Positions 1-64,000 of a stretch of 64,000 nucleotides of DNA are shown here, piece by piece. Position 1 is the first letter of the stretch; each line of letters opens with the position of its first letter. Position numbers and translations under genes: made by a program. A model generated the notes under the pieces. The model was not told the origin of the DNA, searched no databases, and saw only the letters and a program-made list of their open reading frames with translations. This DNA is from Tessaracoccus antarcticus (lineage in GTDB: Bacteria; Actinomycetota; Actinomycetes; Propionibacteriales; Propionibacteriaceae), in NCBI RefSeq assembly GCF_003688855.1, contig NZ_REFW01000001.1, positions 496,001 through 560,000 of the forward strand, read 5' to 3'.

Positions 1-1
1 C

Positions 2-334
2 ATCGCGCTCGGCTCCGACTACAACGTCTTCTCTGTCGGCAGCATCTGGCGGGCAATGAGGCATCGAGACATCACCAGCGCGGTGCGCTTCGCCGTGCCA
101 CGGGCCGCCCGGGCCATCACGGTCGCCGGGGTGATCCTGGCCGGGACCTTCGCCCTCGTCGCGGTGATCCCGCTCGCCACGTTCTGGCAAATCGCCTTCA
201 CCATGTCCGTGGGCCTCCTCATCGACACCTTCGTCGTGCGGCCATTGCTCACACCAGCTCTGCTCACATTGCTCGGACGATGGGCCACCTGGCCCCGCCC
301 CCCGGCTCCTTGGGAGACACCGGCGGAACCATGA
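2..334 (+). CDS. MMPL-family RND transporter, C-terminal fragment
   Basis: This is the 3' end of a gene that begins outside the window; about 110 codons are visible in frame 2, ending in a TGA stop. The first residues, ALGSDYNVF, match the conserved block of MMPL/RND-type lipid or drug exporters (the D-Y-x-x-F motif near the last membrane segments). Two hydrophobic stretches follow, AITVAGVILAGTFALVAV and then IAFTMSVGLLIDTFVV, and the protein ends in a short proline-rich tail. MMPL proteins use the proton gradient to export lipids or hydrophobic compounds across the cytoplasmic membrane. The substrate cannot be told from this fragment. Confidence 0.85.
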   Translation: MALGSDYNVFSVGSIWRAMRHRDITSAVRFAVPRAARAITVAGVILAGTFALVAVIPLATFWQIAFTMSVGLLIDTFVVRPLLTPALLTLLGRWATWPRPPAPWETPAEP

Positions 335-392
335 TTTTGTTCCATGAGGACGGCAGCGCGTGGCGACTGAACGGCCGCCCAGCTTTGCTGCT

Positions 393-1004
393 TCACTTGC
401 TGATTCCCAGCAGCAGGTTTGCTGCGATCGTCGTCATGACAACGGCGATCCCGATGTCCAGCAGCCGCCAGGATGCCGGACGGCTGAAGACGGGACGCAG
501 GAGCCGGGCACCGAAGCCAAGAGCCGTGAACCAGAGAACACTGCCCAGAAGGGCGCCGAGGCCGAAGACCCAACGGCCATCGCCGTGCGTTGCTGCGATG
601 GAGCCGAGGAGCAGCACCGTGTCAAGGTAAACGTGGGGGTTGAGCCAGGTCAGCGCCACGGCTGCGGTGACCACCCGGGCAAGCCCCTTCGCGTCGCCGA
701 CAGTCGAGGCGTCGAGGGGGCGCGGCAGAATCGCCCTGCGAGCGGCCATCAGCGCATATCCGAGCAAGAAGACAGCGCCGGCGATCCGCACGGTCGTCAG
801 GAGCCATGGCAGGGTCCGCACCAGAGCCCCGAAGCCAGCGACCCCCACCAGGATCAGGATGGCATCGGATACCGCACACACGGCCACCACGGCCAGCACG
901 TGCTCTCTTCGTAGCCCCTGCCGCAGCACGTAGGCGTTCTGTGCACCGATCGCGACGATGAGTGACAGCCCGAAGCCGAAGCCGGCTGCGGCGGAGACGA
1001 ACAC
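393..1004 (-). CDS. LysE/ArgO-family amino-acid exporter
   Basis: A 203-residue, strongly hydrophobic protein with about six membrane segments, the normal LysE size. The N-terminus has the family pattern FGFGLSLIVAIGAQNAYVLR, where G-A-Q-N-A-Y/F-V-L is the LysE/ArgO hallmark. The family exports basic amino acids such as lysine or arginine. The start is GTG at 1004, with an AGGA about eight bases upstream. No LysG/ArgP-type regulator lies next to it, so its control is unknown. It converges on the MMPL fragment, 58 bp away. Function is by family; the substrate is inferred. Confidence 0.88.
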   Translation of the reverse strand: MFVSAAAGFGFGLSLIVAIGAQNAYVLRQGLRREHVLAVVAVCAVSDAILILVGVAGFGALVRTLPWLLTTVRIAGAVFLLGYALMAARRAILPRPLDASTVGDAKGLARVVTAAVALTWLNPHVYLDTVLLLGSIAATHGDGRWVFGLGALLGSVLWFTALGFGARLLRPVFSRPASWRLLDIGIAVVMTTIAANLLLGISK

Positions 1005-1174
1005 TCCTCGATCCTACAGAGACCCTCTGCAGATCAGAGCAGCGTCAAAGGCAGGAAGGAGTGTGGCACGAAGCAGGCGCACGAGTGCGGTCATCTCGCC
1101 ACCCCCTCGACCCCATGATTGCCTTTGCGACGCGCGTGGCAGTCCGCGCGGATCGATGGCTGCCTCTGGCGCCA

Positions 1175-3352
1175 TCACAGGTCGATGTGCGCAACCACCC
1201 AGTCGGAGAATCGGTCACGGGTGAACGGAGGCCACTCGGCGGGGACGTCCAGGCCCAGCGTTTCTTCCACCCAATGGCGGTAGTCGGCAAGCGCTGCTCT
1301 CGAGTCGACGTCTGGGCGGCCGCCCACCACTCCCGGAGTGAACTCGGGGTAGCCAATCGCCATCAACCGCAGGAAGTCCGGGACGGACTCGGCAAGCAGT
1401 CGGGCCTCACCCTCAGAACCGAGCCCGACGACGCGGAGCATCCCGGGTGACTCCAGCCACAGGGCTGCGATCGAGCCCGTGCCATCCGTCACGGCGATGG
1501 GGAGCAGCCGTTCATGGGCGGGGCTGTCCGGAGCGAACCAACCATCCAGCGTGCACTCCGAACTGAACACGACACCAGGCCTGCTTTCGAACGAACACGG
1601 AGCCAGGAAATGGTCCGCGTCACGCGATCCCCACCAGCCCCTCTGTTCGAAGAAGGCCCACGCCCTCTCCAACTCGTCCGGTATTTCCATACCCTGCGGC
1701 AGGCGCCGCGACAGCGTCTCTGCGAGCAGCGACTGCTCTGCAGGTGACTCCCCACTGCCTCCGGTTCGGGTGATGTCCACGGGAGAGTCCACGACGGCGT
1801 CGAGGCGGATGCGCACACGCCAGGGGTCCTGCAGTCTCCCGTATTCGTAGACCACCTCATCCCCCGGCTGCGTGAGAACACTGCCGATCCTGACTGCCGT
1901 CTGGTCGGTGATGCGCTCATCTCCGGGAGCGTCGAAGATGTGCAGGAGGCCCGGCGAGGTGAAGCGGCGGGTGCCGACCGAGTCCAGGAACACGTGTGGG
2001 CGCAGACCCCGCCACCCGAAGAGCGCCTGCACGGCATCGTGCAGCACATCGATGGGGCTTGACGCTGCGATCAGTGTGCCTCGCCATGTTGTTGACGGCT
2101 CGGTCGCGGCCTCCGGCCGGCTCTCTTCGCCCACGCCAGTCTCCAGGTGCAGGTGCAGGTCGAAAACCGTCTCTTTCGCATGGTGGTAGTCCAACGCAAT
2201 CGGCTGCCAGGCGCTGGTGTCATCGGGGCCGCCGATGCAGCCCGTGAAATCCGCGACCCTCTGGAGGAGCGAGTGCCGAAGGGCATCCGGGGCGGCGAGA
2301 TAGATCTCACCGCTGAGCGGCAGCCTTCGCTCCTGAAGCACACCGAGGGTGGTCAGTGCGCAAAGGACGGCGAGCACCTCGTCCGCGACTGATGGTGAGG
2401 ACACATGTCCTGCCCCCAGCATCTTGTCCACGAACATGCGCACGAGCCCACGCGTTGTCTCCTCATCGTCAGCATCGTTCCGGTCTCCCGCGAGGTACAT
2501 CTGATCATCACAAGCACAGACGAGCGCGATCAGGACCGAAGAGCCCCGCGGATGGGTCGTGCGCATCGGCCGTTCTGTGGTGTCAGTGTCGAAGCCCCAC
2601 GAGAGCGCCGCCGAGACGAGCCCCTGGACGACGTTTCGCACCAGTACCGAGTCCACCGGGGGGCAGCCTCCGCTGGTCCGGACCTCGATGGAGGGCATCA
2701 CGGAGTCTGTTGCCGCGTCCCGCCGAGCCAGATTGGTCATGGAGAGGCAATCACTCCAGATGTCCACCGCACCAGGAGTGTCCTGCAGACCCGTGATGGC
2801 GGCCAGGTCGTCCCGCGAGAGCGGGCTCTGGGAAGCCAGCGCATCAAGCGTGGATCGCAGGAGGGGGACGAAAGGGAGTTCTCGCGCCGTGTCCACCACA
2901 TCAGATGGTGCGGGCTCGATCAACAGGCCCGTCACGAGTATGTCGTCGGCGAGACTCCCGAGAGTGTGCACACCAAGCGGTTCGCGGGTGGCCCAGGTGA
3001 AGACATCCCAGCAGTCGAGGACTGCACGTTCGCTTCGACGCCAGAGGCCATGGGCCCTGAGGAAAAGGAGGAACCCCATGAGTGTGCGGATCGCGAGCAG
3101 GTACTGGGCGCCGTCGGACTCGTCGCTGTCGTCATCGCGATGGACGTCGTCGTGACGCGCGAGATCACGAGTCAACCAACGGAGCAGATGCGCATCCGGG
3201 TCGCGCAGGTCCGCGCCACCGCGTCGCGATCGGGTGAAGAGATCAGCCAGCGATGCAGCAGCATCCGAGGGCTCAGGCCCCCCGGGGTGAGGACTCGCGG
3301 CACACCAGGCCTCGAACGCGGCCACTACACCCGCAGGGCTCTCGTCTTCCAT
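1175..3352 (-). CDS. pRiA4b ORF-3-like / SMI1-KNR4 (SUKH)-like multidomain protein
   Basis: A 725-residue soluble protein. The open frame extends to 4069, but codons above 3352 are antisense to the RCC1 gene and have proline/serine/threonine-rich shadow composition. I start at ATG 3352 (MEDESP), which has a GGGAG about ten bases upstream. The N-terminal 300 residues are helical and unrecognised. Residues about 400-530 resemble the plasmid pRiA4b ORF-3 fold: W-R-G-T-L, IDVLHDAVQALFGW, then GDEVVYEYGRLQDPW. The C-terminal region, about 580-690, resembles SUKH/SMI1-KNR4 immunity domains (HFLAPCSFESRPG, then PDFLRLMAIGYPEFTPG). Function is unknown. SUKH domains often act as toxin immunity proteins, but no toxin is visible nearby. 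Confidence 0.6.
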   Translation of the reverse strand: MEDESPAGVVAAFEAWCAASPHPGGPEPSDAAASLADLFTRSRRGGADLRDPDAHLLRWLTRDLARHDDVHRDDDSDESDGAQYLLAIRTLMGFLLFLRAHGLWRRSERAVLDCWDVFTWATREPLGVHTLGSLADDILVTGLLIEPAPSDVVDTARELPFVPLLRSTLDALASQSPLSRDDLAAITGLQDTPGAVDIWSDCLSMTNLARRDAATDSVMPSIEVRTSGGCPPVDSVLVRNVVQGLVSAALSWGFDTDTTERPMRTTHPRGSSVLIALVCACDDQMYLAGDRNDADDEETTRGLVRMFVDKMLGAGHVSSPSVADEVLAVLCALTTLGVLQERRLPLSGEIYLAAPDALRHSLLQRVADFTGCIGGPDDTSAWQPIALDYHHAKETVFDLHLHLETGVGEESRPEAATEPSTTWRGTLIAASSPIDVLHDAVQALFGWRGLRPHVFLDSVGTRRFTSPGLLHIFDAPGDERITDQTAVRIGSVLTQPGDEVVYEYGRLQDPWRVRIRLDAVVDSPVDITRTGGSGESPAEQSLLAETLSRRLPQGMEIPDELERAWAFFEQRGWWGSRDADHFLAPCSFESRPGVVFSSECTLDGWFAPDSPAHERLLPIAVTDGTGSIAALWLESPGMLRVVGLGSEGEARLLAESVPDFLRLMAIGYPEFTPGVVGGRPDVDSRAALADYRHWVEETLGLDVPAEWPPFTRDRFSDWVVAHIDL

Positions 3353-3605
3353 GGTGCGGTCCCGCTCCCGTCCGACTGCCCGAGGGCGAGCAGATCCGTC
3401 GTTGTCGGCGAGATCAGCCGCCCTGGCAGCCGCTGCCGTTTGAGGGTCGGGCTCCCGCGATCGTAGCTGCCATGCTCGGCACGGCGCCACGCAGGACGCC
3501 GCTTGCCGTCTGTGGGGGCTGGAGGCAGTCGGCGACTGGCTGGGTTGACGCAGTGCGACCGACGTGTCGATTGTTCCGCGCCACCACTCCTGAGACCATC
3601 CACAG

Positions 3606-4463
3606 GTGAGACGAGAAGCGTTCCGTGCTGTCATCGCCGCTGGGCGGCGCCACTGCATTGGTGTGACCATGGAGGGCTCGGTGGTAGCCGCTGGCAACCC
3701 TCTCTCCGAGGAGTCCCGCGTCGACGGGTGGCGCGACGTCGTCTCCGTGGCAGTCGGGAACGTACACACGGCGTCCAATACCGGCAGATCACACAGTGTG
3801 GGACTGCTCGCGAACGGCACGGTTGTCTCGACGGGCTGGAACAACGAAGGGCAGTGTGATGTCGTCGACTGGAGCGGTGTCGTCAGCGTCGCGGCCGGGT
3901 GGCGACGCACACTCGCGATTTTCGAGGACGGGACAGCGCGAGCGACGGGCCGTCGCAGCGACGGAGCATGCGACGTGGATTCGTGGCGCGACCTTGTCGC
4001 CCTCGCTGCCGGAGATTGGCACTCCGTCGGGCTCAGCGCCGATGGCACGGCCACGGCGGTGGGAAACAATCACCGGGGGCAATGCGATGTCACCGGGTGG
4101 CACAGCCTGCGCGGGATCGCCGCCGGCTCTCTCCACACCGTCGGCCTCGACACGGACGGACGAGTGTTCGCCGCCGGAAACCGGAACCACGCCGCCCAGG
4201 CGGTGTCCGAGTGGCGCGACGTCGCCGCCGTGTCAGCGGGCAGTCACCACACGGTGGGCCTCGTCGTGGGAGGCCGCGTTCTCGCGGCCGGCGACAACAG
4301 TCGAGGGCAGTGCGACGTTTCATCATGGCGAGACGTGGTGGCCGTTGCGGGCGGCTCCACCCACACCCTGGGACTTCGAGCCGATGGGCGTGTCCTGGCC
4401 ACTGGCAACAATGACGACGGCCAGTGCGACACCGCCGGCTGGCGCCTGGCCACGATGCGCTGA
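3606..4463 (+). CDS. RCC1-repeat protein
   Basis: A 285-residue protein made almost entirely of about seven repeats of roughly 40 residues. The pattern is W-R-D-V-V-A-V-A-A-G, x-x-H-T-V-G-L, D-G-R-V-x-A-x-G-N-N, G-Q-C-D-V. This is the regulator-of-chromosome-condensation (RCC1) beta-propeller repeat, here with a GQCDV signature common in bacterial versions. Seven blades would close a propeller. There is no signal peptide or membrane segment. The GTG at 3606 is the only practical long start, because an in-frame TGA lies four codons upstream; the ribosome site is poor. Bacterial RCC1 proteins generally have no known role. It is divergent from the SUKH-like gene. Confidence 0.75.
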   Translation: MRREAFRAVIAAGRRHCIGVTMEGSVVAAGNPLSEESRVDGWRDVVSVAVGNVHTASNTGRSHSVGLLANGTVVSTGWNNEGQCDVVDWSGVVSVAAGWRRTLAIFEDGTARATGRRSDGACDVDSWRDLVALAAGDWHSVGLSADGTATAVGNNHRGQCDVTGWHSLRGIAAGSLHTVGLDTDGRVFAAGNRNHAAQAVSEWRDVAAVSAGSHHTVGLVVGGRVLAAGDNSRGQCDVSSWRDVVAVAGGSTHTLGLRADGRVLATGNNDDGQCDTAGWRLATMR

Positions 4464-4776
4464 CCGCACGAGCGCAGACCCTGCCGATTCCATCCAGTAC
4501 GGATACGACCCGGTCTCACCATCCGCCCTGCGAATCCCCTTGACGGCCACTTCTTCTGTTACCTGATGGGTGTCGTCAACGATCCTGCCGTCGTGTGCGC
4601 GGATGTTGCTGTCGCAGTTGGCTTCATCTGCGCTTTCGTGGGTCGCACTGAGGTCGCAATGAGAATGTGGTCTCCGGCGTCGCCCGTTGCGACCGCTCCG
4701 TCGGCTACCGTGCTTCTGGTCCTGCATGACAAGGGCCCACGGTCCCACAAACGTTAGCCCCACGAGGAGGAAGTCG
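4464..4776. other. Intergenic gap, no gene recognised
   Basis: 313 bp between the RCC1-repeat gene and the acyltransferase gene. Short open frames here show no protein-like features. The only clear signal is the AGGAGG at 4765-4770 that serves the GTG at 4777. I see no convincing terminator or promoter. Confidence 0.5.
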
Positions 4777-6813
4777 GTGTCCACTGCGACCGCGGTGATT
4801 GCCTCCCCAACGCCAGCGGCTCAGGGACGGCACCACCGGTCAGATGTCCAGGGCCTGCGCGCCATCGCTGTCCTGATGGTGGTGTGCTTCCATGCGGGCC
4901 TCCCTGCACCCGGGGGGTTCGTCGGAGTCGACGTCTTCTTCGTGATTTCCGGGTTCGTCATCACTGCCATGCTGATGCGGGAATGGTCTCGGGACGGACG
5001 GATCCGTTTCGGCCGCTTCTACGTCCGAAGATTCACACGGTTGGCGCCCGCCCTGGCCCTGACGGTGGGTGTGGTGATGCTCGCCTCCTTCTTGCTTCTC
5101 TCACCTTTCGGAGGGCAGGAGACGGCCTCGAAGACGGGGCTCGGCGCCCTTCTGCTCGCTGCGAACTTCGTCATTGCCAGAACCACGGGCGACTACTTCG
5201 ACGCCTCCGCCGACAACAACCCACTGCTGAACTTGTGGTCCCTGTCAGTGGAGGAACAGTTCTACCTCGTGTTCCCCTTCGTTCTCCTGCTCGGGTGGCT
5301 CATCGCCGCGCATCGAAAGCGACTCCACGTCGGCCCGGTGGTGGCCGTGGGCACGGTGGGTGCGGTCTCGTTGGCCCTCGCGCTCATCGGTGCGGCTGGG
5401 TTTCACGTTCCGGGTGTCCCCGACGATCTGGTGGGCTTCTACGGGCCAGCGACGCGAGTGTGGGAGTTTGCTGCCGGTGCACTGCTTGCCCTCGGCGGCG
5501 CGAGGCTCAGTGCCGCTTCCGCTCGCAGTGCGATACCGGTGAGCATCGTCGGAGCCGGTCTTCTGGGTGTGTCGCTGCTGATCATCAACGACACCACACC
5601 TTTTCCCGGGCCATGGACGTTGCTCCCTGTGCTCGGCACCGTCTTCCTGATTGCCGCGGGGCCCGCCGACACAGTCGTCACGAAGGTGTTGGCCTCCGCG
5701 CCGATGGTCTGGATTGGTGACCGCTCCTACTCCATCTACCTGTGGCACTGGCCGTGCATCGTTTTCGCACGGCTCAACTGGTCGGCGTCGCTCCCCGTCC
5801 TCGTCCTCGCCGCGGCCGCGTCCTTCATCCCCGCCTATGCCTCCTACCGGTGGGTGGAACAACCCGTCCGTACGAAGGCAACCACGGGGGGTACATCGTT
5901 CGTGCGTCTCGTCGCACTCACCATGGCGCCCCCGCTTGTGGTGGCTGGGGCCCTGGGGTATGCCGCAGACCATGAATTGTGGAGTGGGTCGGTCAGGGAC
6001 TACCGCGCAATGATCCGGTCACACCACGCAGGAGATGACGCGCACTGCACCACCACCATGGGCTGGACAGCAGAGGCGTGCACCTGGAATCAGGATGCTG
6101 CTGGCCCCCCGATCTACCTGGTCGGGGACTCCAATGCCGACCACTTCAGCGAGGCCATGATGGATGCCTCGACGTCTCTGGCGCGTCCGTTGGTGATGCG
6201 GCTCGAGGCCGGCTGCTCCTACATTCTGGGCGAGTCCACCCTGACGGATCGGGACTGGCGTGGGCGGTGCAACCGCTACCCGGTCCAGGCGCAGGACTAC
6301 CTCCTGGGGGCAGAGAAGGGTGTGGTGGTGATCGCCAACGCGTACGGCGACTTCCGGAAGACCTTTGCCGGCGAGCGCAACCGGAGGATTGACGTCGCGG
6401 GAAAGGCCTCCGAGACGGAGCTGTTCTCCCGTCTGACCGATACCATCAGACCGCTGCAGGAGGCGGGCCACGAAGTGCTGCTCGTGCAGACGGTCCCCCA
6501 CTGGGGTGGTGCCGCAGCCCTGAACTGGCAGGCGTGCACCACGGTGAAGTTGTTGTCGGACGGATGCCAGCAGACGATGCCGATTGCCGAGGTCACCGTG
6601 CGCCAGGGCGACATCGCCCATGTGGTCTCCGAAGTGACAGCAAGCACCGGCGCAGGCGTGCTGGACCTCACGGAGGCCATCTGTCCGGCGGGGATCTGCT
6701 CCGCCGTGTCGCCAGAGGGGCTGGTTCGTTACCGCGACGGGGTCCACATCACCGTCGATCAGAGCCATGCGCTGGCACCTTTCTTTGAAGCCGCCATCGC
6801 ACGGGTCAGTTGA
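4777..6813 (+). CDS. Acyltransferase-3 / SGNH-domain membrane protein (OafA/YrhL type)
   Basis: A 678-residue protein. The first about 400 residues form the multi-helix acyltransferase-3 domain: QGLRAIAVLMVVCFHAG with the conserved histidine, GGFVGVDVFFVISGFVI, and the motif NLWSLSVEEQFYLVFP. The C-terminal 250 residues are an extracellular SGNH hydrolase-like domain with GDSN (nucleophile block) and D-G-V-H near the end. Such proteins O-acetylate cell-surface polysaccharide or peptidoglycan using membrane-relayed acyl groups. I start at GTG 4777, behind a perfect AGGAGG six bases upstream, instead of the further-upstream GTG/ATG codons in the open frame. The acceptor is unknown. Confidence 0.9.
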   Translation: MSTATAVIASPTPAAQGRHHRSDVQGLRAIAVLMVVCFHAGLPAPGGFVGVDVFFVISGFVITAMLMREWSRDGRIRFGRFYVRRFTRLAPALALTVGVVMLASFLLLSPFGGQETASKTGLGALLLAANFVIARTTGDYFDASADNNPLLNLWSLSVEEQFYLVFPFVLLLGWLIAAHRKRLHVGPVVAVGTVGAVSLALALIGAAGFHVPGVPDDLVGFYGPATRVWEFAAGALLALGGARLSAASARSAIPVSIVGAGLLGVSLLIINDTTPFPGPWTLLPVLGTVFLIAAGPADTVVTKVLASAPMVWIGDRSYSIYLWHWPCIVFARLNWSASLPVLVLAAAASFIPAYASYRWVEQPVRTKATTGGTSFVRLVALTMAPPLVVAGALGYAADHELWSGSVRDYRAMIRSHHAGDDAHCTTTMGWTAEACTWNQDAAGPPIYLVGDSNADHFSEAMMDASTSLARPLVMRLEAGCSYILGESTLTDRDWRGRCNRYPVQAQDYLLGAEKGVVVIANAYGDFRKTFAGERNRRIDVAGKASETELFSRLTDTIRPLQEAGHEVLLVQTVPHWGGAAALNWQACTTVKLLSDGCQQTMPIAEVTVRQGDIAHVVSEVTASTGAGVLDLTEAICPAGICSAVSPEGLVRYRDGVHITVDQSHALAPFFEAAIARVS

Positions 6814-7003
6814 GGCAGGGCGACCCAGCGGGCGCCGTCACCCACGTCTTGGTGGGCCGGAACGCTTCCACGCATTGAGGGGACCCGGTTAACGGTTCGG
6901 GCGAACGGGTGGGCGTGAGCACGTGATCCAGACCAGCAGTGCTGGTGAACAGTGCCCGCATCGGCACTCCTCGGATCGATCGGTGGATTTCATCTCGCTG
7001 CGG

Positions 7004-8029
7004 TCAGCGGCGTGACGGCTGGCTGACCGTGAGATTTCTCGACGCGGCGAGTCCTGCGGCACGGTCGAGCCCCCCATGCTCGAGGCCGGCCAGAGTGGAT
7101 TTCCCAGCCCAGACCTGCCGTCCGTGGCGGCTGACCCGGATGTGGAGGCATCCGGTGAGGTGTTCGATGGCTCCCGGCACCGCGCGGCGCTGTCCCACCA
7201 ACGGCACCGGCAGGACGTGTGCGGCACTGAGCGGTGCATCGGCGTCCAGGGACACGGCCCAGCCGCGTGATTGGCCCTCCAGACGCCAGTGCTCATCTCC
7301 AACGTCCGCCCGGACGGGCGAGGTGACAGGATTGCCCAGGCGGAGAACCTTCCCACCCGGCAGGCGCACGACGAGCGCAGTGACCTCGGTGCGCAACCCA
7401 CCAGCGGTGACGTCGCCGCCGGCGAAGGCCACACAGGCGTCGGCCTCCGCGAAGCCCTGCGCCTGACCCCACCACCACGAATCGGGAAACCCGGCCCGCC
7501 CCCAGTTCTTCTCGCCGTAGACCTGGGCGTCGGCGAAGTCCCAGCGCGCATCGCCGACGGCGACAGTCCCGGACGCCCGCCCGCCCAGGAGCCATGGATG
7601 CCAGTACTGGTTGAGTCCCGGAATCATCTGGAACCAGCTGGATCCCCCGAACGGGCGTCCTGACGGCCAGCGGGTGAGGCCGTCGAGATGGGCCTCGAGA
7701 TGTGCGTCGGCACCCAGGTCGACCACGACCCGCTCGTCGGTCCCGAAGAAGGACGCCTCCGAGCTGGTTGCGCGTGCCCCGAGGCCGCCGGGACGGGCAT
7801 CAGCTGTCGGGATGATCGCCTGGCGCCAGAACCCGTCGGATGCTCCCAGCCCCGCCAGTGCCCAACGACCCGTGTGATCGGTCTGGATGCCGATGAGTGC
7901 GATGACAACCCGCTGGGTCGCCGGCTCCGTGATCCGCCAGAAGTAGCCCTCCATGGCCACCCCGTGAGCTCGCTCGGGGTGTCCGAACAGCAGGTCCGCA
8001 CCGGAGGCCCGGTAGCCGATCCTCCTCAT
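7004..8029 (-). CDS. Tocopherol cyclase family protein
   Basis: A 341-residue protein with the family signatures MEGYFWR near residue 27, PGLNQYWHPWLLGG in the middle, and VYGEKNWG followed by WWWGQAQGF. Plant and cyanobacterial members cyclise tocopherol precursors. Actinobacterial homologues are common but have no established tocopherol role, so the activity is unknown. The gene converges on the acyltransferase and lies 174 bp downstream of the ABC exporter on the same strand, so it could be the last gene of that unit. ATG start at 8029. Confidence 0.85.
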   Translation of the reverse strand: MRRIGYRASGADLLFGHPERAHGVAMEGYFWRITEPATQRVVIALIGIQTDHTGRWALAGLGASDGFWRQAIIPTADARPGGLGARATSSEASFFGTDERVVVDLGADAHLEAHLDGLTRWPSGRPFGGSSWFQMIPGLNQYWHPWLLGGRASGTVAVGDARWDFADAQVYGEKNWGRAGFPDSWWWGQAQGFAEADACVAFAGGDVTAGGLRTEVTALVVRLPGGKVLRLGNPVTSPVRADVGDEHWRLEGQSRGWAVSLDADAPLSAAHVLPVPLVGQRRAVPGAIEHLTGCLHIRVSRHGRQVWAGKSTLAGLEHGGLDRAAGLAASRNLTVSQPSRR

Positions 8030-8203
8030 CGTCGACCCGCGTGATGCGGCGTGCGTCGCACCGTCCGGCCCAGCAGTCGACGCCGTGCTACGAGCACTGT
8101 CATGGCGTCACCATAGGCCGCTGTTCGAGCGTCCACTCTCGAACACCATTCTTTGTTGTGCCCCCCCATGCCCCGCCGTTTTCCTGCCCTGAAGCCGAGG
8201 GGG

Positions 8204-10132
8204 TCAGTCGCGCCACGTCCGCCACAGGTCTGCGTACTGCCCGTCGAGCTCCAGGAGTTCGTCATGCGACCCAATCTCGACGATGTGACCGGCATCGACC
8301 ACCGCGATCCGGTCAGCGTCGTGCGCGGTGTGCAGTCGGTGTGCGATCGCGACCACGGATCGGCCCTCCATCAGTGCGGCCATGGACCCCTCCAGATGCC
8401 GAGCCGACGACGGATCAATGAGCGACGTCGCCTCGTCCAGCACGAGGGTGTGCGGATCGGCGATGATGAGTCGCGCCAACGCGATCTGCTGGGCCTGAGC
8501 AGGTGTGAGGCTCGCCTTGCCGTGGCCGAGTTCGGCTTCCAACCCGCCGGGCAGCCGCGACACCCAGCCCCAGGCGTCAATCGCGCGCAGTGCCCGCTCC
8601 ACCTCCTCGTCGGAGGCCGTGGTCTCGCGGGCGAGCACCACGTTGTCGCGGACGGTACCGACGAACACGTGGTGTTCCTGCGTGACGAGCGCCACCTCGG
8701 TACGGAGCCGGTCGAGCGGGAGGTTCATGACATCGACACCGCCGACGGTGACTTCACCGACCCGGGGACGGTTGATCCCGGCGATGAGCCGTCCGAGGGT
8801 CGACTTGCCGGAACCGGATGGCCCGACGATGGCCAGCCGCTCGCCGGGCTGGAGGTCGACGTCGATGCCGTGCAGCACATCCACGCCCTCGCGGTAGCCG
8901 AACCACAGGTCGCTGCCCGTGAGCTTGGCGCCGTCCGGCGTGGCCTCACCGGGGGTGCGGTCGTCGTCGAGTTGGGCGACCCCGATGAGACGCGCGGTGC
9001 CGACGATGCCCAGCTGCAGCTGGTCCAGCACCGCGATGACACGATCCAGCGGGCCCTGCAGCTGCGCGATGTAGAGCGCAGCCGTGGTGATCTGACCGAT
9101 GCTCGCCCAACCTTCGGCGTGACCCCAGATCCCGAGGAGGACCACCCCGACCAGCGGGAGCTGGAATGAGGAATCCACCATGGCGAACAGCATGTTGCGC
9201 AGCGTCATCGTGTATCGCTCCGCCTGGGCGGACACCTCCGTGTCCTCGTCGATCTGCGCTATTCGCAGCCCGCCGAGATCCAGGGCCTCGACGGTGCGGG
9301 ACCCCTCGACCGTCTCGGTGGTGGTGGAGTTGATGACCGAGTAGGAGCGGGACTCGGTGATGTAGCCCGCGGTCGCGCGGGCGAGGTAGTAGCGCCCACC
9401 CAGCCACATGACCAACGCCGTGCCCAGCATCGGGAGCGTCAACACCCAGGAGTTGACCAGCATGGCCACCAGCGTCGCGCCGATGAGCACCACCGACACC
9501 AGGAGATTCGGGAAGGCCCAGCGCGCGGCCGTCGCCATCTTCGACACGTCGGAGGTGATCCGGGTCAGCAGGTCACCAGAACCCGACGACTCGACGTGAC
9601 TCAGCGGAAGCCGCAGCACGATGCGCACGACCTCCTCCCGTGCCGCCGCGAGCAGGTCGTACCCGAGAACAGCCGACGCCCGTCGCGCAGCGAAGGTGAG
9701 CAGTGCCTGCGCCACGATCATGCCGGCGATGACCCCCACCGTCGTCGTGAGCGCGTTGCGGTCGAGCAGGCCACCCGTGACACGGTCGACGAGACCCCCC
9801 AACAGGAACGGGGCAACCAGCCCCGCGCCCGCCGCTGCCGCATTGAGGGCGATGGCCCAGACCAGCGTGCCCCGGCGTCCCTCGAGCAGACCACCCAGGA
9901 ATCCGAGCGCCTGGGAGGACGTCGCCACCGGGAATCCGCTCTGCGGGGCGCGAGCCTCCGCGGACGCGGCACGCGCCGTGTGGGTGCGGAAGCGGTGGCG
10001 CCCAAGGAATGCGGCCATTCGGCGACGCGGCCCACCGCCTCGGGGCACGTCGAGTTCGTCCGGCACCCGGGACGGTACGGGACCCTCGCGCCACGTGGTG
10101 GCGGACGTGGGCGACAACAGGTGTTCACTCAT
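8204..10132 (-). CDS. ABC exporter subunit with catalytic Walker motifs but degenerate signature
   Basis: A 642-residue half-transporter: six-helix exporter domain (about 90-380), then an ATPase domain. Walker A (GPSGSGKST, about 436), Q-loop (LVTQEHH), Walker B plus catalytic Glu (LVLDEATS, about 561) and the H-loop histidine (VAIAHRLH) are all intact. The LSGGQ signature is replaced by LTPAQ (about 541). Its upstream partner has the opposite set of defects, so the pair should form one working and one dead ATP site. The start at 10132 overlaps the upstream stop by eight bases (ATGAGTGA), implying translational coupling. The substrate is unknown; such heterodimers often export drugs or peptides. 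Confidence 0.92.
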   Translation of the reverse strand: MSEHLLSPTSATTWREGPVPSRVPDELDVPRGGGPRRRMAAFLGRHRFRTHTARAASAEARAPQSGFPVATSSQALGFLGGLLEGRRGTLVWAIALNAAAAGAGLVAPFLLGGLVDRVTGGLLDRNALTTTVGVIAGMIVAQALLTFAARRASAVLGYDLLAAAREEVVRIVLRLPLSHVESSGSGDLLTRITSDVSKMATAARWAFPNLLVSVVLIGATLVAMLVNSWVLTLPMLGTALVMWLGGRYYLARATAGYITESRSYSVINSTTTETVEGSRTVEALDLGGLRIAQIDEDTEVSAQAERYTMTLRNMLFAMVDSSFQLPLVGVVLLGIWGHAEGWASIGQITTAALYIAQLQGPLDRVIAVLDQLQLGIVGTARLIGVAQLDDDRTPGEATPDGAKLTGSDLWFGYREGVDVLHGIDVDLQPGERLAIVGPSGSGKSTLGRLIAGINRPRVGEVTVGGVDVMNLPLDRLRTEVALVTQEHHVFVGTVRDNVVLARETTASDEEVERALRAIDAWGWVSRLPGGLEAELGHGKASLTPAQAQQIALARLIIADPHTLVLDEATSLIDPSSARHLEGSMAALMEGRSVVAIAHRLHTAHDADRIAVVDAGHIVEIGSHDELLELDGQYADLWRTWRD

Positions 10133-11981
10133 GGGTGTCCTCCATCCCCCGCGCGATGACGCGATGGTATTCGGGGTGATCGCGCAGCTCGTCGTGGCTG
10201 CCGCGGGCAACCTCGACCCCGTCGACGAGCACCGCGATGTCGTCGCAGCGCCGCAACAGGAGTGGGGACACGGTGACGACGACGGTGGTGCGGCCACGAC
10301 GGTGATCCGCCAGCCGTGCGGCGATCCTCGCCTCCGTGTGCGCGTCGACGGCTGAGGTCGGTTCCACGAGGATGAGGACGTCGGGGTCCCGCAGCAGGAC
10401 GCGTGCCAGCACGACCCTCTGCCGCTGCCCACCCGATAGGCCCCGGCCCTTCTCATCGATCCGCCCCTGCCAGCCATCGGGCAGTGAGTCATAGATGTCC
10501 TCGGCGGACGCGACGATCAGCGCTCGCTCCGCGTCGTCACGGCTGTGGGTGCCCCACGGGTCGACGGCGCTCTGCAGCGTGCCCGAGAAGAGGATGGCAC
10601 CGGTGTGCGACACAACGACCCTGCGCCGCAGGTCCGCGACGTCGACTGCCGAATAGTCCACGCCGTCGGCCGTGACACCCCACGGGCGGTTCGCCAGTTC
10701 GGCATCCTCCCGTGCGCGGCGCGCTCTGGCCGCGAGGCGCACCCGCCGAGCTTTCCTGCGGGCCCGCCCCGAAAGGTCCTCGTCGTCCATCGGATCCGGC
10801 GTCTGCAGAGGCAGGTAGCGCCCGAGCCGGTCGGCGAGGGCTGCGGAGGCGTCGGGATCCGCGGACACGACCCCGAGCATTCGTCCTGGCTGCACCGTGA
10901 CGCCGGACAACTCGTCCCGCAGCGCCGGGTTGGGGCTGAGTGCCAGACCCGTCGGCGCCCACGGGACGTCGGTGCCCAGGAAAGCCAGGGTCTTCTGCGC
11001 TGCGACCAGGCCCTGCACCCACCTCTGCGCGAAATCGAAGAATGCCTGCATGGGCGAGGTGAGGAACACCGCGTACCCGAAGAAGCTGATGAGCTCGCCG
11101 ACACTCAGCGAGCCCTCGAGGAGGCGGAGGGAGCCCAGGAACACCAGGGCCACGAGCAGCAGCCCGGACAACAGAATGCTGGTGGCCTCGACGACCGCCT
11201 GCCAGGTGCCGAGCCGCACTCCGAGGCCGCGGACCTTCTGCGACTGCCGTTCGTAGTTGAGCGCAAACGTGTGTTCACCCCCGACGCCGCGGAGGATCCG
11301 CAGCCCGGTGACGATGTCGCTTGCCTGCGACGTGAGCGTGGAGCTCTCGGATCGCTCGGCGGACTGGGCCCGTGACAGAGGACGCAGCACCGGCGTCGAG
11401 GCCAGGAGGAGGAGCGGGGTGGCGATCAGGACGACCGCGCCCAGCACTGGCGATGTGGTCAACATGAGCGTCGATGCGAGCCCGAAGCTGATGGCCGCGG
11501 CGATGACGTGCCCGAAGGACTCGATGGTGGCACCGAACTGGTCACTGTCGGAGGACGAGACGCTCAGCACCTCACCGGTGGGCACGCGACGGTTGAGGAC
11601 ATGGCCCAGGTGGACCGCCTGGCGGGACACCCGTCGCTGGATTCCGTAGATACCGAGCAACCACATGCGGACAGCGAACGTGTGGAAGAGAATCCCTCCG
11701 CCGACCCCGCCGGCGATGACGAGGAGCAGGAGCCCGACCCAGCCAAGGGCAGCCGTGGTGTCGGCGCCTGCGACGCCAGCGTCGATTGCCCGCCCGAGGA
11801 GCCACGGGGTCAATGCGGCAGGGACCAACCACGAGGAGGCAGACAGTGTCATCACTGGCACGACCCAGCCGTAGGAGCCAATCAGCCAGAAGAGGAAGCG
11901 ACTGGGTGAGCGGACGTCGGGTTGCGAGTCGGGTGGGATCGCGGGCGGGAAGTCGTAGCGCCCACGGCGTTGTGCATGCAT
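10125..11981 (-). CDS. ABC exporter subunit lacking Walker A, with intact signature
   Basis: A 618-residue exporter half with a six-helix membrane domain (about 35-320) and a degenerate ATPase domain. Walker A is absent: the region reads GRMLGVVSADPDAS near residue 364. The Walker B Asp is replaced by Val (LILVEPTS), and the Q-loop Gln (VVVSHTGAI) and the H-loop His (TVVVTVSP) are lost. The signature LSGGQRQR (about 512) is perfect. An arginine-rich insert (about 395-425) interrupts the ATPase domain. I start at ATG 11981, behind CAGGA; a TTG at 12020 is possible. It is the first gene of the pair, behind a leader region at 12000-12195. Confidence 0.9.
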   Translation of the reverse strand: MHAQRRGRYDFPPAIPPDSQPDVRSPSRFLFWLIGSYGWVVPVMTLSASSWLVPAALTPWLLGRAIDAGVAGADTTAALGWVGLLLLVIAGGVGGGILFHTFAVRMWLLGIYGIQRRVSRQAVHLGHVLNRRVPTGEVLSVSSSDSDQFGATIESFGHVIAAAISFGLASTLMLTTSPVLGAVVLIATPLLLLASTPVLRPLSRAQSAERSESSTLTSQASDIVTGLRILRGVGGEHTFALNYERQSQKVRGLGVRLGTWQAVVEATSILLSGLLLVALVFLGSLRLLEGSLSVGELISFFGYAVFLTSPMQAFFDFAQRWVQGLVAAQKTLAFLGTDVPWAPTGLALSPNPALRDELSGVTVQPGRMLGVVSADPDASAALADRLGRYLPLQTPDPMDDEDLSGRARRKARRVRLAARARRAREDAELANRPWGVTADGVDYSAVDVADLRRRVVVSHTGAILFSGTLQSAVDPWGTHSRDDAERALIVASAEDIYDSLPDGWQGRIDEKGRGLSGGQRQRVVLARVLLRDPDVLILVEPTSAVDAHTEARIAARLADHRRGRTTVVVTVSPLLLRRCDDIAVLVDGVEVARGSHDELRDHPEYHRVIARGMEDTHE

Positions 11982-11998
11982 GGATGAGGTCCTGACGG

Positions 11999-12050
11999 AC
12001 GGCGTCTGGTGACGCGGCAAAGGGGTGAGAGGGGGGACGCCGTGGGCGTC
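11999..12050 (-). promoter_or_regulatory. Possible attenuator with alternative hairpins
   Basis: On the minus strand GACGCC-CAC-GGCGTC (12050-12036) makes a six-pair hairpin followed by a C-rich run. The second arm can instead pair over eight bases (ACGGCGTC with GACGCCGT, 12043-12036 with 12006-11999), close to the exporter ribosome site. Two exclusive pairings downstream of a leader peptide suggest transcriptional or translational attenuation. There is no U-tract, so a classic intrinsic terminator is not shown. Confidence 0.4.
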
Positions 12051-13818
12051 ACTGCGGGCGGAACCCGGGCGCGGTGGCGATCAGCGGTCGAGCGCGCGCG
12101 GCCGACCGGGAGCGGCAGAGTTGATCAACATCTGCATGCACCTCCTCGAATCGACGACAGACGAAACTGTAAGGAGGCAACCCCGGATCTGTCAACCGCC
12201 CCGCAGTTGCGTCACCAGCCGAGCGGATAACCGTCCGCGCGAGGTTCGGATCCGGCGACGAGGACGCTGCCAGGGTTGTCGGGGTGAAGTCGCCAGATCG
12301 CCTGGCCGCGGCCGAAGATCGCCGCGTGTTGCCCCACCACCGCGTCGTGGCCGTGCGTCCGCAGTTGCGCGATGGCTTCGTCCCCGCGGACGCCTCCACC
12401 TGGACCCGGCCCGTCGCGGGATCCCAGAACCAGCGCGGGCGTCCCAGCGCGGTCTGGGGGTCGTCGCCGCCATCCACGGTGTGGAGGACCACTTGCACGT
12501 GCCCCTGGGCCTGCATGTGCCCGCCCATGACCCCAAAAGGTCCAACCGGCGCCCCGCCGCGCGTGAGGAACCCGGGGATGACCGTGTGGAACGGGCGCTT
12601 TCCGGGCGCGAGTTCGTTCGGGTGCCCCGGTTCCAAGGAGAACCCGGCTCCCCTGTTCTGCAATGAAATGCCTGTGCCGGGCACGACGACCTGCGCCCCG
12701 AAGCCGTGAAAGTTGCTCTGGATGAAGCTCACCATCATCCCGTCGCCGTCCGCGGCACAGAGGTACACGGTGTCCGAGGCGCGCGGGTCCACCGCCACGG
12801 GAGCCAGTGCCCGGGCCCCGATGGAGGCGCGACGCCGGGCCGCGTGGCCAGCGGACAGCAGGGCCTCGACCGGCACGTCGACGACGGCCGGGTCACCCAG
12901 CAGCGCATGGGTGTCGGCCAGGGCCATCTTGACCGACTCAATCTGCCGGTGCCAGTCGGCGGCTTCGTCGGGGGTGAAGCCATCCAGCACGTTGAGCGCG
13001 ATGAGCGCAGCGATACCCTGACCGTTCGGCGGCACCTCCCACACCTCGTGGTCCCGGTAGCGTGCGCTGATCGGCTGCACCCATTCGCTCGTGTGACCCG
13101 CCAAATCGCCTGCCGTCAAGGATCCGTCGGTGGCGCGTGCAAAGGCCACCATCCTCGCGCCGAGTCCGCCCGTGTAGAAGTCCTCACCGCTGCTGGCCGC
13201 GATGGCCGTGAGGGTCGCCGCCATTTCAGGGCTGCGCCACACCTCACCCACCTCTGGCGCCCGTCCGCCCGGCGCAAACAGCGGGGCAAACCCTGCAGCG
13301 CTGGGTTCGGACGCGCGCGCGGCCGCTGCCGCCACACCCCTGTGCCAGCCCCACGCGACCACGCCGGACAACGCGAATCCTTCGGTGGCCAACGCGATGG
13401 CCGGCTCCATCACATCGGAGAAGGACAGACGCCCGAACCGGCGGTGCAGGTCCGCCCACGCACGCACCGCGCCCGGGACAGTCACGGCCTCCCAGCCCCA
13501 CACAGGCATGGTGGTCAGCCCCCGGTCGCGCAGCCGTGAGGCGGAGGCGGATGCCGGAGCTCGCCCGGAACCATTGAGGCCGTGCAGATGGTCTCCATCC
13601 CAGACGAGGGCGAAGGCATCCGAGCCGAGGCCGTTGCTGCACGGTTCAACGACGGGCAGGCAGGCGGCCATCGCGACGGCGGCATCCACCGCGTTGCCGC
13701 CGGCCCGCAGAATCCCGAGACCGGCTTCAGCGGCAAGGGGCTGCGAGGTGGCGACGGCTCCCCGTCGAGCGAAGAGGGGCTGTCGGTATCCGGGGTCGGC
13801 AAGGGGTGCCAGACGCAT
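12049..13818 (-). CDS. Gamma-glutamyltransferase family protein, frameshifted near the C-terminus
   Basis: Starts at ATG 13818 behind AGGAGG nine bases upstream. The sequence is typical of Ntn-hydrolase gamma-glutamyltransferases: GAVATSQPLAAEAGLGILRAGGNAVDAAVA at the N-terminus and DTVYLCAADGDGMMVSFIQSN around the nucleophile threonine (about residue 350). As sequenced, the frame is lost at a run of four C (12382-12385) and reads on to 12049 for 589 residues. Restoring one base gives DEAIAQLRTHGHDAVVGQH, then AIFGRGQAIWRLHPDNPG and GYPLGW, with a natural stop at 12212 (535 residues). The catalytic part is intact; the last about 57 residues are scrambled. It is either a recent mutation or a base-calling error. 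The enzyme transfers or hydrolyses gamma-glutamyl groups, e.g. of glutathione. Confidence 0.88.
   Translation of the reverse strand: MRLAPLADPGYRQPLFARRGAVATSQPLAAEAGLGILRAGGNAVDAAVAMAACLPVVEPCSNGLGSDAFALVWDGDHLHGLNGSGRAPASASASRLRDRGLTTMPVWGWEAVTVPGAVRAWADLHRRFGRLSFSDVMEPAIALATEGFALSGVVAWGWHRGVAAAAARASEPSAAGFAPLFAPGGRAPEVGEVWRSPEMAATLTAIAASSGEDFYTGGLGARMVAFARATDGSLTAGDLAGHTSEWVQPISARYRDHEVWEVPPNGQGIAALIALNVLDGFTPDEAADWHRQIESVKMALADTHALLGDPAVVDVPVEALLSAGHAARRRASIGARALAPVAVDPRASDTVYLCAADGDGMMVSFIQSNFHGFGAQVVVPGTGISLQNRGAGFSLEPGHPNELAPGKRPFHTVIPGFLTRGGAPVGPFGVMGGHMQAQGHVQVVLHTVDGGDDPQTALGRPRWFWDPATGRVQVEASAGTKPSRNCGRTATTRWWGNTRRSSAAARRSGDFTPTTLAASSSPDPNLARTVIRSAGDATAGRLTDPGLPPYSFVCRRFEEVHADVDQLCRSRSAARARPLIATAPGFRPQ
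12081..12131 (-). CDS. Probable 16-residue leader peptide upstream of the ABC exporter
   Basis: A short ORF reading MLINSAAPGRPRALDR and stop, starting at ATG 12131 with a perfect AGGAGG (complement of 12141-12146) nine bases upstream. An in-frame ATG two codons earlier (12137) is a weaker start. It lies between a good promoter (12166-12195) and the exporter start (11981). A mutually exclusive hairpin pair follows it. This is the usual layout of ribosome-mediated attenuation in antibiotic-responsive ABC genes. The layout is seen; the regulatory role is inferred. Confidence 0.5.
   Translation of the reverse strand: MLINSAAPGRPRALDR
12166..12195 (-). promoter_or_regulatory. Sigma-70-type promoter for the ABC exporter leader
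   Basis: On the minus strand TTGACA (12195-12190) is followed after 18 bases by TACAGT (12171-12166). It points at the leader ORF and the exporter genes. It lies just past the ancestral stop of the gamma-glutamyltransferase gene. Confidence 0.6.
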
Positions 13819-13982
13819 GGTCAGCGGCCTCCTGCAGTCGTGCTGATTCTGTGGTGCTCCACACCCGAGCCTAATGGGAGTGCAGGGCTCCGCGGGTGGG
13901 TGCTTGGGATGAGCTCTGGCGCGGGTGGCACCATGGTCACGAACAGTTCGCTTCACGGCGGCAGACATTGGATGGGGCACAC

Positions 13983-15263
13983 ATGACCTCTCGCGAACTT
14001 GACCTCGTGCTCTACGGCGCCACAGGTTTTGTCGGAGCACTGACGGCCGGTCACCTCGCCACGCATGCCGGGGCGGAGGTGAGGATCGCGCTGGCCGGTC
14101 GCTCCCGCACCAAACTGGAAGCACTGCGTGAAAAACTTGGGACCTCGGCAGCCGGCTGGGAACTGGTGACGGTGGATGCCGCGGACGCCACGGGACTGCG
14201 TCGGCTCGCGGCGCGCACCACCGCGATCGCCTCGACGGTCGGTCCCTACGCCCTGTACGGCAAGGAACTGGTCCGGGCCTGCGCAAAGGAGGGGACACAC
14301 TACGCCGACCTCACCGGTGAGGTGCTCTTCGTGCGGTGGTCGATCGACGAGGTCAACGCCCGCGCCGCAGAGACCGGTGCGCGCATCGTGCACGCGTGTG
14401 GGTTCGACTCCGTTCCGTCCGACCTGGGCGTGCTTGTCACGGCAGAGAGGGTCGCGAAGGACGGTGCAGGGACCCTGCGCCAGACCACCCTGGCCGTCCA
14501 CTCACTGCGCGGCGGGCTCTCGGGGGGCACCATCGACTCGGGCCGCCAGCAGATCATCGCCGCGCGCAGCGACGCGGTGGCTCGGCGCACCATCAGTGAT
14601 CCCCACAGCCTGAGCCCGCGACGTTCAGAGGAGCCGACGTCGGGGCCCGCCTCAGGCGGCGGGGCCCTCGCGAGGCTGAAGCGGTGGATACCCGTCGCCC
14701 GAGACGCCGAGACGAACCACTGGATGGGGCCCTTCATGATGGCCTCCTTCAACACGCGCATCGTGCGGCTGTCGAACACCCTCACCGAGTGGTCCTACGG
14801 CCGCGAGTTCCGCTATCACGAGGTCACCGATTTCGGCTCCACCCCGGTGTCCCCGCTGAAGGCGGGCGGCATGGCGATCGGATTGGCTGCCGTCCTGGCA
14901 GGACTGGCCTTCCGTCCGACACGGGCGGTGCTCGACCGGATGCTGCCCACGCCAGGTGATGGCCCCAACGCCGAGCAGCGGGCCAGGGGTCGATTCCGTC
15001 TGCAGATCCGCACAACAACCACGAGCGGCGCCCGGTATCTCACGAAGGTGGGCGCCGACTACGACCCGGGCTACGACGGCACGGCCATCATGCTGGGCGA
15101 GTCCGCCCTCAGTCTGGCCCTCGACGGCGACCGCCTGCCCCGACGCTCGGGCGTGCTCACGCCCGCCACCGCCATGGGGGACATCCTCGTCGAGAGGTTG
15201 CGAGCCCACAGTTTCGTCTTTGACACGTCGCTGCAGCCCGGTGGCCATGAGGAACCCGGGTGA
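13983..15263 (+). CDS. Saccharopine dehydrogenase-like / trans-acting enoyl reductase family protein
   Basis: A 426-residue protein opening with the Rossmann motif ELDLVLYGATGFVG (GxTGxxG), followed by LAGRSRTKLEAL. The conserved block VGPYALYGKELVRACAKEGT and HYADLTGE is typical of the saccharopine-dehydrogenase-like group that includes mycobacterial trans-acting enoyl reductases. FDSVPSDLG is another family hallmark. A hydrophobic stretch near residues 295-320 may associate with the membrane. It probably reduces a lipid or polyketide-type substrate with NAD(P)H; the substrate is unknown. ATG start at 13983. Its stop overlaps the next gene by GTGA, indicating a two-gene operon with the M50 peptidase. 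Confidence 0.85.
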   Translation: MTSRELDLVLYGATGFVGALTAGHLATHAGAEVRIALAGRSRTKLEALREKLGTSAAGWELVTVDAADATGLRRLAARTTAIASTVGPYALYGKELVRACAKEGTHYADLTGEVLFVRWSIDEVNARAAETGARIVHACGFDSVPSDLGVLVTAERVAKDGAGTLRQTTLAVHSLRGGLSGGTIDSGRQQIIAARSDAVARRTISDPHSLSPRRSEEPTSGPASGGGALARLKRWIPVARDAETNHWMGPFMMASFNTRIVRLSNTLTEWSYGREFRYHEVTDFGSTPVSPLKAGGMAIGLAAVLAGLAFRPTRAVLDRMLPTPGDGPNAEQRARGRFRLQIRTTTTSGARYLTKVGADYDPGYDGTAIMLGESALSLALDGDRLPRRSGVLTPATAMGDILVERLRAHSFVFDTSLQPGGHEEPG

Positions 15264-15988
15264 GGCAACGCATGTCCATTCTTCAGGATCTGTGGCTGCG
15301 CGCCTGGGCGACGACCGCTGTCCCGGACGCATCCGCCCTCCTCGTGATCGCACTGGTCGCCCTCGCCTGCGTCATCCTCGCCTGGCCTGCGGTCCGCATG
15401 GCGGTCACCGTCTGCCACGAAGCCGGGCACGCCGTCGCGGCCACCCTTTCCGGCCGCTCCCTGAAGGGAATCCGGTTGCACTCGGACACGTCCGGGGTCA
15501 CCCTGACCAGGGGGAAGCCCACCGGGGCCGGCATGGTGTTCACGCTGCTCGCCGGTTATCCCGCGGCCTCACTCGTCGGCATGGTGGCTGCCGCCGTCGC
15601 CGGCACGGGACACGCCGTGGCCATGCTGTGGCTGCTCGTGGGGCTGCTGGCTCTGATGCTGCTGAAGATCCGCAACGCGTACGGGGCGCTGGTTGTTGTC
15701 GCCATCGGCGCGATCCTGGCCCTCGCGACCTGGTACGCACCTGCCCACGTCCTCGTGTGGCTCGCCTACGGGTTGGCCTGGCTCCTCCTTATCGCGGGTC
15801 CACGACCCGTCCTTGAGTTGGCGCTCAGCCGAGGCCGTGCCACGGCTGGATCGGATGCCGCGCAGCTCGCCGGGCTGACCCGCCTCCCGCGGATGCTCTG
15901 GATCGCCCTGTGGCTGAGCGGCACGGTGGGAGCGCTCGTGCTGGGCACCGTCCTGATGCTGCCGGGCATCATGCCCGGAGTCGGCTGA
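15260..15988 (+). CDS. M50-family membrane metallopeptidase
   Basis: A 242-residue integral membrane protein with six to seven hydrophobic segments. The zinc-binding motif HEAGH lies at about residue 54 in VTVCHEAGHAVAA, at the start of the second membrane region. This fits small M50 (site-2-protease-like) family proteins without a PDZ domain. A typical second-ligand motif (NxxPxxxxDG) is not obvious, so catalytic competence is unsure. GTG at 15260 overlaps the preceding TGA by four bases; ATG at 15272 is an alternative start. A role in regulated intramembrane proteolysis is family-based inference. Confidence 0.75.
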   Translation: MRQRMSILQDLWLRAWATTAVPDASALLVIALVALACVILAWPAVRMAVTVCHEAGHAVAATLSGRSLKGIRLHSDTSGVTLTRGKPTGAGMVFTLLAGYPAASLVGMVAAAVAGTGHAVAMLWLLVGLLALMLLKIRNAYGALVVVAIGAILALATWYAPAHVLVWLAYGLAWLLLIAGPRPVLELALSRGRATAGSDAAQLAGLTRLPRMLWIALWLSGTVGALVLGTVLMLPGIMPGVG

Positions 15989-16003
15989 GCAGCGCTTGCC
16001 TCG

Positions 16004-17335
16004 TTGGACAAGTTGAAGCAGCACGGGTTGACTGAGGCGGTGAAACGCAGACGCAACCCCATGATCGTGACCCTTCTGGGGCTCCGCGGCAATGGCCGCG
16101 CGTCCGTCTACACGGAGCCGCTGTGGGGTCTCTCCATGATGCTGGTGCTGCCGTACACCTCGGTGTTCATGCTGGCGCTGGGAGTCCACGACGCACAGAT
16201 CGGACTGCTTGCCACCATCTCCATGCTGTCCCAGGTGGTCTTCGGGCTGCTCAGCGGCGTGATCACCGACAAGCTCGGGCGGCGGATCACCACTGCCGTC
16301 TTCGACATCATCGCGTGGGCCATCCCCTGCCTCATCTGGGCCTTCGCGCAGAACTTCTGGTGGTTCCTCGCGGCGTCCGTCGTCAACGGGGCGTGGCAGG
16401 TGACTCAGAATTCCTGGGACTGCCTGCTCGTCGAGGACGTCGACCGTGCCGAGATCCCGAAGGTGTACTCGCTCGTCAAGGTGGCCGCAGAATTCTCCGC
16501 GCTGTTCGCGCCCATCGCCGCGGTTCTGGTCTCCAGCCTCGGTCTGGAGCTCGCGGTCCGGATCCTCTACCTGAACGCCTTCGTCATCATGTCGCTCAAG
16601 ATCTGGCTTCTCTACCGCTACACGACCGAGACCACGACGGGTCGCATCCGGATGCAGGAGACGCGCGGCGTCAGCATCTGGAGGTCGTTGTCCGAGTATC
16701 GAGGCGTGCTCGCGCTGATCGTCCGCTCCAAGGGCACAATTTTCGCGCTCGTCATCGCTGCCCTCGTCGGTGCCGTCGCGCTGGTCAACGGCACCTTCTG
16801 GCAGGTCGTCATCAGCCAGCGGCTCGGCGTTCCCGACGCGTTGCTGCCGTTCTTCCCCATGGTTCGCTCGTTGCTGTCGGTGTTGTTCTTCTTCACGCTC
16901 ATACCGCTCCTCACGCACGCCCGACACCTGAAGGCGCCAACCCTCATCGGCTTCGGTGTCTATCTCGCAGGTCAGCTCCTCCTGGTTGGCATCCCGGCCC
17001 CGGGTGGCCCGGCCGTCACGGCCACCTATGGCCTTCTCGCTGTCTGTCTGATGCTGGACGCTTTCGGAGCCGGGATGCTGTTCATGCTGGCGGAGTCCCT
17101 CGTGGCTCTGCACGTGGACAGGGCCGAGCGCTCACGTGTGATGGCGATTCAGCGCACGTGTGTCATGTTGGTCACTGCCCCGTTCGGCTGGATCAGCGGG
17201 TGGCTCTCGGGCATGGACCGGACCTGGCCGTTCCTGCTCACGTCGGCACTTCTGGTTCTGGGCCTGATCGTCGCCGGCCTCTTCTGGGTCACCACGCACG
17301 CGGAGACCCACGACGACGCACACTCCCACGCCTGA
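16004..17335 (+). CDS. MFS transporter
   Basis: About 443 residues with 12 predicted membrane helices. The loop 2-3 signature appears as GVITDKLGRRITTAVFD (the MFS motif A pattern G-x-x-x-D-x-x-G-R-R). The C-terminus is histidine/aspartate-rich (HAETHDDAHSHA), which could bind metal. The start is uncertain: TTG 16004 gives the longest form, and GTG 16040 is an in-frame alternative. It lies 15 bp after the M50 peptidase and may be co-transcribed with it. The substrate is unknown. Confidence 0.85.
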   Translation: MDKLKQHGLTEAVKRRRNPMIVTLLGLRGNGRASVYTEPLWGLSMMLVLPYTSVFMLALGVHDAQIGLLATISMLSQVVFGLLSGVITDKLGRRITTAVFDIIAWAIPCLIWAFAQNFWWFLAASVVNGAWQVTQNSWDCLLVEDVDRAEIPKVYSLVKVAAEFSALFAPIAAVLVSSLGLELAVRILYLNAFVIMSLKIWLLYRYTTETTTGRIRMQETRGVSIWRSLSEYRGVLALIVRSKGTIFALVIAALVGAVALVNGTFWQVVISQRLGVPDALLPFFPMVRSLLSVLFFFTLIPLLTHARHLKAPTLIGFGVYLAGQLLLVGIPAPGGPAVTATYGLLAVCLMLDAFGAGMLFMLAESLVALHVDRAERSRVMAIQRTCVMLVTAPFGWISGWLSGMDRTWPFLLTSALLVLGLIVAGLFWVTTHAETHDDAHSHA

Positions 17336-17537
17336 GCCATTGCCCGTGAGGGCTGCAGCAAGGCTCCGGCGGGCGCCGCGGTAGCGGGGGCAGGTCATTT
17401 TCGAGGTGGGCGTGCGCCCTGTGACACCGGGACCGGGGGGGCGTGCATGTCGGTGGCCCGAGCGCATTTTGTGGTCGGGGTAACTCTTGGGGAACACCAC
17501 CTTGCGACGTCAGCCGCCTCACACCCCAAGGACACCA

Positions 17538-18479
17538 ATGAATCGTTCCCTTCCCGACACGGCCGTCAGCGATCTCACGGGCCAGCTTGCAGTGGTCACC
17601 GGCGCCAGCGATGGAATCGGTTTCGTTCTCGCAGGCCGTCTGGCTCGCGCCGGCGCTGAGGTGATCATGCCCGTCCGGAACAGCGCCAAGGGCACCGCTG
17701 CCGTCGAAAGGATCATCGCCGCCGTTCCCGGGGCGAAGGTCTCCACGCGGGATCTCGACCTGTCGTCGTTGGCGTCGGTGGCGGTCCTGTCTGACCGGCT
17801 GAACGTCGAAGCCCGGCCGGTGCACATCCTCATCAACAACGCCGGCGTCATGTCACCGCCCAGCAGGCGACTGACCATCGACGGGTTTGAACTGCAGTTC
17901 GGTACCAATTTCCTCGGGCATTTCGCCCTCACAGCAGGGTTGATGCCGCTGCTGCGCGCCGGGCAGGCGAGAGTGACAACGCAAACCAGCGTCGCTGCCG
18001 CCTCCGGTGGCATCAAGTGGGATGACCTGACCTGGGAGGCGGGCTACAAGCCGGGTCGGGCGTACTCGCAGTCAAAGATTGCGGACCTGCTCTTCGGGCT
18101 CGAGCTTGACCGCCGAAGCAGAGCCGCCGGCTGGGGCATCGTCAGCAACGTGGCGCACCCCGGGGTTGCCCCCACGAACCTGTTCGCCGCGCAGCCCGAG
18201 ATGGGTCGTCCGAAGGACACCGCGGGAATCAAGGTGATCCGCTGGCTGGCACGCTCGGGTTTGCTCGTTCAATCAGTTGACGCCGCCGCCCTGCCCGCCC
18301 TGCTTGCCGCGACCAGTCCGGAGGCGGAGGGCGGGAAACTGTATGGGCCCAGCGGCTTCGCCCACCTCAGCGGCGCGCCCGCCATGCAGTCGATCTACAG
18401 GACCGGGCAGAGTCTGGCAGATGCCGCGCGGCTCTGGGAGCTCGGCGAGCAGCTCACCGGCGTGAGCATGCCCACCTGA
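17538..18479 (+). CDS. Short-chain dehydrogenase/reductase (SDR)
   Basis: A 313-residue classical SDR. The cofactor motif is [10 protein letters not shown] (TGxxxGxG, about residue 23) and the NNAG motif is ILINNAGV. The catalytic residues are a serine in the [10 protein letters not shown] region and the pair Y-x-x-x-K in [13 protein letters not shown]. The C-terminal half resembles the retinol-dehydrogenase/WWOX-like SDR branch. NADP preference is suggested by the Arg after the second strand (MPVRNSAKG). ATG start at 17538 behind AAGGA. It ends at a strong terminator shared with glpD. Confidence 0.9.
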
Positions 18480-18488
18480 CGAATGAGG

Positions 18489-18528
18489 AAGCGCCCGCCC
18501 CTGTCCCGGGAGACAGGGGCGGGCGCTT
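18489..18528. terminator. Bidirectional intrinsic terminator
   Basis: A 17-bp perfect inverted repeat (18489-18505 with 18512-18528) around a six-base loop. The stem is GC-rich with an A-tract on one side and TTT on the other. It sits between the convergent ends of the SDR gene and glpD and can terminate both. Confidence 0.9.
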
Positions 18529-18539
18529 TCGTCGTCAGC

Positions 18540-20270
18540 TCAGACGAGGACGCCCTCGCCCACGATGTCGTCAGCCTGCATGCGGGCCTCGGAGGCTGCG
18601 TCGTCCGACGGCGCCTCCTGGGCGGCCAACTCGGCCGCGATGCGGGCACGGTAGCTGGCCTTCTCCCTGGCCGTGCGGTCCTCGTCCCAGTCGAGGGCCT
18701 TGGCCGTGATTTCCGCAATCTCGTCGATGGCGGAGCCTCCCCGGTCCGGGGACTCGGAGTTCAACCGCACACGTGAGATGAAGATGTCCTCCAGGTGGAT
18801 GGCACCCTCGACGGCTGCTGCGCGATGGACCTCCGCCCGGATGAACTGGGGTGCCGCCGCGAGCGGCTGACCGAGCGTCGGGTCCTCGTCAATCGTCGCC
18901 AGGAGGTCAGGCAGTTCGGAGCCGTACCGGCGGAGCAGGTGGTGCATCCGGTCCGCGTCGAAGCCATACTTGGCACCCAGCCGGTCGGACTGGTTGACCA
19001 TGGCCTCGAAACCGGTGGCACCCAGCAGCGGCAGGCCGGCCGTGACTGATGGGCGCTTCTTGGCCTCCTTGGAACCCAATGCGAAATCGACTGCGTCCTC
19101 GGCCATGACCCTGTACGTCGTGTACTTGCCCCCGGCGATGGCGATCATGCCGGGCGCGACCTCTGTCACCGTGTGCTCGCGGGAGACCTTGGTGGACTTG
19201 GCCTCGTCCAGCACCTTGGGCTGCAGCAGCGGACGCAGGCCGGCGTAGGTGCCGATGATGTCGTCGCGCGTCAGGGGCTTTTCGAGGATCTCATTGGCCT
19301 GCGCCAGCACGTAGTCAATGTCCTTGGAGGTGGGCACCGGGTGCTTCAGCTGCTCATGCCAGGCGGTGTCCGTGGTGCCGATGACCCAGTAGTGCTGCCA
19401 CGGGATGATGAACAGTACGGACTTCTCGGTACGCAGGAACATGCCTGCTGTCGCCTTGAGCCGTTCCCGCGGGATGACGATGTGGATGCCCTTGCTCGCC
19501 AGCACCTTCAGTCCGCCGGTGCCGCCGGCCATCTCCTGGGTGTCCTCAGTCCACACGCCCGTCGCGGCGATGACGTGCTTGGCTCGCACCTTGACCGTCT
19601 CACCGGTCTCCAGATCGGTCACGGTGGCGCCGGTGATGCGGCCGCCCTCGCCCTTGTCCAGTGCGGTGACCTTGGCGCGGCTGACGGCGACTGCGTCGTA
19701 CTGGACCGCGGTGCGGATCAGTTGGATCACGAGTCGGGCGTCGTCCACGCGGGCGTCGTAGAACTCGATGGCCCCGATGAGCGCGTCGTGCTTGATCTCG
19801 GGGAAGTGCTCCAGTGCACCCTTCTTGCTGAGGTGGTGCTGGATGGGCACGACCTTCTTGCCCCCGGCACCCACGATGGACAGCACGTCGTACAGGCCGA
19901 CGCCGACTGCCGAGTAGGCACGCTCAATGGCCCGTGTCTTGAGCGGCCACAGGAAGGGCTGGGCCTCCACGAGGTGGGGGGCGATGGTGGTCAGCAGACG
20001 GGCGCGTTCGGTCAACGCCTCGAACACCAGTTTGAAGTCCAGGTTGTACAGGTAGCGCAGGCCGCCATGGATGAGGCGGGACGACCTCGACGACGTACCC
20101 GAAGCCCAGTCCTGGGCCTCGACGACCGCCGTCCTGAGCCCGCGGGACGCAGCGTCCAGGGCGATACCGGCCCCCGTCACCCCGCCACCGATGACCAGGA
20201 CGTCAAATTCTTCTGCTTCGAGCGCTTGCAGCGCGGCGGGCCTCTGGGATGGGGAAAGCGACTCTGACAT
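18540..20270 (-). CDS. glpD: Aerobic glycerol-3-phosphate dehydrogenase
   Basis: A 576-residue FAD enzyme that oxidises sn-glycerol-3-phosphate to dihydroxyacetone phosphate and feeds electrons to quinone. The FAD dinucleotide motif is VLVIGGGVTGAGIALDAASRG (about 25-45), followed by the family signature SSRSSRLIHGGLRYL. A second signature is GGKYTTYRVMAEDAVDFAL. The C-terminal DAO_C domain is present. ATG 20270 has AGGAG about five bases upstream. No glpK or glpF is adjacent. The divergent SorC-type regulator and the palindromic site between them suggest local control. Confidence 0.95.
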   Translation of the reverse strand: MSESLSPSQRPAALQALEAEEFDVLVIGGGVTGAGIALDAASRGLRTAVVEAQDWASGTSSRSSRLIHGGLRYLYNLDFKLVFEALTERARLLTTIAPHLVEAQPFLWPLKTRAIERAYSAVGVGLYDVLSIVGAGGKKVVPIQHHLSKKGALEHFPEIKHDALIGAIEFYDARVDDARLVIQLIRTAVQYDAVAVSRAKVTALDKGEGGRITGATVTDLETGETVKVRAKHVIAATGVWTEDTQEMAGGTGGLKVLASKGIHIVIPRERLKATAGMFLRTEKSVLFIIPWQHYWVIGTTDTAWHEQLKHPVPTSKDIDYVLAQANEILEKPLTRDDIIGTYAGLRPLLQPKVLDEAKSTKVSREHTVTEVAPGMIAIAGGKYTTYRVMAEDAVDFALGSKEAKKRPSVTAGLPLLGATGFEAMVNQSDRLGAKYGFDADRMHHLLRRYGSELPDLLATIDEDPTLGQPLAAAPQFIRAEVHRAAAVEGAIHLEDIFISRVRLNSESPDRGGSAIDEIAEITAKALDWDEDRTAREKASYRARIAAELAAQEAPSDDAASEARMQADDIVGEGVLV

Positions 20271-20308
20271 GGGTTCTCCTTTGATCCTCGTACCACCAGC
20301 CTCCTTCG

Positions 20309-20349
20309 CGATGCACATCTTTGCAACCCCTCTGCACGTTCGTGCATCG
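20309..20349. promoter_or_regulatory. Probable operator between glpD and its divergent regulator
   Basis: TGCACG-TT-CGTGCA (20333-20346) is an inverted repeat. A larger inverted pair, CGATGCAC (20309-20316) and GTGCATCG (20342-20349), includes a second copy of the half-site. The position between a carbon-catabolic gene and a sugar-responsive regulator fits an autoregulated operator. Binding is inferred. Confidence 0.5.
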
Positions 20350-20429
20350 AGGGGGTACGCTGTCGCACGGGTGCCGCTGCGGGAATAACCAGACGAACTG
20401 CTGCGGGCCCGTTGACGAGGAGGTGGAGA

Positions 20430-21401
20430 GTGGATCGCAACAACGAACTGCTTCTGCGGGTGGCCCGGCTCTACCACGTGCAGTCAGAGACCATGGACGC
20501 CATCGCCCATCAACTGGGCGTCTCCCGCTCCACCGTGTCGCGATTGCTGAAGGAGGGCCGCGACCGCGGACTGGTCCGCGTCACCATCATCGACCCGGAA
20601 CGCCCCATGAGCAGGCTCGCCGAGCTGTTCGACCGCTACTTCCACGTCAACGCCCACCTCGTGCACGTGCGCACGGGCGCCAGCAGTGTGTTTCGTCTGG
20701 ACCAGGTGGCGAGGGTGGCGGCGAGACTCATCGACGAAACCGTCAACGACGGCGACACCGTCGGCGTCGCATGGGGCACCACCACCTCCGCCATCGCGGT
20801 CCAGTTGAGGCCCCGCGACCTGACCGGCGTCACCGTCGTCGGCCTCAACGGCGGCGCCAACCACCGCACCACCGGACTGCCCTACGTCGGCTCCATCCTC
20901 CAGCGATTCGCTGCCGCCTTCCGTGGCGAGGAACAACTCTTCACACTTCCCGCCTTCTTCGACGACCCCCTGACGCGGGCGGCCATGTGGCGGGAACGCA
21001 GCACCCAGCATGTGCTGGAAGTGCGCGCCTCCAGCCGGGTGGCGGTGTTCGGTGTGGGCGGGCTGGGCTCGGAACTCCAGTCGCACGTGTATTCCGCCAA
21101 CTACCTTGACGAGCAGGACCTGGCGGAACTGACACGGAGCAACGTGGTGGGCGACGTCTGCACCGTGATGCTGCGCGAGGACGGAAGTTGGCGGGACGTT
21201 CCGTTCAACGAGCGAGCCACCGGCATCACGCCGGCCGAACTGCGCTCCATCCCCAAACGGATCTGCGTGGTGAGTGGCGCCTCCAAGGCCGCCCCGGTGC
21301 TGGGCGCCCTCCGTGCCGGGGTCATGACAGACCTGGTGGTGGACGACGAAACTGCCCGCGCGGTGCTGCGCAGGATGCGTCCCGGTCTGCGATTCGACTG
21401 A
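20430..21401 (+). CDS. SorC/DeoR-type sugar-binding transcriptional regulator
   Basis: A 323-residue protein. The N-terminal helix-turn-helix is SETMDAIAHQLGVSRSTVSR followed by LLKEGRDRGLVRVTI (about 15-60). The remainder is a SorC-type sugar-phosphate-binding domain (GDTVGVAWGTTTSAIA, LNGGANHRTTGLPY, and SGASKAAPVLGALRAG near the end). Such regulators sense phosphorylated sugars. It is transcribed divergently from glpD, so glycerol-3-phosphate or a triose phosphate is a reasonable but untested effector. GTG start at 20430 with AGGAGG six bases upstream. Confidence 0.88.
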   Translation: MDRNNELLLRVARLYHVQSETMDAIAHQLGVSRSTVSRLLKEGRDRGLVRVTIIDPERPMSRLAELFDRYFHVNAHLVHVRTGASSVFRLDQVARVAARLIDETVNDGDTVGVAWGTTTSAIAVQLRPRDLTGVTVVGLNGGANHRTTGLPYVGSILQRFAAAFRGEEQLFTLPAFFDDPLTRAAMWRERSTQHVLEVRASSRVAVFGVGGLGSELQSHVYSANYLDEQDLAELTRSNVVGDVCTVMLREDGSWRDVPFNERATGITPAELRSIPKRICVVSGASKAAPVLGALRAGVMTDLVVDDETARAVLRRMRPGLRFD

Positions 21402-21434
21402 CGGTCCGCGCTGCAGGTGCCTAGTCTGGGGGGC

Positions 21435-22358
21435 ATGTCAGAGCTGATCTCGTCCCGGGTCGACGATGGAGTGGGCCACCTCGAGCTGAACCGCCCGCGG
21501 GTCATCAACTCCCTCAACCTCGAAATGCTGCATGCCGCCACGGAGATCCTCACCGCCTTTCGTGACGACGACGGCGTGCGTGCCGTGGAATTGTCCGGAG
21601 CCGGTGACCGAGGATTCTGCGCGGGCGCCGACGTGCGGGAGCTGTCCGGACTCGTCACCAGCGGCGGCGACTGGCTGGAATTTCTGCGCCTCGAGTACAG
21701 CCTGGACGCACTGGTGGCCGACTTCCCCAAGCCGGTCACCGCCCACATGCGCGGCATCACCATGGGCGGAGGGTTGGGCCTCGCGGCCGCGGCGTCGCAC
21801 CGCACGGTGGGGCACTCCACCTACATGGCCATGCCGGAGACCAAGATCGGCTTCTTCCCGGACGCCGGCGTGATGTTCTACCTGTCCCGCGCGGGGGGCG
21901 TCGGCACGCACGTGGCGCTGACCTCGGCCCCGTTCAGCGGTGGGGACGCGCTGCGGATGGGTCTGGCTGACGACTCCTTTGACGGTTCGTTGCCGGCTCC
22001 CCTGGTGGATGCCGCCGGTGACTGGATCGACGAATGCTATGCCAGCGACGACCCCACCGACATCGTGCGCGCGTTGGAGCGCCATTCCCATCCGGATGCC
22101 CGGACGGCCGCCCGTGAGCTGCGGGCCCGCAGCCCCTTCGCGGTGCACGTGGCGCTGCGGGCCCTGCGGCTGGCCTCGAGCCTCGACCGCGACGCCGTCC
22201 TCGCCCAGGACCTGCGGGTGGCCGAGCGCACGCTGCCCGTCGACTTCGTCGAGGGCGTGCGGGCCCTCCTGGTGGACAAGGACCTCACCCCGGAATGGCG
22301 GCACGCCCGCATCGAGGACGTCCCTGCCGGGGCCGTCGACGACGTCTTCGCCGCCTGA
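21435..22358 (+). CDS. Enoyl-CoA hydratase/isomerase family, 3-hydroxyisobutyryl-CoA hydrolase-like
   Basis: A 307-residue crotonase-fold protein. The oxyanion-hole segments are GFCAGADVREL (about 60) and GITMGGGLGLA (about 112). The segment MPETKIGFFPDAGVMFYLSR is characteristic of 3-hydroxyisobutyryl-CoA hydrolases, which release 3-hydroxyisobutyrate in valine breakdown. The C-terminal half (TLPVDFVEGVRALLVDKD) also fits the HIBCH group. It is shorter than many family members (about 340-350). ATG start at 21435. It lies 33 bp after the regulator and may share its transcript. Confidence 0.85.
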   Translation: MSELISSRVDDGVGHLELNRPRVINSLNLEMLHAATEILTAFRDDDGVRAVELSGAGDRGFCAGADVRELSGLVTSGGDWLEFLRLEYSLDALVADFPKPVTAHMRGITMGGGLGLAAAASHRTVGHSTYMAMPETKIGFFPDAGVMFYLSRAGGVGTHVALTSAPFSGGDALRMGLADDSFDGSLPAPLVDAAGDWIDECYASDDPTDIVRALERHSHPDARTAARELRARSPFAVHVALRALRLASSLDRDAVLAQDLRVAERTLPVDFVEGVRALLVDKDLTPEWRHARIEDVPAGAVDDVFAA

Positions 22359-22361
22359 TCC

Positions 22362-24170
22362 TCAGCGGGCCGGGCGTCCGTGCGGTGCGAGGACCTCATC
22401 GAGGGCGTCGGCGGCCCGGATCAGTCCCAGGTGGCTGAAGGCCTGCGGGAAATTCCCGGCAAGACGCTTGTGCTCGGGGGAGTACTCCTCCGACAGCAGC
22501 CCGAGGTCGGTGGACACGGACAAGACGGCGTCCATCATGGTGCGTGCATCGTCGACGCGGCCGGAGCGGGCGTACTGCTCCACGAGCCAGAACGAACAGA
22601 TCAGGAACGGGGAGTCCTTGCCGGTGAGCCCGTCCGCGCCGGAGGAGGCGTCGTAGCGGTGCAGGAAACCGGAGTCATCGAGCAGTTCCCGCTCGATGCG
22701 GGCCACAGTGGAAAGCATCCGCGGGTCATCGAACTCCAGGAATCCGATGTGTCCGAGCTGCAGCAGTGATGCGTCCACCTCGGTGCTGCCGTAGTACTGG
22801 ACGAACGACTTCGACTCCTCGTCCCAGCCCTTCTCAAGCACTTCCTGACGGAGTTGGTCACGAAGGGCGCGCCATGTTTCAACGGGGCCGTCGAGCCCGT
22901 GGCGCTCCACCGCCCGGACCCCCCTGTCGAAGGCGGCCCACATCATGGCCCGGCCATGCGTGAAGAACTGCGTCTCGCCACGCATCTCCCAGATGCCGTG
23001 GTCCTTGCGGTCCATCTGCGCCTTCTGGAAGTCCAGCATCGATTTCTGCAGCCCCCAGGAAAGTTCGTTCTCCTTGATGCCGGCGTCGCGTGCCATGTCG
23101 AGCGCCACCATGACAGCCCCCACCACGTCCGCCTGGTACTGCTCGGCGGCACCGTTGCCGATGCGGACGGGCTTTGAGTCCTCGTACCCGCTGAGGTGGT
23201 CCAACTCGGTCTCCGACAGGTGACGCTCACCTCCCAGCCCGTACATGATGCGCATCTGGTTGGGGTCACCTGCGATGGCCCGCAACAGCCAGAGCCGCCA
23301 CGCCTTGGCGTCGTGGGTGAAACCATGCGAGACCAGCGCCTCGATGGTGAGGGCGGAGTCCCGCAGCCACACGAAGCGGTAGTCCCAGTTGCGGACACCT
23401 CCGAAGTCCTCCGGCAGGGAGGTGGTGGGTGCCGCGACGATCCCACCCGTCGACGCCTCGGTGAGCGCCCGCAATGTGATGAGGGAACGCCTGATCTCGC
23501 CGGCATAGGGGCCGCTCGCGTCGATCCTGTCAGCCCACTCCTCCCAGAACTTCAGGGTGTGGTGGAGTGCGGCGCGCTCAGTCGGCACCTCGGGGCGTGG
23601 CCCGAAGGACGGCCACCACGACAGGACCCACGCCAACTCATCACCCTCCACCATGGTGAAGTCCCCCTGGTGGCTCTGGTCGCGCAATTCCAGTGCCGGG
23701 CCGCGCAGGGTCAGCTGGTCCGGTCCTGCCACGGCGTGGACCTCATGTCCTTCCCCGGATTCTGTGCTACGGAAATAGGGGGTGGCGGAGCCATAGTCGA
23801 ACCGCAGGCACAGCACATGACGCACGGTGGCGGTGCCCTCCACGCAGCGGACCCGGCGCACCAGGTCGTGCACGTCCTTGTTCCGGTCCGCGTGCACGGG
23901 CATGTAGTCGGTCACCTCCACCCGACCCGTCGGCGAGGACCATGTGGTCCGCAGCACGCAGGAGTCCCCGACGTAGCGGCGCGATTCCACCTCACCGTCC
24001 ACCACCCCCAGGCTCCAGTGCCCGTTGTCAGTGCTCCCCAGCAGCGCCGCGAACACCGCCTGGGAATCGAAGCGGGGGAAACACAACCAGTCGATGCTCC
24101 CCTGGCGCGACACCAGCGCAGCCGTGTGCAGGTCGGACAGCAGCGCGTATTCCTCGATGGGGATGCTCAC
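22362..24170 (-). CDS. Glycoside hydrolase family 15 protein (trehalase/glucoamylase-like)
   Basis: A 602-residue protein. The N-terminus, PIEEYALLSDLHTAALVSRQGSIDWLCFPRFDS, is the typical opening of actinobacterial GH15 proteins. The (alpha/alpha)6 catalytic core includes VRNWDYRFVWLRDSALTIEAL (GVRNWDYR is the family marker). A later block, GLLSEEYSPEHKRLAGNFPQAFSHLGL, carries the likely catalytic Glu region and a conserved C-terminal motif. Known members hydrolyse trehalose or short alpha-glucans in the cytosol. GTG start at 24170. It is divergent from the G6PD-like gene (79 bp), so the two may be co-controlled. Confidence 0.9.
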   Translation of the reverse strand: MSIPIEEYALLSDLHTAALVSRQGSIDWLCFPRFDSQAVFAALLGSTDNGHWSLGVVDGEVESRRYVGDSCVLRTTWSSPTGRVEVTDYMPVHADRNKDVHDLVRRVRCVEGTATVRHVLCLRFDYGSATPYFRSTESGEGHEVHAVAGPDQLTLRGPALELRDQSHQGDFTMVEGDELAWVLSWWPSFGPRPEVPTERAALHHTLKFWEEWADRIDASGPYAGEIRRSLITLRALTEASTGGIVAAPTTSLPEDFGGVRNWDYRFVWLRDSALTIEALVSHGFTHDAKAWRLWLLRAIAGDPNQMRIMYGLGGERHLSETELDHLSGYEDSKPVRIGNGAAEQYQADVVGAVMVALDMARDAGIKENELSWGLQKSMLDFQKAQMDRKDHGIWEMRGETQFFTHGRAMMWAAFDRGVRAVERHGLDGPVETWRALRDQLRQEVLEKGWDEESKSFVQYYGSTEVDASLLQLGHIGFLEFDDPRMLSTVARIERELLDDSGFLHRYDASSGADGLTGKDSPFLICSFWLVEQYARSGRVDDARTMMDAVLSVSTDLGLLSEEYSPEHKRLAGNFPQAFSHLGLIRAADALDEVLAPHGRPAR

Positions 24171-24249
24171 CCCTGACACGGTACTTCCCCGGGGGACAAC
24201 AGTGGCCGTTGTTGCACAGCGGTTCCGTGGAACGAACAGGGTGCCTACT

Positions 24250-25566
24250 GTGAAGGACATGACGCAGCTCACACTCATCATCCTCGGCGGCGCGGGCGAC
24301 CTCACCCGCCGGTTGCTGCTCCCCGGCCTGGCCCAGTACATGGCCACCGACGACTCCCTCAAGGTGTCCGTGGTCGGTGTCGGCTACCAACCCCAGGACG
24401 ACTACGCCACGCAGGTGGGCGACGCCCTCACCGACGCAGACGTCCCGGCGGACCTGGTGGACACGGTGGTGGGAGAGACGTCGTGGGTGACGGCAGATGC
24501 CACCTCCGCCGACGACCTCGGGCGGCTGCTCTCCGACAGGGTGGGGCGCACCATCGTGTACTTCGCCCTGTCGCCCGCCATCACGAAGAAGACGGTGGAC
24601 GCGCTGGCTGGCGTCGCCCTGCCCTCCGGAATGGAGTTCGTCCTCGAGAAGCCGTTCGGGACCGATGCGGACAGCGCCCGGGCACTCACCGAGGCCCTGC
24701 ACCGGTTCACCGACGAGGACCACATCGTGCGCTCCGACCACTTCCTGGGCATGTCTGGCACCGTGAACCTCCGCGGCCTACTGGAAACCAACCGGCCACT
24801 TGCCGACACGTGGGACGGGCGCGACGTCGAGTCCCTCACGTTCGTCTTCGACGAGACTCTGGGGCTGGAGGGTCGTGCCCAGTTCTACGACGCCACGGGC
24901 GCGGCCCGCGACATGCTGCAGTCGCATCTCATCCAGACGATGGGCCACTCACTCGCCGACCCTGCCGATGGCTCCTCCGGCGCCGCGAAGATCCTGGCCG
25001 CCACGAGCCTCGACGGCGACGTCACCGTCGCCGCCCGGCGCGCCCGCTACACCACCGGAAGCATCCACGGCCATACCCTGCCTGACTACACGGCGGAGGA
25101 CGGCGTGGATGCGTCGCGCAACACAGAGACCCTGGCCGAGGTCAGGCTCTCGGTGGACACCGACGACTGGCGCGGTGTTCCCATCACACTCCGCTCCGGC
25201 AAGGCCATCGGCGATCCCCGCCAGGAGATCACCGTGCACTACAAGCCCGTCGGGGACGCGCGCGGCACCACGCTGCGCCTCGGGTTCGACGACGACGCCG
25301 TGGTCATGGAGATCAACATCTCCGACCCCGGGCACCCCGAGAACCTCCAGCGCGCCACCTTCCACACCCACCTCATGCCGTCGAAGCTGTCGGCCTACGG
25401 GCGGGTAGTCCGAGGACTGGTGCGGCGGAGCGGCGCCACAAAATTGCATGCCGACTCGCCAGTACGGGCGTGGGAGATCCTGCAGCCGGTGTTCGACGCC
25501 TTCGCCGACGGTTCGGTGCCGCTGGGCGAGTACCCCGCCGGGTCGGGGGGTCCCGCCGGCTGGTGA
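24250..25566 (+). CDS. Diverged glucose-6-phosphate dehydrogenase-like protein
   Basis: A 438-residue member of the G6PD family, about 50 residues shorter than typical. The coenzyme motif is ILGGAGDLTRRLLLPGL, and EFVLEKPFGTD is family-standard. The active-site motif RIDHYLGKE reads RSDHFLGMSG here (about residue 158-170). The Asp and His remain, but the substrate-contacting lysine is methionine, and the GDLAKRK lysines are replaced. G6PD normally oxidises glucose-6-phosphate to 6-phosphogluconolactone with NADP; activity or substrate may differ here. I prefer GTG 24250 (AGGG eight bases upstream); ATG 24259 is the alternative. No zwf-opcA-tal-tkt operon is present. Confidence 0.82.
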   Translation: MKDMTQLTLIILGGAGDLTRRLLLPGLAQYMATDDSLKVSVVGVGYQPQDDYATQVGDALTDADVPADLVDTVVGETSWVTADATSADDLGRLLSDRVGRTIVYFALSPAITKKTVDALAGVALPSGMEFVLEKPFGTDADSARALTEALHRFTDEDHIVRSDHFLGMSGTVNLRGLLETNRPLADTWDGRDVESLTFVFDETLGLEGRAQFYDATGAARDMLQSHLIQTMGHSLADPADGSSGAAKILAATSLDGDVTVAARRARYTTGSIHGHTLPDYTAEDGVDASRNTETLAEVRLSVDTDDWRGVPITLRSGKAIGDPRQEITVHYKPVGDARGTTLRLGFDDDAVVMEINISDPGHPENLQRATFHTHLMPSKLSAYGRVVRGLVRRSGATKLHADSPVRAWEILQPVFDAFADGSVPLGEYPAGSGGPAGW

Positions 25567-25605
25567 CCCGTCCGGACGGCACGATGGCGGCATGGAGAAT
25601 TACGG

Positions 25606-27546
25606 ATGCTGACGCTGTGGCGCAAGTGGATCGCCTACCCCATCGGGTGGGTGGTCCTGATGGTGGTGGCCCTCGCGCTGGTGGCGGCGGTGTCCGCGCT
25701 GGGCAAGACCTACCCCGACATGGAGTCGTTCCACGGCAGATACGAGGCACATGCCGAGGGTGCCCAGGTCCGGCTGGAGGTGGAGGAGGAGATCTCCGTG
25801 ATGCTCGTCAACGAGCGCGGCATCGTCCGCGACCTCGTGACCAAGTACGGCGATGACTTCCAGAACGTCACGGGGATATCCGTTGAGGACAAGCAGGGGC
25901 AGCCGGTCGATTTCGATGAGGACAGGGACAGGGCCACCGGCGACATCGAGCTGGCCATCGGTGGCGGGCGGAGAGTCAGCGGACTGCGCACCTACGTCAT
26001 CAAGTACACGATCACCAACGCCATGGTGGGCACCAACGACTACCAGGAGTTGTACTTCAACACCAACGGCACCGAGTGGCAGAACGGCTTCACGTCCTTC
26101 AGTGCGCGGCTCCTGCTCGACGACACGCTGGCGGGCCGCCTCAACGGCCAGAGTGCCTGCTACCGCGGCAGAGCGGGTTCCCGGGAGCAATGCATGCTGC
26201 AAAAGAGCGGCCAGACGTACCGGGTGGACGCCGACGGTCTCGGTCCCCGGGAGAACGTGACCCTCGCTGTGGGCTTCGAGCCCGGCACCGTCACCGATCC
26301 CCTGCCACCCCTGGAGGGCCGCTCCCTGGGGTGGCTGGGCATCGCCCTCACGCTCGGCGTCGGGGCGCTCATGCTGGCGGTGTCCCTGATCGCCCGGGCT
26401 GCGGCACGGGACCTGCGGCACGGTGAGACCGGCGTGGTCACCCAGTTCATGCCTCCCAAGGGCATCGAGCCGGTGCTGGCCGCGGACTTCCTCGGTCTCC
26501 CGGAGCGCGGGGCTGCCGCGCATCTGGCGTGGCTGGTGCTCAACGGGCACGGCGAGATCACGTCGTCCGACGAGAGGCCGGGCGCGCAGCCTGGTCCGGG
26601 CAGCGACGACCTGTCCCTTTCGCAGCGCGCGGATCTTGGTGAGGATCTGCGGTTGCGCTGGCACGGCGAGGGCATGACAGCAACCCTGCGCCGCATCACG
26701 GAGCTTCTGTTCGGGATGAAGGAGACCCATCTCCCGTTGGCGCAGCACCGACGCACATCGGATCTGGCCAAGGCGCAGCACTACCGGGACAGCGCCCTCG
26801 AGGACCTGTACCTGCGCAAGGCCAGCCACCTCGGCCCAACGCTCCTGTGGATCGGTTTCCTTGCCCTCATCGGATTCGGGTGGTACCAGATCTGGGCGGG
26901 GCTGACCGGCCTCGGCTGGTGGTTCCTGCTGGCTGGTGTGGTGTCCACCGTCATGGTGCTCTACGCCGTGCATGTTGCCCCGGCTCATGGCCGACTCACT
27001 CCCAGAGGGAAGGAAGTGCGCCGCGAACTCATGGGGCTTGAACGATTCGTGACGGCCTCGGAGGCCAACCGCATCGCCTGGTTGCAGAACGCCGCCACCG
27101 CCCCCAGGGAGGACGACCGCATCCATCTGTACGAACGCCTGCTGCCGTGGGCCATCATCTTCGGCGCCGAACGGTCCTGGGCGCAGCTGGTGGGAGACAT
27201 GTACAACCGGTTCCCCGAGTCGCCGTTGCGCCTGCCCGTCCTGACCCTGGTCGGTCCCGCGTGGCTGCAGCAGGACCGGGAGTTCTACGGCACCAGGAAC
27301 AGCAGGAGCCGACGGAGCGCCTGGTACGGCCGCCCGGACATCGGCCGCGGGTCGCTGGCCACGGGATGGAGCAGTACCGTCGGTGCCATCTCGGATCTCG
27401 GGTCCGGGAGTGGCAGCAGCAACTCAAGCACCCGTTCCAGTGGGCGCGGCTGGAGCGGAGGGTCCTCCTCCCGCTCACGCGGTGGCTCCTCGCGGCGAGG
27501 GTCATCGGGCGGCGGCACTGGTGGAGGGGGCGGCGGTCGACGATGA
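25606..27546 (+). CDS. DUF2207-domain membrane protein
   Basis: A 646-residue protein. One N-terminal membrane segment (WVVLMVVALALVAAVSAL) is followed by an extracellular DUF2207-type beta domain (about 35-235, with the tract TYVIKYTITNAM). Then come membrane segments near 245-265 and two more near 410-460, with a cytosolic stretch between. The tail is a long low-complexity Gly/Ser/Arg region (about 590-646) ending in a run of Gly and Arg-Arg. DUF2207 proteins are common in actinobacteria with no known function. ATG start at 25606. No clear operon partner. Confidence 0.8.
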   Translation: MLTLWRKWIAYPIGWVVLMVVALALVAAVSALGKTYPDMESFHGRYEAHAEGAQVRLEVEEEISVMLVNERGIVRDLVTKYGDDFQNVTGISVEDKQGQPVDFDEDRDRATGDIELAIGGGRRVSGLRTYVIKYTITNAMVGTNDYQELYFNTNGTEWQNGFTSFSARLLLDDTLAGRLNGQSACYRGRAGSREQCMLQKSGQTYRVDADGLGPRENVTLAVGFEPGTVTDPLPPLEGRSLGWLGIALTLGVGALMLAVSLIARAAARDLRHGETGVVTQFMPPKGIEPVLAADFLGLPERGAAAHLAWLVLNGHGEITSSDERPGAQPGPGSDDLSLSQRADLGEDLRLRWHGEGMTATLRRITELLFGMKETHLPLAQHRRTSDLAKAQHYRDSALEDLYLRKASHLGPTLLWIGFLALIGFGWYQIWAGLTGLGWWFLLAGVVSTVMVLYAVHVAPAHGRLTPRGKEVRRELMGLERFVTASEANRIAWLQNAATAPREDDRIHLYERLLPWAIIFGAERSWAQLVGDMYNRFPESPLRLPVLTLVGPAWLQQDREFYGTRNSRSRRSAWYGRPDIGRGSLATGWSSTVGAISDLGSGSGSSNSSTRSSGRGWSGGSSSRSRGGSSRRGSSGGGTGGGGGGRR

Positions 27547-27601
27547 GGCACCCGGCGCCACGCGACACTGGAATGTTCCCGCCCGCGACCCATGCGGCTT
27601 G

Positions 27602-27624
27602 TCTGGACTGATTCCAGATCTGGA
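27602..27624. promoter_or_regulatory. Likely Fur/CatR-type operator
   Basis: TCTGGA-N5-TCCAGATCTGGA: a 12-bp perfect palindrome (27613-27624) with a third inverted half-site (27602-27607) one spacing upstream. It lies 15-38 bp before the Fur-family start. Overlapping inverted half-sites in this position are typical of an autoregulatory Fur-type box. Binding is inferred. Confidence 0.55.
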
Positions 27625-27639
27625 GATAGTCTGACGGCC

Positions 27640-28098
27640 ATGTCCGTCTCTCCTGTGGCGTCACCTCACCCCAGCGTTACCGCATCGGCAGAGGCCGTGA
27701 TGCGCGCCCGGGGCATCCGCGTGACCGCGTCCCGCGTGGCGGTCCTCAGCGCCGTGGGTGAGCGCCCGCACACCGACGCCGACACGCTCACGCGGATGAT
27801 CCGCGACCGCCTGGGGGCGGTGTCCACGCAGGCCGTCTACGACGCGCTCGCCCTTTTCACGAGCCTGGGGCTCGTGCGCCGCATCGTGCCCGCCGGATCG
27901 TCAGCGCGGTACGAGACACGCGTCGGCGACAACCACCACCACCTGGCCTGTCGCCGCTGCGGCGCCCTCCAGGACGTGGACTGCGCCACCGGCACCTCCC
28001 CCTGCCTCACCCCGGTGCAGGCGCACGGATTCCTCGTCGACGAGGCGGAGGTCACCTACTGGGGCCTGTGCCCCGCCTGCCAACAAGACCCGGCCTGA
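27640..28098 (+). CDS. Fur-family transcriptional regulator, likely peroxide sensor for catalase
   Basis: A 152-residue Fur-superfamily protein. A winged helix ([20 protein letters not shown], then [22 protein letters not shown]) is followed by a metal-binding domain with [11 protein letters not shown] and C-P-A-C near the C-terminus. These two CxxC pairs form the structural zinc site of PerR/CatR-like proteins. The catalase gene follows after 62 bp, the same order as CatR-CatA in Streptomyces. This suggests a peroxide-responsive repressor. ATG start at 27640. The upstream palindrome suggests autoregulation. Confidence 0.9.
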
Positions 28099-28160
28099 TC
28101 AATCAAGGCCCCTCCGTCGTGCGATCACCGCACGGCGAGTACACCCACGAGAAAGGCACC

Positions 28161-29711
28161 ATGCAGCTCAATTCCGATGACCTGATCCACGACGGCACCA
28201 ACCCCGGCGGATCAGCCACCACCAACGGCGCCCCCTCCGAGTCCGACCGCAACAGCCTCAGCCTCTCCCCCAATGGACCGCTCCTGCTGCACGACGTGCA
28301 CCTGGTGGAGACGTTGGCCCACTTCAACCGCGCCAACGTGCCGGAGCGTCGACCGCACGCCAAGGGTTCGGGCGCCTTCGGCCAGTTCGAGGTGACCGGC
28401 GACGTGTCGGCCTACACCAAGGCCGCCGTGTTCCAGCCCGGCACCACCACGCGCATGCTGGCCCGCTTCTCCACGGTGGCCGGCGAGCAGGGCTCCGCCG
28501 ACACGTGGCGCGACGTTCGCGGCTTTTCGCTGCGCTTCTACACCACTGAGGGCAACTTCGACCTCGTCGGCAACAACACTCCCGTGTTCTTCGTGCGCGA
28601 CCCCATGAAGTTCCCCCACTTCATCCGCTCCCAGAAGCGCCTGCCCGACTCGGGCCTGCGCGACTCGACGATGCAGTGGGACTTCTGGACGCACACGCCC
28701 GAGTCCGCGCACCAGGTGACCTACCTCATGGGCGATCGTGGCCTGCCGCGTTCGTGGCGCCACATGAACGGCTACGGCTCCCACACCTACATGTGGACCA
28801 ACGCGGCCGCGGAGAAGTTCTGGGTCAAGTACCACTTCCACACGAACCAGGGCGTGGAGAACCTCACGGGGGCTGAGGCGGAACGCCTCGCGGGTGCCGA
28901 CGCCGAGTACCACCGTCGTGACCTGTTCGACGCCATCGGCCGCGGTGAGCACCCCAGCTGGGACCTCTCGGTGCAGGTCATGCCGTACGAGGATGCCAAG
29001 GACTACCGGTTCAACCCGTTCGACCTCACCAAGATCTGGCCGCACGCGGACTACCCGCTCATCAAGGTCGGCACCATGACCCTGAACGAGAACCCGTCGA
29101 ACTTCTTCGCCGAGATCGAGCAGGCCGCCTTCGCGCCCAGCAACACCGTCCCGGGCATCGGCTTCTCCCCCGACAAGATGCTGCTGGGTCGCGTGTTCGC
29201 CTACGCCGACGCGCACCGCGCCCGCATCGGCACCAACTTCCACCAGCTGCCGGTGAACCAGCCCATCAACGACGCGCCGGATCCCTACGTGTTCGAGGGC
29301 AACATGTCCTACAAGCACTCCGGCGCAGCGCCGGTGTACGCGCCCAACAGCTTCGGCCGCAGCTACGCCGATCAGGAGGGTCCCGTCGCCGAGGGCTGGG
29401 AAGCTGACGGCACGATGGTGCGCCAGGCGTACGTGCTGCATGCCGAGGACGACGACTGGGGCCAGGCGGGCACACTGGTGCGGGAAGTCTTCGACGACGC
29501 CGCCAGGGACCGCTTCGTTGACACCGTCTCCGGTGCACTGGCAGGTGTTCACCCCGAGGTGCTGGAACGCGCATTCCAGTATTGGACCTGCGTCGACGAA
29601 ACCATCGGAGCCCGCATCCGGGCTGCCGTGCAGGCCAACGCCGAAGCCGCCGCCGACGGCGTCGACCCGGGCGCCATCCTGCGGGAGACGACGACCAACG
29701 CACGCAACTGA
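28161..29711 (+). CDS. katA: Monofunctional haem catalase
   Basis: A 516-residue clade-type catalase that converts hydrogen peroxide to water and oxygen. The distal histidine region is [15 protein letters not shown] (His about 66), followed by [15 protein letters not shown] and [17 protein letters not shown]. The proximal haem tyrosine lies in [30 protein letters not shown] 28161 has GAAAGG upstream. It is probably controlled by the preceding Fur-family regulator and ends at a strong terminator. Confidence 0.96.
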
Positions 29712-29756
29712 CGCAGCCCCCGGCACTCCCGGGGATGACGCTCAGGTCCCGTGAAA

Positions 29757-29789
29757 AAAGGGGGCGCCGGCTCGGTCGGCGCCCCCTTT
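29757..29789 (+). terminator. Intrinsic terminator of the catalase gene
   Basis: A ten-pair GC stem, GGGGGCGCCG with CGGCGCCCCC (29760-29769 and 29777-29786), is extended by three A-T pairs and has a seven-base loop. It starts 46 bp after the catalase stop. Confidence 0.9.
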
Positions 29790-29806
29790 CGCTTCATCCA
29801 CCACCC

Positions 29807-29858
29807 GACCGGACACGCCTCACGCACTGCCCGCCGCGACGCATGCGTCCACGGCGCG
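29807..29858. repeat. Short palindrome-containing dispersed repeat, copy 1
   Basis: 48 bases (29807-29854) are identical to 30917-30964. The element runs from GACCGGACACGCCTC to CCACGG and includes the 12-bp palindrome GACGCATGCGTC (29838-29849). A near-perfect complement of its left end (GAGGCGTGTGCGG, 29867-29879) follows, so this copy could fold into a long hairpin. It lies between the catalase terminator and the secreted-protein gene. Function unknown. Confidence 0.85.
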
Positions 29859-29995
29859 CACTGAAAGAGGCGTGTGCGGCTACCGCTGCCGCTTGCCTCG
29901 GACCCGGCCGAAGCGACCATTCACCGGTTTACTGTCCCGTCGGCCCTTACGGTGGTTTCATCGCGGTCTCAACCACATACCCAGGGGGAACCACC

Positions 29996-30880
29996 ATGAA
30001 AGCCTTCGCTCAGGTTCTTGCTGCGGCCGCCGCCGTTGCCCTCATGTCGGCTCTTGTTCCGGTGGCCACGGCCAGCGCCGACGTTGCCCCCGTCAGGCGC
30101 ATCGCCTGCCCCAGCACCGCGGAGGTCAACAGGGCGATCCAGCCCTCTGTTCTTCCGAAGCGTCAAGCGGTGAAACTCGAGGCGACCCCCACCAGTTGCC
30201 AGTACTGGGCGGCGCAGGACGCAGCGATGTTCCAGGTCAGCGTCGAGCCCGGTGTCTCGACCATGAAGCAGGCGGAAGACAAGGCAAGAGCTGCATACCC
30301 CGAGGAATTTCAGTATCTCTTTCGACCGCAGCCGCTCAAGGCGCTCGGGGAGGGCGCGTTCTACAACGCCGATCTCGCTGTCCTTGTCTATTGGGAGCTC
30401 TCGCCCGGCGCGATCGTCATGATGGGCGGCCTGGACTTCGTGGAGGGGATCGTTCCGGTGGCGAAACTGTTTCGGCCGATGATGGAGGTCTACACCATCC
30501 CCGGGGAACGCACCGTCAACGGCCGCCAGTGGCGCACCACCTGCGAGGACTACTCCGCCACCGCACGATGCCGCACCGACATCTTCGCCACGGTCATCAA
30601 GAAGACACCCACTGGCTTCGAAACCGTCAAGGGATGGGCCTTCAACTCACTCACCTACCGCTGGTCCGACCGCGCCCTGTGGAAGACCAACCCCCTGGGC
30701 CACACCGGGAAATGGACCAGCGCCGAGGGCCGTCAGTGGCGCACCGAGTGCGACACACCCAACACAGGCCGTGGTGCCTGCCGCAGCTACATCCTGACGA
30801 CGGTCATCGACCACAAGGGCGGCAAGTACACCCAGGAGAACACGTGGGTCTTCAACAACCAGGTCCTGTTCAACAGTTGA
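29996..30880 (+). CDS. Secreted protein with C-terminal tandem Trp-Arg-Thr repeats
   Basis: A 294-residue exported protein. The Sec signal peptide is MKAFAQVLAAAAAVALMSAL with a cleavage site near ATASA-DV. The middle (about 35-165) has paired cysteines (RRIACPSTAEVNRA, TPTSCQYW) and resembles a small disulphide-bonded ligand-binding fold. The C-terminus has two copies of a about 55-residue unit: GRQWRTTCEDYSATARCRTD, then GRQWRTECDTPNTGRGACRS, each followed by I-x-x-T-V-I and a W-x-F-N block. Such units occur in actinobacterial secreted proteins of unknown role. ATG 29996 has AGGGGGA upstream. Confidence 0.75.
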   Translation: MKAFAQVLAAAAAVALMSALVPVATASADVAPVRRIACPSTAEVNRAIQPSVLPKRQAVKLEATPTSCQYWAAQDAAMFQVSVEPGVSTMKQAEDKARAAYPEEFQYLFRPQPLKALGEGAFYNADLAVLVYWELSPGAIVMMGGLDFVEGIVPVAKLFRPMMEVYTIPGERTVNGRQWRTTCEDYSATARCRTDIFATVIKKTPTGFETVKGWAFNSLTYRWSDRALWKTNPLGHTGKWTSAEGRQWRTECDTPNTGRGACRSYILTTVIDHKGGKYTQENTWVFNNQVLFNS

Positions 30881-30916
30881 GCTGAGGATCCTCCAGCCTC
30901 CGGCAGGTTCGTGCCT

Positions 30917-30966
30917 GACCGGACACGCCTCACGCACTGCCCGCCGCGACGCATGCGTCCACGGGG
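30917..30966. repeat. Short palindrome-containing dispersed repeat, copy 2
   Basis: Identical over 48 bases to copy 1, including GACGCATGCGTC. It sits between the secreted-protein gene and the DUF3253 gene on the same strand. The surroundings differ from copy 1, so this is a discrete element and not part of a larger duplication. Confidence 0.85.
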
Positions 30967-31033
30967 CGCGCCGGATGCGGCGTCGGCGACAGTGTCCCGG
31001 GCCGTGACCGGGGCCACGTCTACGCTCGCCTCC

Positions 31034-31525
31034 ATGACCGACGATGTGGAGCGCACCGAGGACGGCCACCACATCGTGGTGAACGGGCGACGCTGGCGTG
31101 CCAGCGACACCGCCATCCCCGAGAAACTTCGCGCCGAACTGGTCTCCGAACTGATGCGCGCCCGCCGCGAGGTCGGTCGTCGCGGCGACGAGGCCAGGCA
31201 CTGCGTCCAGGACGCGAAGGTGGCCCTCGGTGAACGCGGTGAACCGTGGTGGGAGGAGGCCAGCGACGAGGGCCGGCGGGCACGGCTGGCCGCGACCATC
31301 CGCACCCTCCTGCGTCACCGTGACGGGACCACCATCTGCCCCAGTGACGCGGCCAGGGTGGTGGGCGGCGACCGGTGGCGCGACGTCGTCCCCGTGGCAC
31401 GCGAGGTGGCCCACCACCTTGTGGGGCAGGGCGAAGTGGTGGTGCAGCAGAAGGGCGAGACCGTCGACGTCCGCGAAGCCCGGGGCCCCGTCCGGATCGC
31501 GCCCGGACCGGAACTGCATCGCTGA
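31034..31525 (+). CDS. DUF3253-domain protein
   Basis: A 163-residue soluble protein. The N-terminus (HHIVVNGRRWRASDTAIPEKLRAELVSELMRARREV) forms a small strand followed by an amphipathic helix. The C-terminal about 75 residues (LAATIRTLLRHRDGTTICPSD, VVGGDRWRDVVPVAREVAHHLV) match DUF3253, a winged-helix-like domain. Function is unknown; a DNA- or protein-binding role is only suggested by the fold. ATG start at 31034. The open frame upstream of the ATG runs through repeat copy 2 and is not expected to be translated. Confidence 0.8.
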   Translation: MTDDVERTEDGHHIVVNGRRWRASDTAIPEKLRAELVSELMRARREVGRRGDEARHCVQDAKVALGERGEPWWEEASDEGRRARLAATIRTLLRHRDGTTICPSDAARVVGGDRWRDVVPVAREVAHHLVGQGEVVVQQKGETVDVREARGPVRIAPGPELHR

Positions 31526-31596
31526 CGGCCCCGGGCGGGGTTGCAGACGGAAGCTATGTTGGGGCCATCAAGATCGCCTGCACGGGAGGGCCACAC

Positions 31597-32772
31597 ATGG
31601 AACACCACGCAGTGCTGATCGTCGGGGGCGGCAACGCCGGTATCTCACTGGCTGCACGCCTCCTGCGCGACGGCGCGCGGGACGTGGCCGTGGTGGAATC
31701 CGAGTCCGTCCACCGTTACCGGCCGCTCCTCAACTATGTCGGCGGGGGCGAGGCGACCATGGCCACGCTGGAGCGTCCTGCCGCCTCGGTGATGCCCCAC
31801 GGGTGCACCTGGATCCACGACGAGGTGGTGTCGGTGGATCCCGACGCACCGAGCGTCGCGATGCGCGACGGCCGCCGGATCACATGCGACACCCTCGTCA
31901 TCTGCACGGGCCTCGAAGAAGACTGGGACACCACACCCGGCCTGGCGGAGTCCTACGCCGCCGGCTGGGCCGGCTCGACATTCATCGTCGAAACGGCCCC
32001 ACTCGTGTGGCCCGCGCTGCGGGACCTGACCGCCGGGCGCGTGGTGTTCGCCATGCCCGCCGAGCCCGCGCCGTGCAGCGCCACCGCCCTGAAGCCCCTC
32101 TTCATGGCGTGCGACCACTGGCGCCAAACCGGGGTGTTGAAGGACATGGACGTACACCTCGTCCTGCCGGACCGCTCCCCCATCGGCGTACCCAAGGCGG
32201 ACCGGATCCTGGAGCAGGCGCTGGAGTCCTACGGGGTCCACGTGCTGCGCAACGCGCGCGTCACGAGCCTCGACGACCGACGCGTCACGATCACCACCCC
32301 CGATGGCACCCACGCATTGGACGGCATCGCCTACGCCCACGTCATCCCCCAGTACCGGGCTCCCCGGTGGATCGTCGAGGGCGGCCTCTCGGGCAGGACC
32401 GGGGCCGGCCTGGTGGACGTCGACTCGTACACGCTGCAGCACCCACGTCACCCCGCGGTCTGGTCGCTGGGCGACGTCGCCGACCTTGGCATCAAGCCCT
32501 CCGGCGGCGCCCTCCGCAAGCAGGTGGTGGTGCTTTCCCACAACATCCTGGCGGCGGGGACGACGACGTTCCAGCGCTACGACGGCTACACGGTGATGCC
32601 CATCACCGTCGCCCGACACCGGTTGATGCTTGTCGAGGTGAACCGGGTCGGTCGGTCCGAACCCTCGCTGCCACTCCTCGACCTCGTCCGCCCACGGCGA
32701 GCGACGTGGTGGGTGGACCGCTACGCCCTGCCGCAGGTCTACTTCAGGCGCATCCTGCGCGGCAAGGTCTGA
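31597..32772 (+). CDS. Sulfide:quinone oxidoreductase-like FAD protein
   Basis: A 391-residue two-dinucleotide-binding-domain flavoprotein. The FAD motif is VLIVGGGNAGISLAARLL (GxGxxG, about 7-15) and a second conserved block is VWSLGDVADLGIKPSGGALRKQ. Spacing and the P-A-P-C-S-A-T-A-L-K-P block (Cys about residue 163) fit the eukaryotic-like SQR branch, which oxidises sulfide to polysulfide and reduces quinone. No second redox Cys is evident where bacterial SQRs carry it, so sulfide oxidation is unproven. ATG 31597 has GGGAGGG six bases upstream. Confidence 0.8.
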   Translation: MEHHAVLIVGGGNAGISLAARLLRDGARDVAVVESESVHRYRPLLNYVGGGEATMATLERPAASVMPHGCTWIHDEVVSVDPDAPSVAMRDGRRITCDTLVICTGLEEDWDTTPGLAESYAAGWAGSTFIVETAPLVWPALRDLTAGRVVFAMPAEPAPCSATALKPLFMACDHWRQTGVLKDMDVHLVLPDRSPIGVPKADRILEQALESYGVHVLRNARVTSLDDRRVTITTPDGTHALDGIAYAHVIPQYRAPRWIVEGGLSGRTGAGLVDVDSYTLQHPRHPAVWSLGDVADLGIKPSGGALRKQVVVLSHNILAAGTTTFQRYDGYTVMPITVARHRLMLVEVNRVGRSEPSLPLLDLVRPRRATWWVDRYALPQVYFRRILRGKV

Positions 32773-32782
32773 CCCTGCGCAG

Positions 32783-32821
32783 CCGGACACGCCTCACGCA
32801 CTGCGACGTATACGTCCACGG
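32783..32821. repeat. Short palindrome-containing dispersed repeat, copy 3 (variant)
   Basis: A 39-base variant that lacks seven bases (CCCGCCG) found in copies 1 and 2. Its palindrome reads GACGTATACGTC: two positions changed on each arm symmetrically, so perfect pairing is kept. It lies between convergent genes (SQR-like and a small membrane protein). Confidence 0.8.
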
Positions 32822-32878
32822 AGACCAGCAACCGCGGCATGTCCCGCCCCTTCACTGGCGTAACCCAGAACGCTGAGG

Positions 32879-33205
32879 TCAGGCGATCATGGCCAAGAAC
32901 GCACCATAGGTCGCCAGTCCGAGGATGACCAGAGCGGTGGCGATGCGCCGCGACGACCGCGTCCGACGGCTGCGCGCAACGAACGAGCATGCGAACAGCA
33001 GCCACGCCACGGCGTGCCCCCAACGCAGGAGCAGGAGCCGGGCACCGGCCCCAACCCCGGACGCCTCCGAGGACGGCCACACCACGGCGTAGACCACGGC
33101 GATGGCACCACACGGGAGGGCCCACGCCCAAGGTGGCACCCGTCGCAGGACACGAAGGATCGCCGGGCCGTCGGACCTGTCGGGCGAGGGGTCGGTGCGG
33201 TCCAT
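32879..33205 (-). CDS. Small membrane protein, unknown function
   Basis: A 108-residue protein with about three hydrophobic segments: PPWAWALPCGAIAVVYAVVW, GHAVAWLLFACSFVA and RIATALVILGLATYGAFLA. The N-terminal 25 residues are polar and Asp/Arg-rich. It starts 14 bp after the TetR stop on the same strand and is probably co-transcribed. An upstream ATG at 33253 would overlap the TetR gene. No family was recognised. Confidence 0.55.
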   Translation of the reverse strand: MDRTDPSPDRSDGPAILRVLRRVPPWAWALPCGAIAVVYAVVWPSSEASGVGAGARLLLLRWGHAVAWLLFACSFVARSRRTRSSRRIATALVILGLATYGAFLAMIA

Positions 33206-33219
33206 GAGCGACCGGTTGC

Positions 33220-33819
33220 TCAGCGCTGGGCGGTGACCGTCGCGACGAGGCATCGCGCGGACTCTTCACCCATGCGGGCCACGAGTTCGGGGTCGCGACC
33301 GGCGTCCAACTGCTTGAAGCCTGCTTCCAGGATCCCGCGCGTGAACCCGGCGGCCACCATCGCCGTCTCCCGATCCTTGGCGAGCCGCATCCAGGCGTTC
33401 GCGAGGACGTCGCGCATGGTGGCGTGCGCCGTTTCCATGACCTTCATGGTGGCCTCGGAGGGCACGCTTGTCTGTCCCAGCCCCATGAGCCAGCCGTGCC
33501 CGCTGCGCGCGGCCTGCTCAAGATTGGCCCGCACCCAGATGGCGACACGGTCGGCGGGATCCTCGATGGCGGCCAACTCGTTGTCGACTGCCTCAAGCCA
33601 GGAGGGCAGGTGGCGGGCCAGAACGAGGCCGCGGAGGTCGTCGACGCTGTCGACGTAGCGGTAGATGCTGTTGCGGGCGATGCCGACGGCGGCGGTGACG
33701 GCCGAGGCGGTGAGCGCGTCGGGCTGGCCGGAGCGAAGGATCTGCTCGGCCGCGTCGACGAGTTGCTGCTGCACCATTGCGCGGTGTTCGACCACTGTGG
33801 GCGCGGAGATGCGCGGCAC
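33220..33819 (-). CDS. TetR-family transcriptional repressor
   Basis: A 199-residue TetR protein. The N-terminal helix-turn-helix is LVDAAEQILRSGQPDALTAS followed by AVTAAVGIARNSIYRYVDSVDDL (about 20-65). The C-terminal ligand domain is variable, as usual. GTG start at 33819 with GGGGG upstream. It is divergent from a DUF2871-MFS pair, and an inverted repeat overlaps that pair's promoter, so it probably represses the efflux genes and releases DNA on binding the exported compound. Confidence 0.9.
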   Translation of the reverse strand: MPRISAPTVVEHRAMVQQQLVDAAEQILRSGQPDALTASAVTAAVGIARNSIYRYVDSVDDLRGLVLARHLPSWLEAVDNELAAIEDPADRVAIWVRANLEQAARSGHGWLMGLGQTSVPSEATMKVMETAHATMRDVLANAWMRLAKDRETAMVAAGFTRGILEAGFKQLDAGRDPELVARMGEESARCLVATVTAQR

Positions 33820-33871
33820 GTGCGGCCCCCCTTTCGACCCTGAGTTCGACTCATCCTAACCCACCGTCCAG

Positions 33872-33905
33872 TTGACGACAGGGTGTCTCCAACGTATTCT
33901 GGAGA
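33872..33905 (+). promoter_or_regulatory. Promoter and overlapping TetR-type operator of the efflux pair
   Basis: TTGACG (33872-33877), 17 bases, then TATTCT (33895-33900) is a good housekeeping promoter. The inverted repeat TCTCCA-N8-TGGAGA (33886-33891 and 33900-33905) straddles the -10 box, the classic place for a TetR repressor to block polymerase. Its assignment to the neighbouring TetR protein is inferred. Confidence 0.7.
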
Positions 33906-33952
33906 AATCTTAGGGACACACCGTCGCTCAACGAAAAACTGAGGAGATTCTC

Positions 33953-34414
33953 ATGACACGCGCCACCACCTGGTTCTTCCGTGCAGCAGCCGCCTGGACC
34001 GGTGCCGGGCTGCTCGCCGGGCTGTACTACCGCGAACTCACCCGCTCCACCGGTCACCCCAGCGGCACGCAACTCGCCGTGGCCCACACGCACCTCCTGG
34101 TGCTCGGGACCGTCTTCGGCCTGCTGTTCCTGGTGCTGGAGCGCCAGTATGATCTGAGCAGGAGCAAGCTGTTCCCCGGCTTGTTCTGGACCTGGATCGC
34201 AGGCACGGCCGTCACCGCCGGAAGCCAGGTGTTCAAGGGTTCGCTGCAGGTACTCGGCAGCGCCGCGGCCGACAGCAAGGCGATCGCCGGAATATCCGGG
34301 CTGGGACACATCACCCTCACCGTTGCCTTCGTCCTGTTCTTCCTGGCTCTGCGTTCACGTCTCAAGGCCGACGTGTCCGCTCCCCACGCCGAACTGGTGA
34401 GCGAGGCATTCTGA
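33953..34414 (+). CDS. DUF2871 membrane protein
   Basis: A 153-residue protein with four hydrophobic segments, e.g. AVAHTHLLVLGTVFGLLFLV. The histidine pair in the AVAHTHL segment and the final helix HITLTVAFVLFFLAL fit DUF2871, a small actinobacterial membrane family of unknown function. It is the first gene after the TetR-controlled promoter, and its TGA overlaps the MFS ATG by one base (TGATG). It may assist or accompany the exporter. Confidence 0.75.
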   Translation: MTRATTWFFRAAAAWTGAGLLAGLYYRELTRSTGHPSGTQLAVAHTHLLVLGTVFGLLFLVLERQYDLSRSKLFPGLFWTWIAGTAVTAGSQVFKGSLQVLGSAAADSKAIAGISGLGHITLTVAFVLFFLALRSRLKADVSAPHAELVSEAF

Positions 34415-35898
34415 TGTCCTCCGCCACGGCCACGGAGATCGATCGCCCGACCCGGTCCGACTGGATCGGGCTGTGGGTGCTGGCGCTCGCTCTGGCGATG
34501 ATCGTGCTCGACGGCACCATCGTCGGCGTGGCGCTGCCCGTCATCATCCGCGACCTCGGCCTCAGCCTGACCGAGGCCCAGTGGATCAACAGTCTCTACT
34601 CGGTGGTCTTCGCAGCCCTGCTCCTGACCTTCGGGCGCCTCGGTGACCGCTTTGGCCGACGCCGCCTCATGATTGCCGGTGTCGCCCTCTTCATGCTGGG
34701 CAGCGTCCTGGCTGCCATGGCCACCACGGGTGATCTCCTCATCGCCAGCCGCGCCGTACAGGGCGTCGGCGGCGCTCTGATCCTGCCCTCCACCCTCTCG
34801 ACGGTCAACGCCTCCTTCCGGGGGAAGGATCGAGCCGCAGCGTTCGGTGTCTGGGGGGCCGTGATGTCCGGGGCCGCCGCTGTGGGCCCGCTGCTGGGCG
34901 GCTGGCTCACACAGGTGGCCAGCTGGCCATGGATCTTCTGGGTGAACATCCCGTTGGGCCTCGGCGTCATCATCGCCGCCACCTTCTTCGTGTCCGAGAC
35001 CCGTGCCACCGATCACGGGCAGGGCTATGACATCCTCGGCCCGATCCTGTCGGCGTTGGGTTTCGGCGCCCTGGTCTTCGGACTCATCGAGGGTTCAAGC
35101 CTCGGCTGGTGGAGCCCGAAATCCCCCTTCACCATCGGATCGCTCTCCTGGCCCATGGATGCTGCACTGTCCCCCGTGCCGGTGTCGATCGCCGCGGGGG
35201 CCATCCTGATCGCCGGCTTCGTGTGGCGTGAGGCGCGCCGCACGAGACGTCGCCAGTCCGCGATGCTCGACACCACCCTCTTCCGCATCCCCACGTTCGC
35301 ATGGGGCAACTTGACCGCAGGGCTGGTGGCCGTGGGTGAGTTCTCACTCGTGTTCATCCTGCCGCTGCACCTCGTGAACTCGCTGGGCCTCGACGTGCTC
35401 GGCGCCGGCCTCGTCCTGGCTGCCATGGCGGCTGGCGCCTTTATCGCCGGCGCCAGCGCCCGGCACCTGTCCGCACGCTTCGGCTCACCGAACGTCGTGG
35501 TGCTGGGGCTGGCGCTGGAACTCATCGGCATCGTCGGCACAGCCCTGGTGGTGGGTATGAGCCTGTCCCCGTGGCTCGTGGCGCTCGTGCTGCTGCCCTA
35601 CGGCATCGGGCTGGGGCTCGCCTCCGCGCAACTCACCTCCACGGTGCTGCGCGACGTACCCATCAACCAGTCCGGCTCCGGCAGCGCCGTCCAGAGCACC
35701 GTCCGCCAGGTCGGCTCCGCACTCGGCAGCGCCGTCGGCGGGACGGCCCTGGCCATCGCGCTGGGCAGCACCAACTTCCGTGAGGTGGACGCGGCGCAGT
35801 TCGCATCCGCGGCGGGAACAGCCGTGTGGGCAGCCGCCGTGGTGCTCGCCCTCGGTCTGGGCTCCGCCCTACTCGTCCGCCGCGCCGCCCAGCGCTGA
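34414..35898 (+). CDS. DHA2-type (14-helix) MFS multidrug exporter
   Basis: A 494-residue protein with about 14 membrane helices, the size of the DHA2 drug:H+ antiporter branch. Motif A appears as GRLGDRFGRRRLMIAGVALF. Motif D1-like sequence WVLALALAMIVLDGTIVGVALPVI opens the protein, with the DHA2-type Asp in helix 1. Motif C lies in WGAVMSGAAAVGPLLGGWL. The family exports antibiotics, dyes and disinfectants. Translationally coupled to the DUF2871 gene and probably repressed by the divergent TetR protein. Confidence 0.92.
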   Translation: MSSATATEIDRPTRSDWIGLWVLALALAMIVLDGTIVGVALPVIIRDLGLSLTEAQWINSLYSVVFAALLLTFGRLGDRFGRRRLMIAGVALFMLGSVLAAMATTGDLLIASRAVQGVGGALILPSTLSTVNASFRGKDRAAAFGVWGAVMSGAAAVGPLLGGWLTQVASWPWIFWVNIPLGLGVIIAATFFVSETRATDHGQGYDILGPILSALGFGALVFGLIEGSSLGWWSPKSPFTIGSLSWPMDAALSPVPVSIAAGAILIAGFVWREARRTRRRQSAMLDTTLFRIPTFAWGNLTAGLVAVGEFSLVFILPLHLVNSLGLDVLGAGLVLAAMAAGAFIAGASARHLSARFGSPNVVVLGLALELIGIVGTALVVGMSLSPWLVALVLLPYGIGLGLASAQLTSTVLRDVPINQSGSGSAVQSTVRQVGSALGSAVGGTALAIALGSTNFREVDAAQFASAAGTAVWAAAVVLALGLGSALLVRRAAQR

Positions 35899-35984
35899 CG
35901 GCCCCGGGGCCCGGAATGGGACCGCCTTGCCCGTTCTCCTAGGATGGGCAGGGCACACCACCTTCACCGAACCAGGAGATACGC

Positions 35985-36938
35985 ATGTCCGAGAAGATCC
36001 ACGACGTCATCATCGTCGGATCGGGACCCGCCGGCTACACAGCGGCCATCTACGCTGCGCGCGCAGCACTGGAGCCCGTGCTGTTCGAAGGCTCCCTGGA
36101 TTCCGGTGGCGCCCTCATGAACACCACCGAGGTGGAGAACTACCCCGGCTTCGCCGAGGGAATCATGGGACCAGACCTCATGCTGGCGATGCGCGCCCAG
36201 GCAGAACGCTTCGGCACCCAGATCATCACCGACGACGCCACGGAGTTGAAGCTCACCGGCGCCGTGAAGGAGGTCACTGACTCCGACGGCGTGGTGTGGA
36301 GGTCGCGGGCAGTGATCCTCGCCATGGGCTCCGGCTACCGCAAGCTCGGCATCGACGACGAGGATCGGCTGTCCGGCCGTGGCGTGTCCTGGTGCGCCAC
36401 CTGCGACGGCGCATTCTTCCGCAACAAGGACATTGCCGTGGTCGGTGGCGGCGACTCCGCCATGGAGGAGGCCACCTTCCTCACCCGCTTCGCGAACAAG
36501 GTCACGGTGATTCACCGCCGCGACGAGCTCCGCGCCTCCGCCATCATGGCCGGCCGGGCCAAGCGTGACCCCAAGATTGAGTTCGCCTGGAATTCCAGCG
36601 TCTCCGGGATCGGCGGCGAGAACTCCGTCGAGTCCATCACGCTGACCGACACCGTGACGGGCCAGCATCGCGAAGTTCCCATGCAGGGCCTGTTCATCGC
36701 CGTGGGTCACGATCCCCGCTCGGAACTCGTGACCGACCAGGTGGAACTGGACGAGGACGGCTACGTGCTCACCCAACCCGACAGCACCGGCACCAACCTC
36801 GTCGGCGTCTTCGCGTGCGGCGACCTCGTTGACCACACCTACCGACAGGCCATCACCGCCGCGGGTTCCGGGTGTGCAGCAGCGCTCGACGCGGAGAAGT
36901 ACCTGGCCGCGCTCGACGACATGGCCGCCACCGCTTGA
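35985..36938 (+). CDS. trxB: Thioredoxin reductase
   Basis: A 317-residue low-molecular-weight thioredoxin reductase. The FAD motif is VIIVGSGPAGYTAAIYAARA, the redox-active disulphide is CATC (WCATCDGAFF, about residue 140) and the NADPH motif is VVGGGDSAMEEA. FACGDLVDHTYRQAITAAGSG closes the FAD domain. It reduces thioredoxin, encoded 66 bp downstream, using NADPH. ATG 35985 lies behind AGGAGAT. trxB-trxA upstream of the parAB-rsmG block is the normal actinobacterial order. Confidence 0.96.
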   Translation: MSEKIHDVIIVGSGPAGYTAAIYAARAALEPVLFEGSLDSGGALMNTTEVENYPGFAEGIMGPDLMLAMRAQAERFGTQIITDDATELKLTGAVKEVTDSDGVVWRSRAVILAMGSGYRKLGIDDEDRLSGRGVSWCATCDGAFFRNKDIAVVGGGDSAMEEATFLTRFANKVTVIHRRDELRASAIMAGRAKRDPKIEFAWNSSVSGIGGENSVESITLTDTVTGQHREVPMQGLFIAVGHDPRSELVTDQVELDEDGYVLTQPDSTGTNLVGVFACGDLVDHTYRQAITAAGSGCAAALDAEKYLAALDDMAATA

Positions 36939-37004
36939 GCCCGTACCGCAGCGCCAGGACCTAGACTGGCACGGCTGACCAGAAGCAACACAAGGAGTTG
37001 AAAC

Positions 37005-37325
37005 ATGGCAGTGACACACGTGAAGGAAGCCACATTCGCCGACGAGGTGCTCATGGCACCCGAGCTCGTGGTGGTGGACTACTGGGCGGACTGGTGTGCA
37101 CCCTGCAAGCAGTTGTCCCCCATCATTGACGAGCTGGCACGCACGTACGAGGGTCGCGTGAAGTTCGTGAAGGTGGACACCAGCGCGGAGCCGGGACTGG
37201 CTGCGCAGCAGGGAATCCTCAGCCTGCCCACACTGCAGTTCTTCCAGGCAGGTCGGGTCGCCAAGTCGCTCTCGGGTGGAAAATCCAAGAACGCCTTGAA
37301 GAAGGTCATCGACGAACTGCTCTGA
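37005..37325 (+). CDS. trxA: Thioredoxin
   Basis: A 106-residue thioredoxin. The active site is WCAPCKQ, so the usual CGPC is CAPC, a change that can shift redox potential. The cis-proline loop is LSLPTLQFF. It is the electron acceptor of the adjacent trxB product and keeps cytosolic protein thiols reduced. ATG 37005 has AAGGAG upstream. The stop is one base from the next gene's GTG, indicating one operon. Confidence 0.95.
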   Translation: MAVTHVKEATFADEVLMAPELVVVDYWADWCAPCKQLSPIIDELARTYEGRVKFVKVDTSAEPGLAAQQGILSLPTLQFFQAGRVAKSLSGGKSKNALKKVIDELL

Positions 37326-37326
37326 T

Positions 37327-37968
37327 GTGAGCGATCCCCGCGAACCCCACGACGAACCCGTCGACCCCGGACCCGAAGAGCTCGGGTCGGCGGGGCCGTG
37401 GCGCAACGTGCCCCGGCCCACCCCGGAGGAACTTGTCACACCCACCGAGCCCGGCACCCTTGAGGCCCCACGGATGCCGACCGCCGTCAAGGTGGGCGGT
37501 ATTGCTCTGGTGGCAGTACTGCTTCTGCTGGCAGCCTGGCTCGGTCTCACCCTGGGGGGCTCCGGCGAGCCGGAACCCTCGCCCACGCCCACCGTTGAGG
37601 AAACGCCGTGGGAGCTGGCCCCTCCCGTGACCATCGGGAACCTTGTGCAGGGCGAGACGACCACAACACCGCGTGGCACCCAGGGCGACCGCGACATCGT
37701 GCGCTCCGACTACTCCGACGGCACCAACAAAGTGGTGCTGCTGTTGTCCCGTCCTGAGGACGACCTCGCCAGTTACCTCAAGGACACCGGCATCGAGAAG
37801 ACCGAACCCGTCGGAGACACCACATGCGGTTTTTCCGTGGACAACAACAACATTCCCGTCTGCGCGCGACTCGTGGACAACACAGCCATCACCGTGGCCG
37901 GGCTCACCGACCAGAAGTTCCCGGAACTCGCAACGCTGGTCAACTCGTTCTACTCGGCGATGCAATGA
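37327..37968 (+). CDS. Membrane-anchored protein with cysteine-containing extracellular domain
   Basis: A 213-residue protein. The first about 58 residues are a proline- and acid-rich cytosolic tail, followed by one membrane segment (VGGIALVAVLLLLAAWLGLTL). A Pro/Thr linker follows, then an about 110-residue extracellular domain with two cysteines (TTCGFSVDNNN, PVCARLVDN) that could form a disulphide. Not recognised as a named family. The GTG at 37327 is one base after the trxA stop, so it probably shares the thioredoxin transcript. Confidence 0.7.
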   Translation: MSDPREPHDEPVDPGPEELGSAGPWRNVPRPTPEELVTPTEPGTLEAPRMPTAVKVGGIALVAVLLLLAAWLGLTLGGSGEPEPSPTPTVEETPWELAPPVTIGNLVQGETTTTPRGTQGDRDIVRSDYSDGTNKVVLLLSRPEDDLASYLKDTGIEKTEPVGDTTCGFSVDNNNIPVCARLVDNTAITVAGLTDQKFPELATLVNSFYSAMQ

Positions 37969-38032
37969 CCGTCCGTCCCACCCGCTCGACACGTGGCCAC
38001 GTGTGCCGGATCATTGCGGGAGGGTGTGTCCT

Positions 38033-39337
38033 GTGAGCGCAGATGTGCCACGCCACGACACACGGCTGGATCGCTTCGTCGACAGCTATGCCGCGCGCAC
38101 CCATGGCATGAAGGTGTCTGCCGTACGAGCACTCTTCGCCGTCGCCAACCGGCCTGAGATCGTGTCGCTGGCCGGTGGCATGCCCAACATTCACGACCTT
38201 CCGCTGGGCGACATCGCATCGAACGTGGCGGAGATGATCCTCACCAACGGCGCGAAGGTGATGCAGTACGGCTCCGGGCAGGGAGAGCCACGCATCCGTG
38301 AACAGATCTGCGACGTGATGGCACTGGAGGGCATTTCCGCACACCCCGACGACGTCATGATCAGCGCAGGGTCCCAGCAGGGCCTGGACCTGGTGACCCG
38401 CATCTTCTGCGACCCCGGGGACGTGGTGCTCGCCGAATCCCCCTCCTACGTCGGGGCCATCGGTACGTTCCTCAGCTACCAGGCCGAAGTGGTCCACGTC
38501 GCCGGGGACGACTGCGGGATCGACCCAGACGCCCTGCGCGAGACCGTCGCCCGTCTGGAGGCGGCCGGCCGACGCATCAAGTTCCTCTACACCATCCCCA
38601 ACTACAACAACCCCTCCGGCATCACGCAGCCGTGGGAGCGGCGCGTCGAGGTCCTGGGGGTGTGCCGTGAGCTCGGGATACTGGTGGTCGAGGACAATCC
38701 CTACGGCCTGCTGTCCCTCGACGCCGACCCCGTCCCCGCGATGCGCTCCGTCGACAGCGACGTCATCTACCTCGGTTCCTTCTCCAAGACCTTCGCCCCC
38801 GGTTTCCGGGTGGGGTGGGTGTTGGCGCCACATGCCGTGAGGGAGAAGCTGGTGCTGGCGCAGGAATCAGCCACGCTCTGCCCGCCTGTGTTCAGCCAGT
38901 TCGCGATTTCCACGTACCTGGAGCACTCTGACTGGCAGGGCCAGATCGACGCGTTCCGCACCATGTACAGGACCCGGCGCGACGCCATGCTGAAGGCACT
39001 GGCCGATCACATGCCCCCCGGGACTTCCTGGACGCACCCGATCGGCGGCTTCTTCGTGTGGGTGACGCTCCCCGAGGGTATCGACGCCCAGGCCATGCTT
39101 CCGCGTGGTGTGGACGCCCGCGTGGCGTTCGTGCCCGGGGCCGCCTTCTTCGCCGACGGCCAAGGTGCCCGCAACGCCCGGCTGTCGTACTGCTTCCCCC
39201 CGGCCGAGCGCATCATCATCGGAGTCGAACGCTTTGCCGACGTGGTGCGCAACGAACTCGACGTGCTCGACATCTTCGGTGTGAGGGCCCCCACCAAACA
39301 CCCGCAGGCTGCGGGCCCCGGTGCCGAAACCTACTGA
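38033..39337 (+). CDS. PLP-dependent class I/II aminotransferase (MocR/LysN-like)
   Basis: A 434-residue fold-type I aminotransferase. The N-terminal block is EIVSLAGGMPNIHDLP. The cofactor-binding features are VMQYGSGQGEPRIREQI, the region IKFLYTIPNYNNPSG, and the Schiff-base lysine in YLGSFSKTFAPGFRVGW (about residue 250). The sequence fits the 2-aminoadipate/aromatic group related to LysN. The substrate is not determined. GTG 38033 has GGAGGG upstream. It precedes an ATP-grasp ligase by 32 bp, suggesting a shared unit. Confidence 0.88.
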   Translation: MSADVPRHDTRLDRFVDSYAARTHGMKVSAVRALFAVANRPEIVSLAGGMPNIHDLPLGDIASNVAEMILTNGAKVMQYGSGQGEPRIREQICDVMALEGISAHPDDVMISAGSQQGLDLVTRIFCDPGDVVLAESPSYVGAIGTFLSYQAEVVHVAGDDCGIDPDALRETVARLEAAGRRIKFLYTIPNYNNPSGITQPWERRVEVLGVCRELGILVVEDNPYGLLSLDADPVPAMRSVDSDVIYLGSFSKTFAPGFRVGWVLAPHAVREKLVLAQESATLCPPVFSQFAISTYLEHSDWQGQIDAFRTMYRTRRDAMLKALADHMPPGTSWTHPIGGFFVWVTLPEGIDAQAMLPRGVDARVAFVPGAAFFADGQGARNARLSYCFPPAERIIIGVERFADVVRNELDVLDIFGVRAPTKHPQAAGPGAETY

Positions 39338-39369
39338 ACCAAAATGATCTGACAAGGACTGATGCTTCC

Positions 39370-40308
39370 ATGACCGTCATCGTGATCTCCGGTGGGTTGA
39401 GCCATGAACGCGATGTGTCGCTCCGCTCCGGACGGCGCGTGACCCAGGCACTGCGCAGCAGGGGCCACCAGGTGGTGGAGACCGACGTGGGAACAGACCT
39501 GGTCCCCCTCGTGCGGTCCACGAAGGATCCCGTGGTCATCCCCATGCTGCACGGCGGTCTCGGTGAGGACGGAGCCCTGCGTGAGGTGCTGGGCCTCCTC
39601 GGGGTGCCCTTCGTCGGTCCCACCGGCGCAGCCTCCCGCCTCACCTTCGACAAGTCGATCGCCACCCGCGTGGTGGCCAACGCAGGCCTCTCGGTCACCC
39701 GGCAGGTGGCCCTGCCCCATGACATTTTCCGCGAGCTCGGCGCACCCGCCCTCATGCAGGCCATCGGCGACCAGATTGGCTACCCGCTCATGGTGAAGCC
39801 GTCGCGTTCCGGGTCGGCGCTCGGTGCGCTGAAGGTGGCTGATCAGGAATCGCTCGCAACAGCCCTCGTCGGCGCCTACGCCTACGGTCCCGTCGCCGTG
39901 GTCGAACGCTTCATCGAGGGCACCGAGCTCGCCGTGACGGTCCTCGAAGGCGACAACGGACTTCGCGCCCTGCCCCCCGTGGAGATCCGCCCCACCTCCG
40001 GCATCTACGATTACGAGGCCCGCTACACGGCCGGTGCCACCCGGTTCGTCACCCCTGCAGAGTTGCCCCCTGAAACGCTGCGCGCCGCCCAGGAGCTGGC
40101 TGTGGCCGCGCACGAGGCACTCGGCCTGCGACACCTGTCGCGGACGGACATGGTGGTGGCTGCTGATGGCACCCCCATCTTCCTCGAAGGCAATGTAGCA
40201 CCGGGTATGACGGAAACGTCATTGGCTCCCCTGGCATTCGAGGCCGCCGGCATGGAGCTGGGTGAGGTGTTCTCGTCGTTGGTCGAGCGAGCCCGCGGGG
40301 ATCGATGA
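39370..40308 (+). CDS. D-alanine-D-alanine ligase family ATP-grasp protein
   Basis: A 312-residue ATP-grasp ligase. The N-terminal GGLSHERDVSLRSG matches the Ddl opening (GGxSxEheVSLxSg), followed by MLHGGLGEDGALREVLGLL. The ATP-grasp core has PLMVKPSRSGSALGA (glycine-rich loop) and the metal-binding FLEGNVAPGMTETSL (N-x-x-P-G-M-T). Ddl makes the D-Ala-D-Ala dipeptide for peptidoglycan. It is shorter than main Ddl enzymes (about 350-370), and V replaces the usual E/N position in the NxxPG block's neighbour, so it may be a paralogue joining other amino acids. ATG 39370. Overlaps SURF1 by ATGA. Confidence 0.82.
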   Translation: MTVIVISGGLSHERDVSLRSGRRVTQALRSRGHQVVETDVGTDLVPLVRSTKDPVVIPMLHGGLGEDGALREVLGLLGVPFVGPTGAASRLTFDKSIATRVVANAGLSVTRQVALPHDIFRELGAPALMQAIGDQIGYPLMVKPSRSGSALGALKVADQESLATALVGAYAYGPVAVVERFIEGTELAVTVLEGDNGLRALPPVEIRPTSGIYDYEARYTAGATRFVTPAELPPETLRAAQELAVAAHEALGLRHLSRTDMVVAADGTPIFLEGNVAPGMTETSLAPLAFEAAGMELGEVFSSLVERARGDR

Positions 40309-40988
40309 GCCTGACGTTCCGCCGAGGGTTGACCATCCTGATCGGGGTCATCGTGGCGGTTGTGATGTTGGTCATGGGCCTGTGGCAGATGGCACGGTTC
40401 CAGGCCTCCATCGTCGACGTGGCCGCGGAACGTGCCGCGCAGTCACCCGTGCCCTTGTCGGAGAGCATCGCCGCCGACGGAACGATTGACGACATCTACG
40501 GTCGCCGGGTGCAGCTCTCCGGCGAGGTGGTGCCCGGGTACGAACTGCTCGTCGGCTCACAATGGCCGATGCGGGTCGTGGTGCCCTTTGAAATGACCGA
40601 CGGCCGCATCGTCCCCGTGGTGTTGGGTCTCGGGGATCGGGAGGTGAACATTGCCGACGCAGGCCCCACCAGCATCGAGGGCATTTTCACGGCCGGTGAT
40701 CAGGAGGGCGAGTCCACTCCCCCTGCGGATGCCCCCGCCGGTTCCACGGCCACCCTGCGCCTGCAGGGGCTCGTCCAGCAGTGGCCGCAGCCCATGGTGG
40801 CCGGATATGTCACCCTCGACGCGGACGCGGCCGCCCAGTACTCCCTTGAACCCGCCAGCGCCGCCCTTCCCGAGGTGCAGGGCAGTGCGATGCACCAGGG
40901 CTACGCCCTGCAATGGTGGGTGTTCGCGGCTGCGTCAATCGCCTTCAGCATCGTCGTGGCGCGCGGGCTGAAACCCCGGCTGGACTAG
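40305..40988 (+). CDS. SURF1-family cytochrome oxidase biogenesis protein
   Basis: A 227-residue protein with the SURF1 layout: one N-terminal membrane helix (LTILIGVIVAVVMLVMGLWQMARF, with the family L-G-x-W-Q-x-x-R pattern), an extracytoplasmic domain (GRRVQLSGEVVPGYELLVGSQ), and a C-terminal helix (QWWVFAAASIAFSIVVARG). SURF1 proteins aid assembly of haem-copper oxidases. Its ATG overlaps the Ddl-like stop by four bases. Its stop overlaps, by four bases on the opposite strand, the stop of the DUF3817 gene. Confidence 0.85.
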   Translation: MSLTFRRGLTILIGVIVAVVMLVMGLWQMARFQASIVDVAAERAAQSPVPLSESIAADGTIDDIYGRRVQLSGEVVPGYELLVGSQWPMRVVVPFEMTDGRIVPVVLGLGDREVNIADAGPTSIEGIFTAGDQEGESTPPADAPAGSTATLRLQGLVQQWPQPMVAGYVTLDADAAAQYSLEPASAALPEVQGSAMHQGYALQWWVFAAASIAFSIVVARGLKPRLD

Positions 40989-41356
40989 ACCTCGGTCACG
41001 TCGGTCGCCGTGACCCCAGCGGCGGCCAGACGGGCATGGACGTCCCTGGTGGCGTAATGCTCTGCCACAAAGGACAGGAACGGGACAGTACCGGCGGCCA
41101 TGATGAGCAGGACCCACTTGATGGACCATCCGACCCGACGACTGAGGTCGTAGGCCGTGATGAGCAGCACCATGTACAGCCAACCGTGTGGGATGCCCGT
41201 CCACGTCACCACCGTGGAGTCGCCAGCGAGATACTTCAGCGGAACGCCAACGAGCACCAGCACCGCCAACAGCACGCCCACCACCCATGCCATGATGCGG
41301 TAACGGGTCAGTGCACCCTGAATCTTGGGTACGTCTTCGGCTTCGATGAATGACAA
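40985..41356 (-). CDS. DUF3817 membrane protein
   Basis: About 123 residues with three membrane helices (YRIMAWVVGVLLAVLVLVGV, HGWLYMVLLITAYDL, WVLLIMAAGTVPFLSFVAEH). The motif TGIPHGWLYMVY-like (here GIPHGWLYMV) is the DUF3817 hallmark. Function unknown. The TTG at 41356 has GGGGGAG eight bases upstream and is my preferred start; GTG 41365 and ATG 41398 are in-frame alternatives with poorer ribosome sites. Confidence 0.8.
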   Translation of the reverse strand: MSFIEAEDVPKIQGALTRYRIMAWVVGVLLAVLVLVGVPLKYLAGDSTVVTWTGIPHGWLYMVLLITAYDLSRRVGWSIKWVLLIMAAGTVPFLSFVAEHYATRDVHARLAAAGVTATDVTEV

Positions 41357-41398
41357 CTCGGACACTCCCCCATGGTAACGCGCCAGGCAAAGCCACAC

Positions 41399-41468
41399 AT
41401 CACTACATTTATATACCGTTTAAGCTCTCTACAGTTTTGCCGTAATGTCGCTATACCTATAGCCCGCT
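41399..41468. other. AT-rich island with CTATAG palindromes at the parB 3' end
   Basis: A 70-bp stretch of low GC between parB and the DUF3817 gene. CTATAG-CCCG-CTATAG includes the parB stop codon and can form a small hairpin. TATATA-like sequence near 41410 could be the -10 of the DUF3817 promoter, but no matching -35 was found. Confidence 0.4.
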
Positions 41469-42372
41469 ATAGCTGCCGCTGATCGATGATGGCAAGGATC
41501 CTCTCAAGATCGTCGGCCGACGCAAACTCGATGGTGATCTTCCCCTTGTCCTTACCAATGTCGACCTTCACGCGGGTATCGAAGTGATCACTCAGCGAAC
41601 GATTGAGTCCCGCCTCATGCTCACTGGGAGCACGTGGCCCGCGGGGCGCCCGGGCGGCCTTGGTGCGGCCCTCCCCCATGGAGACGATCTCCTCCGTGGT
41701 GCGCACGGATAGCCCCTCAGCAATGATCCGCTCCGCCAACAGTTCCTGCGACCGGGCATCCGAGAGACCCAGCAGGGCACGGGCATGGCCGGCGGACAGT
41801 ACCCCGGCAGCCACCTTGAGCTGGACACTGGGTGGCAGATTCAGAAGTCGAAGGGTGTTGGAGATCTGGGGTCGGCTCCGGTGGATACGCCTGCCCAACT
41901 CCTCCTTCGTACAGTCGAAGTCGTCCAGAAGCTGTTGGTACGCCCGTGCCTCCTCCAGGGGGTTCAGGTCAGCACGATGCAGGTTCTCCAGCAAGGCGTC
42001 ACGCAAGAGGCTCTCGTCCTCGGTGGCGCGGACGATGGCAGGGATGGTGTCCTTCCCCGCGCGTTGGCTGGCACGGAACCGCCGCTCCCCCATGACCAGT
42101 TCGAAGCGCTTACGCCCGACTTCGCGCACCACAACCGGCTGAAGGACGCCGAACTCACTGATCGAGTCGGTGAGCTCGTCCAGATCGTCCTCGTCGAAGA
42201 CGGTACGCGGTTGCCTGGGGTTCGGTCGTACCTGCTCTATGGGGAGATTCGCGAAGTACGAGCCGTCCTGAAGCGGTGCAGACTTCCCGCCATCGGTGGA
42301 TTCGTCATCAGTTCGTGCAAAAAGGTCACCCAGTCCCCTGCCCAGACCACTGTGTTGCTTTGCGGCTGCCAT
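41467..42372 (-). CDS. parB: Chromosome-partitioning protein ParB
   Basis: A 301-residue ParB. The N-terminal CTP-binding domain has IEQVRPNPRQPRTVFD and GERRFRASQRAG. The helix-turn-helix region (TKEELGRRIHRSRPQISNTLRLLNLP) binds parS, and the C-terminal about 45 residues form the dimer domain. ParB loads on parS sites near the origin, spreads along DNA and is moved by ParA. Two parS sites are in this window (43296 and 44702). The ATG overlaps the parA stop by one base (TAATG), so the genes are coupled. Confidence 0.97.
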   Translation of the reverse strand: MAAAKQHSGLGRGLGDLFARTDDESTDGGKSAPLQDGSYFANLPIEQVRPNPRQPRTVFDEDDLDELTDSISEFGVLQPVVVREVGRKRFELVMGERRFRASQRAGKDTIPAIVRATEDESLLRDALLENLHRADLNPLEEARAYQQLLDDFDCTKEELGRRIHRSRPQISNTLRLLNLPPSVQLKVAAGVLSAGHARALLGLSDARSQELLAERIIAEGLSVRTTEEIVSMGEGRTKAARAPRGPRAPSEHEAGLNRSLSDHFDTRVKVDIGKDKGKITIEFASADDLERILAIIDQRQL

Positions 42373-43391
42373 TACTTGTCCCCTGCTTCCTTGATTGAGG
42401 TGGCAATCTGTTCCGCCGCCTTCACGTAGGCCACGGCGCCCGCGGACTTCGGTTGATACGTCAGCACCGTCTGCCCGTAGCTTGGCGCCTCCGCAATCCG
42501 TACTGATCGGGGGATCTCCACATCCAGCGTTTGCGCGGCGAAGTGCGTACGGACTTCGCGTGCGACTTCGCGACTCAGGTTGTTCCGTGAATCAAACATG
42601 GTCAGGACAACGGTGCTGAGCTCCAACGAGTCATTGAGGTTGCCCTTCACCCGGTCAATGGTGCGTACCAGCTGGGATACGCCCTCGAGTGCGTAGTACT
42701 CACACTGGATCGGCACCATGATCTCGGTGGCGGCCACCAAAGCGTTCAAGGTCAGGAGTCCGAGCGATGGGGGACAGTCGAGGAAGACGTAATCCACGGC
42801 CGAGCTCTCGATGTAGTCAGCCAGGGCGCGTTTCATGCGCGACTCCCGACCAGACTCGTTCACGAGCTCAAGTTCAGCGGTAGCAAGATCAATGGCCGCC
42901 GGCAGCACATGCAGATTGGGAGTATGGGGGGAGCGCTGCACAAGATCGGAGATCCGTGCGCCGTCGAGAAGTACTTCGTAGGTGCCGGCGGTGCCCGGCC
43001 CGTGCTCGACCCCCAGCGCCGTGGACGCGTTCCCCTGGGGATCCGTGTCGACGACGAGGACATTGAGACCGCCGAACGCCAGCGCGGCGGCGATGTTCAC
43101 GGTCGTGGTCGTCTTACCCACGCCACCTTTTTGATTGGCCACCACGAAGACCCGGGGGGTCAAGGGGCGGGGGAGAGACAAGGGCGGACCTGAGGGATCC
43201 ACCTCGATGCCGTATTCATCGTCCAGACCCAATCCCCAGTCGTCGTCCTCCCGATCGAACGCGGCTCTTTTCGGCCCATCCGGAAGAACCACGCCCGTTT
43301 CACGTGAAACGCTGCTGGTTCCCTTTTCAGTGGGCGGGGTGGGGGAGTGCTCAGCGCCTTTTGCTCGGGCTTTGCGGAAGAACAGTGCCAT
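42372..43391 (-). CDS. parA: Chromosome-partitioning ATPase ParA
   Basis: A 339-residue ParA/Soj ATPase. The deviant Walker A is VVANQKGGVGKTTTTVNIA (about residue 85), and the Walker A' and B segments are LVVDTDPQGNAST and YVFLDCPPSLG. The first about 80 residues are an acidic, low-complexity extension beyond the usual start. The ATG at 43391 gives MALFFRKARAKG, behind AGAGGA; the open frame reaches further upstream without a ribosome site. A perfect parS (43296-43311) is embedded in codons 28-32, so its base sequence is constrained as DNA. Confidence 0.97.
   Translation of the reverse strand: MALFFRKARAKGAEHSPTPPTEKGTSSVSRETGVVLPDGPKRAAFDREDDDWGLGLDDEYGIEVDPSGPPLSLPRPLTPRVFVVANQKGGVGKTTTTVNIAAALAFGGLNVLVVDTDPQGNASTALGVEHGPGTAGTYEVLLDGARISDLVQRSPHTPNLHVLPAAIDLATAELELVNESGRESRMKRALADYIESSAVDYVFLDCPPSLGLLTLNALVAATEIMVPIQCEYYALEGVSQLVRTIDRVKGNLNDSLELSTVVLTMFDSRNNLSREVAREVRTHFAAQTLDVEIPRSVRIAEAPSYGQTVLTYQPKSAGAVAYVKAAEQIATSIKEAGDK
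43296..43311. promoter_or_regulatory. parS: parS site inside parA
   Basis: CGTTTCACGTGAAACG is a perfect 16-bp palindrome and matches the parS core (GTTTCACGTGAAAC). ParB binds it. It lies in the 5' part of the parA coding region, encoding V-S-R-E-T. Confidence 0.93.
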
Positions 43392-43427
43392 CCTGGTGTT
43401 TCCTCTCAACGACGTGCCCACTGTATC

Positions 43428-43444
43428 GGTCCTCACGGAGGACC
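43428..43444. promoter_or_regulatory. Inverted repeat upstream of parA
   Basis: GGTCCTC-ACG-GAGGACC, a seven-pair perfect inverted repeat, lies 37-53 bp upstream of the parA start. It could be an operator or a 5'-leader hairpin. No protein is known for it. Confidence 0.45.
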
Positions 43445-43590
43445 TCATCTCGACACGTCGCGTCAACAGGCTCCAGGGACCAGGACTCGAGGATTCATGA
43501 ATCCCGGGGGTCTAGTGGCCCTCTGAAGGGTGTGCGCCAAAGAACTTCTACTCTCCACACCAATAGGTGAAGCACCTCATGAAGCCACTT

Positions 43591-43688
43591 CACATTAAGT
43601 AAATAGATCGACTTATAGTTACATTGCTTTCCTGTCGTGTGGATTCCATCACACGAGAATCGTGGGGCTTCACCACCGCAGCCCCACG
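43591..43688. other. AT-rich segment and two hairpins upstream of parA (origin-like)
   Basis: 43591-43630 has only 11 G or C in 40 bases (about 27%), extreme for this genome. It is followed by two perfect inverted repeats: TCGTGTG/CACACGA (43635-43656) and a nine-pair stem CGTGGGGCT/AGCCCCACG (43661-43688). Low-GC DNA next to hairpins and iterons is the usual form of a strand-opening region. The origin role is inferred. Confidence 0.55.
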
Positions 43689-43689
43689 T

Positions 43690-43753
43690 GATCAACCACC
43701 ACCGAGATCAACCACCACAGAGATCAACCACCACCGGGATCAACCGCCACAGG
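43690..43753. repeat. Four tandem 16-bp iterons
   Basis: Four head-to-tail 16-bp units starting at 43690, 43706, 43722 and 43738, with consensus GATCAACCACCACCGA and one to three changes per unit. The spacing is exactly 16 with no gaps. They directly abut the AT-rich and hairpin segment. The layout resembles iterons bound by a replication or partition protein. It is not a CRISPR (no spacers). Confidence 0.8.
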
Positions 43754-43897
43754 TGTGAACACGTTTCCCCCGTGGTGAACCCAGGGCACGATGAGCCTCC
43801 CAACAGAATGTGCAGGACACCTCAGCCACGACTACCAGTTCGCGCCTGGTTTTCCCCACATCATCACCCTCCCTTGTCACGCGCGGGGGAGCAATCA

Positions 43898-44322
43898 CGC
43901 GCGGGGGAGCGGGCCTGGGACGCGCTGGGTGGTCGCGCTGCCGGAGGGCCCCAGCGTTCCCCTGCCCTCTGAGGTGCATTCGTGGGGGGACCCGCAGTAT
44001 CGCGCGGGGGAGCGGGGCTGGGACACGCTGGGTGGTCGCGCTGTCGGAGGGCCCCAGCGTTCCCCTGCCCTCTGAGGTGCATTCGTGGGGGGACCCGCAG
44101 TATCGCGCGGGGGAGCGGGGCTGGGACGCGCTGGGTGGTCGCGCTGTCGGAGGGCCCCAGCGTTCCCCTGCCCTCTGAGGTGCATTCGTGGGGGGACCGC
44201 AGTATCGCGCGGGGGAGCGGGGCTGGGACGCGCTGGGTGGTCGCGCTGTCGGAGGGCCCCAGCGTTCCCCTGCCCTCTGAGGTGCATTCGTGGGGGGACC
44301 GCAGTATCGCGCGGGGGAGTGG
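43898..44322. repeat. Tandem array of about 102/103-bp units between parA and rsmG
   Basis: Units begin with CGCGCGGGGGAGCGGG at 43898, 44001, 44104 and 44206, with a truncated fifth at 44308 and a partial half-unit near 43878. The spacings are 103, 103, 102 and 102 bases. The units are nearly identical, so the array is young or maintained by gene conversion. Each contains CGCTGGG and CCCAGCG as a hairpin pair. It is GC-rich and open in several frames on both strands, but the non-triplet period argues against coding. Confidence 0.88.
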
Positions 44323-44323
44323 G

Positions 44324-44701
44324 TGTGCAGGAGGTGCTTCACCCTGTCCGGCGGCTCCAGGAGTGAGCGGCGCAGGAAACAGTGCTTTCTGACCCCGGGC
44401 CTTGCCCAAGGGTCGAGGAGTCTCCGCGGCTTCCAGTGACGACAGGCGGTATTTCTGCGGCACCGGCGCTCGGTCCAGCCCCTGCCCCTTTCAGTTCTCT
44501 GGGACCACGCTCTCTAGGACCATGCTGCGGGACGAGTGGCGAAGAACCGGGGGATCCGCCGTGGTATTCCTGGATTCACGGATCACCCCACGACGCGAGG
44601 AGACCACGGCGGGGGGCTTCGACACGGAGATGCGGGCGTACCAGCCATGCACCACCCGCCGAGCCTCCGCCCGGTGGGCCGGCGGGGGTCGTCAGGCGCA
44701 G
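44324..44701. other. Non-coding remainder of the parA-rsmG interval
   Basis: About 380 bp between the tandem array and the second parS. I see no protein-like ORF, no RNA gene and no terminator. Some short GC-rich stem pairs are present but none is distinctive. Confidence 0.4.
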
Positions 44702-44717
44702 CGTTTCACGTGAAACA
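44702..44717. promoter_or_regulatory. parS: parS site downstream of rsmG
   Basis: CGTTTCACGTGAAACA contains the full parS core GTTTCACGTGAAAC (44703-44716). It lies 13 bp beyond the rsmG stop. Together with the site at 43296 it brackets the iteron and tandem-repeat block, 1.4 kb apart. Confidence 0.93.
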
Positions 44718-44730
44718 TTTCTTTGTCGCT

Positions 44731-45417
44731 TTAACGACATGTCTCAGTTTTGGTGGTGACCCTGATGACTCGGGTGCCCTCGACGTCGGGCGCGGCCCGC
44801 ACCTCGAGGATCTCGGCGCGCAGTCTGGAACGCGACAGGAGTGAGCCCGCTTCGGACACTTCCCGTTCTGCGCTGGAACCCTTCAGCGCCACGAGCTCAC
44901 CGGCGGGGTAGAACAGGGGAGTGGTCCACCGGAGCAGCTTCTCCAATGGCGCAACAGCGCGGCAGGTGACGACGTCGAATTGCTCGTCACAATCCTCTGC
45001 ACGCAGCCGGACGACGCGCACATTGCGGAGGAGGAGTTTTTCGACGGTTTCCTCGAGAAAGGTGGTCCGCCTCAGGAGAGGCTCCAGGAGGGTGACGTAG
45101 ACGTCTGGTCGGACGATGGCCACGGGGATGCCCGGGAGCCCGGCCCCGGACCCGACGTCTGCGACGTCAATTCCCTGCCCCAACACGTCCACGATCGCCA
45201 GCGAGTTGGACACGTGACGGCTCCACAGCTTGTCGCCCTCGCGAGGCCCCAGGAGGCCCCATTCGATGCCCTTGCTGCGCAGGATGGCGACGTAGCGGTC
45301 CAGCTGTTCAGCCGCCTCCGGAAAACGCGCGTGCAGGGCGGCACGCGCGTCGGCCTCGACCGTTTCCGGGTCGAGGCCGTCGCTGACGGGTCCATCCTGC
45401 GGCGCGTCGGAGCTCAC
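44731..45417 (-). CDS. rsmG: 16S rRNA (guanine-527 N7) methyltransferase
   Basis: A 228-residue Rossmann methyltransferase. The SAM-binding motif is DVGSGAGLPGIPVAIVRPDV (about 92-110), preceded by SRHVSNSLAIVDVL, both typical of RsmG/GidB. It methylates G527 of 16S rRNA; loss gives low-level streptomycin resistance in many bacteria. GTG 45417 overlaps the jag stop by four bases, so it is translated in the rpmH-rsmG operon. Confidence 0.95.
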   Translation of the reverse strand: MSSDAPQDGPVSDGLDPETVEADARAALHARFPEAAEQLDRYVAILRSKGIEWGLLGPREGDKLWSRHVSNSLAIVDVLGQGIDVADVGSGAGLPGIPVAIVRPDVYVTLLEPLLRRTTFLEETVEKLLLRNVRVVRLRAEDCDEQFDVVTCRAVAPLEKLLRWTTPLFYPAGELVALKGSSAEREVSEAGSLLSRSRLRAEILEVRAAPDVEGTRVIRVTTKTETCR

Positions 45418-45956
45418 TTGGAGACAACCACCCGACGGTGGGGCGGCTCGCCCTCGGACTCGCTGACGAGACCGGCTGCAGCCACCTCGTCGTGCACGAT
45501 CTTGCGTTCGTAGGCGTTCAACGGCGCCATGCGGACGCTTTCGCCGCTCTCGGTGACCTCGGCGATGGCGTCCTTGGCGATGGCCACCAGTTCAATGCGG
45601 CGGCGTGCGCGGTACCCGGCCACGTCCAGCGTGAGCCGTGAACGGTTTCCCGTCTCGGTCATGACGACGAGGCGGCAGAGCTCCTGGAGCGCCTCCAGCA
45701 CCTCGCCCTCCTTGCCCACGAGTCGGGTGTCGTCGGTGTCGATCACCACATGGGCCCGCCCATTGACGACGGAGTTCTCAATGTCACCGTCAAGGTCGGC
45801 GATGTCGAGGAACTCCTCGAGGTAGTCGGCCACCAGGTCGCCCTCGCCCAGAAGGACCTCCTCGGCGCTGCTCGGCTTGGTCTCGCTCGTCGGGCTCTTG
45901 GTCTCGCTCACCGGGGGGTCGGTCTCGGCGGCGGGGGTGAGGTTGTTCTCAGTCAT
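45414..45956 (-). CDS. jag: Jag/KhpB RNA-binding protein
   Basis: A 180-residue protein. A 50-residue acidic, low-complexity N-terminus is followed by a KH domain (GRAHVVIDTDDTRLVGKEGE, then VLEALQELCRLVV) and a C-terminal R3H domain (LNAYERKIVHDEVAA, with the R-x-x-x-H pattern). Jag/KhpB proteins bind RNA and influence cell-wall synthesis and division. The usual N-terminal Jag domain is not present, as in other actinobacteria. Lies 22 bp after yidC and overlaps rsmG. Confidence 0.93.
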   Translation of the reverse strand: MTENNLTPAAETDPPVSETKSPTSETKPSSAEEVLLGEGDLVADYLEEFLDIADLDGDIENSVVNGRAHVVIDTDDTRLVGKEGEVLEALQELCRLVVMTETGNRSRLTLDVAGYRARRRIELVAIAKDAIAEVTESGESVRMAPLNAYERKIVHDEVAAAGLVSESEGEPPHRRVVVSK

Positions 45957-45978
45957 GAAGCCAGTTGTCCTTCGCTCG

Positions 45979-47103
45979 TCACTTCTTCTTGCGTGTGGCT
46001 CGGCTGGTGGAACGCGGCTGCTGCCGTGTCACCACGGACTTGCCGTCGACGGTTCGCACAGTACTGCGCGTCACCTGCTGGCGCGACACGGTGGGCTTCG
46101 CCTCGTCCGTGTCCTCGACCTCGGAGGGTGATCCGGGGGAGGCTGCGCCCGCGACGGGACGGGAGGTGGTCTTGGCTGCCTTGGTGCGACGACGCTTGGC
46201 CTGCTTGGCCGCCATGACTTCCGCTGGATCCTTGCCCTTGGCGCGCATGCGCTCTTCCCAGTCCACGAACGCCGGCGTGTTGGGTGCCGGGTTGTTCCGG
46301 ATCAGCAGGCCCTGCTGGACCATCGTCCACAGGTTGGTGGTGAGCCAGTAGATGAGCACGCCAATGGGGATGACCGCACCGGAGAAGAGGTACATGATCG
46401 GGAAGATGTAGAGCATCATCTTCTGCTGCTGTGCCAACGGACCGGTGAGGGCCTCGGGCGGCATGTTCTTGCGCATCAGCTGCAGCTGGGTGATGAACAG
46501 GGTGGTCACCATGGCGATGACGAGGAGGACACCCATGATCTGGGTGGGGCCGATCGGGGGGAAACCGTTCGGAATGCGATCCGAGAGCCCGGCTCCGAAG
46601 AGCTCGGCATTGCGCAACGACGCGGAGAGATCGGGGTTGGTCTTGAAAAAGTGGCCACGAGGGGTCTTGTCGGCCACACCCTGCAGCACACGGAACAGTG
46701 AGAGAAGGATCGGCATCTGGATCAGCAGCGGGACGCAGGAGGCGGCGGGGTTCACGCCCTCCTCCTTGTACAGCTTCATCTGCTCCTCGCCCAGCTTCTG
46801 GCGATCGGAGCCGTGCTTCTTCTGCAGCGCCTGAATCTTCGGCTGCAGCAACTGCATGTTGCGAGCCGAGTTGATCTGCTTCACAAACAGGGGGATCAAC
46901 AGCGTCCGAATGAGGACCGTCATCGAGATGATGGCCAGCGCCCACGTGGCGCCCGAGTCCTTGCCGAACACTGGCGTCCAGAGGGAGTGGAAAAGCACCA
47001 AAATCCCGGACACGGCCCAGTAGATCGGCTGCATCATCGTCGACAGGGCACCGTAGATGGTGTCCCAGATGGGTATCGCTAGCGGAATCAGCAGGTCAAT
47101 CAC
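45979..47103 (-). CDS. yidC: Membrane protein insertase YidC
   Basis: A 374-residue YidC/Oxa1 insertase with five membrane helices: near residue 25, then WALAIISMTVLIRTLLIPLF, PAASCVPLLIQMPILLSLF, IMGVLLVIAMVTTLF and LYIFPIMYLFSGAVIPIGVL. The charged cytosolic hairpin (QPKIQALQKKHGSDRQKL) and the conserved Arg in helix 2 (VLIRT) fit the insertase groove. The C-terminal about 80 residues are a basic, disordered ribosome-binding tail. GTG 47103 overlaps the yidD stop by four bases. Confidence 0.96.
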   Translation of the reverse strand: MIDLLIPLAIPIWDTIYGALSTMMQPIYWAVSGILVLFHSLWTPVFGKDSGATWALAIISMTVLIRTLLIPLFVKQINSARNMQLLQPKIQALQKKHGSDRQKLGEEQMKLYKEEGVNPAASCVPLLIQMPILLSLFRVLQGVADKTPRGHFFKTNPDLSASLRNAELFGAGLSDRIPNGFPPIGPTQIMGVLLVIAMVTTLFITQLQLMRKNMPPEALTGPLAQQQKMMLYIFPIMYLFSGAVIPIGVLIYWLTTNLWTMVQQGLLIRNNPAPNTPAFVDWEERMRAKGKDPAEVMAAKQAKRRRTKAAKTTSRPVAGAASPGSPSEVEDTDEAKPTVSRQQVTRSTVRTVDGKSVVTRQQPRSTSRATRKKK

Positions 47104-47408
47104 GGGGCAACCTCAGTAGCGGAGTACTCGGGACGCGTTGTGCCCGATGGGGAAGTGGATGTTTCTTGTGCGGCCCACAGGCGGGCCTCGGGGGTACCGG
47201 GGACGTAGTCGACGCCACCCTCGGACCACGGGTGGCACCGTGCGAGGCGTCGGAGGATCAGCCACGACCCCCGGATACCGCCGTGCACCTCAAGCGCACA
47301 CAGTCCGTAGGTGGAGCAGCTGGGATGGAACTTGCAGACGTCGCCATAGCCGGGTGAGATCACCCTCCGCCAGAGCTTCACGAACCAGATGAGGGGCCAC
47401 TTCAGCAT
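47100..47408 (-). CDS. yidD: Membrane protein insertion efficiency factor YidD
   Basis: A 102-residue protein with the YidD hallmarks KLWRRVISPGYGDVCKFHPS, CSTYGLCALEVHGG and LILRRLARCHPWSEGGVDYVP. It assists YidC. The final about 25 residues are a polar extension. ATG 47408 overlaps the rnpA stop by seven bases (ATGCTGA). Confidence 0.95.
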   Translation of the reverse strand: MLKWPLIWFVKLWRRVISPGYGDVCKFHPSCSTYGLCALEVHGGIRGSWLILRRLARCHPWSEGGVDYVPGTPEARLWAAQETSTSPSGTTRPEYSATEVAP

Positions 47409-47752
47409 GACGACGCCTTCAGGAAGGCGCGACGCCAGGCGCTGGCGAAGTCCTCGTCCAACCGGTTCGGCTCCATGGCGGAAGGAGGCAAGGCCCGCAC
47501 CACCACATCGGCACCGAAGGGAGTGGGTTGGTTCAGCACCATGTGTCGGAGCCGGCGCTTGACACGGTTGCGGTGCACCGCATTGCCGACTTTTTTCGAC
47601 ACGACAAAACCCACCCGGGTGGATTCGGGTGGTGTGTCGACCTCGGGCCGGGCCACGTGCACGACGACGCTCGGACTGGCTGCCCGCACCCGGGATGAGA
47701 AGACCGCGCTGAATTCCGCGGGTCTCCTCAATCGTCGGGCGCCTGGCAACAC
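47402..47752 (-). CDS. rnpA: Ribonuclease P protein component
   Basis: A 116-residue RnpA. The start LPGARRLRRPAEFSAVF and the signature KKVGNAVHRNRVKRRLRHM (the RNR motif that contacts the RNA) are diagnostic. It supports the catalytic RNase P RNA in tRNA 5' maturation. GTG 47752 fits the usual length; codons further upstream are antisense to rpmH reading and Ala-rich. It starts 10 bp after rpmH. Confidence 0.95.
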   Translation of the reverse strand: MLPGARRLRRPAEFSAVFSSRVRAASPSVVVHVARPEVDTPPESTRVGFVVSKKVGNAVHRNRVKRRLRHMVLNQPTPFGADVVVRALPPSAMEPNRLDEDFASAWRRAFLKASSC

Positions 47753-47762
47753 GGGCTGGGGC

Positions 47763-47900
47763 TCAGCCGGCCAGTTCGACGCGGCCCTTGCGGCGGCGGG
47801 CGCCGAGGATGCTGCGGCCTGCGCGGGTGCGCATGCGGGCACGGAAACCGTGGGTGCGGCTACGGCGGCGGTTGCTCGGCTGGAACGTACGCTTGGTCAT
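47763..47900 (-). CDS. rpmH: 50S ribosomal protein L34
   Basis: A 45-residue L34: [20 protein letters not shown], then [22 protein letters not shown] 47900 has GAGGGAG eight bases upstream. It is the first gene of the rpmH-rnpA-yidD-yidC-jag-rsmG operon and is divergent from dnaA. Confidence 0.97.
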
Positions 47901-47989
47901 CGGATTGACTCCCTCGAGGAATCTTGTCGGAACTTGCCCAGGGATTGGGCAGGGGAAGTAGCCGCCGTCCAATGGACAGCGACTGGTCA

Positions 47990-48019
47990 ACGATACGTGC
48001 ACAGTCGTCACTTGGACAA
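47990..48019 (-). promoter_or_regulatory. Promoter of the rpmH operon
   Basis: On the minus strand TTGTCC (48019-48014), 18 bases, then TATCGT (47995-47990). It lies about 90 bp upstream of the rpmH ATG. Confidence 0.5.
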
Positions 48020-48099
48020 ACCGCGGGCGGCCGACCAGCCAACACAGCAAATTACATCGACGTAGTCCACGCGACACACCGGTGAATCATCGGAAAATG

Positions 48100-48221
48100 T
48101 TGCACGTCCCTGCTCTGGGCACTACTTTCGTAGCCTTGAGCTGTTGTTATCCACAGGACCGGACCCCTAGAGGACCCCGAATGGGCAAGTTGTACCCCGC
48201 TGTGGAAAACTATGTGGAAGA
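48100..48221 (+). promoter_or_regulatory. dnaA promoter region with DnaA boxes
   Basis: TTGCAC (48100-48105), 17 bases, then TACTTT (48123-48128) is a plausible dnaA promoter. A perfect DnaA box TTATCCACA (48147-48155) follows. Two more near-matches on the other strand, TGTGGAAAA (48201-48209) and TGTGGAAGA (48213-48221), lie inside the small upstream ORF. This fits autorepression by DnaA. Confidence 0.65.
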
Positions 48222-48273
48222 ATTTCTCGGGGGTCGTACCCCGTCGCGTCTGGAGCTGGAAGGGGTCTGGTGA
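48181..48273 (+). CDS. Small 30-residue ORF overlapping the dnaA start
   Basis: Reads [18 protein letters not shown] and on to EGVW, stop. ATG 48181 has AGAGGA about six to seven bases upstream. Its TGA (48271-48273) overlaps the dnaA GTG (48270-48272) in a GTGA junction, the usual sign of translational coupling. The composition (acidic, with aromatic residues) looks protein-like and not like random GC-rich frame. It could be a real small protein or a leader that sets dnaA translation. I know of no named family. Confidence 0.5.
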
Positions 48274-49637
48274 GCGAAGTCCCTACCCCTGAGCTTGTTG
48301 GCCTGTGGGAAGAAGTCGTCAATGCTGCCGACATACCCACTCGTGCATGGCTCCGGCGCACCAAACCCCTGGCGATGCATGGCACCACGCTCATGCTGGC
48401 CGTCCCTGACGAGACAACACGCGAACGCGTCGAGTCCAAACTGCGCAGCGAGATCGAGCGTCGGCTCAGTGAGCACGCCGGCCGCGCGACGCACCTCGCC
48501 GTGATGATCGACGCGACATTGGTGCCCGACACACCTGAGGCCTCAGCAGAGGTGTTCGAGGCGGACAACGTTCCCGTCCCGCTCCTACCCCGCGCACGCA
48601 CCAACGCCGAACCCGTGAAACTGAATCCCCGCTACACGTTTGAGTCGTTCGTGGCAGGTTCCTCCAACCGTTTCGCGCACGCCGCCGCCGCTGCCGTGGC
48701 GGAACAGCCCGGCAAGTCATACAACCCGTTGATGATCTACGGCCCCTCCGGGCTGGGCAAGACACACCTGCTGCACGCCATTGGGCACTACGTGAATGCC
48801 TACTACGACAACCTGCGTGTGAAGTACGTCTCCACCGAGGAACTGACGAACGACTTCATCAACGCCATCTCCGACAACCGCACCGCCGAGTTTCGTCGCT
48901 CCTACCGCGACGTCGACATCCTGCTGGTCGATGACATCCAGTTCCTGGAATCGAAGATCCAGACGCAGGAGGAGTTCTTTCACACGTTCAACACCCTCCA
49001 CAACGCGCAGAAGCAGATCGTGATGACATCCGACCGGCCGCCCAAGCTGCTGGAAGCCCTGGAGCCTCGTCTTCGATCACGCTTCGAGTGGGGGCTGATG
49101 ACAGACATCCAGCCACCCGACCTCGAGACCCGCATCGCAATCCTCCGCAAGAAGGCCGCCTGGCAGCGTCTCACAGCCGGCACGCAGGTGCTGGAGTTCA
49201 TCGCTTCGAGGATCACCACCAACATCCGCGAGCTGGAAGGGGCCCTCACAAGGGTCGCTGCACTCGCCAGCCTCAACCGGCAGGAAATCGACATCCAGCT
49301 GACCGAGGACGTACTCAAGGACCTCGTACGCGACGGTGGTGAGGTGCGCGTGGATGCGGACTCAATCATGAACGCCACCTCCACCTACTTCAACATTTCC
49401 CTCGATGAGCTCACCGGTGCCAGCCGGGTGGCCACCATCGCGTCGGCACGCCAGATCGCCATGTACCTGTGCAGGGAGCTGACGGAGATGTCGCTGCCGA
49501 AGATCGGCGCCAAGTTCGGCGGCCGGGACCACACCACGGTGCTGCACTCGGTCCGCAAGATCAACGAGAAAATGGGTGTGGACCGGGACCTGTTCAACCA
49601 GGTCACCGAACTCACCAACCGCATCAAACAGTCCTGA
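48270..49637 (+). CDS. dnaA: Chromosomal replication initiator DnaA
   Basis: A 455-residue DnaA. Domain I covers about 1-85, with a short variable linker. AAA+ domain III has Walker [14 protein letters not shown] (about 158) and Walker [10 protein letters not shown] (about 219). Domain IV ends with [15 protein letters not shown] (about 416), the DnaA-box-binding signature. It binds DnaA boxes and melts oriC. GTG 48270 lies in the GTGA overlap with the small ORF. Boxes lie on both sides of the gene; the larger cluster is downstream. Confidence 0.98.
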
Positions 49638-49789
49638 ACCGGGCCACCGCCCGCCCCGACAGTCCCCCCGCCGTCGCCACTTCCCGTTCCCGGGGGGGGC
49701 GATGCATCAGGGAACGCCAGAGGGTCTTCTCCCCAGTGATGGACCAGATCGACGTGCCCAGACACGTGTGATCAACTGCGGCGCCCCGG

Positions 49790-50040
49790 ACCTGTGGGCG
49801 ACCCCGACGACGAAATCTCCACTGCTGGTGCTCTGTGGCCCCGACTTGTCCACATGTTGTGCCGATACGCCTGTGGACGGTGCGCTGGAACTCCAGATGG
49901 CACGGTGCCCGGGGGAGTTACCCACAAATCCTCCCCGTGTAGTTTGTGGTTCTCCCCGACGAGTCCACATGGCCATCTCTGGCGCGACTAGCGGCTCGAC
50001 GAGTTCCCCACAGGATTCACAGAAGCTATGACCTCTACTG
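49790..50040. other. oriC: Probable chromosomal origin of replication (oriC)
   Basis: The 501-bp interval after dnaA has no gene and carries a cluster of DnaA-box-like 9-mers on both strands. They are TGTGGGCGA (49793), TTGTCCACA (49846-49854), TGTGGACGG (49872), TTACCCACA (49918-49926), TGTGGTTCT (49945), GAGTCCACA (49961) and TTCCCCACA (50004-50012). The lower-GC stretch 50012-50085 could be the unwinding region. 49638-49790 holds nothing I recognise. Normally dnaN follows directly; here an ABC pair does. Confidence 0.8.
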
Positions 50041-50138
50041 ACTTACAACTCTCCTCATGTTCTTCAAAGTCAGACCCGAACGAAAATGGGGAAAGAACAG
50101 ACGCTCAGCGGCTGCGGGGCCGCTGGTAGCGTTGCGCC

Positions 50139-51140
50139 GTGACCATCGCAGCGCATGCCATCGGATTGTCGAAGCACTACGGCACCGGCTCAGCCGAAGT
50201 CGTTGCCCTCGACGATGTCGACTTCGAAGTGATCAGCGGCGAGTTCACCGCCATCATGGGGCCCTCCGGCTCGGGGAAGTCGACGTTGATGCACCTGATG
50301 GCTGCACTCGACTCCCCAACATCAGGCTCCGTCTTCATCGGCGACACCGATGTGGCGTCCCTGAAGGACGGCCCGCTGACCGAGCTGCGGCGGGACCGGA
50401 TCGGGTTCATCTTCCAGGCGTTCAACCTGGTTCCCACCCTGTCGGCGCAGGAGAACATCGTCCTGCCGCTTGCCATTGCCGGCAAAAAGGTCGACCAGGA
50501 GTGGTTCGACCGCATCGTCAGCGTCCTTGGCCTGGGGAACCGCCTCACACACAAACCCTCGGAACTCTCCGGTGGGCAGCAGCAACGCGTGGCCTGTGCC
50601 CGCGCCCTGATGAACCGCCCCGACATCGTGTTCGGGGACGAACCCACCGGCAACCTTGACTCCACCGCTGCCGCCGAGGTCCTGTCGTTCCTGCGCCGCA
50701 GCGTCGACGAGTTCGGCCAAACCGTGGTGATGGTGACCCATGACGCGCTGTCCGCCAGCTACGCGGACCGCCAGGTGTTTCTCTCGGACGGCCACATCAT
50801 CGAGGAACTCCGCAACGCCACCCAGGACGAACTGCTGCAGACGATGGCCAGGATTTACCCCCGCCACGACAGGCTGGCGGAGGCAGAGCAGTCGGTCAAT
50901 GGCAAGGAGCCCGACGGCTCCGCCAGTTTCGTTGAATGGAAGACCGATAGCCTCGTGGGAGTCCCCTCTTCCCCGCACAGCCCCAGCGACGACGTGGTCG
51001 AAACCGATGGCGATGGGACCCGCGGCAGCCACCCCGAACACGCAATCTTTCGCGATGGCAGTGGGGCGCCGGAGGAGACCGAACTCGAGGACAACGACGA
51101 GTTCGAGCAGACCACTCCGCGCCGCGCGATCCTGAACTGA
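50139..51140 (+). CDS. MacB/LolD-type ABC transporter ATP-binding protein
   Basis: A 333-residue ATPase. Walker A is GPSGSGKSTLMHLMAALD (about 42), signature LSGGQQQRVACARALM, Walker B plus Glu VFGDEPTGNLDS, and H-loop VMVTHD: the LolD/MacB set. An about 100-residue acidic C-terminal extension (from about 230) has no recognised domain. It should pair with the FtsX-type permease two bases downstream. It sits between dnaA and dnaN, where actinobacteria normally have only oriC. GTG start at 50139 without a strong ribosome site. Confidence 0.92.
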   Translation: MTIAAHAIGLSKHYGTGSAEVVALDDVDFEVISGEFTAIMGPSGSGKSTLMHLMAALDSPTSGSVFIGDTDVASLKDGPLTELRRDRIGFIFQAFNLVPTLSAQENIVLPLAIAGKKVDQEWFDRIVSVLGLGNRLTHKPSELSGGQQQRVACARALMNRPDIVFGDEPTGNLDSTAAAEVLSFLRRSVDEFGQTVVMVTHDALSASYADRQVFLSDGHIIEELRNATQDELLQTMARIYPRHDRLAEAEQSVNGKEPDGSASFVEWKTDSLVGVPSSPHSPSDDVVETDGDGTRGSHPEHAIFRDGSGAPEETELEDNDEFEQTTPRRAILN

Positions 51141-51141
51141 C

Positions 51142-53691
51142 ATGCTGCATGCCACGTGGCGCTCCCTCATGGGACGCAAGCTCCGCCTCCTGCTGAGCGC
51201 CTTCTCCATCGTCCTCGGCATTGCCTTCGTCTCGGGTTCGCTGATGTTCACGAACCTGTTGGGGTCGAGTTTCAACTCGATCCTGAAGTCCGGCATCGCC
51301 GACGTCAACGTCTCCTCCGGGGGCGGGGCTTTCAACGACACCTCCACGGGTCCGCAGGCCACCGTGACTCCGGAGTTGCTCGAGAAGATCTCCGCGCTCG
51401 ACGGGGTGGTGGAAGCGACCGGCGTCGTCATGAGTACCGGCCTCTACCCGTTGGACAAGGATGGGAAGGTGTTGGCGTTCGGGGGCGCCCCCGGCATCGG
51501 GACCAACTGGTACACCACACCCGCTGCGGGTGGGGCGGAGGGTGCCCGGGTCATTGATGGAAGGGCACCCGAGAAGGGCGACGAACTGGCCATCGACCCC
51601 AGCACCATGGAACGCGGTGGCTACGCCGTCGGGGACAGGCTCAAGGTTTCCACCCCCAAAAACGGGATCCGCACGTACACGATCGTCGGCACGGCCACAT
51701 TCGGCTCGGGGGCCACTGCGGGGGCCAGCTACCTCTTCTTCACACTCGACGAAATGCGTGATCTGGTTCTCGACGGGGCCAAGGACTACAGCGCCGCCTG
51801 GATCGCCACGGCCCCCGGCGCCGACGCCCAGCAGATCACCACCGAGGTCTCGAAGCTGCTGCCGGAAGGCCTGACTGCCGTCTCCGGCCAGGAACAGGCC
51901 GACACACTCGAGAAGCAACTCTCCATAGGCCTGTCGTTCATCAACACGTTCCTCCTCGTGTTCGCCGCCATCGCGCTGGTCGTTGCGTCGCTGCTGATCC
52001 TCAACACGTTCTCGATCCTCGTGGCCCAGCGGAGCCGTGAGCTCGCGTTGTTGCGCGCTCTCGGGGCCAAACGGAACCAGGTGCGCAACTCGGTGTTGTT
52101 GGAGGCCGCCGTCATCGGCTTCGTGGGGGCAACCATCGGCATCGCCGCCGGCTACGGGCTGACCGCCCTGATCGGGCTGTCCCTGGGGTTCTTCGGCATC
52201 GACATCGGCACGTCGGTCCCCACCCTCACGTGGCAGGCCGTCGCCACGTCGTACGTCCTGGCACTCATCATCACGATGTTTGCGGCGTGGGCCCCTGCGC
52301 GAAAGGCGTCGGCCACCCGGCCGGTGGAGGCCATGACAGCCGCCGCAGCGCCCACCGAAGCCATGGGCACCGGCGTCCACATTGGGTTCGCCCTCATCAT
52401 CCTCGGTGCGGCCTCCGTCGTGTGCGGGGTCCTGTTCGACGGCCTGCCCCAGCCGCTGGTCTGGGCAGGTGTGGGCTGCGTGGCGGTCCTGATCGGATGC
52501 GTCCTGGCCGCGGCCGTCATCGGTCGCCCCATCGTGTGGTTGTTCGGGCGGCTCTACAAGGTGATGTTCGGTGAGGTCGGCAAGATCGCGGAGCGCAACG
52601 CCACGCGCCAGCCGCGTCGCACCGCTGCCACGGCATCCACCCTGACGATCGGGCTGGCACTGGTGACCACCGTCACCATCCTCGCCAGCAGCACCACCAC
52701 GTCTGTGCGCGCCGGTCTCACCGACACCCAGCGCGGTGACTTCCTCATGTCGCCCGTCAACTTCCGACCCTTCGACCGCAAGGTCGCCGACGCCGCCGCC
52801 AAGGTGGAGGGCGTGGAGAAGGTCTGGACGTTCTCCAACGGCCCCTCCGTGGTGGACGGGGAACCGGTGTTCGTCACCGGCACCACCCCGGACGGCGTCA
52901 CCGAGGGCACCGCACTCGATGTTCTCGCGGGCCAACTGAACCCCGAGGGCGGCTCTGCGTTGCTCTCCATGGACGAGTCGCGTGCTCTCGACCTGCCCCT
53001 GGGGCGCACGTTCACCCTTCCCACCCTCAAGGGCGGCACGATCGAACTGCTCGTCACCGGAATCTTCGACGGCGATTCGGACCCCAGCCAGCGCGCCAGC
53101 ATCATCGTTAACATGGGGACGTTTGAGCAGGTGGCGGATGCCAGCCTGGTGTCGGTGGCCAAGATCAAGGTCGCCCCCGGCGCTGACCACGAGGCTGTGC
53201 GCGCCGGGCTGGAGAAGGCTGCCGCCGACCTTCCCACGGTCGTCGTCACCGACAACGCTGAGTACGCCGACAGCCTCGTGGGCCAGTTCGGCCAGATCTT
53301 TGCCGTCATCAACGCGCTGCTGGCCCTGGCCATCGTGATTTCGGTGCTCGGCATCGTCAACACCCTCGGGCTCTCCGTCATGGAACGAACGAGGGAGATC
53401 GGTCTGCTGCGGGCAGTCGGGATGACCCGACCACAGCTGCGTCGCGTCATCAGGCTGGAGAGTGTCGTGGTGGCAGTCCTCGGATCCCTGCTCGGAGTGG
53501 CGCTGGGGCTTGGCTTCGGCGTCGTGCTGGTTCGCCTGCTGCGGGACAGCGGCATCACGGAGCTCTCCATCTCGTGGTGGCAGCTGGCCCTGTACGTGGT
53601 GGTCGCGGCGCTCTTCGGGGTTCTGGCCGCCATCGGCCCGGCTCGTCGCGCGTCCCGGATGAACATTCTCGAGTCCATCGCGATGGACTGA
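51142..53691 (+). CDS. FtsX/MacB-type ABC transporter permease
   Basis: An 849-residue permease with two FtsX repeats: an N-terminal helix (LLSAFSIVLGIAFVSGSLMF), an extracellular MacB-like domain, then three helices (about 265-400). A second helix set (about 425-455), a second extracellular domain and three final helices (about 710-845) follow. Each repeat carries the conserved E-L-A-L-L-R-A-L-G or E-I-G-L-L-R-A-V-G-M box that contacts the ATPase. Such mechanotransmission transporters move lipids, peptides or signals rather than transport through a pore. The substrate is unknown. Confidence 0.92.
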   Translation: MLHATWRSLMGRKLRLLLSAFSIVLGIAFVSGSLMFTNLLGSSFNSILKSGIADVNVSSGGGAFNDTSTGPQATVTPELLEKISALDGVVEATGVVMSTGLYPLDKDGKVLAFGGAPGIGTNWYTTPAAGGAEGARVIDGRAPEKGDELAIDPSTMERGGYAVGDRLKVSTPKNGIRTYTIVGTATFGSGATAGASYLFFTLDEMRDLVLDGAKDYSAAWIATAPGADAQQITTEVSKLLPEGLTAVSGQEQADTLEKQLSIGLSFINTFLLVFAAIALVVASLLILNTFSILVAQRSRELALLRALGAKRNQVRNSVLLEAAVIGFVGATIGIAAGYGLTALIGLSLGFFGIDIGTSVPTLTWQAVATSYVLALIITMFAAWAPARKASATRPVEAMTAAAAPTEAMGTGVHIGFALIILGAASVVCGVLFDGLPQPLVWAGVGCVAVLIGCVLAAAVIGRPIVWLFGRLYKVMFGEVGKIAERNATRQPRRTAATASTLTIGLALVTTVTILASSTTTSVRAGLTDTQRGDFLMSPVNFRPFDRKVADAAAKVEGVEKVWTFSNGPSVVDGEPVFVTGTTPDGVTEGTALDVLAGQLNPEGGSALLSMDESRALDLPLGRTFTLPTLKGGTIELLVTGIFDGDSDPSQRASIIVNMGTFEQVADASLVSVAKIKVAPGADHEAVRAGLEKAAADLPTVVVTDNAEYADSLVGQFGQIFAVINALLALAIVISVLGIVNTLGLSVMERTREIGLLRAVGMTRPQLRRVIRLESVVVAVLGSLLGVALGLGFGVVLVRLLRDSGITELSISWWQLALYVVVAALFGVLAAIGPARRASRMNILESIAMD

Positions 53692-53792
53692 ACCCGCCGC
53701 CACTGGGGCACGCTGCCAGCCGGTATGCTGTCCCGCGAACAGCCCCACGCCGTGTGCGCGTGATGCCATCGAACAAATGAGGAGCCGACGAC

Positions 53793-54953
53793 GTGAAGAT
53801 CCGAGTGGAGCGCGATGCGCTGGCCGACGCGGTGGCCTGGGTGGCTCGCAGCCTGCCGAACCGGCCGACAGCACCGATCCTCGCGGGTCTGCTGATTGAG
53901 GCTGAAGGTGATGCCGTCACGCTGTCCAGCTTCGACTCCACCACGTCGGCGAAGGTCAGCATGCCGGCCGAGGTCAGCGACGAGGGCACCGTCCTGGTGT
54001 CGGGCCGTCTGCTCGCCGACATTGCACGCTCGCTGCCCAACAAGCCTGTTGAGCTCAACGCCGACCACTCGAAGGTGGAGTTGACCTGCGGCTCCGCCCG
54101 GTTCACGCTGCAGACGTTGCCGGTGGAGGACTATCCCAGTCTCCCGGAGATGCCGTCGCAGACCGGTGAGGTGGCAGCCGACGTGTTCGAGAAGGCCGTC
54201 TCCCAGGTGGTCGTCGCCGCCGGCCGCGACGAACTGCTCAACGTCTTCACCGGCGTCCGCGTGGAGATCAACGGCGACCATCTCTCGCTGCTCGCCACCG
54301 ACCGTTACCGGATGGCGCTGAAGGAGATCAACTGGAAGCCATCCTCCCCGTCGGTGGAGGGTGCCGTCCTCGTCCCGGGCAAGGTCTTGGCCGATACGGC
54401 CAAGTCCCTCACGTCCGGCGACAAGGTGACCGTGTCCCTGTCCACCACGCAGTCCGAGGGTGAAGGCCTGGCCGGATTCATCGGTCAGGGTGTCAAGGGC
54501 ACCCGTGAGGCGACCACCCGACTTCTGAACCAGGCGTTCCCCAAGGTGCGTCACCTCATGGACGTCGACGCGACTGTCGCGGTCCGCGTCTCCACGGCCG
54601 ACCTGCTCGCCGCCGTGAAGCGGGTCTCCCTGGTGGCGGAGCGCAACACCCCGCTGCGCATGATCATCAACGAGGACCACATTGCCCTGGAGGCTGCCAC
54701 CGGCGACCAGGCGCAGGCTTCCGAAGCCATCGCCGCCGAGGTGGAGGTGACCACCGACGAGCAGTCGATCACGGCCGCCGGTTTCAACCCCCACTACCTG
54801 CTGGACGCACTGAACTCGATCGATGCGCCTTTCGCACACTTCGCCTTCACGGCACCGGGAAAGCCGTGCCTCATCACGGGGTTGGCAAGCATGGACGGCG
54901 AGCAGCTGTTGGATTACCGGCACGTCATCATGCTGATGCGCCTCCCCAGTTGA
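53793..54953 (+). CDS. dnaN: DNA polymerase III sliding clamp (beta subunit)
   Basis: A 386-residue beta clamp. The start KIRVERDALADAVAWVARSL, the region DRYRMALKEINWK and the C-terminal end DYRHVIMLMRLPS (clamp motif M-P-x-R-L type) are characteristic. The homodimer ring tethers polymerase III. GTG 53793 has GAGGAG upstream. It is separated from dnaA by 4.1 kb and from recF by 3.5 kb, unlike the compact dnaA-dnaN-recF order usual in this phylum. Confidence 0.97.
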   Translation: MKIRVERDALADAVAWVARSLPNRPTAPILAGLLIEAEGDAVTLSSFDSTTSAKVSMPAEVSDEGTVLVSGRLLADIARSLPNKPVELNADHSKVELTCGSARFTLQTLPVEDYPSLPEMPSQTGEVAADVFEKAVSQVVVAAGRDELLNVFTGVRVEINGDHLSLLATDRYRMALKEINWKPSSPSVEGAVLVPGKVLADTAKSLTSGDKVTVSLSTTQSEGEGLAGFIGQGVKGTREATTRLLNQAFPKVRHLMDVDATVAVRVSTADLLAAVKRVSLVAERNTPLRMIINEDHIALEAATGDQAQASEAIAAEVEVTTDEQSITAAGFNPHYLLDALNSIDAPFAHFAFTAPGKPCLITGLASMDGEQLLDYRHVIMLMRLPS

Positions 54954-55068
54954 GTCCTGGGGAACATCAGGGCGACGCGACCTCAAGCGATTATCGGGTG
55001 CGGTTGAGGCGTGGTTGCCGATCCGGACCTCATCTTCTGCGTGAGGACGGTCTCATGGGACAACCCCG

Positions 55069-58000
55069 GTGCTGCCCGTGGGGGCGATCCCGCGCACGTC
55101 GACTATCATTGCGCACTTGATAAAAAACATTCCGCCGTGGGTCCTCGAACCCACTGAGGCCGACCTCGTGCGTTTCTTCGGGACACAGACGTATGAGAGG
55201 GGCCGCGATTACGCTGCCCAGGACCGTGTGGGCAGCATCCTGTCCGCGGAAAAACTCATCTCGGCGCAGGTTCGTGGCTCCGGCTACCGCTCCTACCGGG
55301 TGTCGGTGGTGCGGGAGTCGCAGGCCCACACCCTGACTTCTCGTTGTGCCTGCCCTATCGGCCATGCCTGCAAGCACGCCGCCGCCCTCCTGATCCATGT
55401 CCGCACCAGCCAGGGGCGACGCACTGTGCCGCACTGGCGTCGGGCCCTCGACCCCGTTGTGCAGGTGAGTGCGTCCGGGCCGGACGGCATCCGCCTCGCG
55501 CTCCAGGTGGACGACGACGGCCATGGGCCTGGCCTGACGCCTTTGCGATGGGGCAAGGAGCGCTGGATCAGGACCGGTGCCTCCTGGAGTGACCTCAAAC
55601 TCACCCGCGAGGGAATCGACCGCACCCAGTTGGAACTCGTCAACGCACTGAGGGCCGCGCACCGCTCCGATCTGCACTACGGCACCCCCGCCCGGCTGCC
55701 GCTCCGCTCATTGCCACCCGACATGTGGGCTCTCCTGAGGCAGGCGGTTGCGGCCGGGATCGAGTTGCTTCCGGGGGAGGGGCCCCACCGGACCCGGCTT
55801 CCTGTACCGGAGTTGCTCGAGATCCCGGCCGAGCTGACGTTCGCTGTCGACGGCACGCAGGACGGGGTGACTCTCACGCCGGAACTCCGCGTCGACGGTG
55901 AGACCTTCCCGTTCACATGGCAGAACCTGTTGGGGAACCCTGCGCACGGCGTCGCCGTACGCACCCGCGAACGCTTTCTGCTGGCACCACTGACGCACAC
56001 GCTGTCACAGTCCGAGCAGACCCTGTTCAGCAGCGGCGGTATGCAGATCCCCTCCCACGACGTCGGTATCTTCGCCACCGGCTACCTGCCGAGGCTCCGG
56101 GAACAGTTCGAGGTGGTCGTCGCAGAGGACGTGACCCTTCCGGAGGCGCAGCCGCCGCTGCTGCGCTGCACCGTCACGTTCGACGGCTACTCCGCGCTCG
56201 TGCAGTGGGGGTTCCGCTACCTCCTCGACGATCGACCCCATGACCTCGCCCTGCACCCCACCGGTTCCGAGGCGCCGCTGCGCGATCGAGTCGCCGAGCA
56301 GGAACTGGCCGGGAGCATCCGCCCAGGTCCGTGGCGTGGTGTCGACGGGCGGGGTCTGCCTGTCCTCCACGAGGCGAGCCTGACGGGCCTCCCGCTCATC
56401 ACGTTCGTCGATGACGTTCTGCCCGCGCTCGAGGAACGGGACGACGTGGTGGTCGAGACCGGCAGCGAGGCACCCACGTTCACCCATGCCGACGAGGCCC
56501 CGACCATCTCGCTCAGCATCGAGGACTCCGCCAAGGGCGACTGGTTCGACCTCGCCGTCGACGTCACAGTGGCGGGGGAGAAGGTGCCGTTCGCACCACT
56601 GTTCCAGGCGCTTGCCGCCGGGCGTGACCACCTCATCCTCGACTCGGGCACCTGGTTCATGCTGGATGCGCCGGAACTCGAGCAGCTGCGCGCCCTCATC
56701 GAGGAGGCGCGTGTCCTCGTCGACAACGACGGCGACACCTTCCAGTTGAGGCCCGAGCACGCCGGCCTCTGGGAGGAACTGGTGGAGCTGGGCGTTGTCG
56801 CGCAGCAGTCCTCCGCGTGGCAGTCCGCCGTGGGTGCGTTGCTCGACCACACCGAACTCGACCACGTGGAACCCCCCGCCGGCGTGAACGCCACCCTGCG
56901 CCCCTACCAGCGAGAAGGTTTCGCCTGGCTGAGCTTCCTGTGGAAGACCCGACTCGGTGGGGTACTGGCGGACGAGATGGGTCTGGGTAAGACACTCCAG
57001 TCGTTGGCGATGGCGCAGGCCGCCCTGGAGGCGGGCGAACTGGACCGGCCACTGCTCGTCGTCGCACCCACATCCGTGCTGGGGACCTGGGAGGCAGAGG
57101 CCGCCCGGTTCACGCCGGACCTCAAGGTGGTCACCATCACGGGCACCGACAAGCGTCGCGGGGTGCCGTTGGCCGACACCGTCGACGGGGCCCACATCGT
57201 CTTGACCTCCTACACATTGCTGCGGCTGGAGGCCGATGCCTACCTGGATCTGACGTGGTCAGCGGTACTCCTCGACGAGGCGCAATTCGTGAAGAACTCC
57301 TCGTCCAAGGCCTACCAGGCGGTGCGTCGGTTGCGGGCTCGCGTCAAGATCGCGCTGACGGGCACCCCCTTGGAGAACAACCTCATGGACCTGTGGTCGC
57401 TCCTGTCGATCACGGCACCGGGCCTGTTCCCTGACCCGAAACGGTTCGCGGAGCTGTACCGCAAACCCATCGAGGGCGGAGACTCCGACGCTCTCGCCCG
57501 CCTGCACCGTCGGATCCGCCCCCTGATGTTGCGTCGCACCAAGGCCGCTGTTGCCACTGAACTGCCCGACAAGCAGGAGCAGGTGGTGCCCGTGCCGTTG
57601 TCGTCGGCGCACCGCAAGCTCTACGACCGCCACCTCACGCGGGAGCGCCAGAAAGTGCTGGGCCTTGTCGGTGACATGAACCGGAACCGCATCACCATCC
57701 TGCGTTCGCTGACGCTTCTGCGGCAGCTCAGCCTCGCCCCGTCGCTCGTGGACCCCACCTACCCGGCAGTCTCCGCGAAGATCGACGCCCTGCTGGAGCT
57801 CATGGAGGAGGCCACCTCCACGGGGCACCGGGCACTGGTGTTCAGCCAGTTCACCGGTTTCCTCGCGCTGGTCAAGCAGCGTTTGACGGAGGAGGGCGTG
57901 GCCTACGAGTACCTTGACGGCCGCACCCGCAACCGCGCCGAGCGCATCCGATCCTTCCGTGAGGGCGACGCCCCCGTCTTCCTCATCAGCCTCAAGGCCG

Positions 58001-58296
58001 GGGGTTTTGGTCTGACGCTGACGGAAGCCGACTACGTGTTCATCCTCGACCCCTGGTGGAATCCTGCGGCCGAGACCCAGGCCATCGACCGCGCCCACCG
58101 CATCGGCCAGGACAAACCCGTCAATGTGTACCGGCTCGTCAGCGCCGACACCATCGAGGAGAAGGTGGTGGCGCTGCAGGAGCGCAAACGCGACCTCTTC
58201 GACGCCGTCGTCGGTCAGACCTCCAACATCTCGGCCCCCCTGTCGGCTGAGGACATCCGCGGCCTCCTCGAGCCTGACGAACCCGCTGCTGGCTGA
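55069..58296 (+). CDS. SWIM zinc-finger SNF2-family helicase
   Basis: About 1,075 residues. A SWIM zinc finger (CACPIGHACKHAAALLI, CxCxnCxH) lies near residue 95, followed by an about 500-residue middle region. The SNF2 ATPase comes next: LADEMGLGKTLQSLA (Walker A, about 634), LLDEAQFVKN (DEAx, about 735), ALTGTPLENNLMDLWSLL, and the helicase C end AHRIGQDKPVNVYRL (about 1,010). These proteins remodel or translocate on DNA. The start is uncertain: GTG 55069, GTG 55078 or TTG 55117; none has a good ribosome site. Confidence 0.93.
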   Translation: MLPVGAIPRTSTIIAHLIKNIPPWVLEPTEADLVRFFGTQTYERGRDYAAQDRVGSILSAEKLISAQVRGSGYRSYRVSVVRESQAHTLTSRCACPIGHACKHAAALLIHVRTSQGRRTVPHWRRALDPVVQVSASGPDGIRLALQVDDDGHGPGLTPLRWGKERWIRTGASWSDLKLTREGIDRTQLELVNALRAAHRSDLHYGTPARLPLRSLPPDMWALLRQAVAAGIELLPGEGPHRTRLPVPELLEIPAELTFAVDGTQDGVTLTPELRVDGETFPFTWQNLLGNPAHGVAVRTRERFLLAPLTHTLSQSEQTLFSSGGMQIPSHDVGIFATGYLPRLREQFEVVVAEDVTLPEAQPPLLRCTVTFDGYSALVQWGFRYLLDDRPHDLALHPTGSEAPLRDRVAEQELAGSIRPGPWRGVDGRGLPVLHEASLTGLPLITFVDDVLPALEERDDVVVETGSEAPTFTHADEAPTISLSIEDSAKGDWFDLAVDVTVAGEKVPFAPLFQALAAGRDHLILDSGTWFMLDAPELEQLRALIEEARVLVDNDGDTFQLRPEHAGLWEELVELGVVAQQSSAWQSAVGALLDHTELDHVEPPAGVNATLRPYQREGFAWLSFLWKTRLGGVLADEMGLGKTLQSLAMAQAALEAGELDRPLLVVAPTSVLGTWEAEAARFTPDLKVVTITGTDKRRGVPLADTVDGAHIVLTSYTLLRLEADAYLDLTWSAVLLDEAQFVKNSSSKAYQAVRRLRARVKIALTGTPLENNLMDLWSLLSITAPGLFPDPKRFAELYRKPIEGGDSDALARLHRRIRPLMLRRTKAAVATELPDKQEQVVPVPLSSAHRKLYDRHLTRERQKVLGLVGDMNRNRITILRSLTLLRQLSLAPSLVDPTYPAVSAKIDALLELMEEATSTGHRALVFSQFTGFLALVKQRLTEEGVAYEYLDGRTRNRAERIRSFREGDAPVFLISLKAGGFGLTLTEADYVFILDPWWNPAAETQAIDRAHRIGQDKPVNVYRLVSADTIEEKVVALQERKRDLFDAVVGQTSNISAPLSAEDIRGLLEPDEPAAG

Positions 58297-58497
58297 CGAG
58301 GCAAGCCGCCCCACGGGGGGATGGGCTGCATCCCTACGGACAAGCCCGTGGCCGTAGCGCTGTCGCCTTCGATACATCGCCGTTTGCCCCTCACAGGCGG
58401 CCCCAGGCAACACAACCACACGCCCCGTCAGGCCAGAAGCAGTCCGTTGCCGCTGCGATTCAGCACCCGCAGTGCCACCGCCTAGGATCGAGGCACC

Positions 58498-59655
58498 ATG
58501 TTCGTGACCGAACTGTCCTTGACGGACTTCCGCAACTACACCACCGCCAGCCTGCAGCTGTCGCCCGGGGTGAACGTGTTCGTGGGCTCCAACGGGCAGG
58601 GCAAGACCAATCTCGTCGAGGCCGTGGAGTACCTCTCAACCATGACCTCGCACCGCGTCGCGTCCACGGCGCCCCTGATCCGCGCAGGCTGCGACTCCGC
58701 GATCCTGCGCGCCAAGGTCCAGGCCGCCCACGACGACCCCCGCATCATCTCCGTGGAGATGGAGGTGGCGCACGGTCGCTCCAACGTCGCCCGCCTCAAC
58801 CGGGCACCCGTGGCCCGCCCCCGCGACATGGTCGGTGCCCTGAGGACCGTCGTCTTCTCGCCCGTCGACCTTGCCATAGTGCGCGGCGACCCCTCCGACC
58901 GGCGCGGCTGGCTGGACTCCCTCGTCGTGACCCGGTGGCCACGCATGGCCGGGAGCCGGCAGGACCTGGACAGGGTACTCAAGCAGCGCAACGCCCTCCT
59001 GAAGTCCATGGCCGGTCGATCGATGCGCCCCTCGGGCGGGGACGCCGACACCACACTGGCGGCCTGGAACGAGCAGCTCGCCACCGTCGGTGCCGAGCTC
59101 CTGCACGCCCGCCTCGACACTCTCGCCGACGTGCTTCCCCACGTCCAACGCGCCTACGAGACCATCGCGCCCGTCAACAACCGGGTGGAAGCGACCTACA
59201 AGACGGGTCTGGACCTCGAGGGTGTCACCGACAGCAACGACGTCCGCGCAACACTTCAGGAACGCATGCTCTCTGCCATGGAGGCGCGCCGGAGCGACGA
59301 GGTGAACCGCGGTGTCACGCTCGTGGGGCCGCAGAGAGACGACATCGACTTGTTCGTCGGTGAACTCCCCGCGAAGGGGTATGCGTCGCACGGGGAGTGC
59401 TGGTCGTTGGCGCTTGCGCTGCGCCTGGGCGGTTTCGAGTTGGTGCGCGACGACGGCACGGAGCCGGTGCTCGTCCTGGACGACGTTTTTGCCGAGCTGG
59501 ACACCTCCCGCCGCGACCGGCTGGCCGGGGCCATCGTCGATGCCGAGCAAGTGCTCATCACCGCCGCCGTCGGCGCCGACGTCCCCGGGTTCCCGTCCGA
59601 GCGTCGCTTTCGTGTGGACGCCGGACGAGTGTGGGAGGAGAGCGTTGATGAGTGA
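58498..59655 (+). CDS. recF: DNA replication/repair protein RecF
   Basis: A 385-residue RecF. The opening is LSLTDFRNYTTASLQLSPGV, Walker A NVFVGSNGQGKTNLVEAVEYL (about 30-45), signature near DFLA/ RDDIDLFV, and Walker B EPVLVLDDVFAELD (about 320). It loads RecA at gaps on single-stranded DNA. ATG start at 58498. Its stop overlaps the DUF721 start by eight bases (ATGAGTGA). Confidence 0.96.
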   Translation: MFVTELSLTDFRNYTTASLQLSPGVNVFVGSNGQGKTNLVEAVEYLSTMTSHRVASTAPLIRAGCDSAILRAKVQAAHDDPRIISVEMEVAHGRSNVARLNRAPVARPRDMVGALRTVVFSPVDLAIVRGDPSDRRGWLDSLVVTRWPRMAGSRQDLDRVLKQRNALLKSMAGRSMRPSGGDADTTLAAWNEQLATVGAELLHARLDTLADVLPHVQRAYETIAPVNNRVEATYKTGLDLEGVTDSNDVRATLQERMLSAMEARRSDEVNRGVTLVGPQRDDIDLFVGELPAKGYASHGECWSLALALRLGGFELVRDDGTEPVLVLDDVFAELDTSRRDRLAGAIVDAEQVLITAAVGADVPGFPSERRFRVDAGRVWEESVDE

Positions 59656-60226
59656 CACCGTGCCACCCACAGACCCGGAGAGCAGCGACGCCGACTCGTT
59701 CGCCACCGAGCCCCACGACCCCACAGGCCTGGACCTCGCCAGCGAAATCGCCCGCCAGACTGCCCGCAACGCACCGTTGCTACCTGCGATGCCGCCACCG
59801 GCTTCCTCGATGAAGCGCCGACGGTTCGGCCAGTTCGAGGAGCAGCGCTCCGGCGCCCGTCCTGACGACCGCGATCCGCAGTCGCTCGGAAGCGTCCTGA
59901 GTCAGGTCAGCAGCAGGCGAGGGTGGGTGAAGCGGATCTCGTTGTCCACGGTCCTGCGGAACTGGCCGGACCTCGTGGGCGCCGACAATGCGGAGCACAG
60001 CCAGCCCGTGAACTTCGTCGACGGCGTCCTCACGGTGCAATGTGACTCCACCGCGTGGGCCACGGGCATGAAGTTCTCCGCTGCTGCACTGGTCGCCCGG
60101 TTGAACAAGGATCTGGGGGAGCAGACGGTCAAGCGCATTGACATCCGCGCCCCGAATCAGCGCAGTTGGAAGAAGGGACTCCGCTCCGTGCGCGACGGCC
60201 GCGGTCCCCGCGACACCTACGGCTGA
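59648..60226 (+). CDS. DUF721 (DciA-like) protein
   Basis: A 192-residue protein. The C-terminal DUF721 domain (VLRNWPDLVGADNAEHSQPV, then VLTVQCDSTAWATGMKFSA) is preceded by an about 85-residue disordered, acidic N-terminus. In many bacteria DUF721 proteins of this type are DciA, which loads the replicative helicase DnaB. The gene overlaps recF by eight bases, as is normal in actinobacteria. gyrB, the common next gene, does not follow. Confidence 0.93.
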   Translation: MSDTVPPTDPESSDADSFATEPHDPTGLDLASEIARQTARNAPLLPAMPPPASSMKRRRFGQFEEQRSGARPDDRDPQSLGSVLSQVSSRRGWVKRISLSTVLRNWPDLVGADNAEHSQPVNFVDGVLTVQCDSTAWATGMKFSAAALVARLNKDLGEQTVKRIDIRAPNQRSWKKGLRSVRDGRGPRDTYG

Positions 60227-60254
60227 GCAGCGACGGGCGGTTGAATACTGGCCC

Positions 60255-60289
60255 TTGCCATGACCAAATACATGGATCTAATATTGGTC
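60255..60289 (+). promoter_or_regulatory. Promoter with inverted repeat upstream of the DUF6603 gene
   Basis: TTGCCA (60255-60260), 18 bases, then TAATAT (60279-60284). GACCAA (60262-60267) and TTGGTC (60284-60289) form an inverted repeat that spans the -10 region, so a repressor could act here. The stretch is AT-rich relative to its surroundings. Inferred. Confidence 0.5.
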
Positions 60290-60381
60290 CGTTGTACGGT
60301 TCACGATGGTCACGAGCTGGGCCTCCCCAGCGCACAGGAGTCGGAGTACGCGACGACGCAGCACGCTACCGGGGGGGAAGC

Positions 60382-62586
60382 ATGCGGGCCACTGAATATG
60401 CCGGAATCGTGGCGGGGCTGCTGTCCGCCGTCGATCCCCGAGTGGCCGGGCTGGTTCAGGCCGCACAGACCCTCGACAACGCCGTCGACACCAACGCAGC
60501 CAGCATCGACCAGGCGATCCGCGACTACCAGCAACGGCTGGAGGCCATCAAGGACGACCTCATCGACCGCGCCCTGGACATGGTGCCCATCGAAGAACTC
60601 ACGAACCAGGCCAAGCAGACCGGCCTGATGGATGCGTACCAACTGCATGCCGAGGCAACGCTCGGCCCACTGTTTCTGAGTGTGACGTCCCCGGCCGCGC
60701 GGCTGGCGGATCCGCGTGGTGGTGCGCTGATCGCGATCGGCCCCATGCCGCCGGACACGTTCCAGGCCAAGCTGGAAGCCGGCCCCGTGAAGGGCAACGG
60801 GGCGCTGCGGGTGACCGACACCGGCGTCGCCGGTGTCATCAGCGCCAGCATCGGTGTCATTGAGGTGGCTGCCCTGGCCAGTCTTGCTCGCACCCCTGAG
60901 GGGGGGCCGTCCTTCCTGGCCGTCTTCGCCGCCGGTTTCACACCGGGGCTCCAGTTCGGTTTCGGGTTCCAGATCAGCCGGATCGGCGGGCTTGTGGGGG
61001 TGGAACGAGCCATCGACCGGGATGCGATGGCAGCGAAACTCCGCGAGGGCACGCTGGCGGCGGTGCTCTTCCCGCTGGACATCGGTCCCTCGGCCACCGC
61101 CGCACTGATCGCTGTCGACCAGTTGTTCCCGCCGCGGGACGGCAGCGCGGTGATGGGGCCCACGTTCCGTCTCTCGTGGCTGGAGGTTGCCGGTGCGGGG
61201 TTTGCATCGGTCGACCTGGCTGTCCTGATCCAGCTACCGGGACCGGTGATCGCGCTCGTCGGCTCGGTGCGTGCTGGCATTCCGGCGGTGGTGCAGATCC
61301 GTGCCGACATCCTGGGCGTGCTCGACTTCCCCGCCCGGACTGCGACGGTGGACGCGTCGCTCGTTGACAGCGGTGTGCTGGGGATCCTGACCATCTACGG
61401 CGACCTGGCCTTCGCCATCAGTTGGGGCGCAAGCCCCTACACCGTGCTCTCCCTCGGCGGCTTCTATCCCGGTTTCTCGCCCGAGCCCGCGAAGATCAGA
61501 CCTCTGAACCGTCTGGGCATGGCACTGGACGTACCCATTCCGGGCCTGACGTTCAGAGCGGAGGGCTACCTCGCCGCCACATCCAACACCCTGCAGTTCG
61601 GTGGTCGGCTGGAGGTGGGCATCGATGCGGGTATTGCCTCGGCGTCTGGCTACCTCGGGCTCGACGCCATCATCCAGTTCACGCCGTTCCACATCAACGC
61701 TGACGTGGTGGGCGGACTGGAAGTGAAATTCCTCGGCCATACCTTCGCAGGGGTCCGTTTCGAGGGACAACTCGATGGGCCCGGACCCGTGACGATTCAC
61801 GGCAGGATCACCGTCGAAACATTCCTGAAGGACTTCGACTGGGAACACACGTTCGTGTTCGGCGAGCCGGAGAGCCCACCCGCGATCCCGCCGCGCCGCG
61901 CCGTGGATGTCCTGGTGGCGGAGGAGTTCGGCCCCACCAACCTCCGGGCCATCGGAGGGATAGATCGCTCAGTGGTGCTGTCCACGCCCGACCGGCAGGG
62001 GGACTTCGCAGTGATCGCTCCCTTGTCCGGTGTGCTCTGGACGCAGCATCGCGTTCCCCTGGGCCTGCCGGTGGATCGGGTGGACGGTACGCCGCTCGGC
62101 ACCCGGCAGACGGTGACGGCCACCGCGCCCGGCAAGAGCGGTGTGGAACGCGACCGCTTTGCCCCCGGTTCCTTCATCACCCTGACGAAGGCGCAGGCAC
62201 TGGCCAGCCCGACGTACGACCTCCTGGATGCCGGCATACGGGTCAGCGCGGGATCCACGCTCTCCGGGCCGGATGATGACGCCTCCTCGGCACCCGAGAT
62301 CCTGCGGAAGGTGCGCGGCGAATTCAGGTTCAGCTCACTGGGACTGTTGCTGATCGCCTCTGCGTTCCCTGAAGGCGTTCTGGGGATGGTGGCCCAGCGC
62401 GATCGACCCGCCGTCATGGTGGATGTCGACGTACGGGTGACGGTCACGCCGCCCCCCTGGGTCACCACCGCCGACGGGGCCCACCACAGCTCCGCGACTG
62501 CCGCGATCTGCCGCTCCCTCATCGTGGGTGGCGCGGCCCTGACCGCCGCGGATGCCGCCCACCCCGTTGCTCTGGGAGGGCTGTAG
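60382..62586 (+). CDS. DUF6603-like large protein, unknown function
   Basis: A 734-residue protein without signal peptide. The N-terminus (about 1-90) is a helical region. A long beta-rich core (about 165-500) follows: FTPGLQFGFGFQISRIGGLVGVERAI, LFPPRDGSAVMGPTFRLSWLEVAG, then WGASPYTVLSLGGFYPGF and LAATSNTLQFGGRLEVGID. This pattern matches what I recall of DUF6603, a poorly characterised beta-barrel-like family found in gene clusters of myxobacteria, cyanobacteria and actinobacteria. It lies where gyrB often sits. ATG 60382 follows GGGGGAAG. The next gene starts two bases after its stop. Confidence 0.6.
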   Translation: MRATEYAGIVAGLLSAVDPRVAGLVQAAQTLDNAVDTNAASIDQAIRDYQQRLEAIKDDLIDRALDMVPIEELTNQAKQTGLMDAYQLHAEATLGPLFLSVTSPAARLADPRGGALIAIGPMPPDTFQAKLEAGPVKGNGALRVTDTGVAGVISASIGVIEVAALASLARTPEGGPSFLAVFAAGFTPGLQFGFGFQISRIGGLVGVERAIDRDAMAAKLREGTLAAVLFPLDIGPSATAALIAVDQLFPPRDGSAVMGPTFRLSWLEVAGAGFASVDLAVLIQLPGPVIALVGSVRAGIPAVVQIRADILGVLDFPARTATVDASLVDSGVLGILTIYGDLAFAISWGASPYTVLSLGGFYPGFSPEPAKIRPLNRLGMALDVPIPGLTFRAEGYLAATSNTLQFGGRLEVGIDAGIASASGYLGLDAIIQFTPFHINADVVGGLEVKFLGHTFAGVRFEGQLDGPGPVTIHGRITVETFLKDFDWEHTFVFGEPESPPAIPPRRAVDVLVAEEFGPTNLRAIGGIDRSVVLSTPDRQGDFAVIAPLSGVLWTQHRVPLGLPVDRVDGTPLGTRQTVTATAPGKSGVERDRFAPGSFITLTKAQALASPTYDLLDAGIRVSAGSTLSGPDDDASSAPEILRKVRGEFRFSSLGLLLIASAFPEGVLGMVAQRDRPAVMVDVDVRVTVTPPPWVTTADGAHHSSATAAICRSLIVGGAALTAADAAHPVALGGL

Positions 62587-62588
62587 CC

Positions 62589-64000
62589 ATGACCGAAACG
62601 TTCTTTGCCTGGCAGCGGTCGGGGGTGAGCGCCCTGGCAGGTCCGACGTACGCCGAGGGTCGCATGCAGGGCGAGCTCGTCGTCACACTGGACGACGGCG
62701 CCGCCCGTGACGGGTCGGCCCCGTTCCTCTTCGCAGGACCCCAGGATGTCTTATCCCTGCAGGCCGGCGTCATCGTGGGTCGAAAGCCGGCGCCCGGAAC
62801 GCTCGACGCAGAGATCACGCGCGTCGCCCACATCGAACTCAGCGACCCCGGTCTGCCGTGGCGCTACACACCCCTGCGCAACCAGCCACTCCTGCGACCC
62901 TGGCTGGTCCTGGTGGTGGGAACGACGGGCCAGGAGGTGATCGTCGACGGCGCCACCGTACGGATCCTCAACACCGCGTTGGTGGCGCACCCCCTCACGA
63001 ACTCAGCCGGCTGGGCGCACGTCCACGCCATCCCCGGCGCCACGATCGCCCGGATCCTCAGCCCGCGTCAACTGGCGGCGAACGCCTCCTACACCGCCGT
63101 GCTCGTGCCCGCCATCGTCCCCGGCACAGGCGCCAACCCGCCGCAGGTGGCCTGGAGGGATGGCACGCCGGAGGTCACACTTCCCTGTCACGACCACTGG
63201 AGCTTCCGTACCCGCGACGACACGGACGACTTCCGCTCCATTGCGCAACGGCTGGAACCCTTGACGACGGCAGAGGAGGAGGCGCTCCAGAGCGCCGGGT
63301 TCGGCAGGGCCGTCGTCACCGTTCGGGGTCGTGACGACCCGGTGCTGCAACTCGGTGGAGCGCTGAGTGCGGTGGACAAACCGCCCTCCGAGCCGCTGTC
63401 CGACCACGTCGGCATCGCGGAGGAGGTGGAGAAACTGGCGGAACTCTCGGAGGTGCACGGGGGGCGGTGGGTGCTGGGGCTGCCGCGCTTCGACGAGCCG
63501 TGGGCGGCACCTGGGACCCCGGTGCCGGTCAGCGGATGGCGTCGACAGCTGCGGGTGGATCCCCGCCACCGCGGCACGGCCGGGCTGGGGGCCTGGGCGG
63601 CCATCGCCTGGCAGGAGAAGATCGCCGCCGGGGCCGCGCAGCAGTCCGGCGAACTCGCCGTCCTGGCCGAACGCGTCCGCAACCTTTCACTGGGGCTGCA
63701 CGCTGCACGGAGGCTGTGGACCCGCAGACTGCCGGCGGATCCGAGGGCGGCGTTTGCCGTCGTGGCGCCGATGCTGTCACGGCTCCCCGTGGACGGGGGC
63801 GCCGTCGCGCTCGACCGGCTGGCCGGGCGAACCTCCCGTCTCGTTCCGGCACTGTTCTCCTCCGGTGCGCGCCGCATGCTTCGCCCCCGGAACGCTCTGG
63901 CGCGAGTCGCCGGGCCAGGTGCCACGTCACTGCCTGCGCTCATCGACGCCGCCGCCACCAAGTGCGTTCCGCCTCCCGAGCCGCTGCCCGGCCAGTATGA
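62589..64000 (+). CDS. Uncharacterised protein linked to the DUF6603 gene (5' part, runs off window)
   Basis: 470 uninterrupted codons from ATG 62589 to the window edge. It has no signal peptide and is rich in beta and coil sequence. Recognisable segments are LPWRYTPLRNQPLLRPWLVL (about 89-108) and FRTRDDTDDFRSIAQRLEPL (about 206-225). I have a memory of similar segments in large uncharacterised proteins next to DUF6603 genes, but no name. Only two bases separate it from the upstream stop, so the two are co-translated. The C-terminal half visible here (about 340-470) is helical and Ala/Arg-rich. Confidence 0.7.
   Translation, partial: MTETFFAWQRSGVSALAGPTYAEGRMQGELVVTLDDGAARDGSAPFLFAGPQDVLSLQAGVIVGRKPAPGTLDAEITRVAHIELSDPGLPWRYTPLRNQPLLRPWLVLVVGTTGQEVIVDGATVRILNTALVAHPLTNSAGWAHVHAIPGATIARILSPRQLAANASYTAVLVPAIVPGTGANPPQVAWRDGTPEVTLPCHDHWSFRTRDDTDDFRSIAQRLEPLTTAEEEALQSAGFGRAVVTVRGRDDPVLQLGGALSAVDKPPSEPLSDHVGIAEEVEKLAELSEVHGGRWVLGLPRFDEPWAAPGTPVPVSGWRRQLRVDPRHRGTAGLGAWAAIAWQEKIAAGAAQQSGELAVLAERVRNLSLGLHAARRLWTRRLPADPRAAFAVVAPMLSRLPVDGGAVALDRLAGRTSRLVPALFSSGARRMLRPRNALARVAGPGATSLPALIDAAATKCVPPPEPLPGQY

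Follow-up and report, generated by a model that had tools for sequence, protein, structure and literature searches.

What are the two large genes that follow dciA at the right-hand edge of this DNA, and do they belong to a larger system? The window analysed here is a 64,000-nt stretch of the Tessaracoccus antarcticus genome, and its last two reading frames, 2 bases apart, run off its end (Table 1). The original prediction took them for the start of a recently inserted multigene system of unknown function, sitting where actinobacteria usually have gyrB. The second gene does leave the window, ending at contig position C1:561072 (L002:11072) and giving a complete product of 827 aa. Two further co-directional unknown genes, g3 and g4, then follow, as had been anticipated, and therefore gyrB–gyrA does not come directly after the pair, the arrangement named beforehand as counting against such a system. 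Both lie beyond the window, each joined to the gene before it in an ATGA/TGATG start/stop overlap. The order of this four-gene operon is the DUF6603 gene (g1), g2, g3 and g4, of which the window holds the first half.

Table 1 Features of the locus next to dciA. Positions are those of the window unless prefixed.
Feature	Position	Strand	Remarks
dciA (DUF721/DciA)	59648..60226	+	Reading frame from sequence; upstream neighbour, outside the system
Sigma-70-like promoter match (weak)	60255..60284	+	Sole match in intergenic 60227-60381
g1 (DUF6603 protein, 734 aa)	60382..62586	+	PF20248 match; AF2 model
g2 (family without a name)	62589..64000	+	First 470 codons inside the window
g3 (1409 aa)	L002:11069-15298		Beyond the window
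g4 (518 aa)	L002:15298-16854		Beyond the window

The DUF6603 assignment of the original prediction is borne out. Translated from an ATG at 60382, g1 scores 270.9 bits against PF20248 (cut-off 27), covers profile positions 22–500 of 502 and is by sequence a member of this family, a domain of unknown function. Products g2–g4 have no match in Pfam, NCBIfam, PHROGs or PADLOC. The AF2 model of g1 (mean pLDDT 78.5, pTM 0.56) predicts helices at the N terminus, followed by an extended antiparallel β meander that looks amphipathic by eye. Structural comparison of this model brought up outer-membrane barrels and the lipid belt of ApoB as loose matches only; the same comparison for g4 found nothing similar. 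By a crude measure of hydrophobicity, g1 (2.21) and a secreted control (2.32) could not be told apart. Several surface-type modules are matched or annotated on the core proteins or their neighbours (kelch, IPT/TIG, lamin tail, BGTF surface, VCBS and peptidoglycan binding), and we take these to be mostly of extracellular type. A literature search turned up no paper naming DUF6603, and the partnership of g2–g4 with DUF6603 and tagged enzymes (below) appears undescribed in the literature searched.

The four genes travel together. Thirteen of 96 genomes have DUF6603. The window's own is one of the 13, four of which are in the same genus, and most of that genus lacks the four-gene system. Ten of the 13 DUF6603 loci from relatives keep the four-gene order. 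A single peptide pattern for g4 found 387 stretches in genome_contigs, of which the best 80 were kept, and no relative in viral_contigs. Across 93 loci (L020-L112), g4 was present in 90, g3 in 89, g2 in 84 and g1 in 59, the last count being limited by the many loci cut upstream; the frames used for the g1–g4 profiles run from stop to stop and can overlap neighbouring genes at their ends. After locus extension, DUF6603 lies on the same strand as g2 and adjoins it in 52 of 54 genomes (contigs matched by coordinates, with lengths agreeing where regions were fetched; nearest copy taken in L098, which has several). Among individual loci, L095 has a different gene order, the L103 contig is without g2, and in L092 no DUF6603 adjoins. 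The complete set of four genes was seen in eight bacterial phyla as well as on a haloarchaeal plasmid, cassette copies lie on plasmids, and the tree of the core is scattered (49 rows, P-numbered proteins left out). Kribbella (L102), a soil actinomycete, is among the carriers. Genes farther out vary, with few families common between loci. On the reading that we tentatively prefer, the core is inherited and transferred as one unit.

Beside the core in many relatives stand enzymes of exo-type: S8, trypsin-like, M14, M64, phospholipase D, PhoD-like and galactose-oxidase-like. A same-strand ORF abuts g1 in 26 of 39 upstream regions, some of them cut by contig ends, where an ORF counts as abutting if it ends no more than 250 nt ahead of, or 900 nt past, the beginning of the g1 stop-to-stop frame. 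Twenty of the 26 were scanned, and 13 exceeded a Pfam enzyme cut-off (four M64, three S8, two M14, two PLD, one PhoD and one galactose-oxidase-like). Another four fell below it (two PhoD, one trypsin-like, one Nal1_C); the remainder comprised one WD40 protein and two without a match. An S8 protein also lies downstream of g4 in a nine-locus cluster and on a Nocardia plasmid (4/4 scanned above cut-off). The exchangeable enzyme runs in the direction of the core and is sometimes one of two; no payload gene abuts the copy that begins in the window. The catalytic motifs searched are missing from some S8 neighbours, the S8, trypsin, PhoD and kelch motifs having been scanned as sequence patterns. Payload N-termini, the only part read for this purpose, have no obvious signal peptide. 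We rejected the S8 neighbours as Type VII secretion mycosins, with L025 and L164 reaching 97.2 and 75.7 bits against TIGR03921 (cut-off 278.75). Neither an export route nor an NTPase nor any component of secretion came up in passing.

Some of these enzymes have a C-terminal tail in common. CTD1 is a domain common to some S8 (subtilisin-like) and trypsin-like (GDSG) proteins and was found in actinomycetes, with 5 matches in 3 of 96 genomes of relatives, all three with DUF6603, and 8 in 6 of 50 cassette genomes (44/50 none). All 13 lie 1.28–2.95 kb upstream of a DUF6603 domain across the 96 + 50 genomes, in searches that in many genomes scored a subset of the first-look candidates (up to 43 or 83 in any one genome) and may thus have passed over matches away from DUF6603. 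Seven of the 13 are rows of the alignment; the other six, unused for the model, adjoin DUF6603 too.

A second tail, CFI-box-CTERM (NF041770), which M14 neighbours have in place of CTD1, is modelled as a C-terminal domain without stated function, and a literature search for 'CFI-box' turned up no paper. Judged by profile score against a cut-off of 40, the M14 neighbour of L137 lies above (55.6 bits) and that of L130 below (39.8 bits), as does the M64 protein of L131, a weak match at 21.5 bits. The box matched in none of the 96 relatives and five times in the 50 cassette genomes, four of these 1.31–1.46 kb upstream of DUF6603. Three of the four are proteins already known to carry the box and so are not independent. 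The two new matches are in G096, where it adjoins the cassette, and in G136, where it does not; of the five, the adjoining G118 alone is below the cut-off, with G096, G124 and G117 (beside the cassette) and G136 above it. Ten of the 50 cassette genomes have one or other of the two tails at the site. For the PhoD-like, PLD, 860-aa M64 and downstream S8 groups we found no tail common with other classes, and the window genome has no CTD1 or CFI-box match.

Tagged, exchangeable enzymes in relatives fit both functional guesses of the original prediction, a secreted or particle-forming assembly and a conflict system. Our leading reading, which we hold with some reserve, is that the four-gene core is a platform recruiting tagged enzymes, which may then be used outside the cell. 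The four large core proteins would assemble together, CTD1 or CFI-box-CTERM would act as the recruitment tag, and the recruited enzyme would most likely be displayed or delivered outside the producing cell. From its predicted fold, the DUF6603 protein would be the foremost candidate for a part that forms a pore or shell or contacts lipid. The payload of the window copy may be unlinked, unrecognised or lost. More doubtfully, the whole could be a hitherto undescribed platform for the delivery or display of enzymes, moved by horizontal transfer, made of four core proteins (no known family beyond DUF6603) and interchangeable proteases, lipases, phosphatases and oxidases, some loaded via CTD1 or CFI-box-CTERM tags, and spread over at least eight bacterial phyla and a haloarchaeal plasmid. 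If so, a class of enzyme-recruiting machines is hidden behind 'hypothetical protein' and 'DUF6603' in soil and environmental bacteria. The tags would then predict the loaded enzymes, the place of binding and the tolerance of different enzyme classes, and CFI-box-CTERM would gain its first candidate partner.

Two known systems resemble the proposed platform in working principle. Extracellular contractile injection systems combine conserved large structural genes with exchangeable enzyme cargo. The likeness to g1–g4 is one of working principle only: no sheath, tube, baseplate or AAA+ protein was matched among the four (Pfam, PHROGs), and identity with a contractile injection or phage tail-like particle was rejected (no PHROG, best E 0.13; no Pfam tail family). 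In Type IX secretion, unrelated enzymes have one C-terminal sorting domain in common. CTD1, a tail likewise common to unrelated enzymes, again resembles these domains only in how it would work, and the CTD1 proteins differ in adjoining the cassette, rather than being scattered over the genome, and in being found in actinomycetes.

The recruiting platform has to be weighed against an intracellular conflict (defence) system, in which the core, on sensing an invader, frees or switches on the exchangeable enzyme (protease, lipase or phosphatase) within the cell. We consider this unlikely. It would account for the exchangeable effectors, for the patchy distribution with its scattered tree and plasmid copies, and for the N-termini without an obvious signal peptide, and NCBIfam weakly links one S8 neighbour with the anti-phage peptidase IteS (14.5 bits, well short of the cut-off of 900). 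However, PADLOC gave 0 families for g1–g4 up to E 1, and we rejected a known anti-phage system; moreover, no NTPase family was matched among g1–g4 (Pfam, NCBIfam), viral_contigs hold no g4 relative, and the modules on core and neighbours are presumably mostly extracellular. Less probable still is a cell-envelope or surface assembly (coat, adhesin or matrix) with the enzyme as maturation factor or surface enzyme. The surface-type modules and the β-rich g1, with its loose barrel and lipid-belt likenesses, argue for it, but a maturation protease should be of one conserved class, whereas here peptidase classes, lipases, phosphatases and an oxidase alternate, and DUF6603 is missing from most close relatives. 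That four hypothetical genes stay together by chance, beside chance neighbours, is very improbable: the variable outer genes would fit, but the 52/54 linkage, the start/stop overlaps and the tail at the site in 13/13 CTD1 matches contradict it.

At the insertion site, the idea of a multigene system at a variable housekeeping position stands, with four conserved core genes; 'recently' has no support from composition, with a GC content of 0.68–0.71 in the cassette against 0.67 for the window and codon usage within the range of its neighbours. The private promoter comes down to one weak match (9/12; 1 found, 0.1 expected). Inverted repeats are present in the intergenic stretch, as described, but are just 71% complementary, and its RNA is no more stably folded than shuffled versions (z −0.96). 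On the opposite strand, 1.6 kb past g4, is a collar-domain gene whose protein matched nothing in the 13 relatives' loci searched. As to the place of gyrB, dciA does adjoin upstream (PF05258 match above cut-off at G000:C1:555882-556145), but the gyrB position is incidental, because the other three DUF6603 copies of the genus lie on contigs other than those of dciA and gyrB. Here dciA and gyrB share a contig, with gyrB at C1:585160, about 29 kb after the dciA domain. The dciA–gyrB distance runs from 1.7 to 29 kb in 25 of 28 genus genomes (both genes found, one contig required), and the interval thus accepts large inserts in this genus.

The DUF6603 identity of g1, suggested by its pattern in the original prediction, is borne out by Pfam (270.9 bits against a cut-off of 27). 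Further unknown genes were anticipated beyond the window, and two, g3 (1409 aa) and g4 (518 aa), follow g2 directly in the reading frames past its end. ATGA/TGATG-style overlaps at the g2/g3 and g3/g4 junctions indicate that g1–g4 are probably a single, translationally coupled operon. There are no matches for g2, g3 or g4 to any Pfam, NCBIfam, PHROG or PADLOC model, and sequence searches for solved structures (single-sequence for g1 and g3; profile-based for g1, g2 and g4) gave nothing convincing. GC content and codon usage give the cassette no foreign mark.

Coordinates of the core genes and associated features (L002 and L003, sequence beyond the window; G136, a cassette-bearing genome)
Feature	Position	Strand	Size	Basis
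Window in genome	G000:C1:496001-560000
g1, DUF6603 gene	window 60382-62586			sequence reading
g2	window, start 62589		827 aa	sequence reading, continued past window
SNF2-type helicase frame	window 55069-58296		1075 aa	judged from motifs
Phage tail collar protein	L002:18463-19074	minus		PF07484, 96 bits
Protein with GH2 beta-galactosidase region	L003:7317-14075		2252 aa
CFI-box-CTERM match away from DUF6603	G136:C93:331203-331409

Of 96 genomes, 13 carry DUF6603, the window's own included, and the order g1-g2-g3-g4 recurs in 10 of 13 loci fetched around other DUF6603 matches. Loci L026, L027 and L032 represent a second DUF6603 architecture: large frames (2300–3500 aa) without g3 and g4 within the stretch fetched, two of the three having a weak g2-like match. 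Ten aligned g4 proteins share 38 invariant columns, and a scan of genome_contigs with this alignment found 387 related stretches, the best 80 of which span nine phyla (Actinomycetota, Pseudomonadota, Acidobacteriota, Planctomycetota, Chloroflexota, Cyanobacteriota, Nitrospirota, Bacteroidota and Verrucomicrobiota). Eight of the phyla show the complete four-gene set; the ninth, Verrucomicrobiota, is represented by a short contig on which g3 and g4 are visible. Six plasmid records matched, one of them haloarchaeal and bearing all four genes, and no g4 relative was confirmed in viral_contigs. An unverified "Bacteriophage sp." record from human faeces (MT835531.1) holds g2, g3, g4 and part of g1; its remaining frames look chromosomal to us, and the record may therefore be a bacterial contig under the wrong label. 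Genomes taken from g4 loci have DUF6603 in 17/17 and 37/37 cases, adjoining g2 on the same strand in 52 of the 54. Source annotations, among those listed, read "hypothetical protein" or give domain names. At two loci (L104 and L111) a single reading frame of 2028 or 2053 aa holds both g3 and g4, a fusion that supports a putative physical association of the two proteins.

A 49-row g4 tree places the four copies from the genus apart from one another. Starred groups join the window's copy with a Nocardioidaceae bin, that of genome G030 with Ruaniaceae and that of G026 with G075; placement of G012 is less certain (92/89). Such scattering would mean either separate acquisitions or ancient copies lost many times, and the tree program itself warns that a pattern of this kind does not prove transfer.

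Many relatives have an exchangeable enzyme gene beside the core. In 26 of 39 regions fetched 5′ of g1, an ORF ≥250 aa long abuts g1 on the same strand. Scanning 20 of these placed M14 (two), M64 (four), S8 (three), phospholipase D (two), PhoD (one) and galactose-oxidase-like (one) proteins over cut-off, with PhoD (two), trypsin-like (one) and Nal1_C (one) under it, one WD40 protein and two ORFs without any match; these are raw counts, uncorrected for a background rate of such enzymes beside unrelated operons. PhoD-like proteins also recur by homology (L144, L145, L152, L154 and L160), and at a Mariniphaga locus the PhoD-like gene lies between g2 and g1. An S8 gene instead lies 3′ of g4 in a cluster of nine loci (Cupriavidus, Variovorax, Nocardia and an acidobacterium) and on a Nocardia plasmid, all four scanned being over cut-off. 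The window's own cassette has no enzyme gene abutting the core.

A comparison among the abutting proteins revealed CTD1, a C-terminal domain of ~115 residues common to two protease classes: subtilisin-like (L025, L133 and L164) and trypsin-like with a GDSG motif (L162, L148, L024 and L135). W-H-R is invariant in its alignment, as are G, R, E, L and P positions. Whole-genome searches of the 96 relatives gave five matches in three genomes, all DUF6603-positive, and none in the 83 relatives lacking DUF6603, an incomplete absence given that only part of the candidates was scored in many genomes; 50 cassette genomes, scored likewise, gave eight matches in six. All 13 matches lie upstream of a DUF6603 domain on the same strand, the first copy at 1.28–1.41 kb and a tandem second copy at 2.67–2.95 kb. 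Seven of them are rows of the CTD1 alignment; the six outside it are likewise adjacent (two in G026, plus single matches in G075, G097, G098 and G105). The M14 proteins of L137, L130 and (by homology) L161 carry not CTD1 but CFI-box-CTERM, which also appears weakly on one M64 protein. The CFI-box-CTERM model found nothing in the 96 relatives and five matches in the 50 cassette genomes, four of them 1.31–1.46 kb upstream of DUF6603 and the fifth, in G136, away from it; three of these four are the proteins in which the tail was first noticed, G096 being the sole new adjacent case. One or other tail is at the site in 10 of the 50 cassette genomes; the window's genome gave no match to either, with CTD1 candidates scored only in part in many genomes.

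Other modules decorate core proteins and neighbours. One actinomycete subtype has a Pfam kelch protein between DUF6603 and g2 (L110), whose cluster covers 19 loci. All six joined contigs have kelch-like motifs, judged by pattern, within the DUF6603 frame itself and a second kelch-motif frame between DUF6603 and g2. IPT/TIG domains occur on further core proteins or neighbours, lamin-tail and BGTF names on those of the archaeal plasmid, and a VCBS name, together with a peptidoglycan-binding neighbour, on a plasmid from Streptomyces. We take these modules to be mostly extracellular in type. The linkage of the genes, the variety of enzymes and the placement of tails at the site are observed; in the mechanism we propose, the g1–g4 proteins would form one body, the tails would bind it and the enzyme would leave the cell. 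We consider display or delivery of an enzyme more likely than intracellular defence because both the enzymes and the added modules are of extracellular type. The literature searched yielded nothing on DUF6603, PF20248, the g4 motif or CFI-box.

Beyond the window, g4 is followed by a sodium:alanine symporter and the collar-domain protein on the opposite strand (1.6 kb from g4); the collar-domain protein had no matches in 13 relatives' loci searched. Further on are a PKD/Big-domain protein, a GmrSD_C/Excalibur protein, a phosphoketolase, a LacI regulator and, immediately 5′ of gyrB, the GH2 protein. dciA and gyrB were found together on a contig in 28 of the 39 genomes of the genus, separated domain to domain, regardless of strand, by 1.7–29 kb in 25 (the window's distance being the longest of these) and by 78–171 kb in the other three. 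The interval thus frequently accepts inserts in the genus, an insertion-prone site beside gyrB. The DUF6603 genes of the three remaining genus carriers (G012, G026 and G030) are on contigs other than those of dciA and gyrB. The SNF2-type frame, set between dnaN and recF, likewise interrupts the dnaN-recF-dciA-gyrB run.
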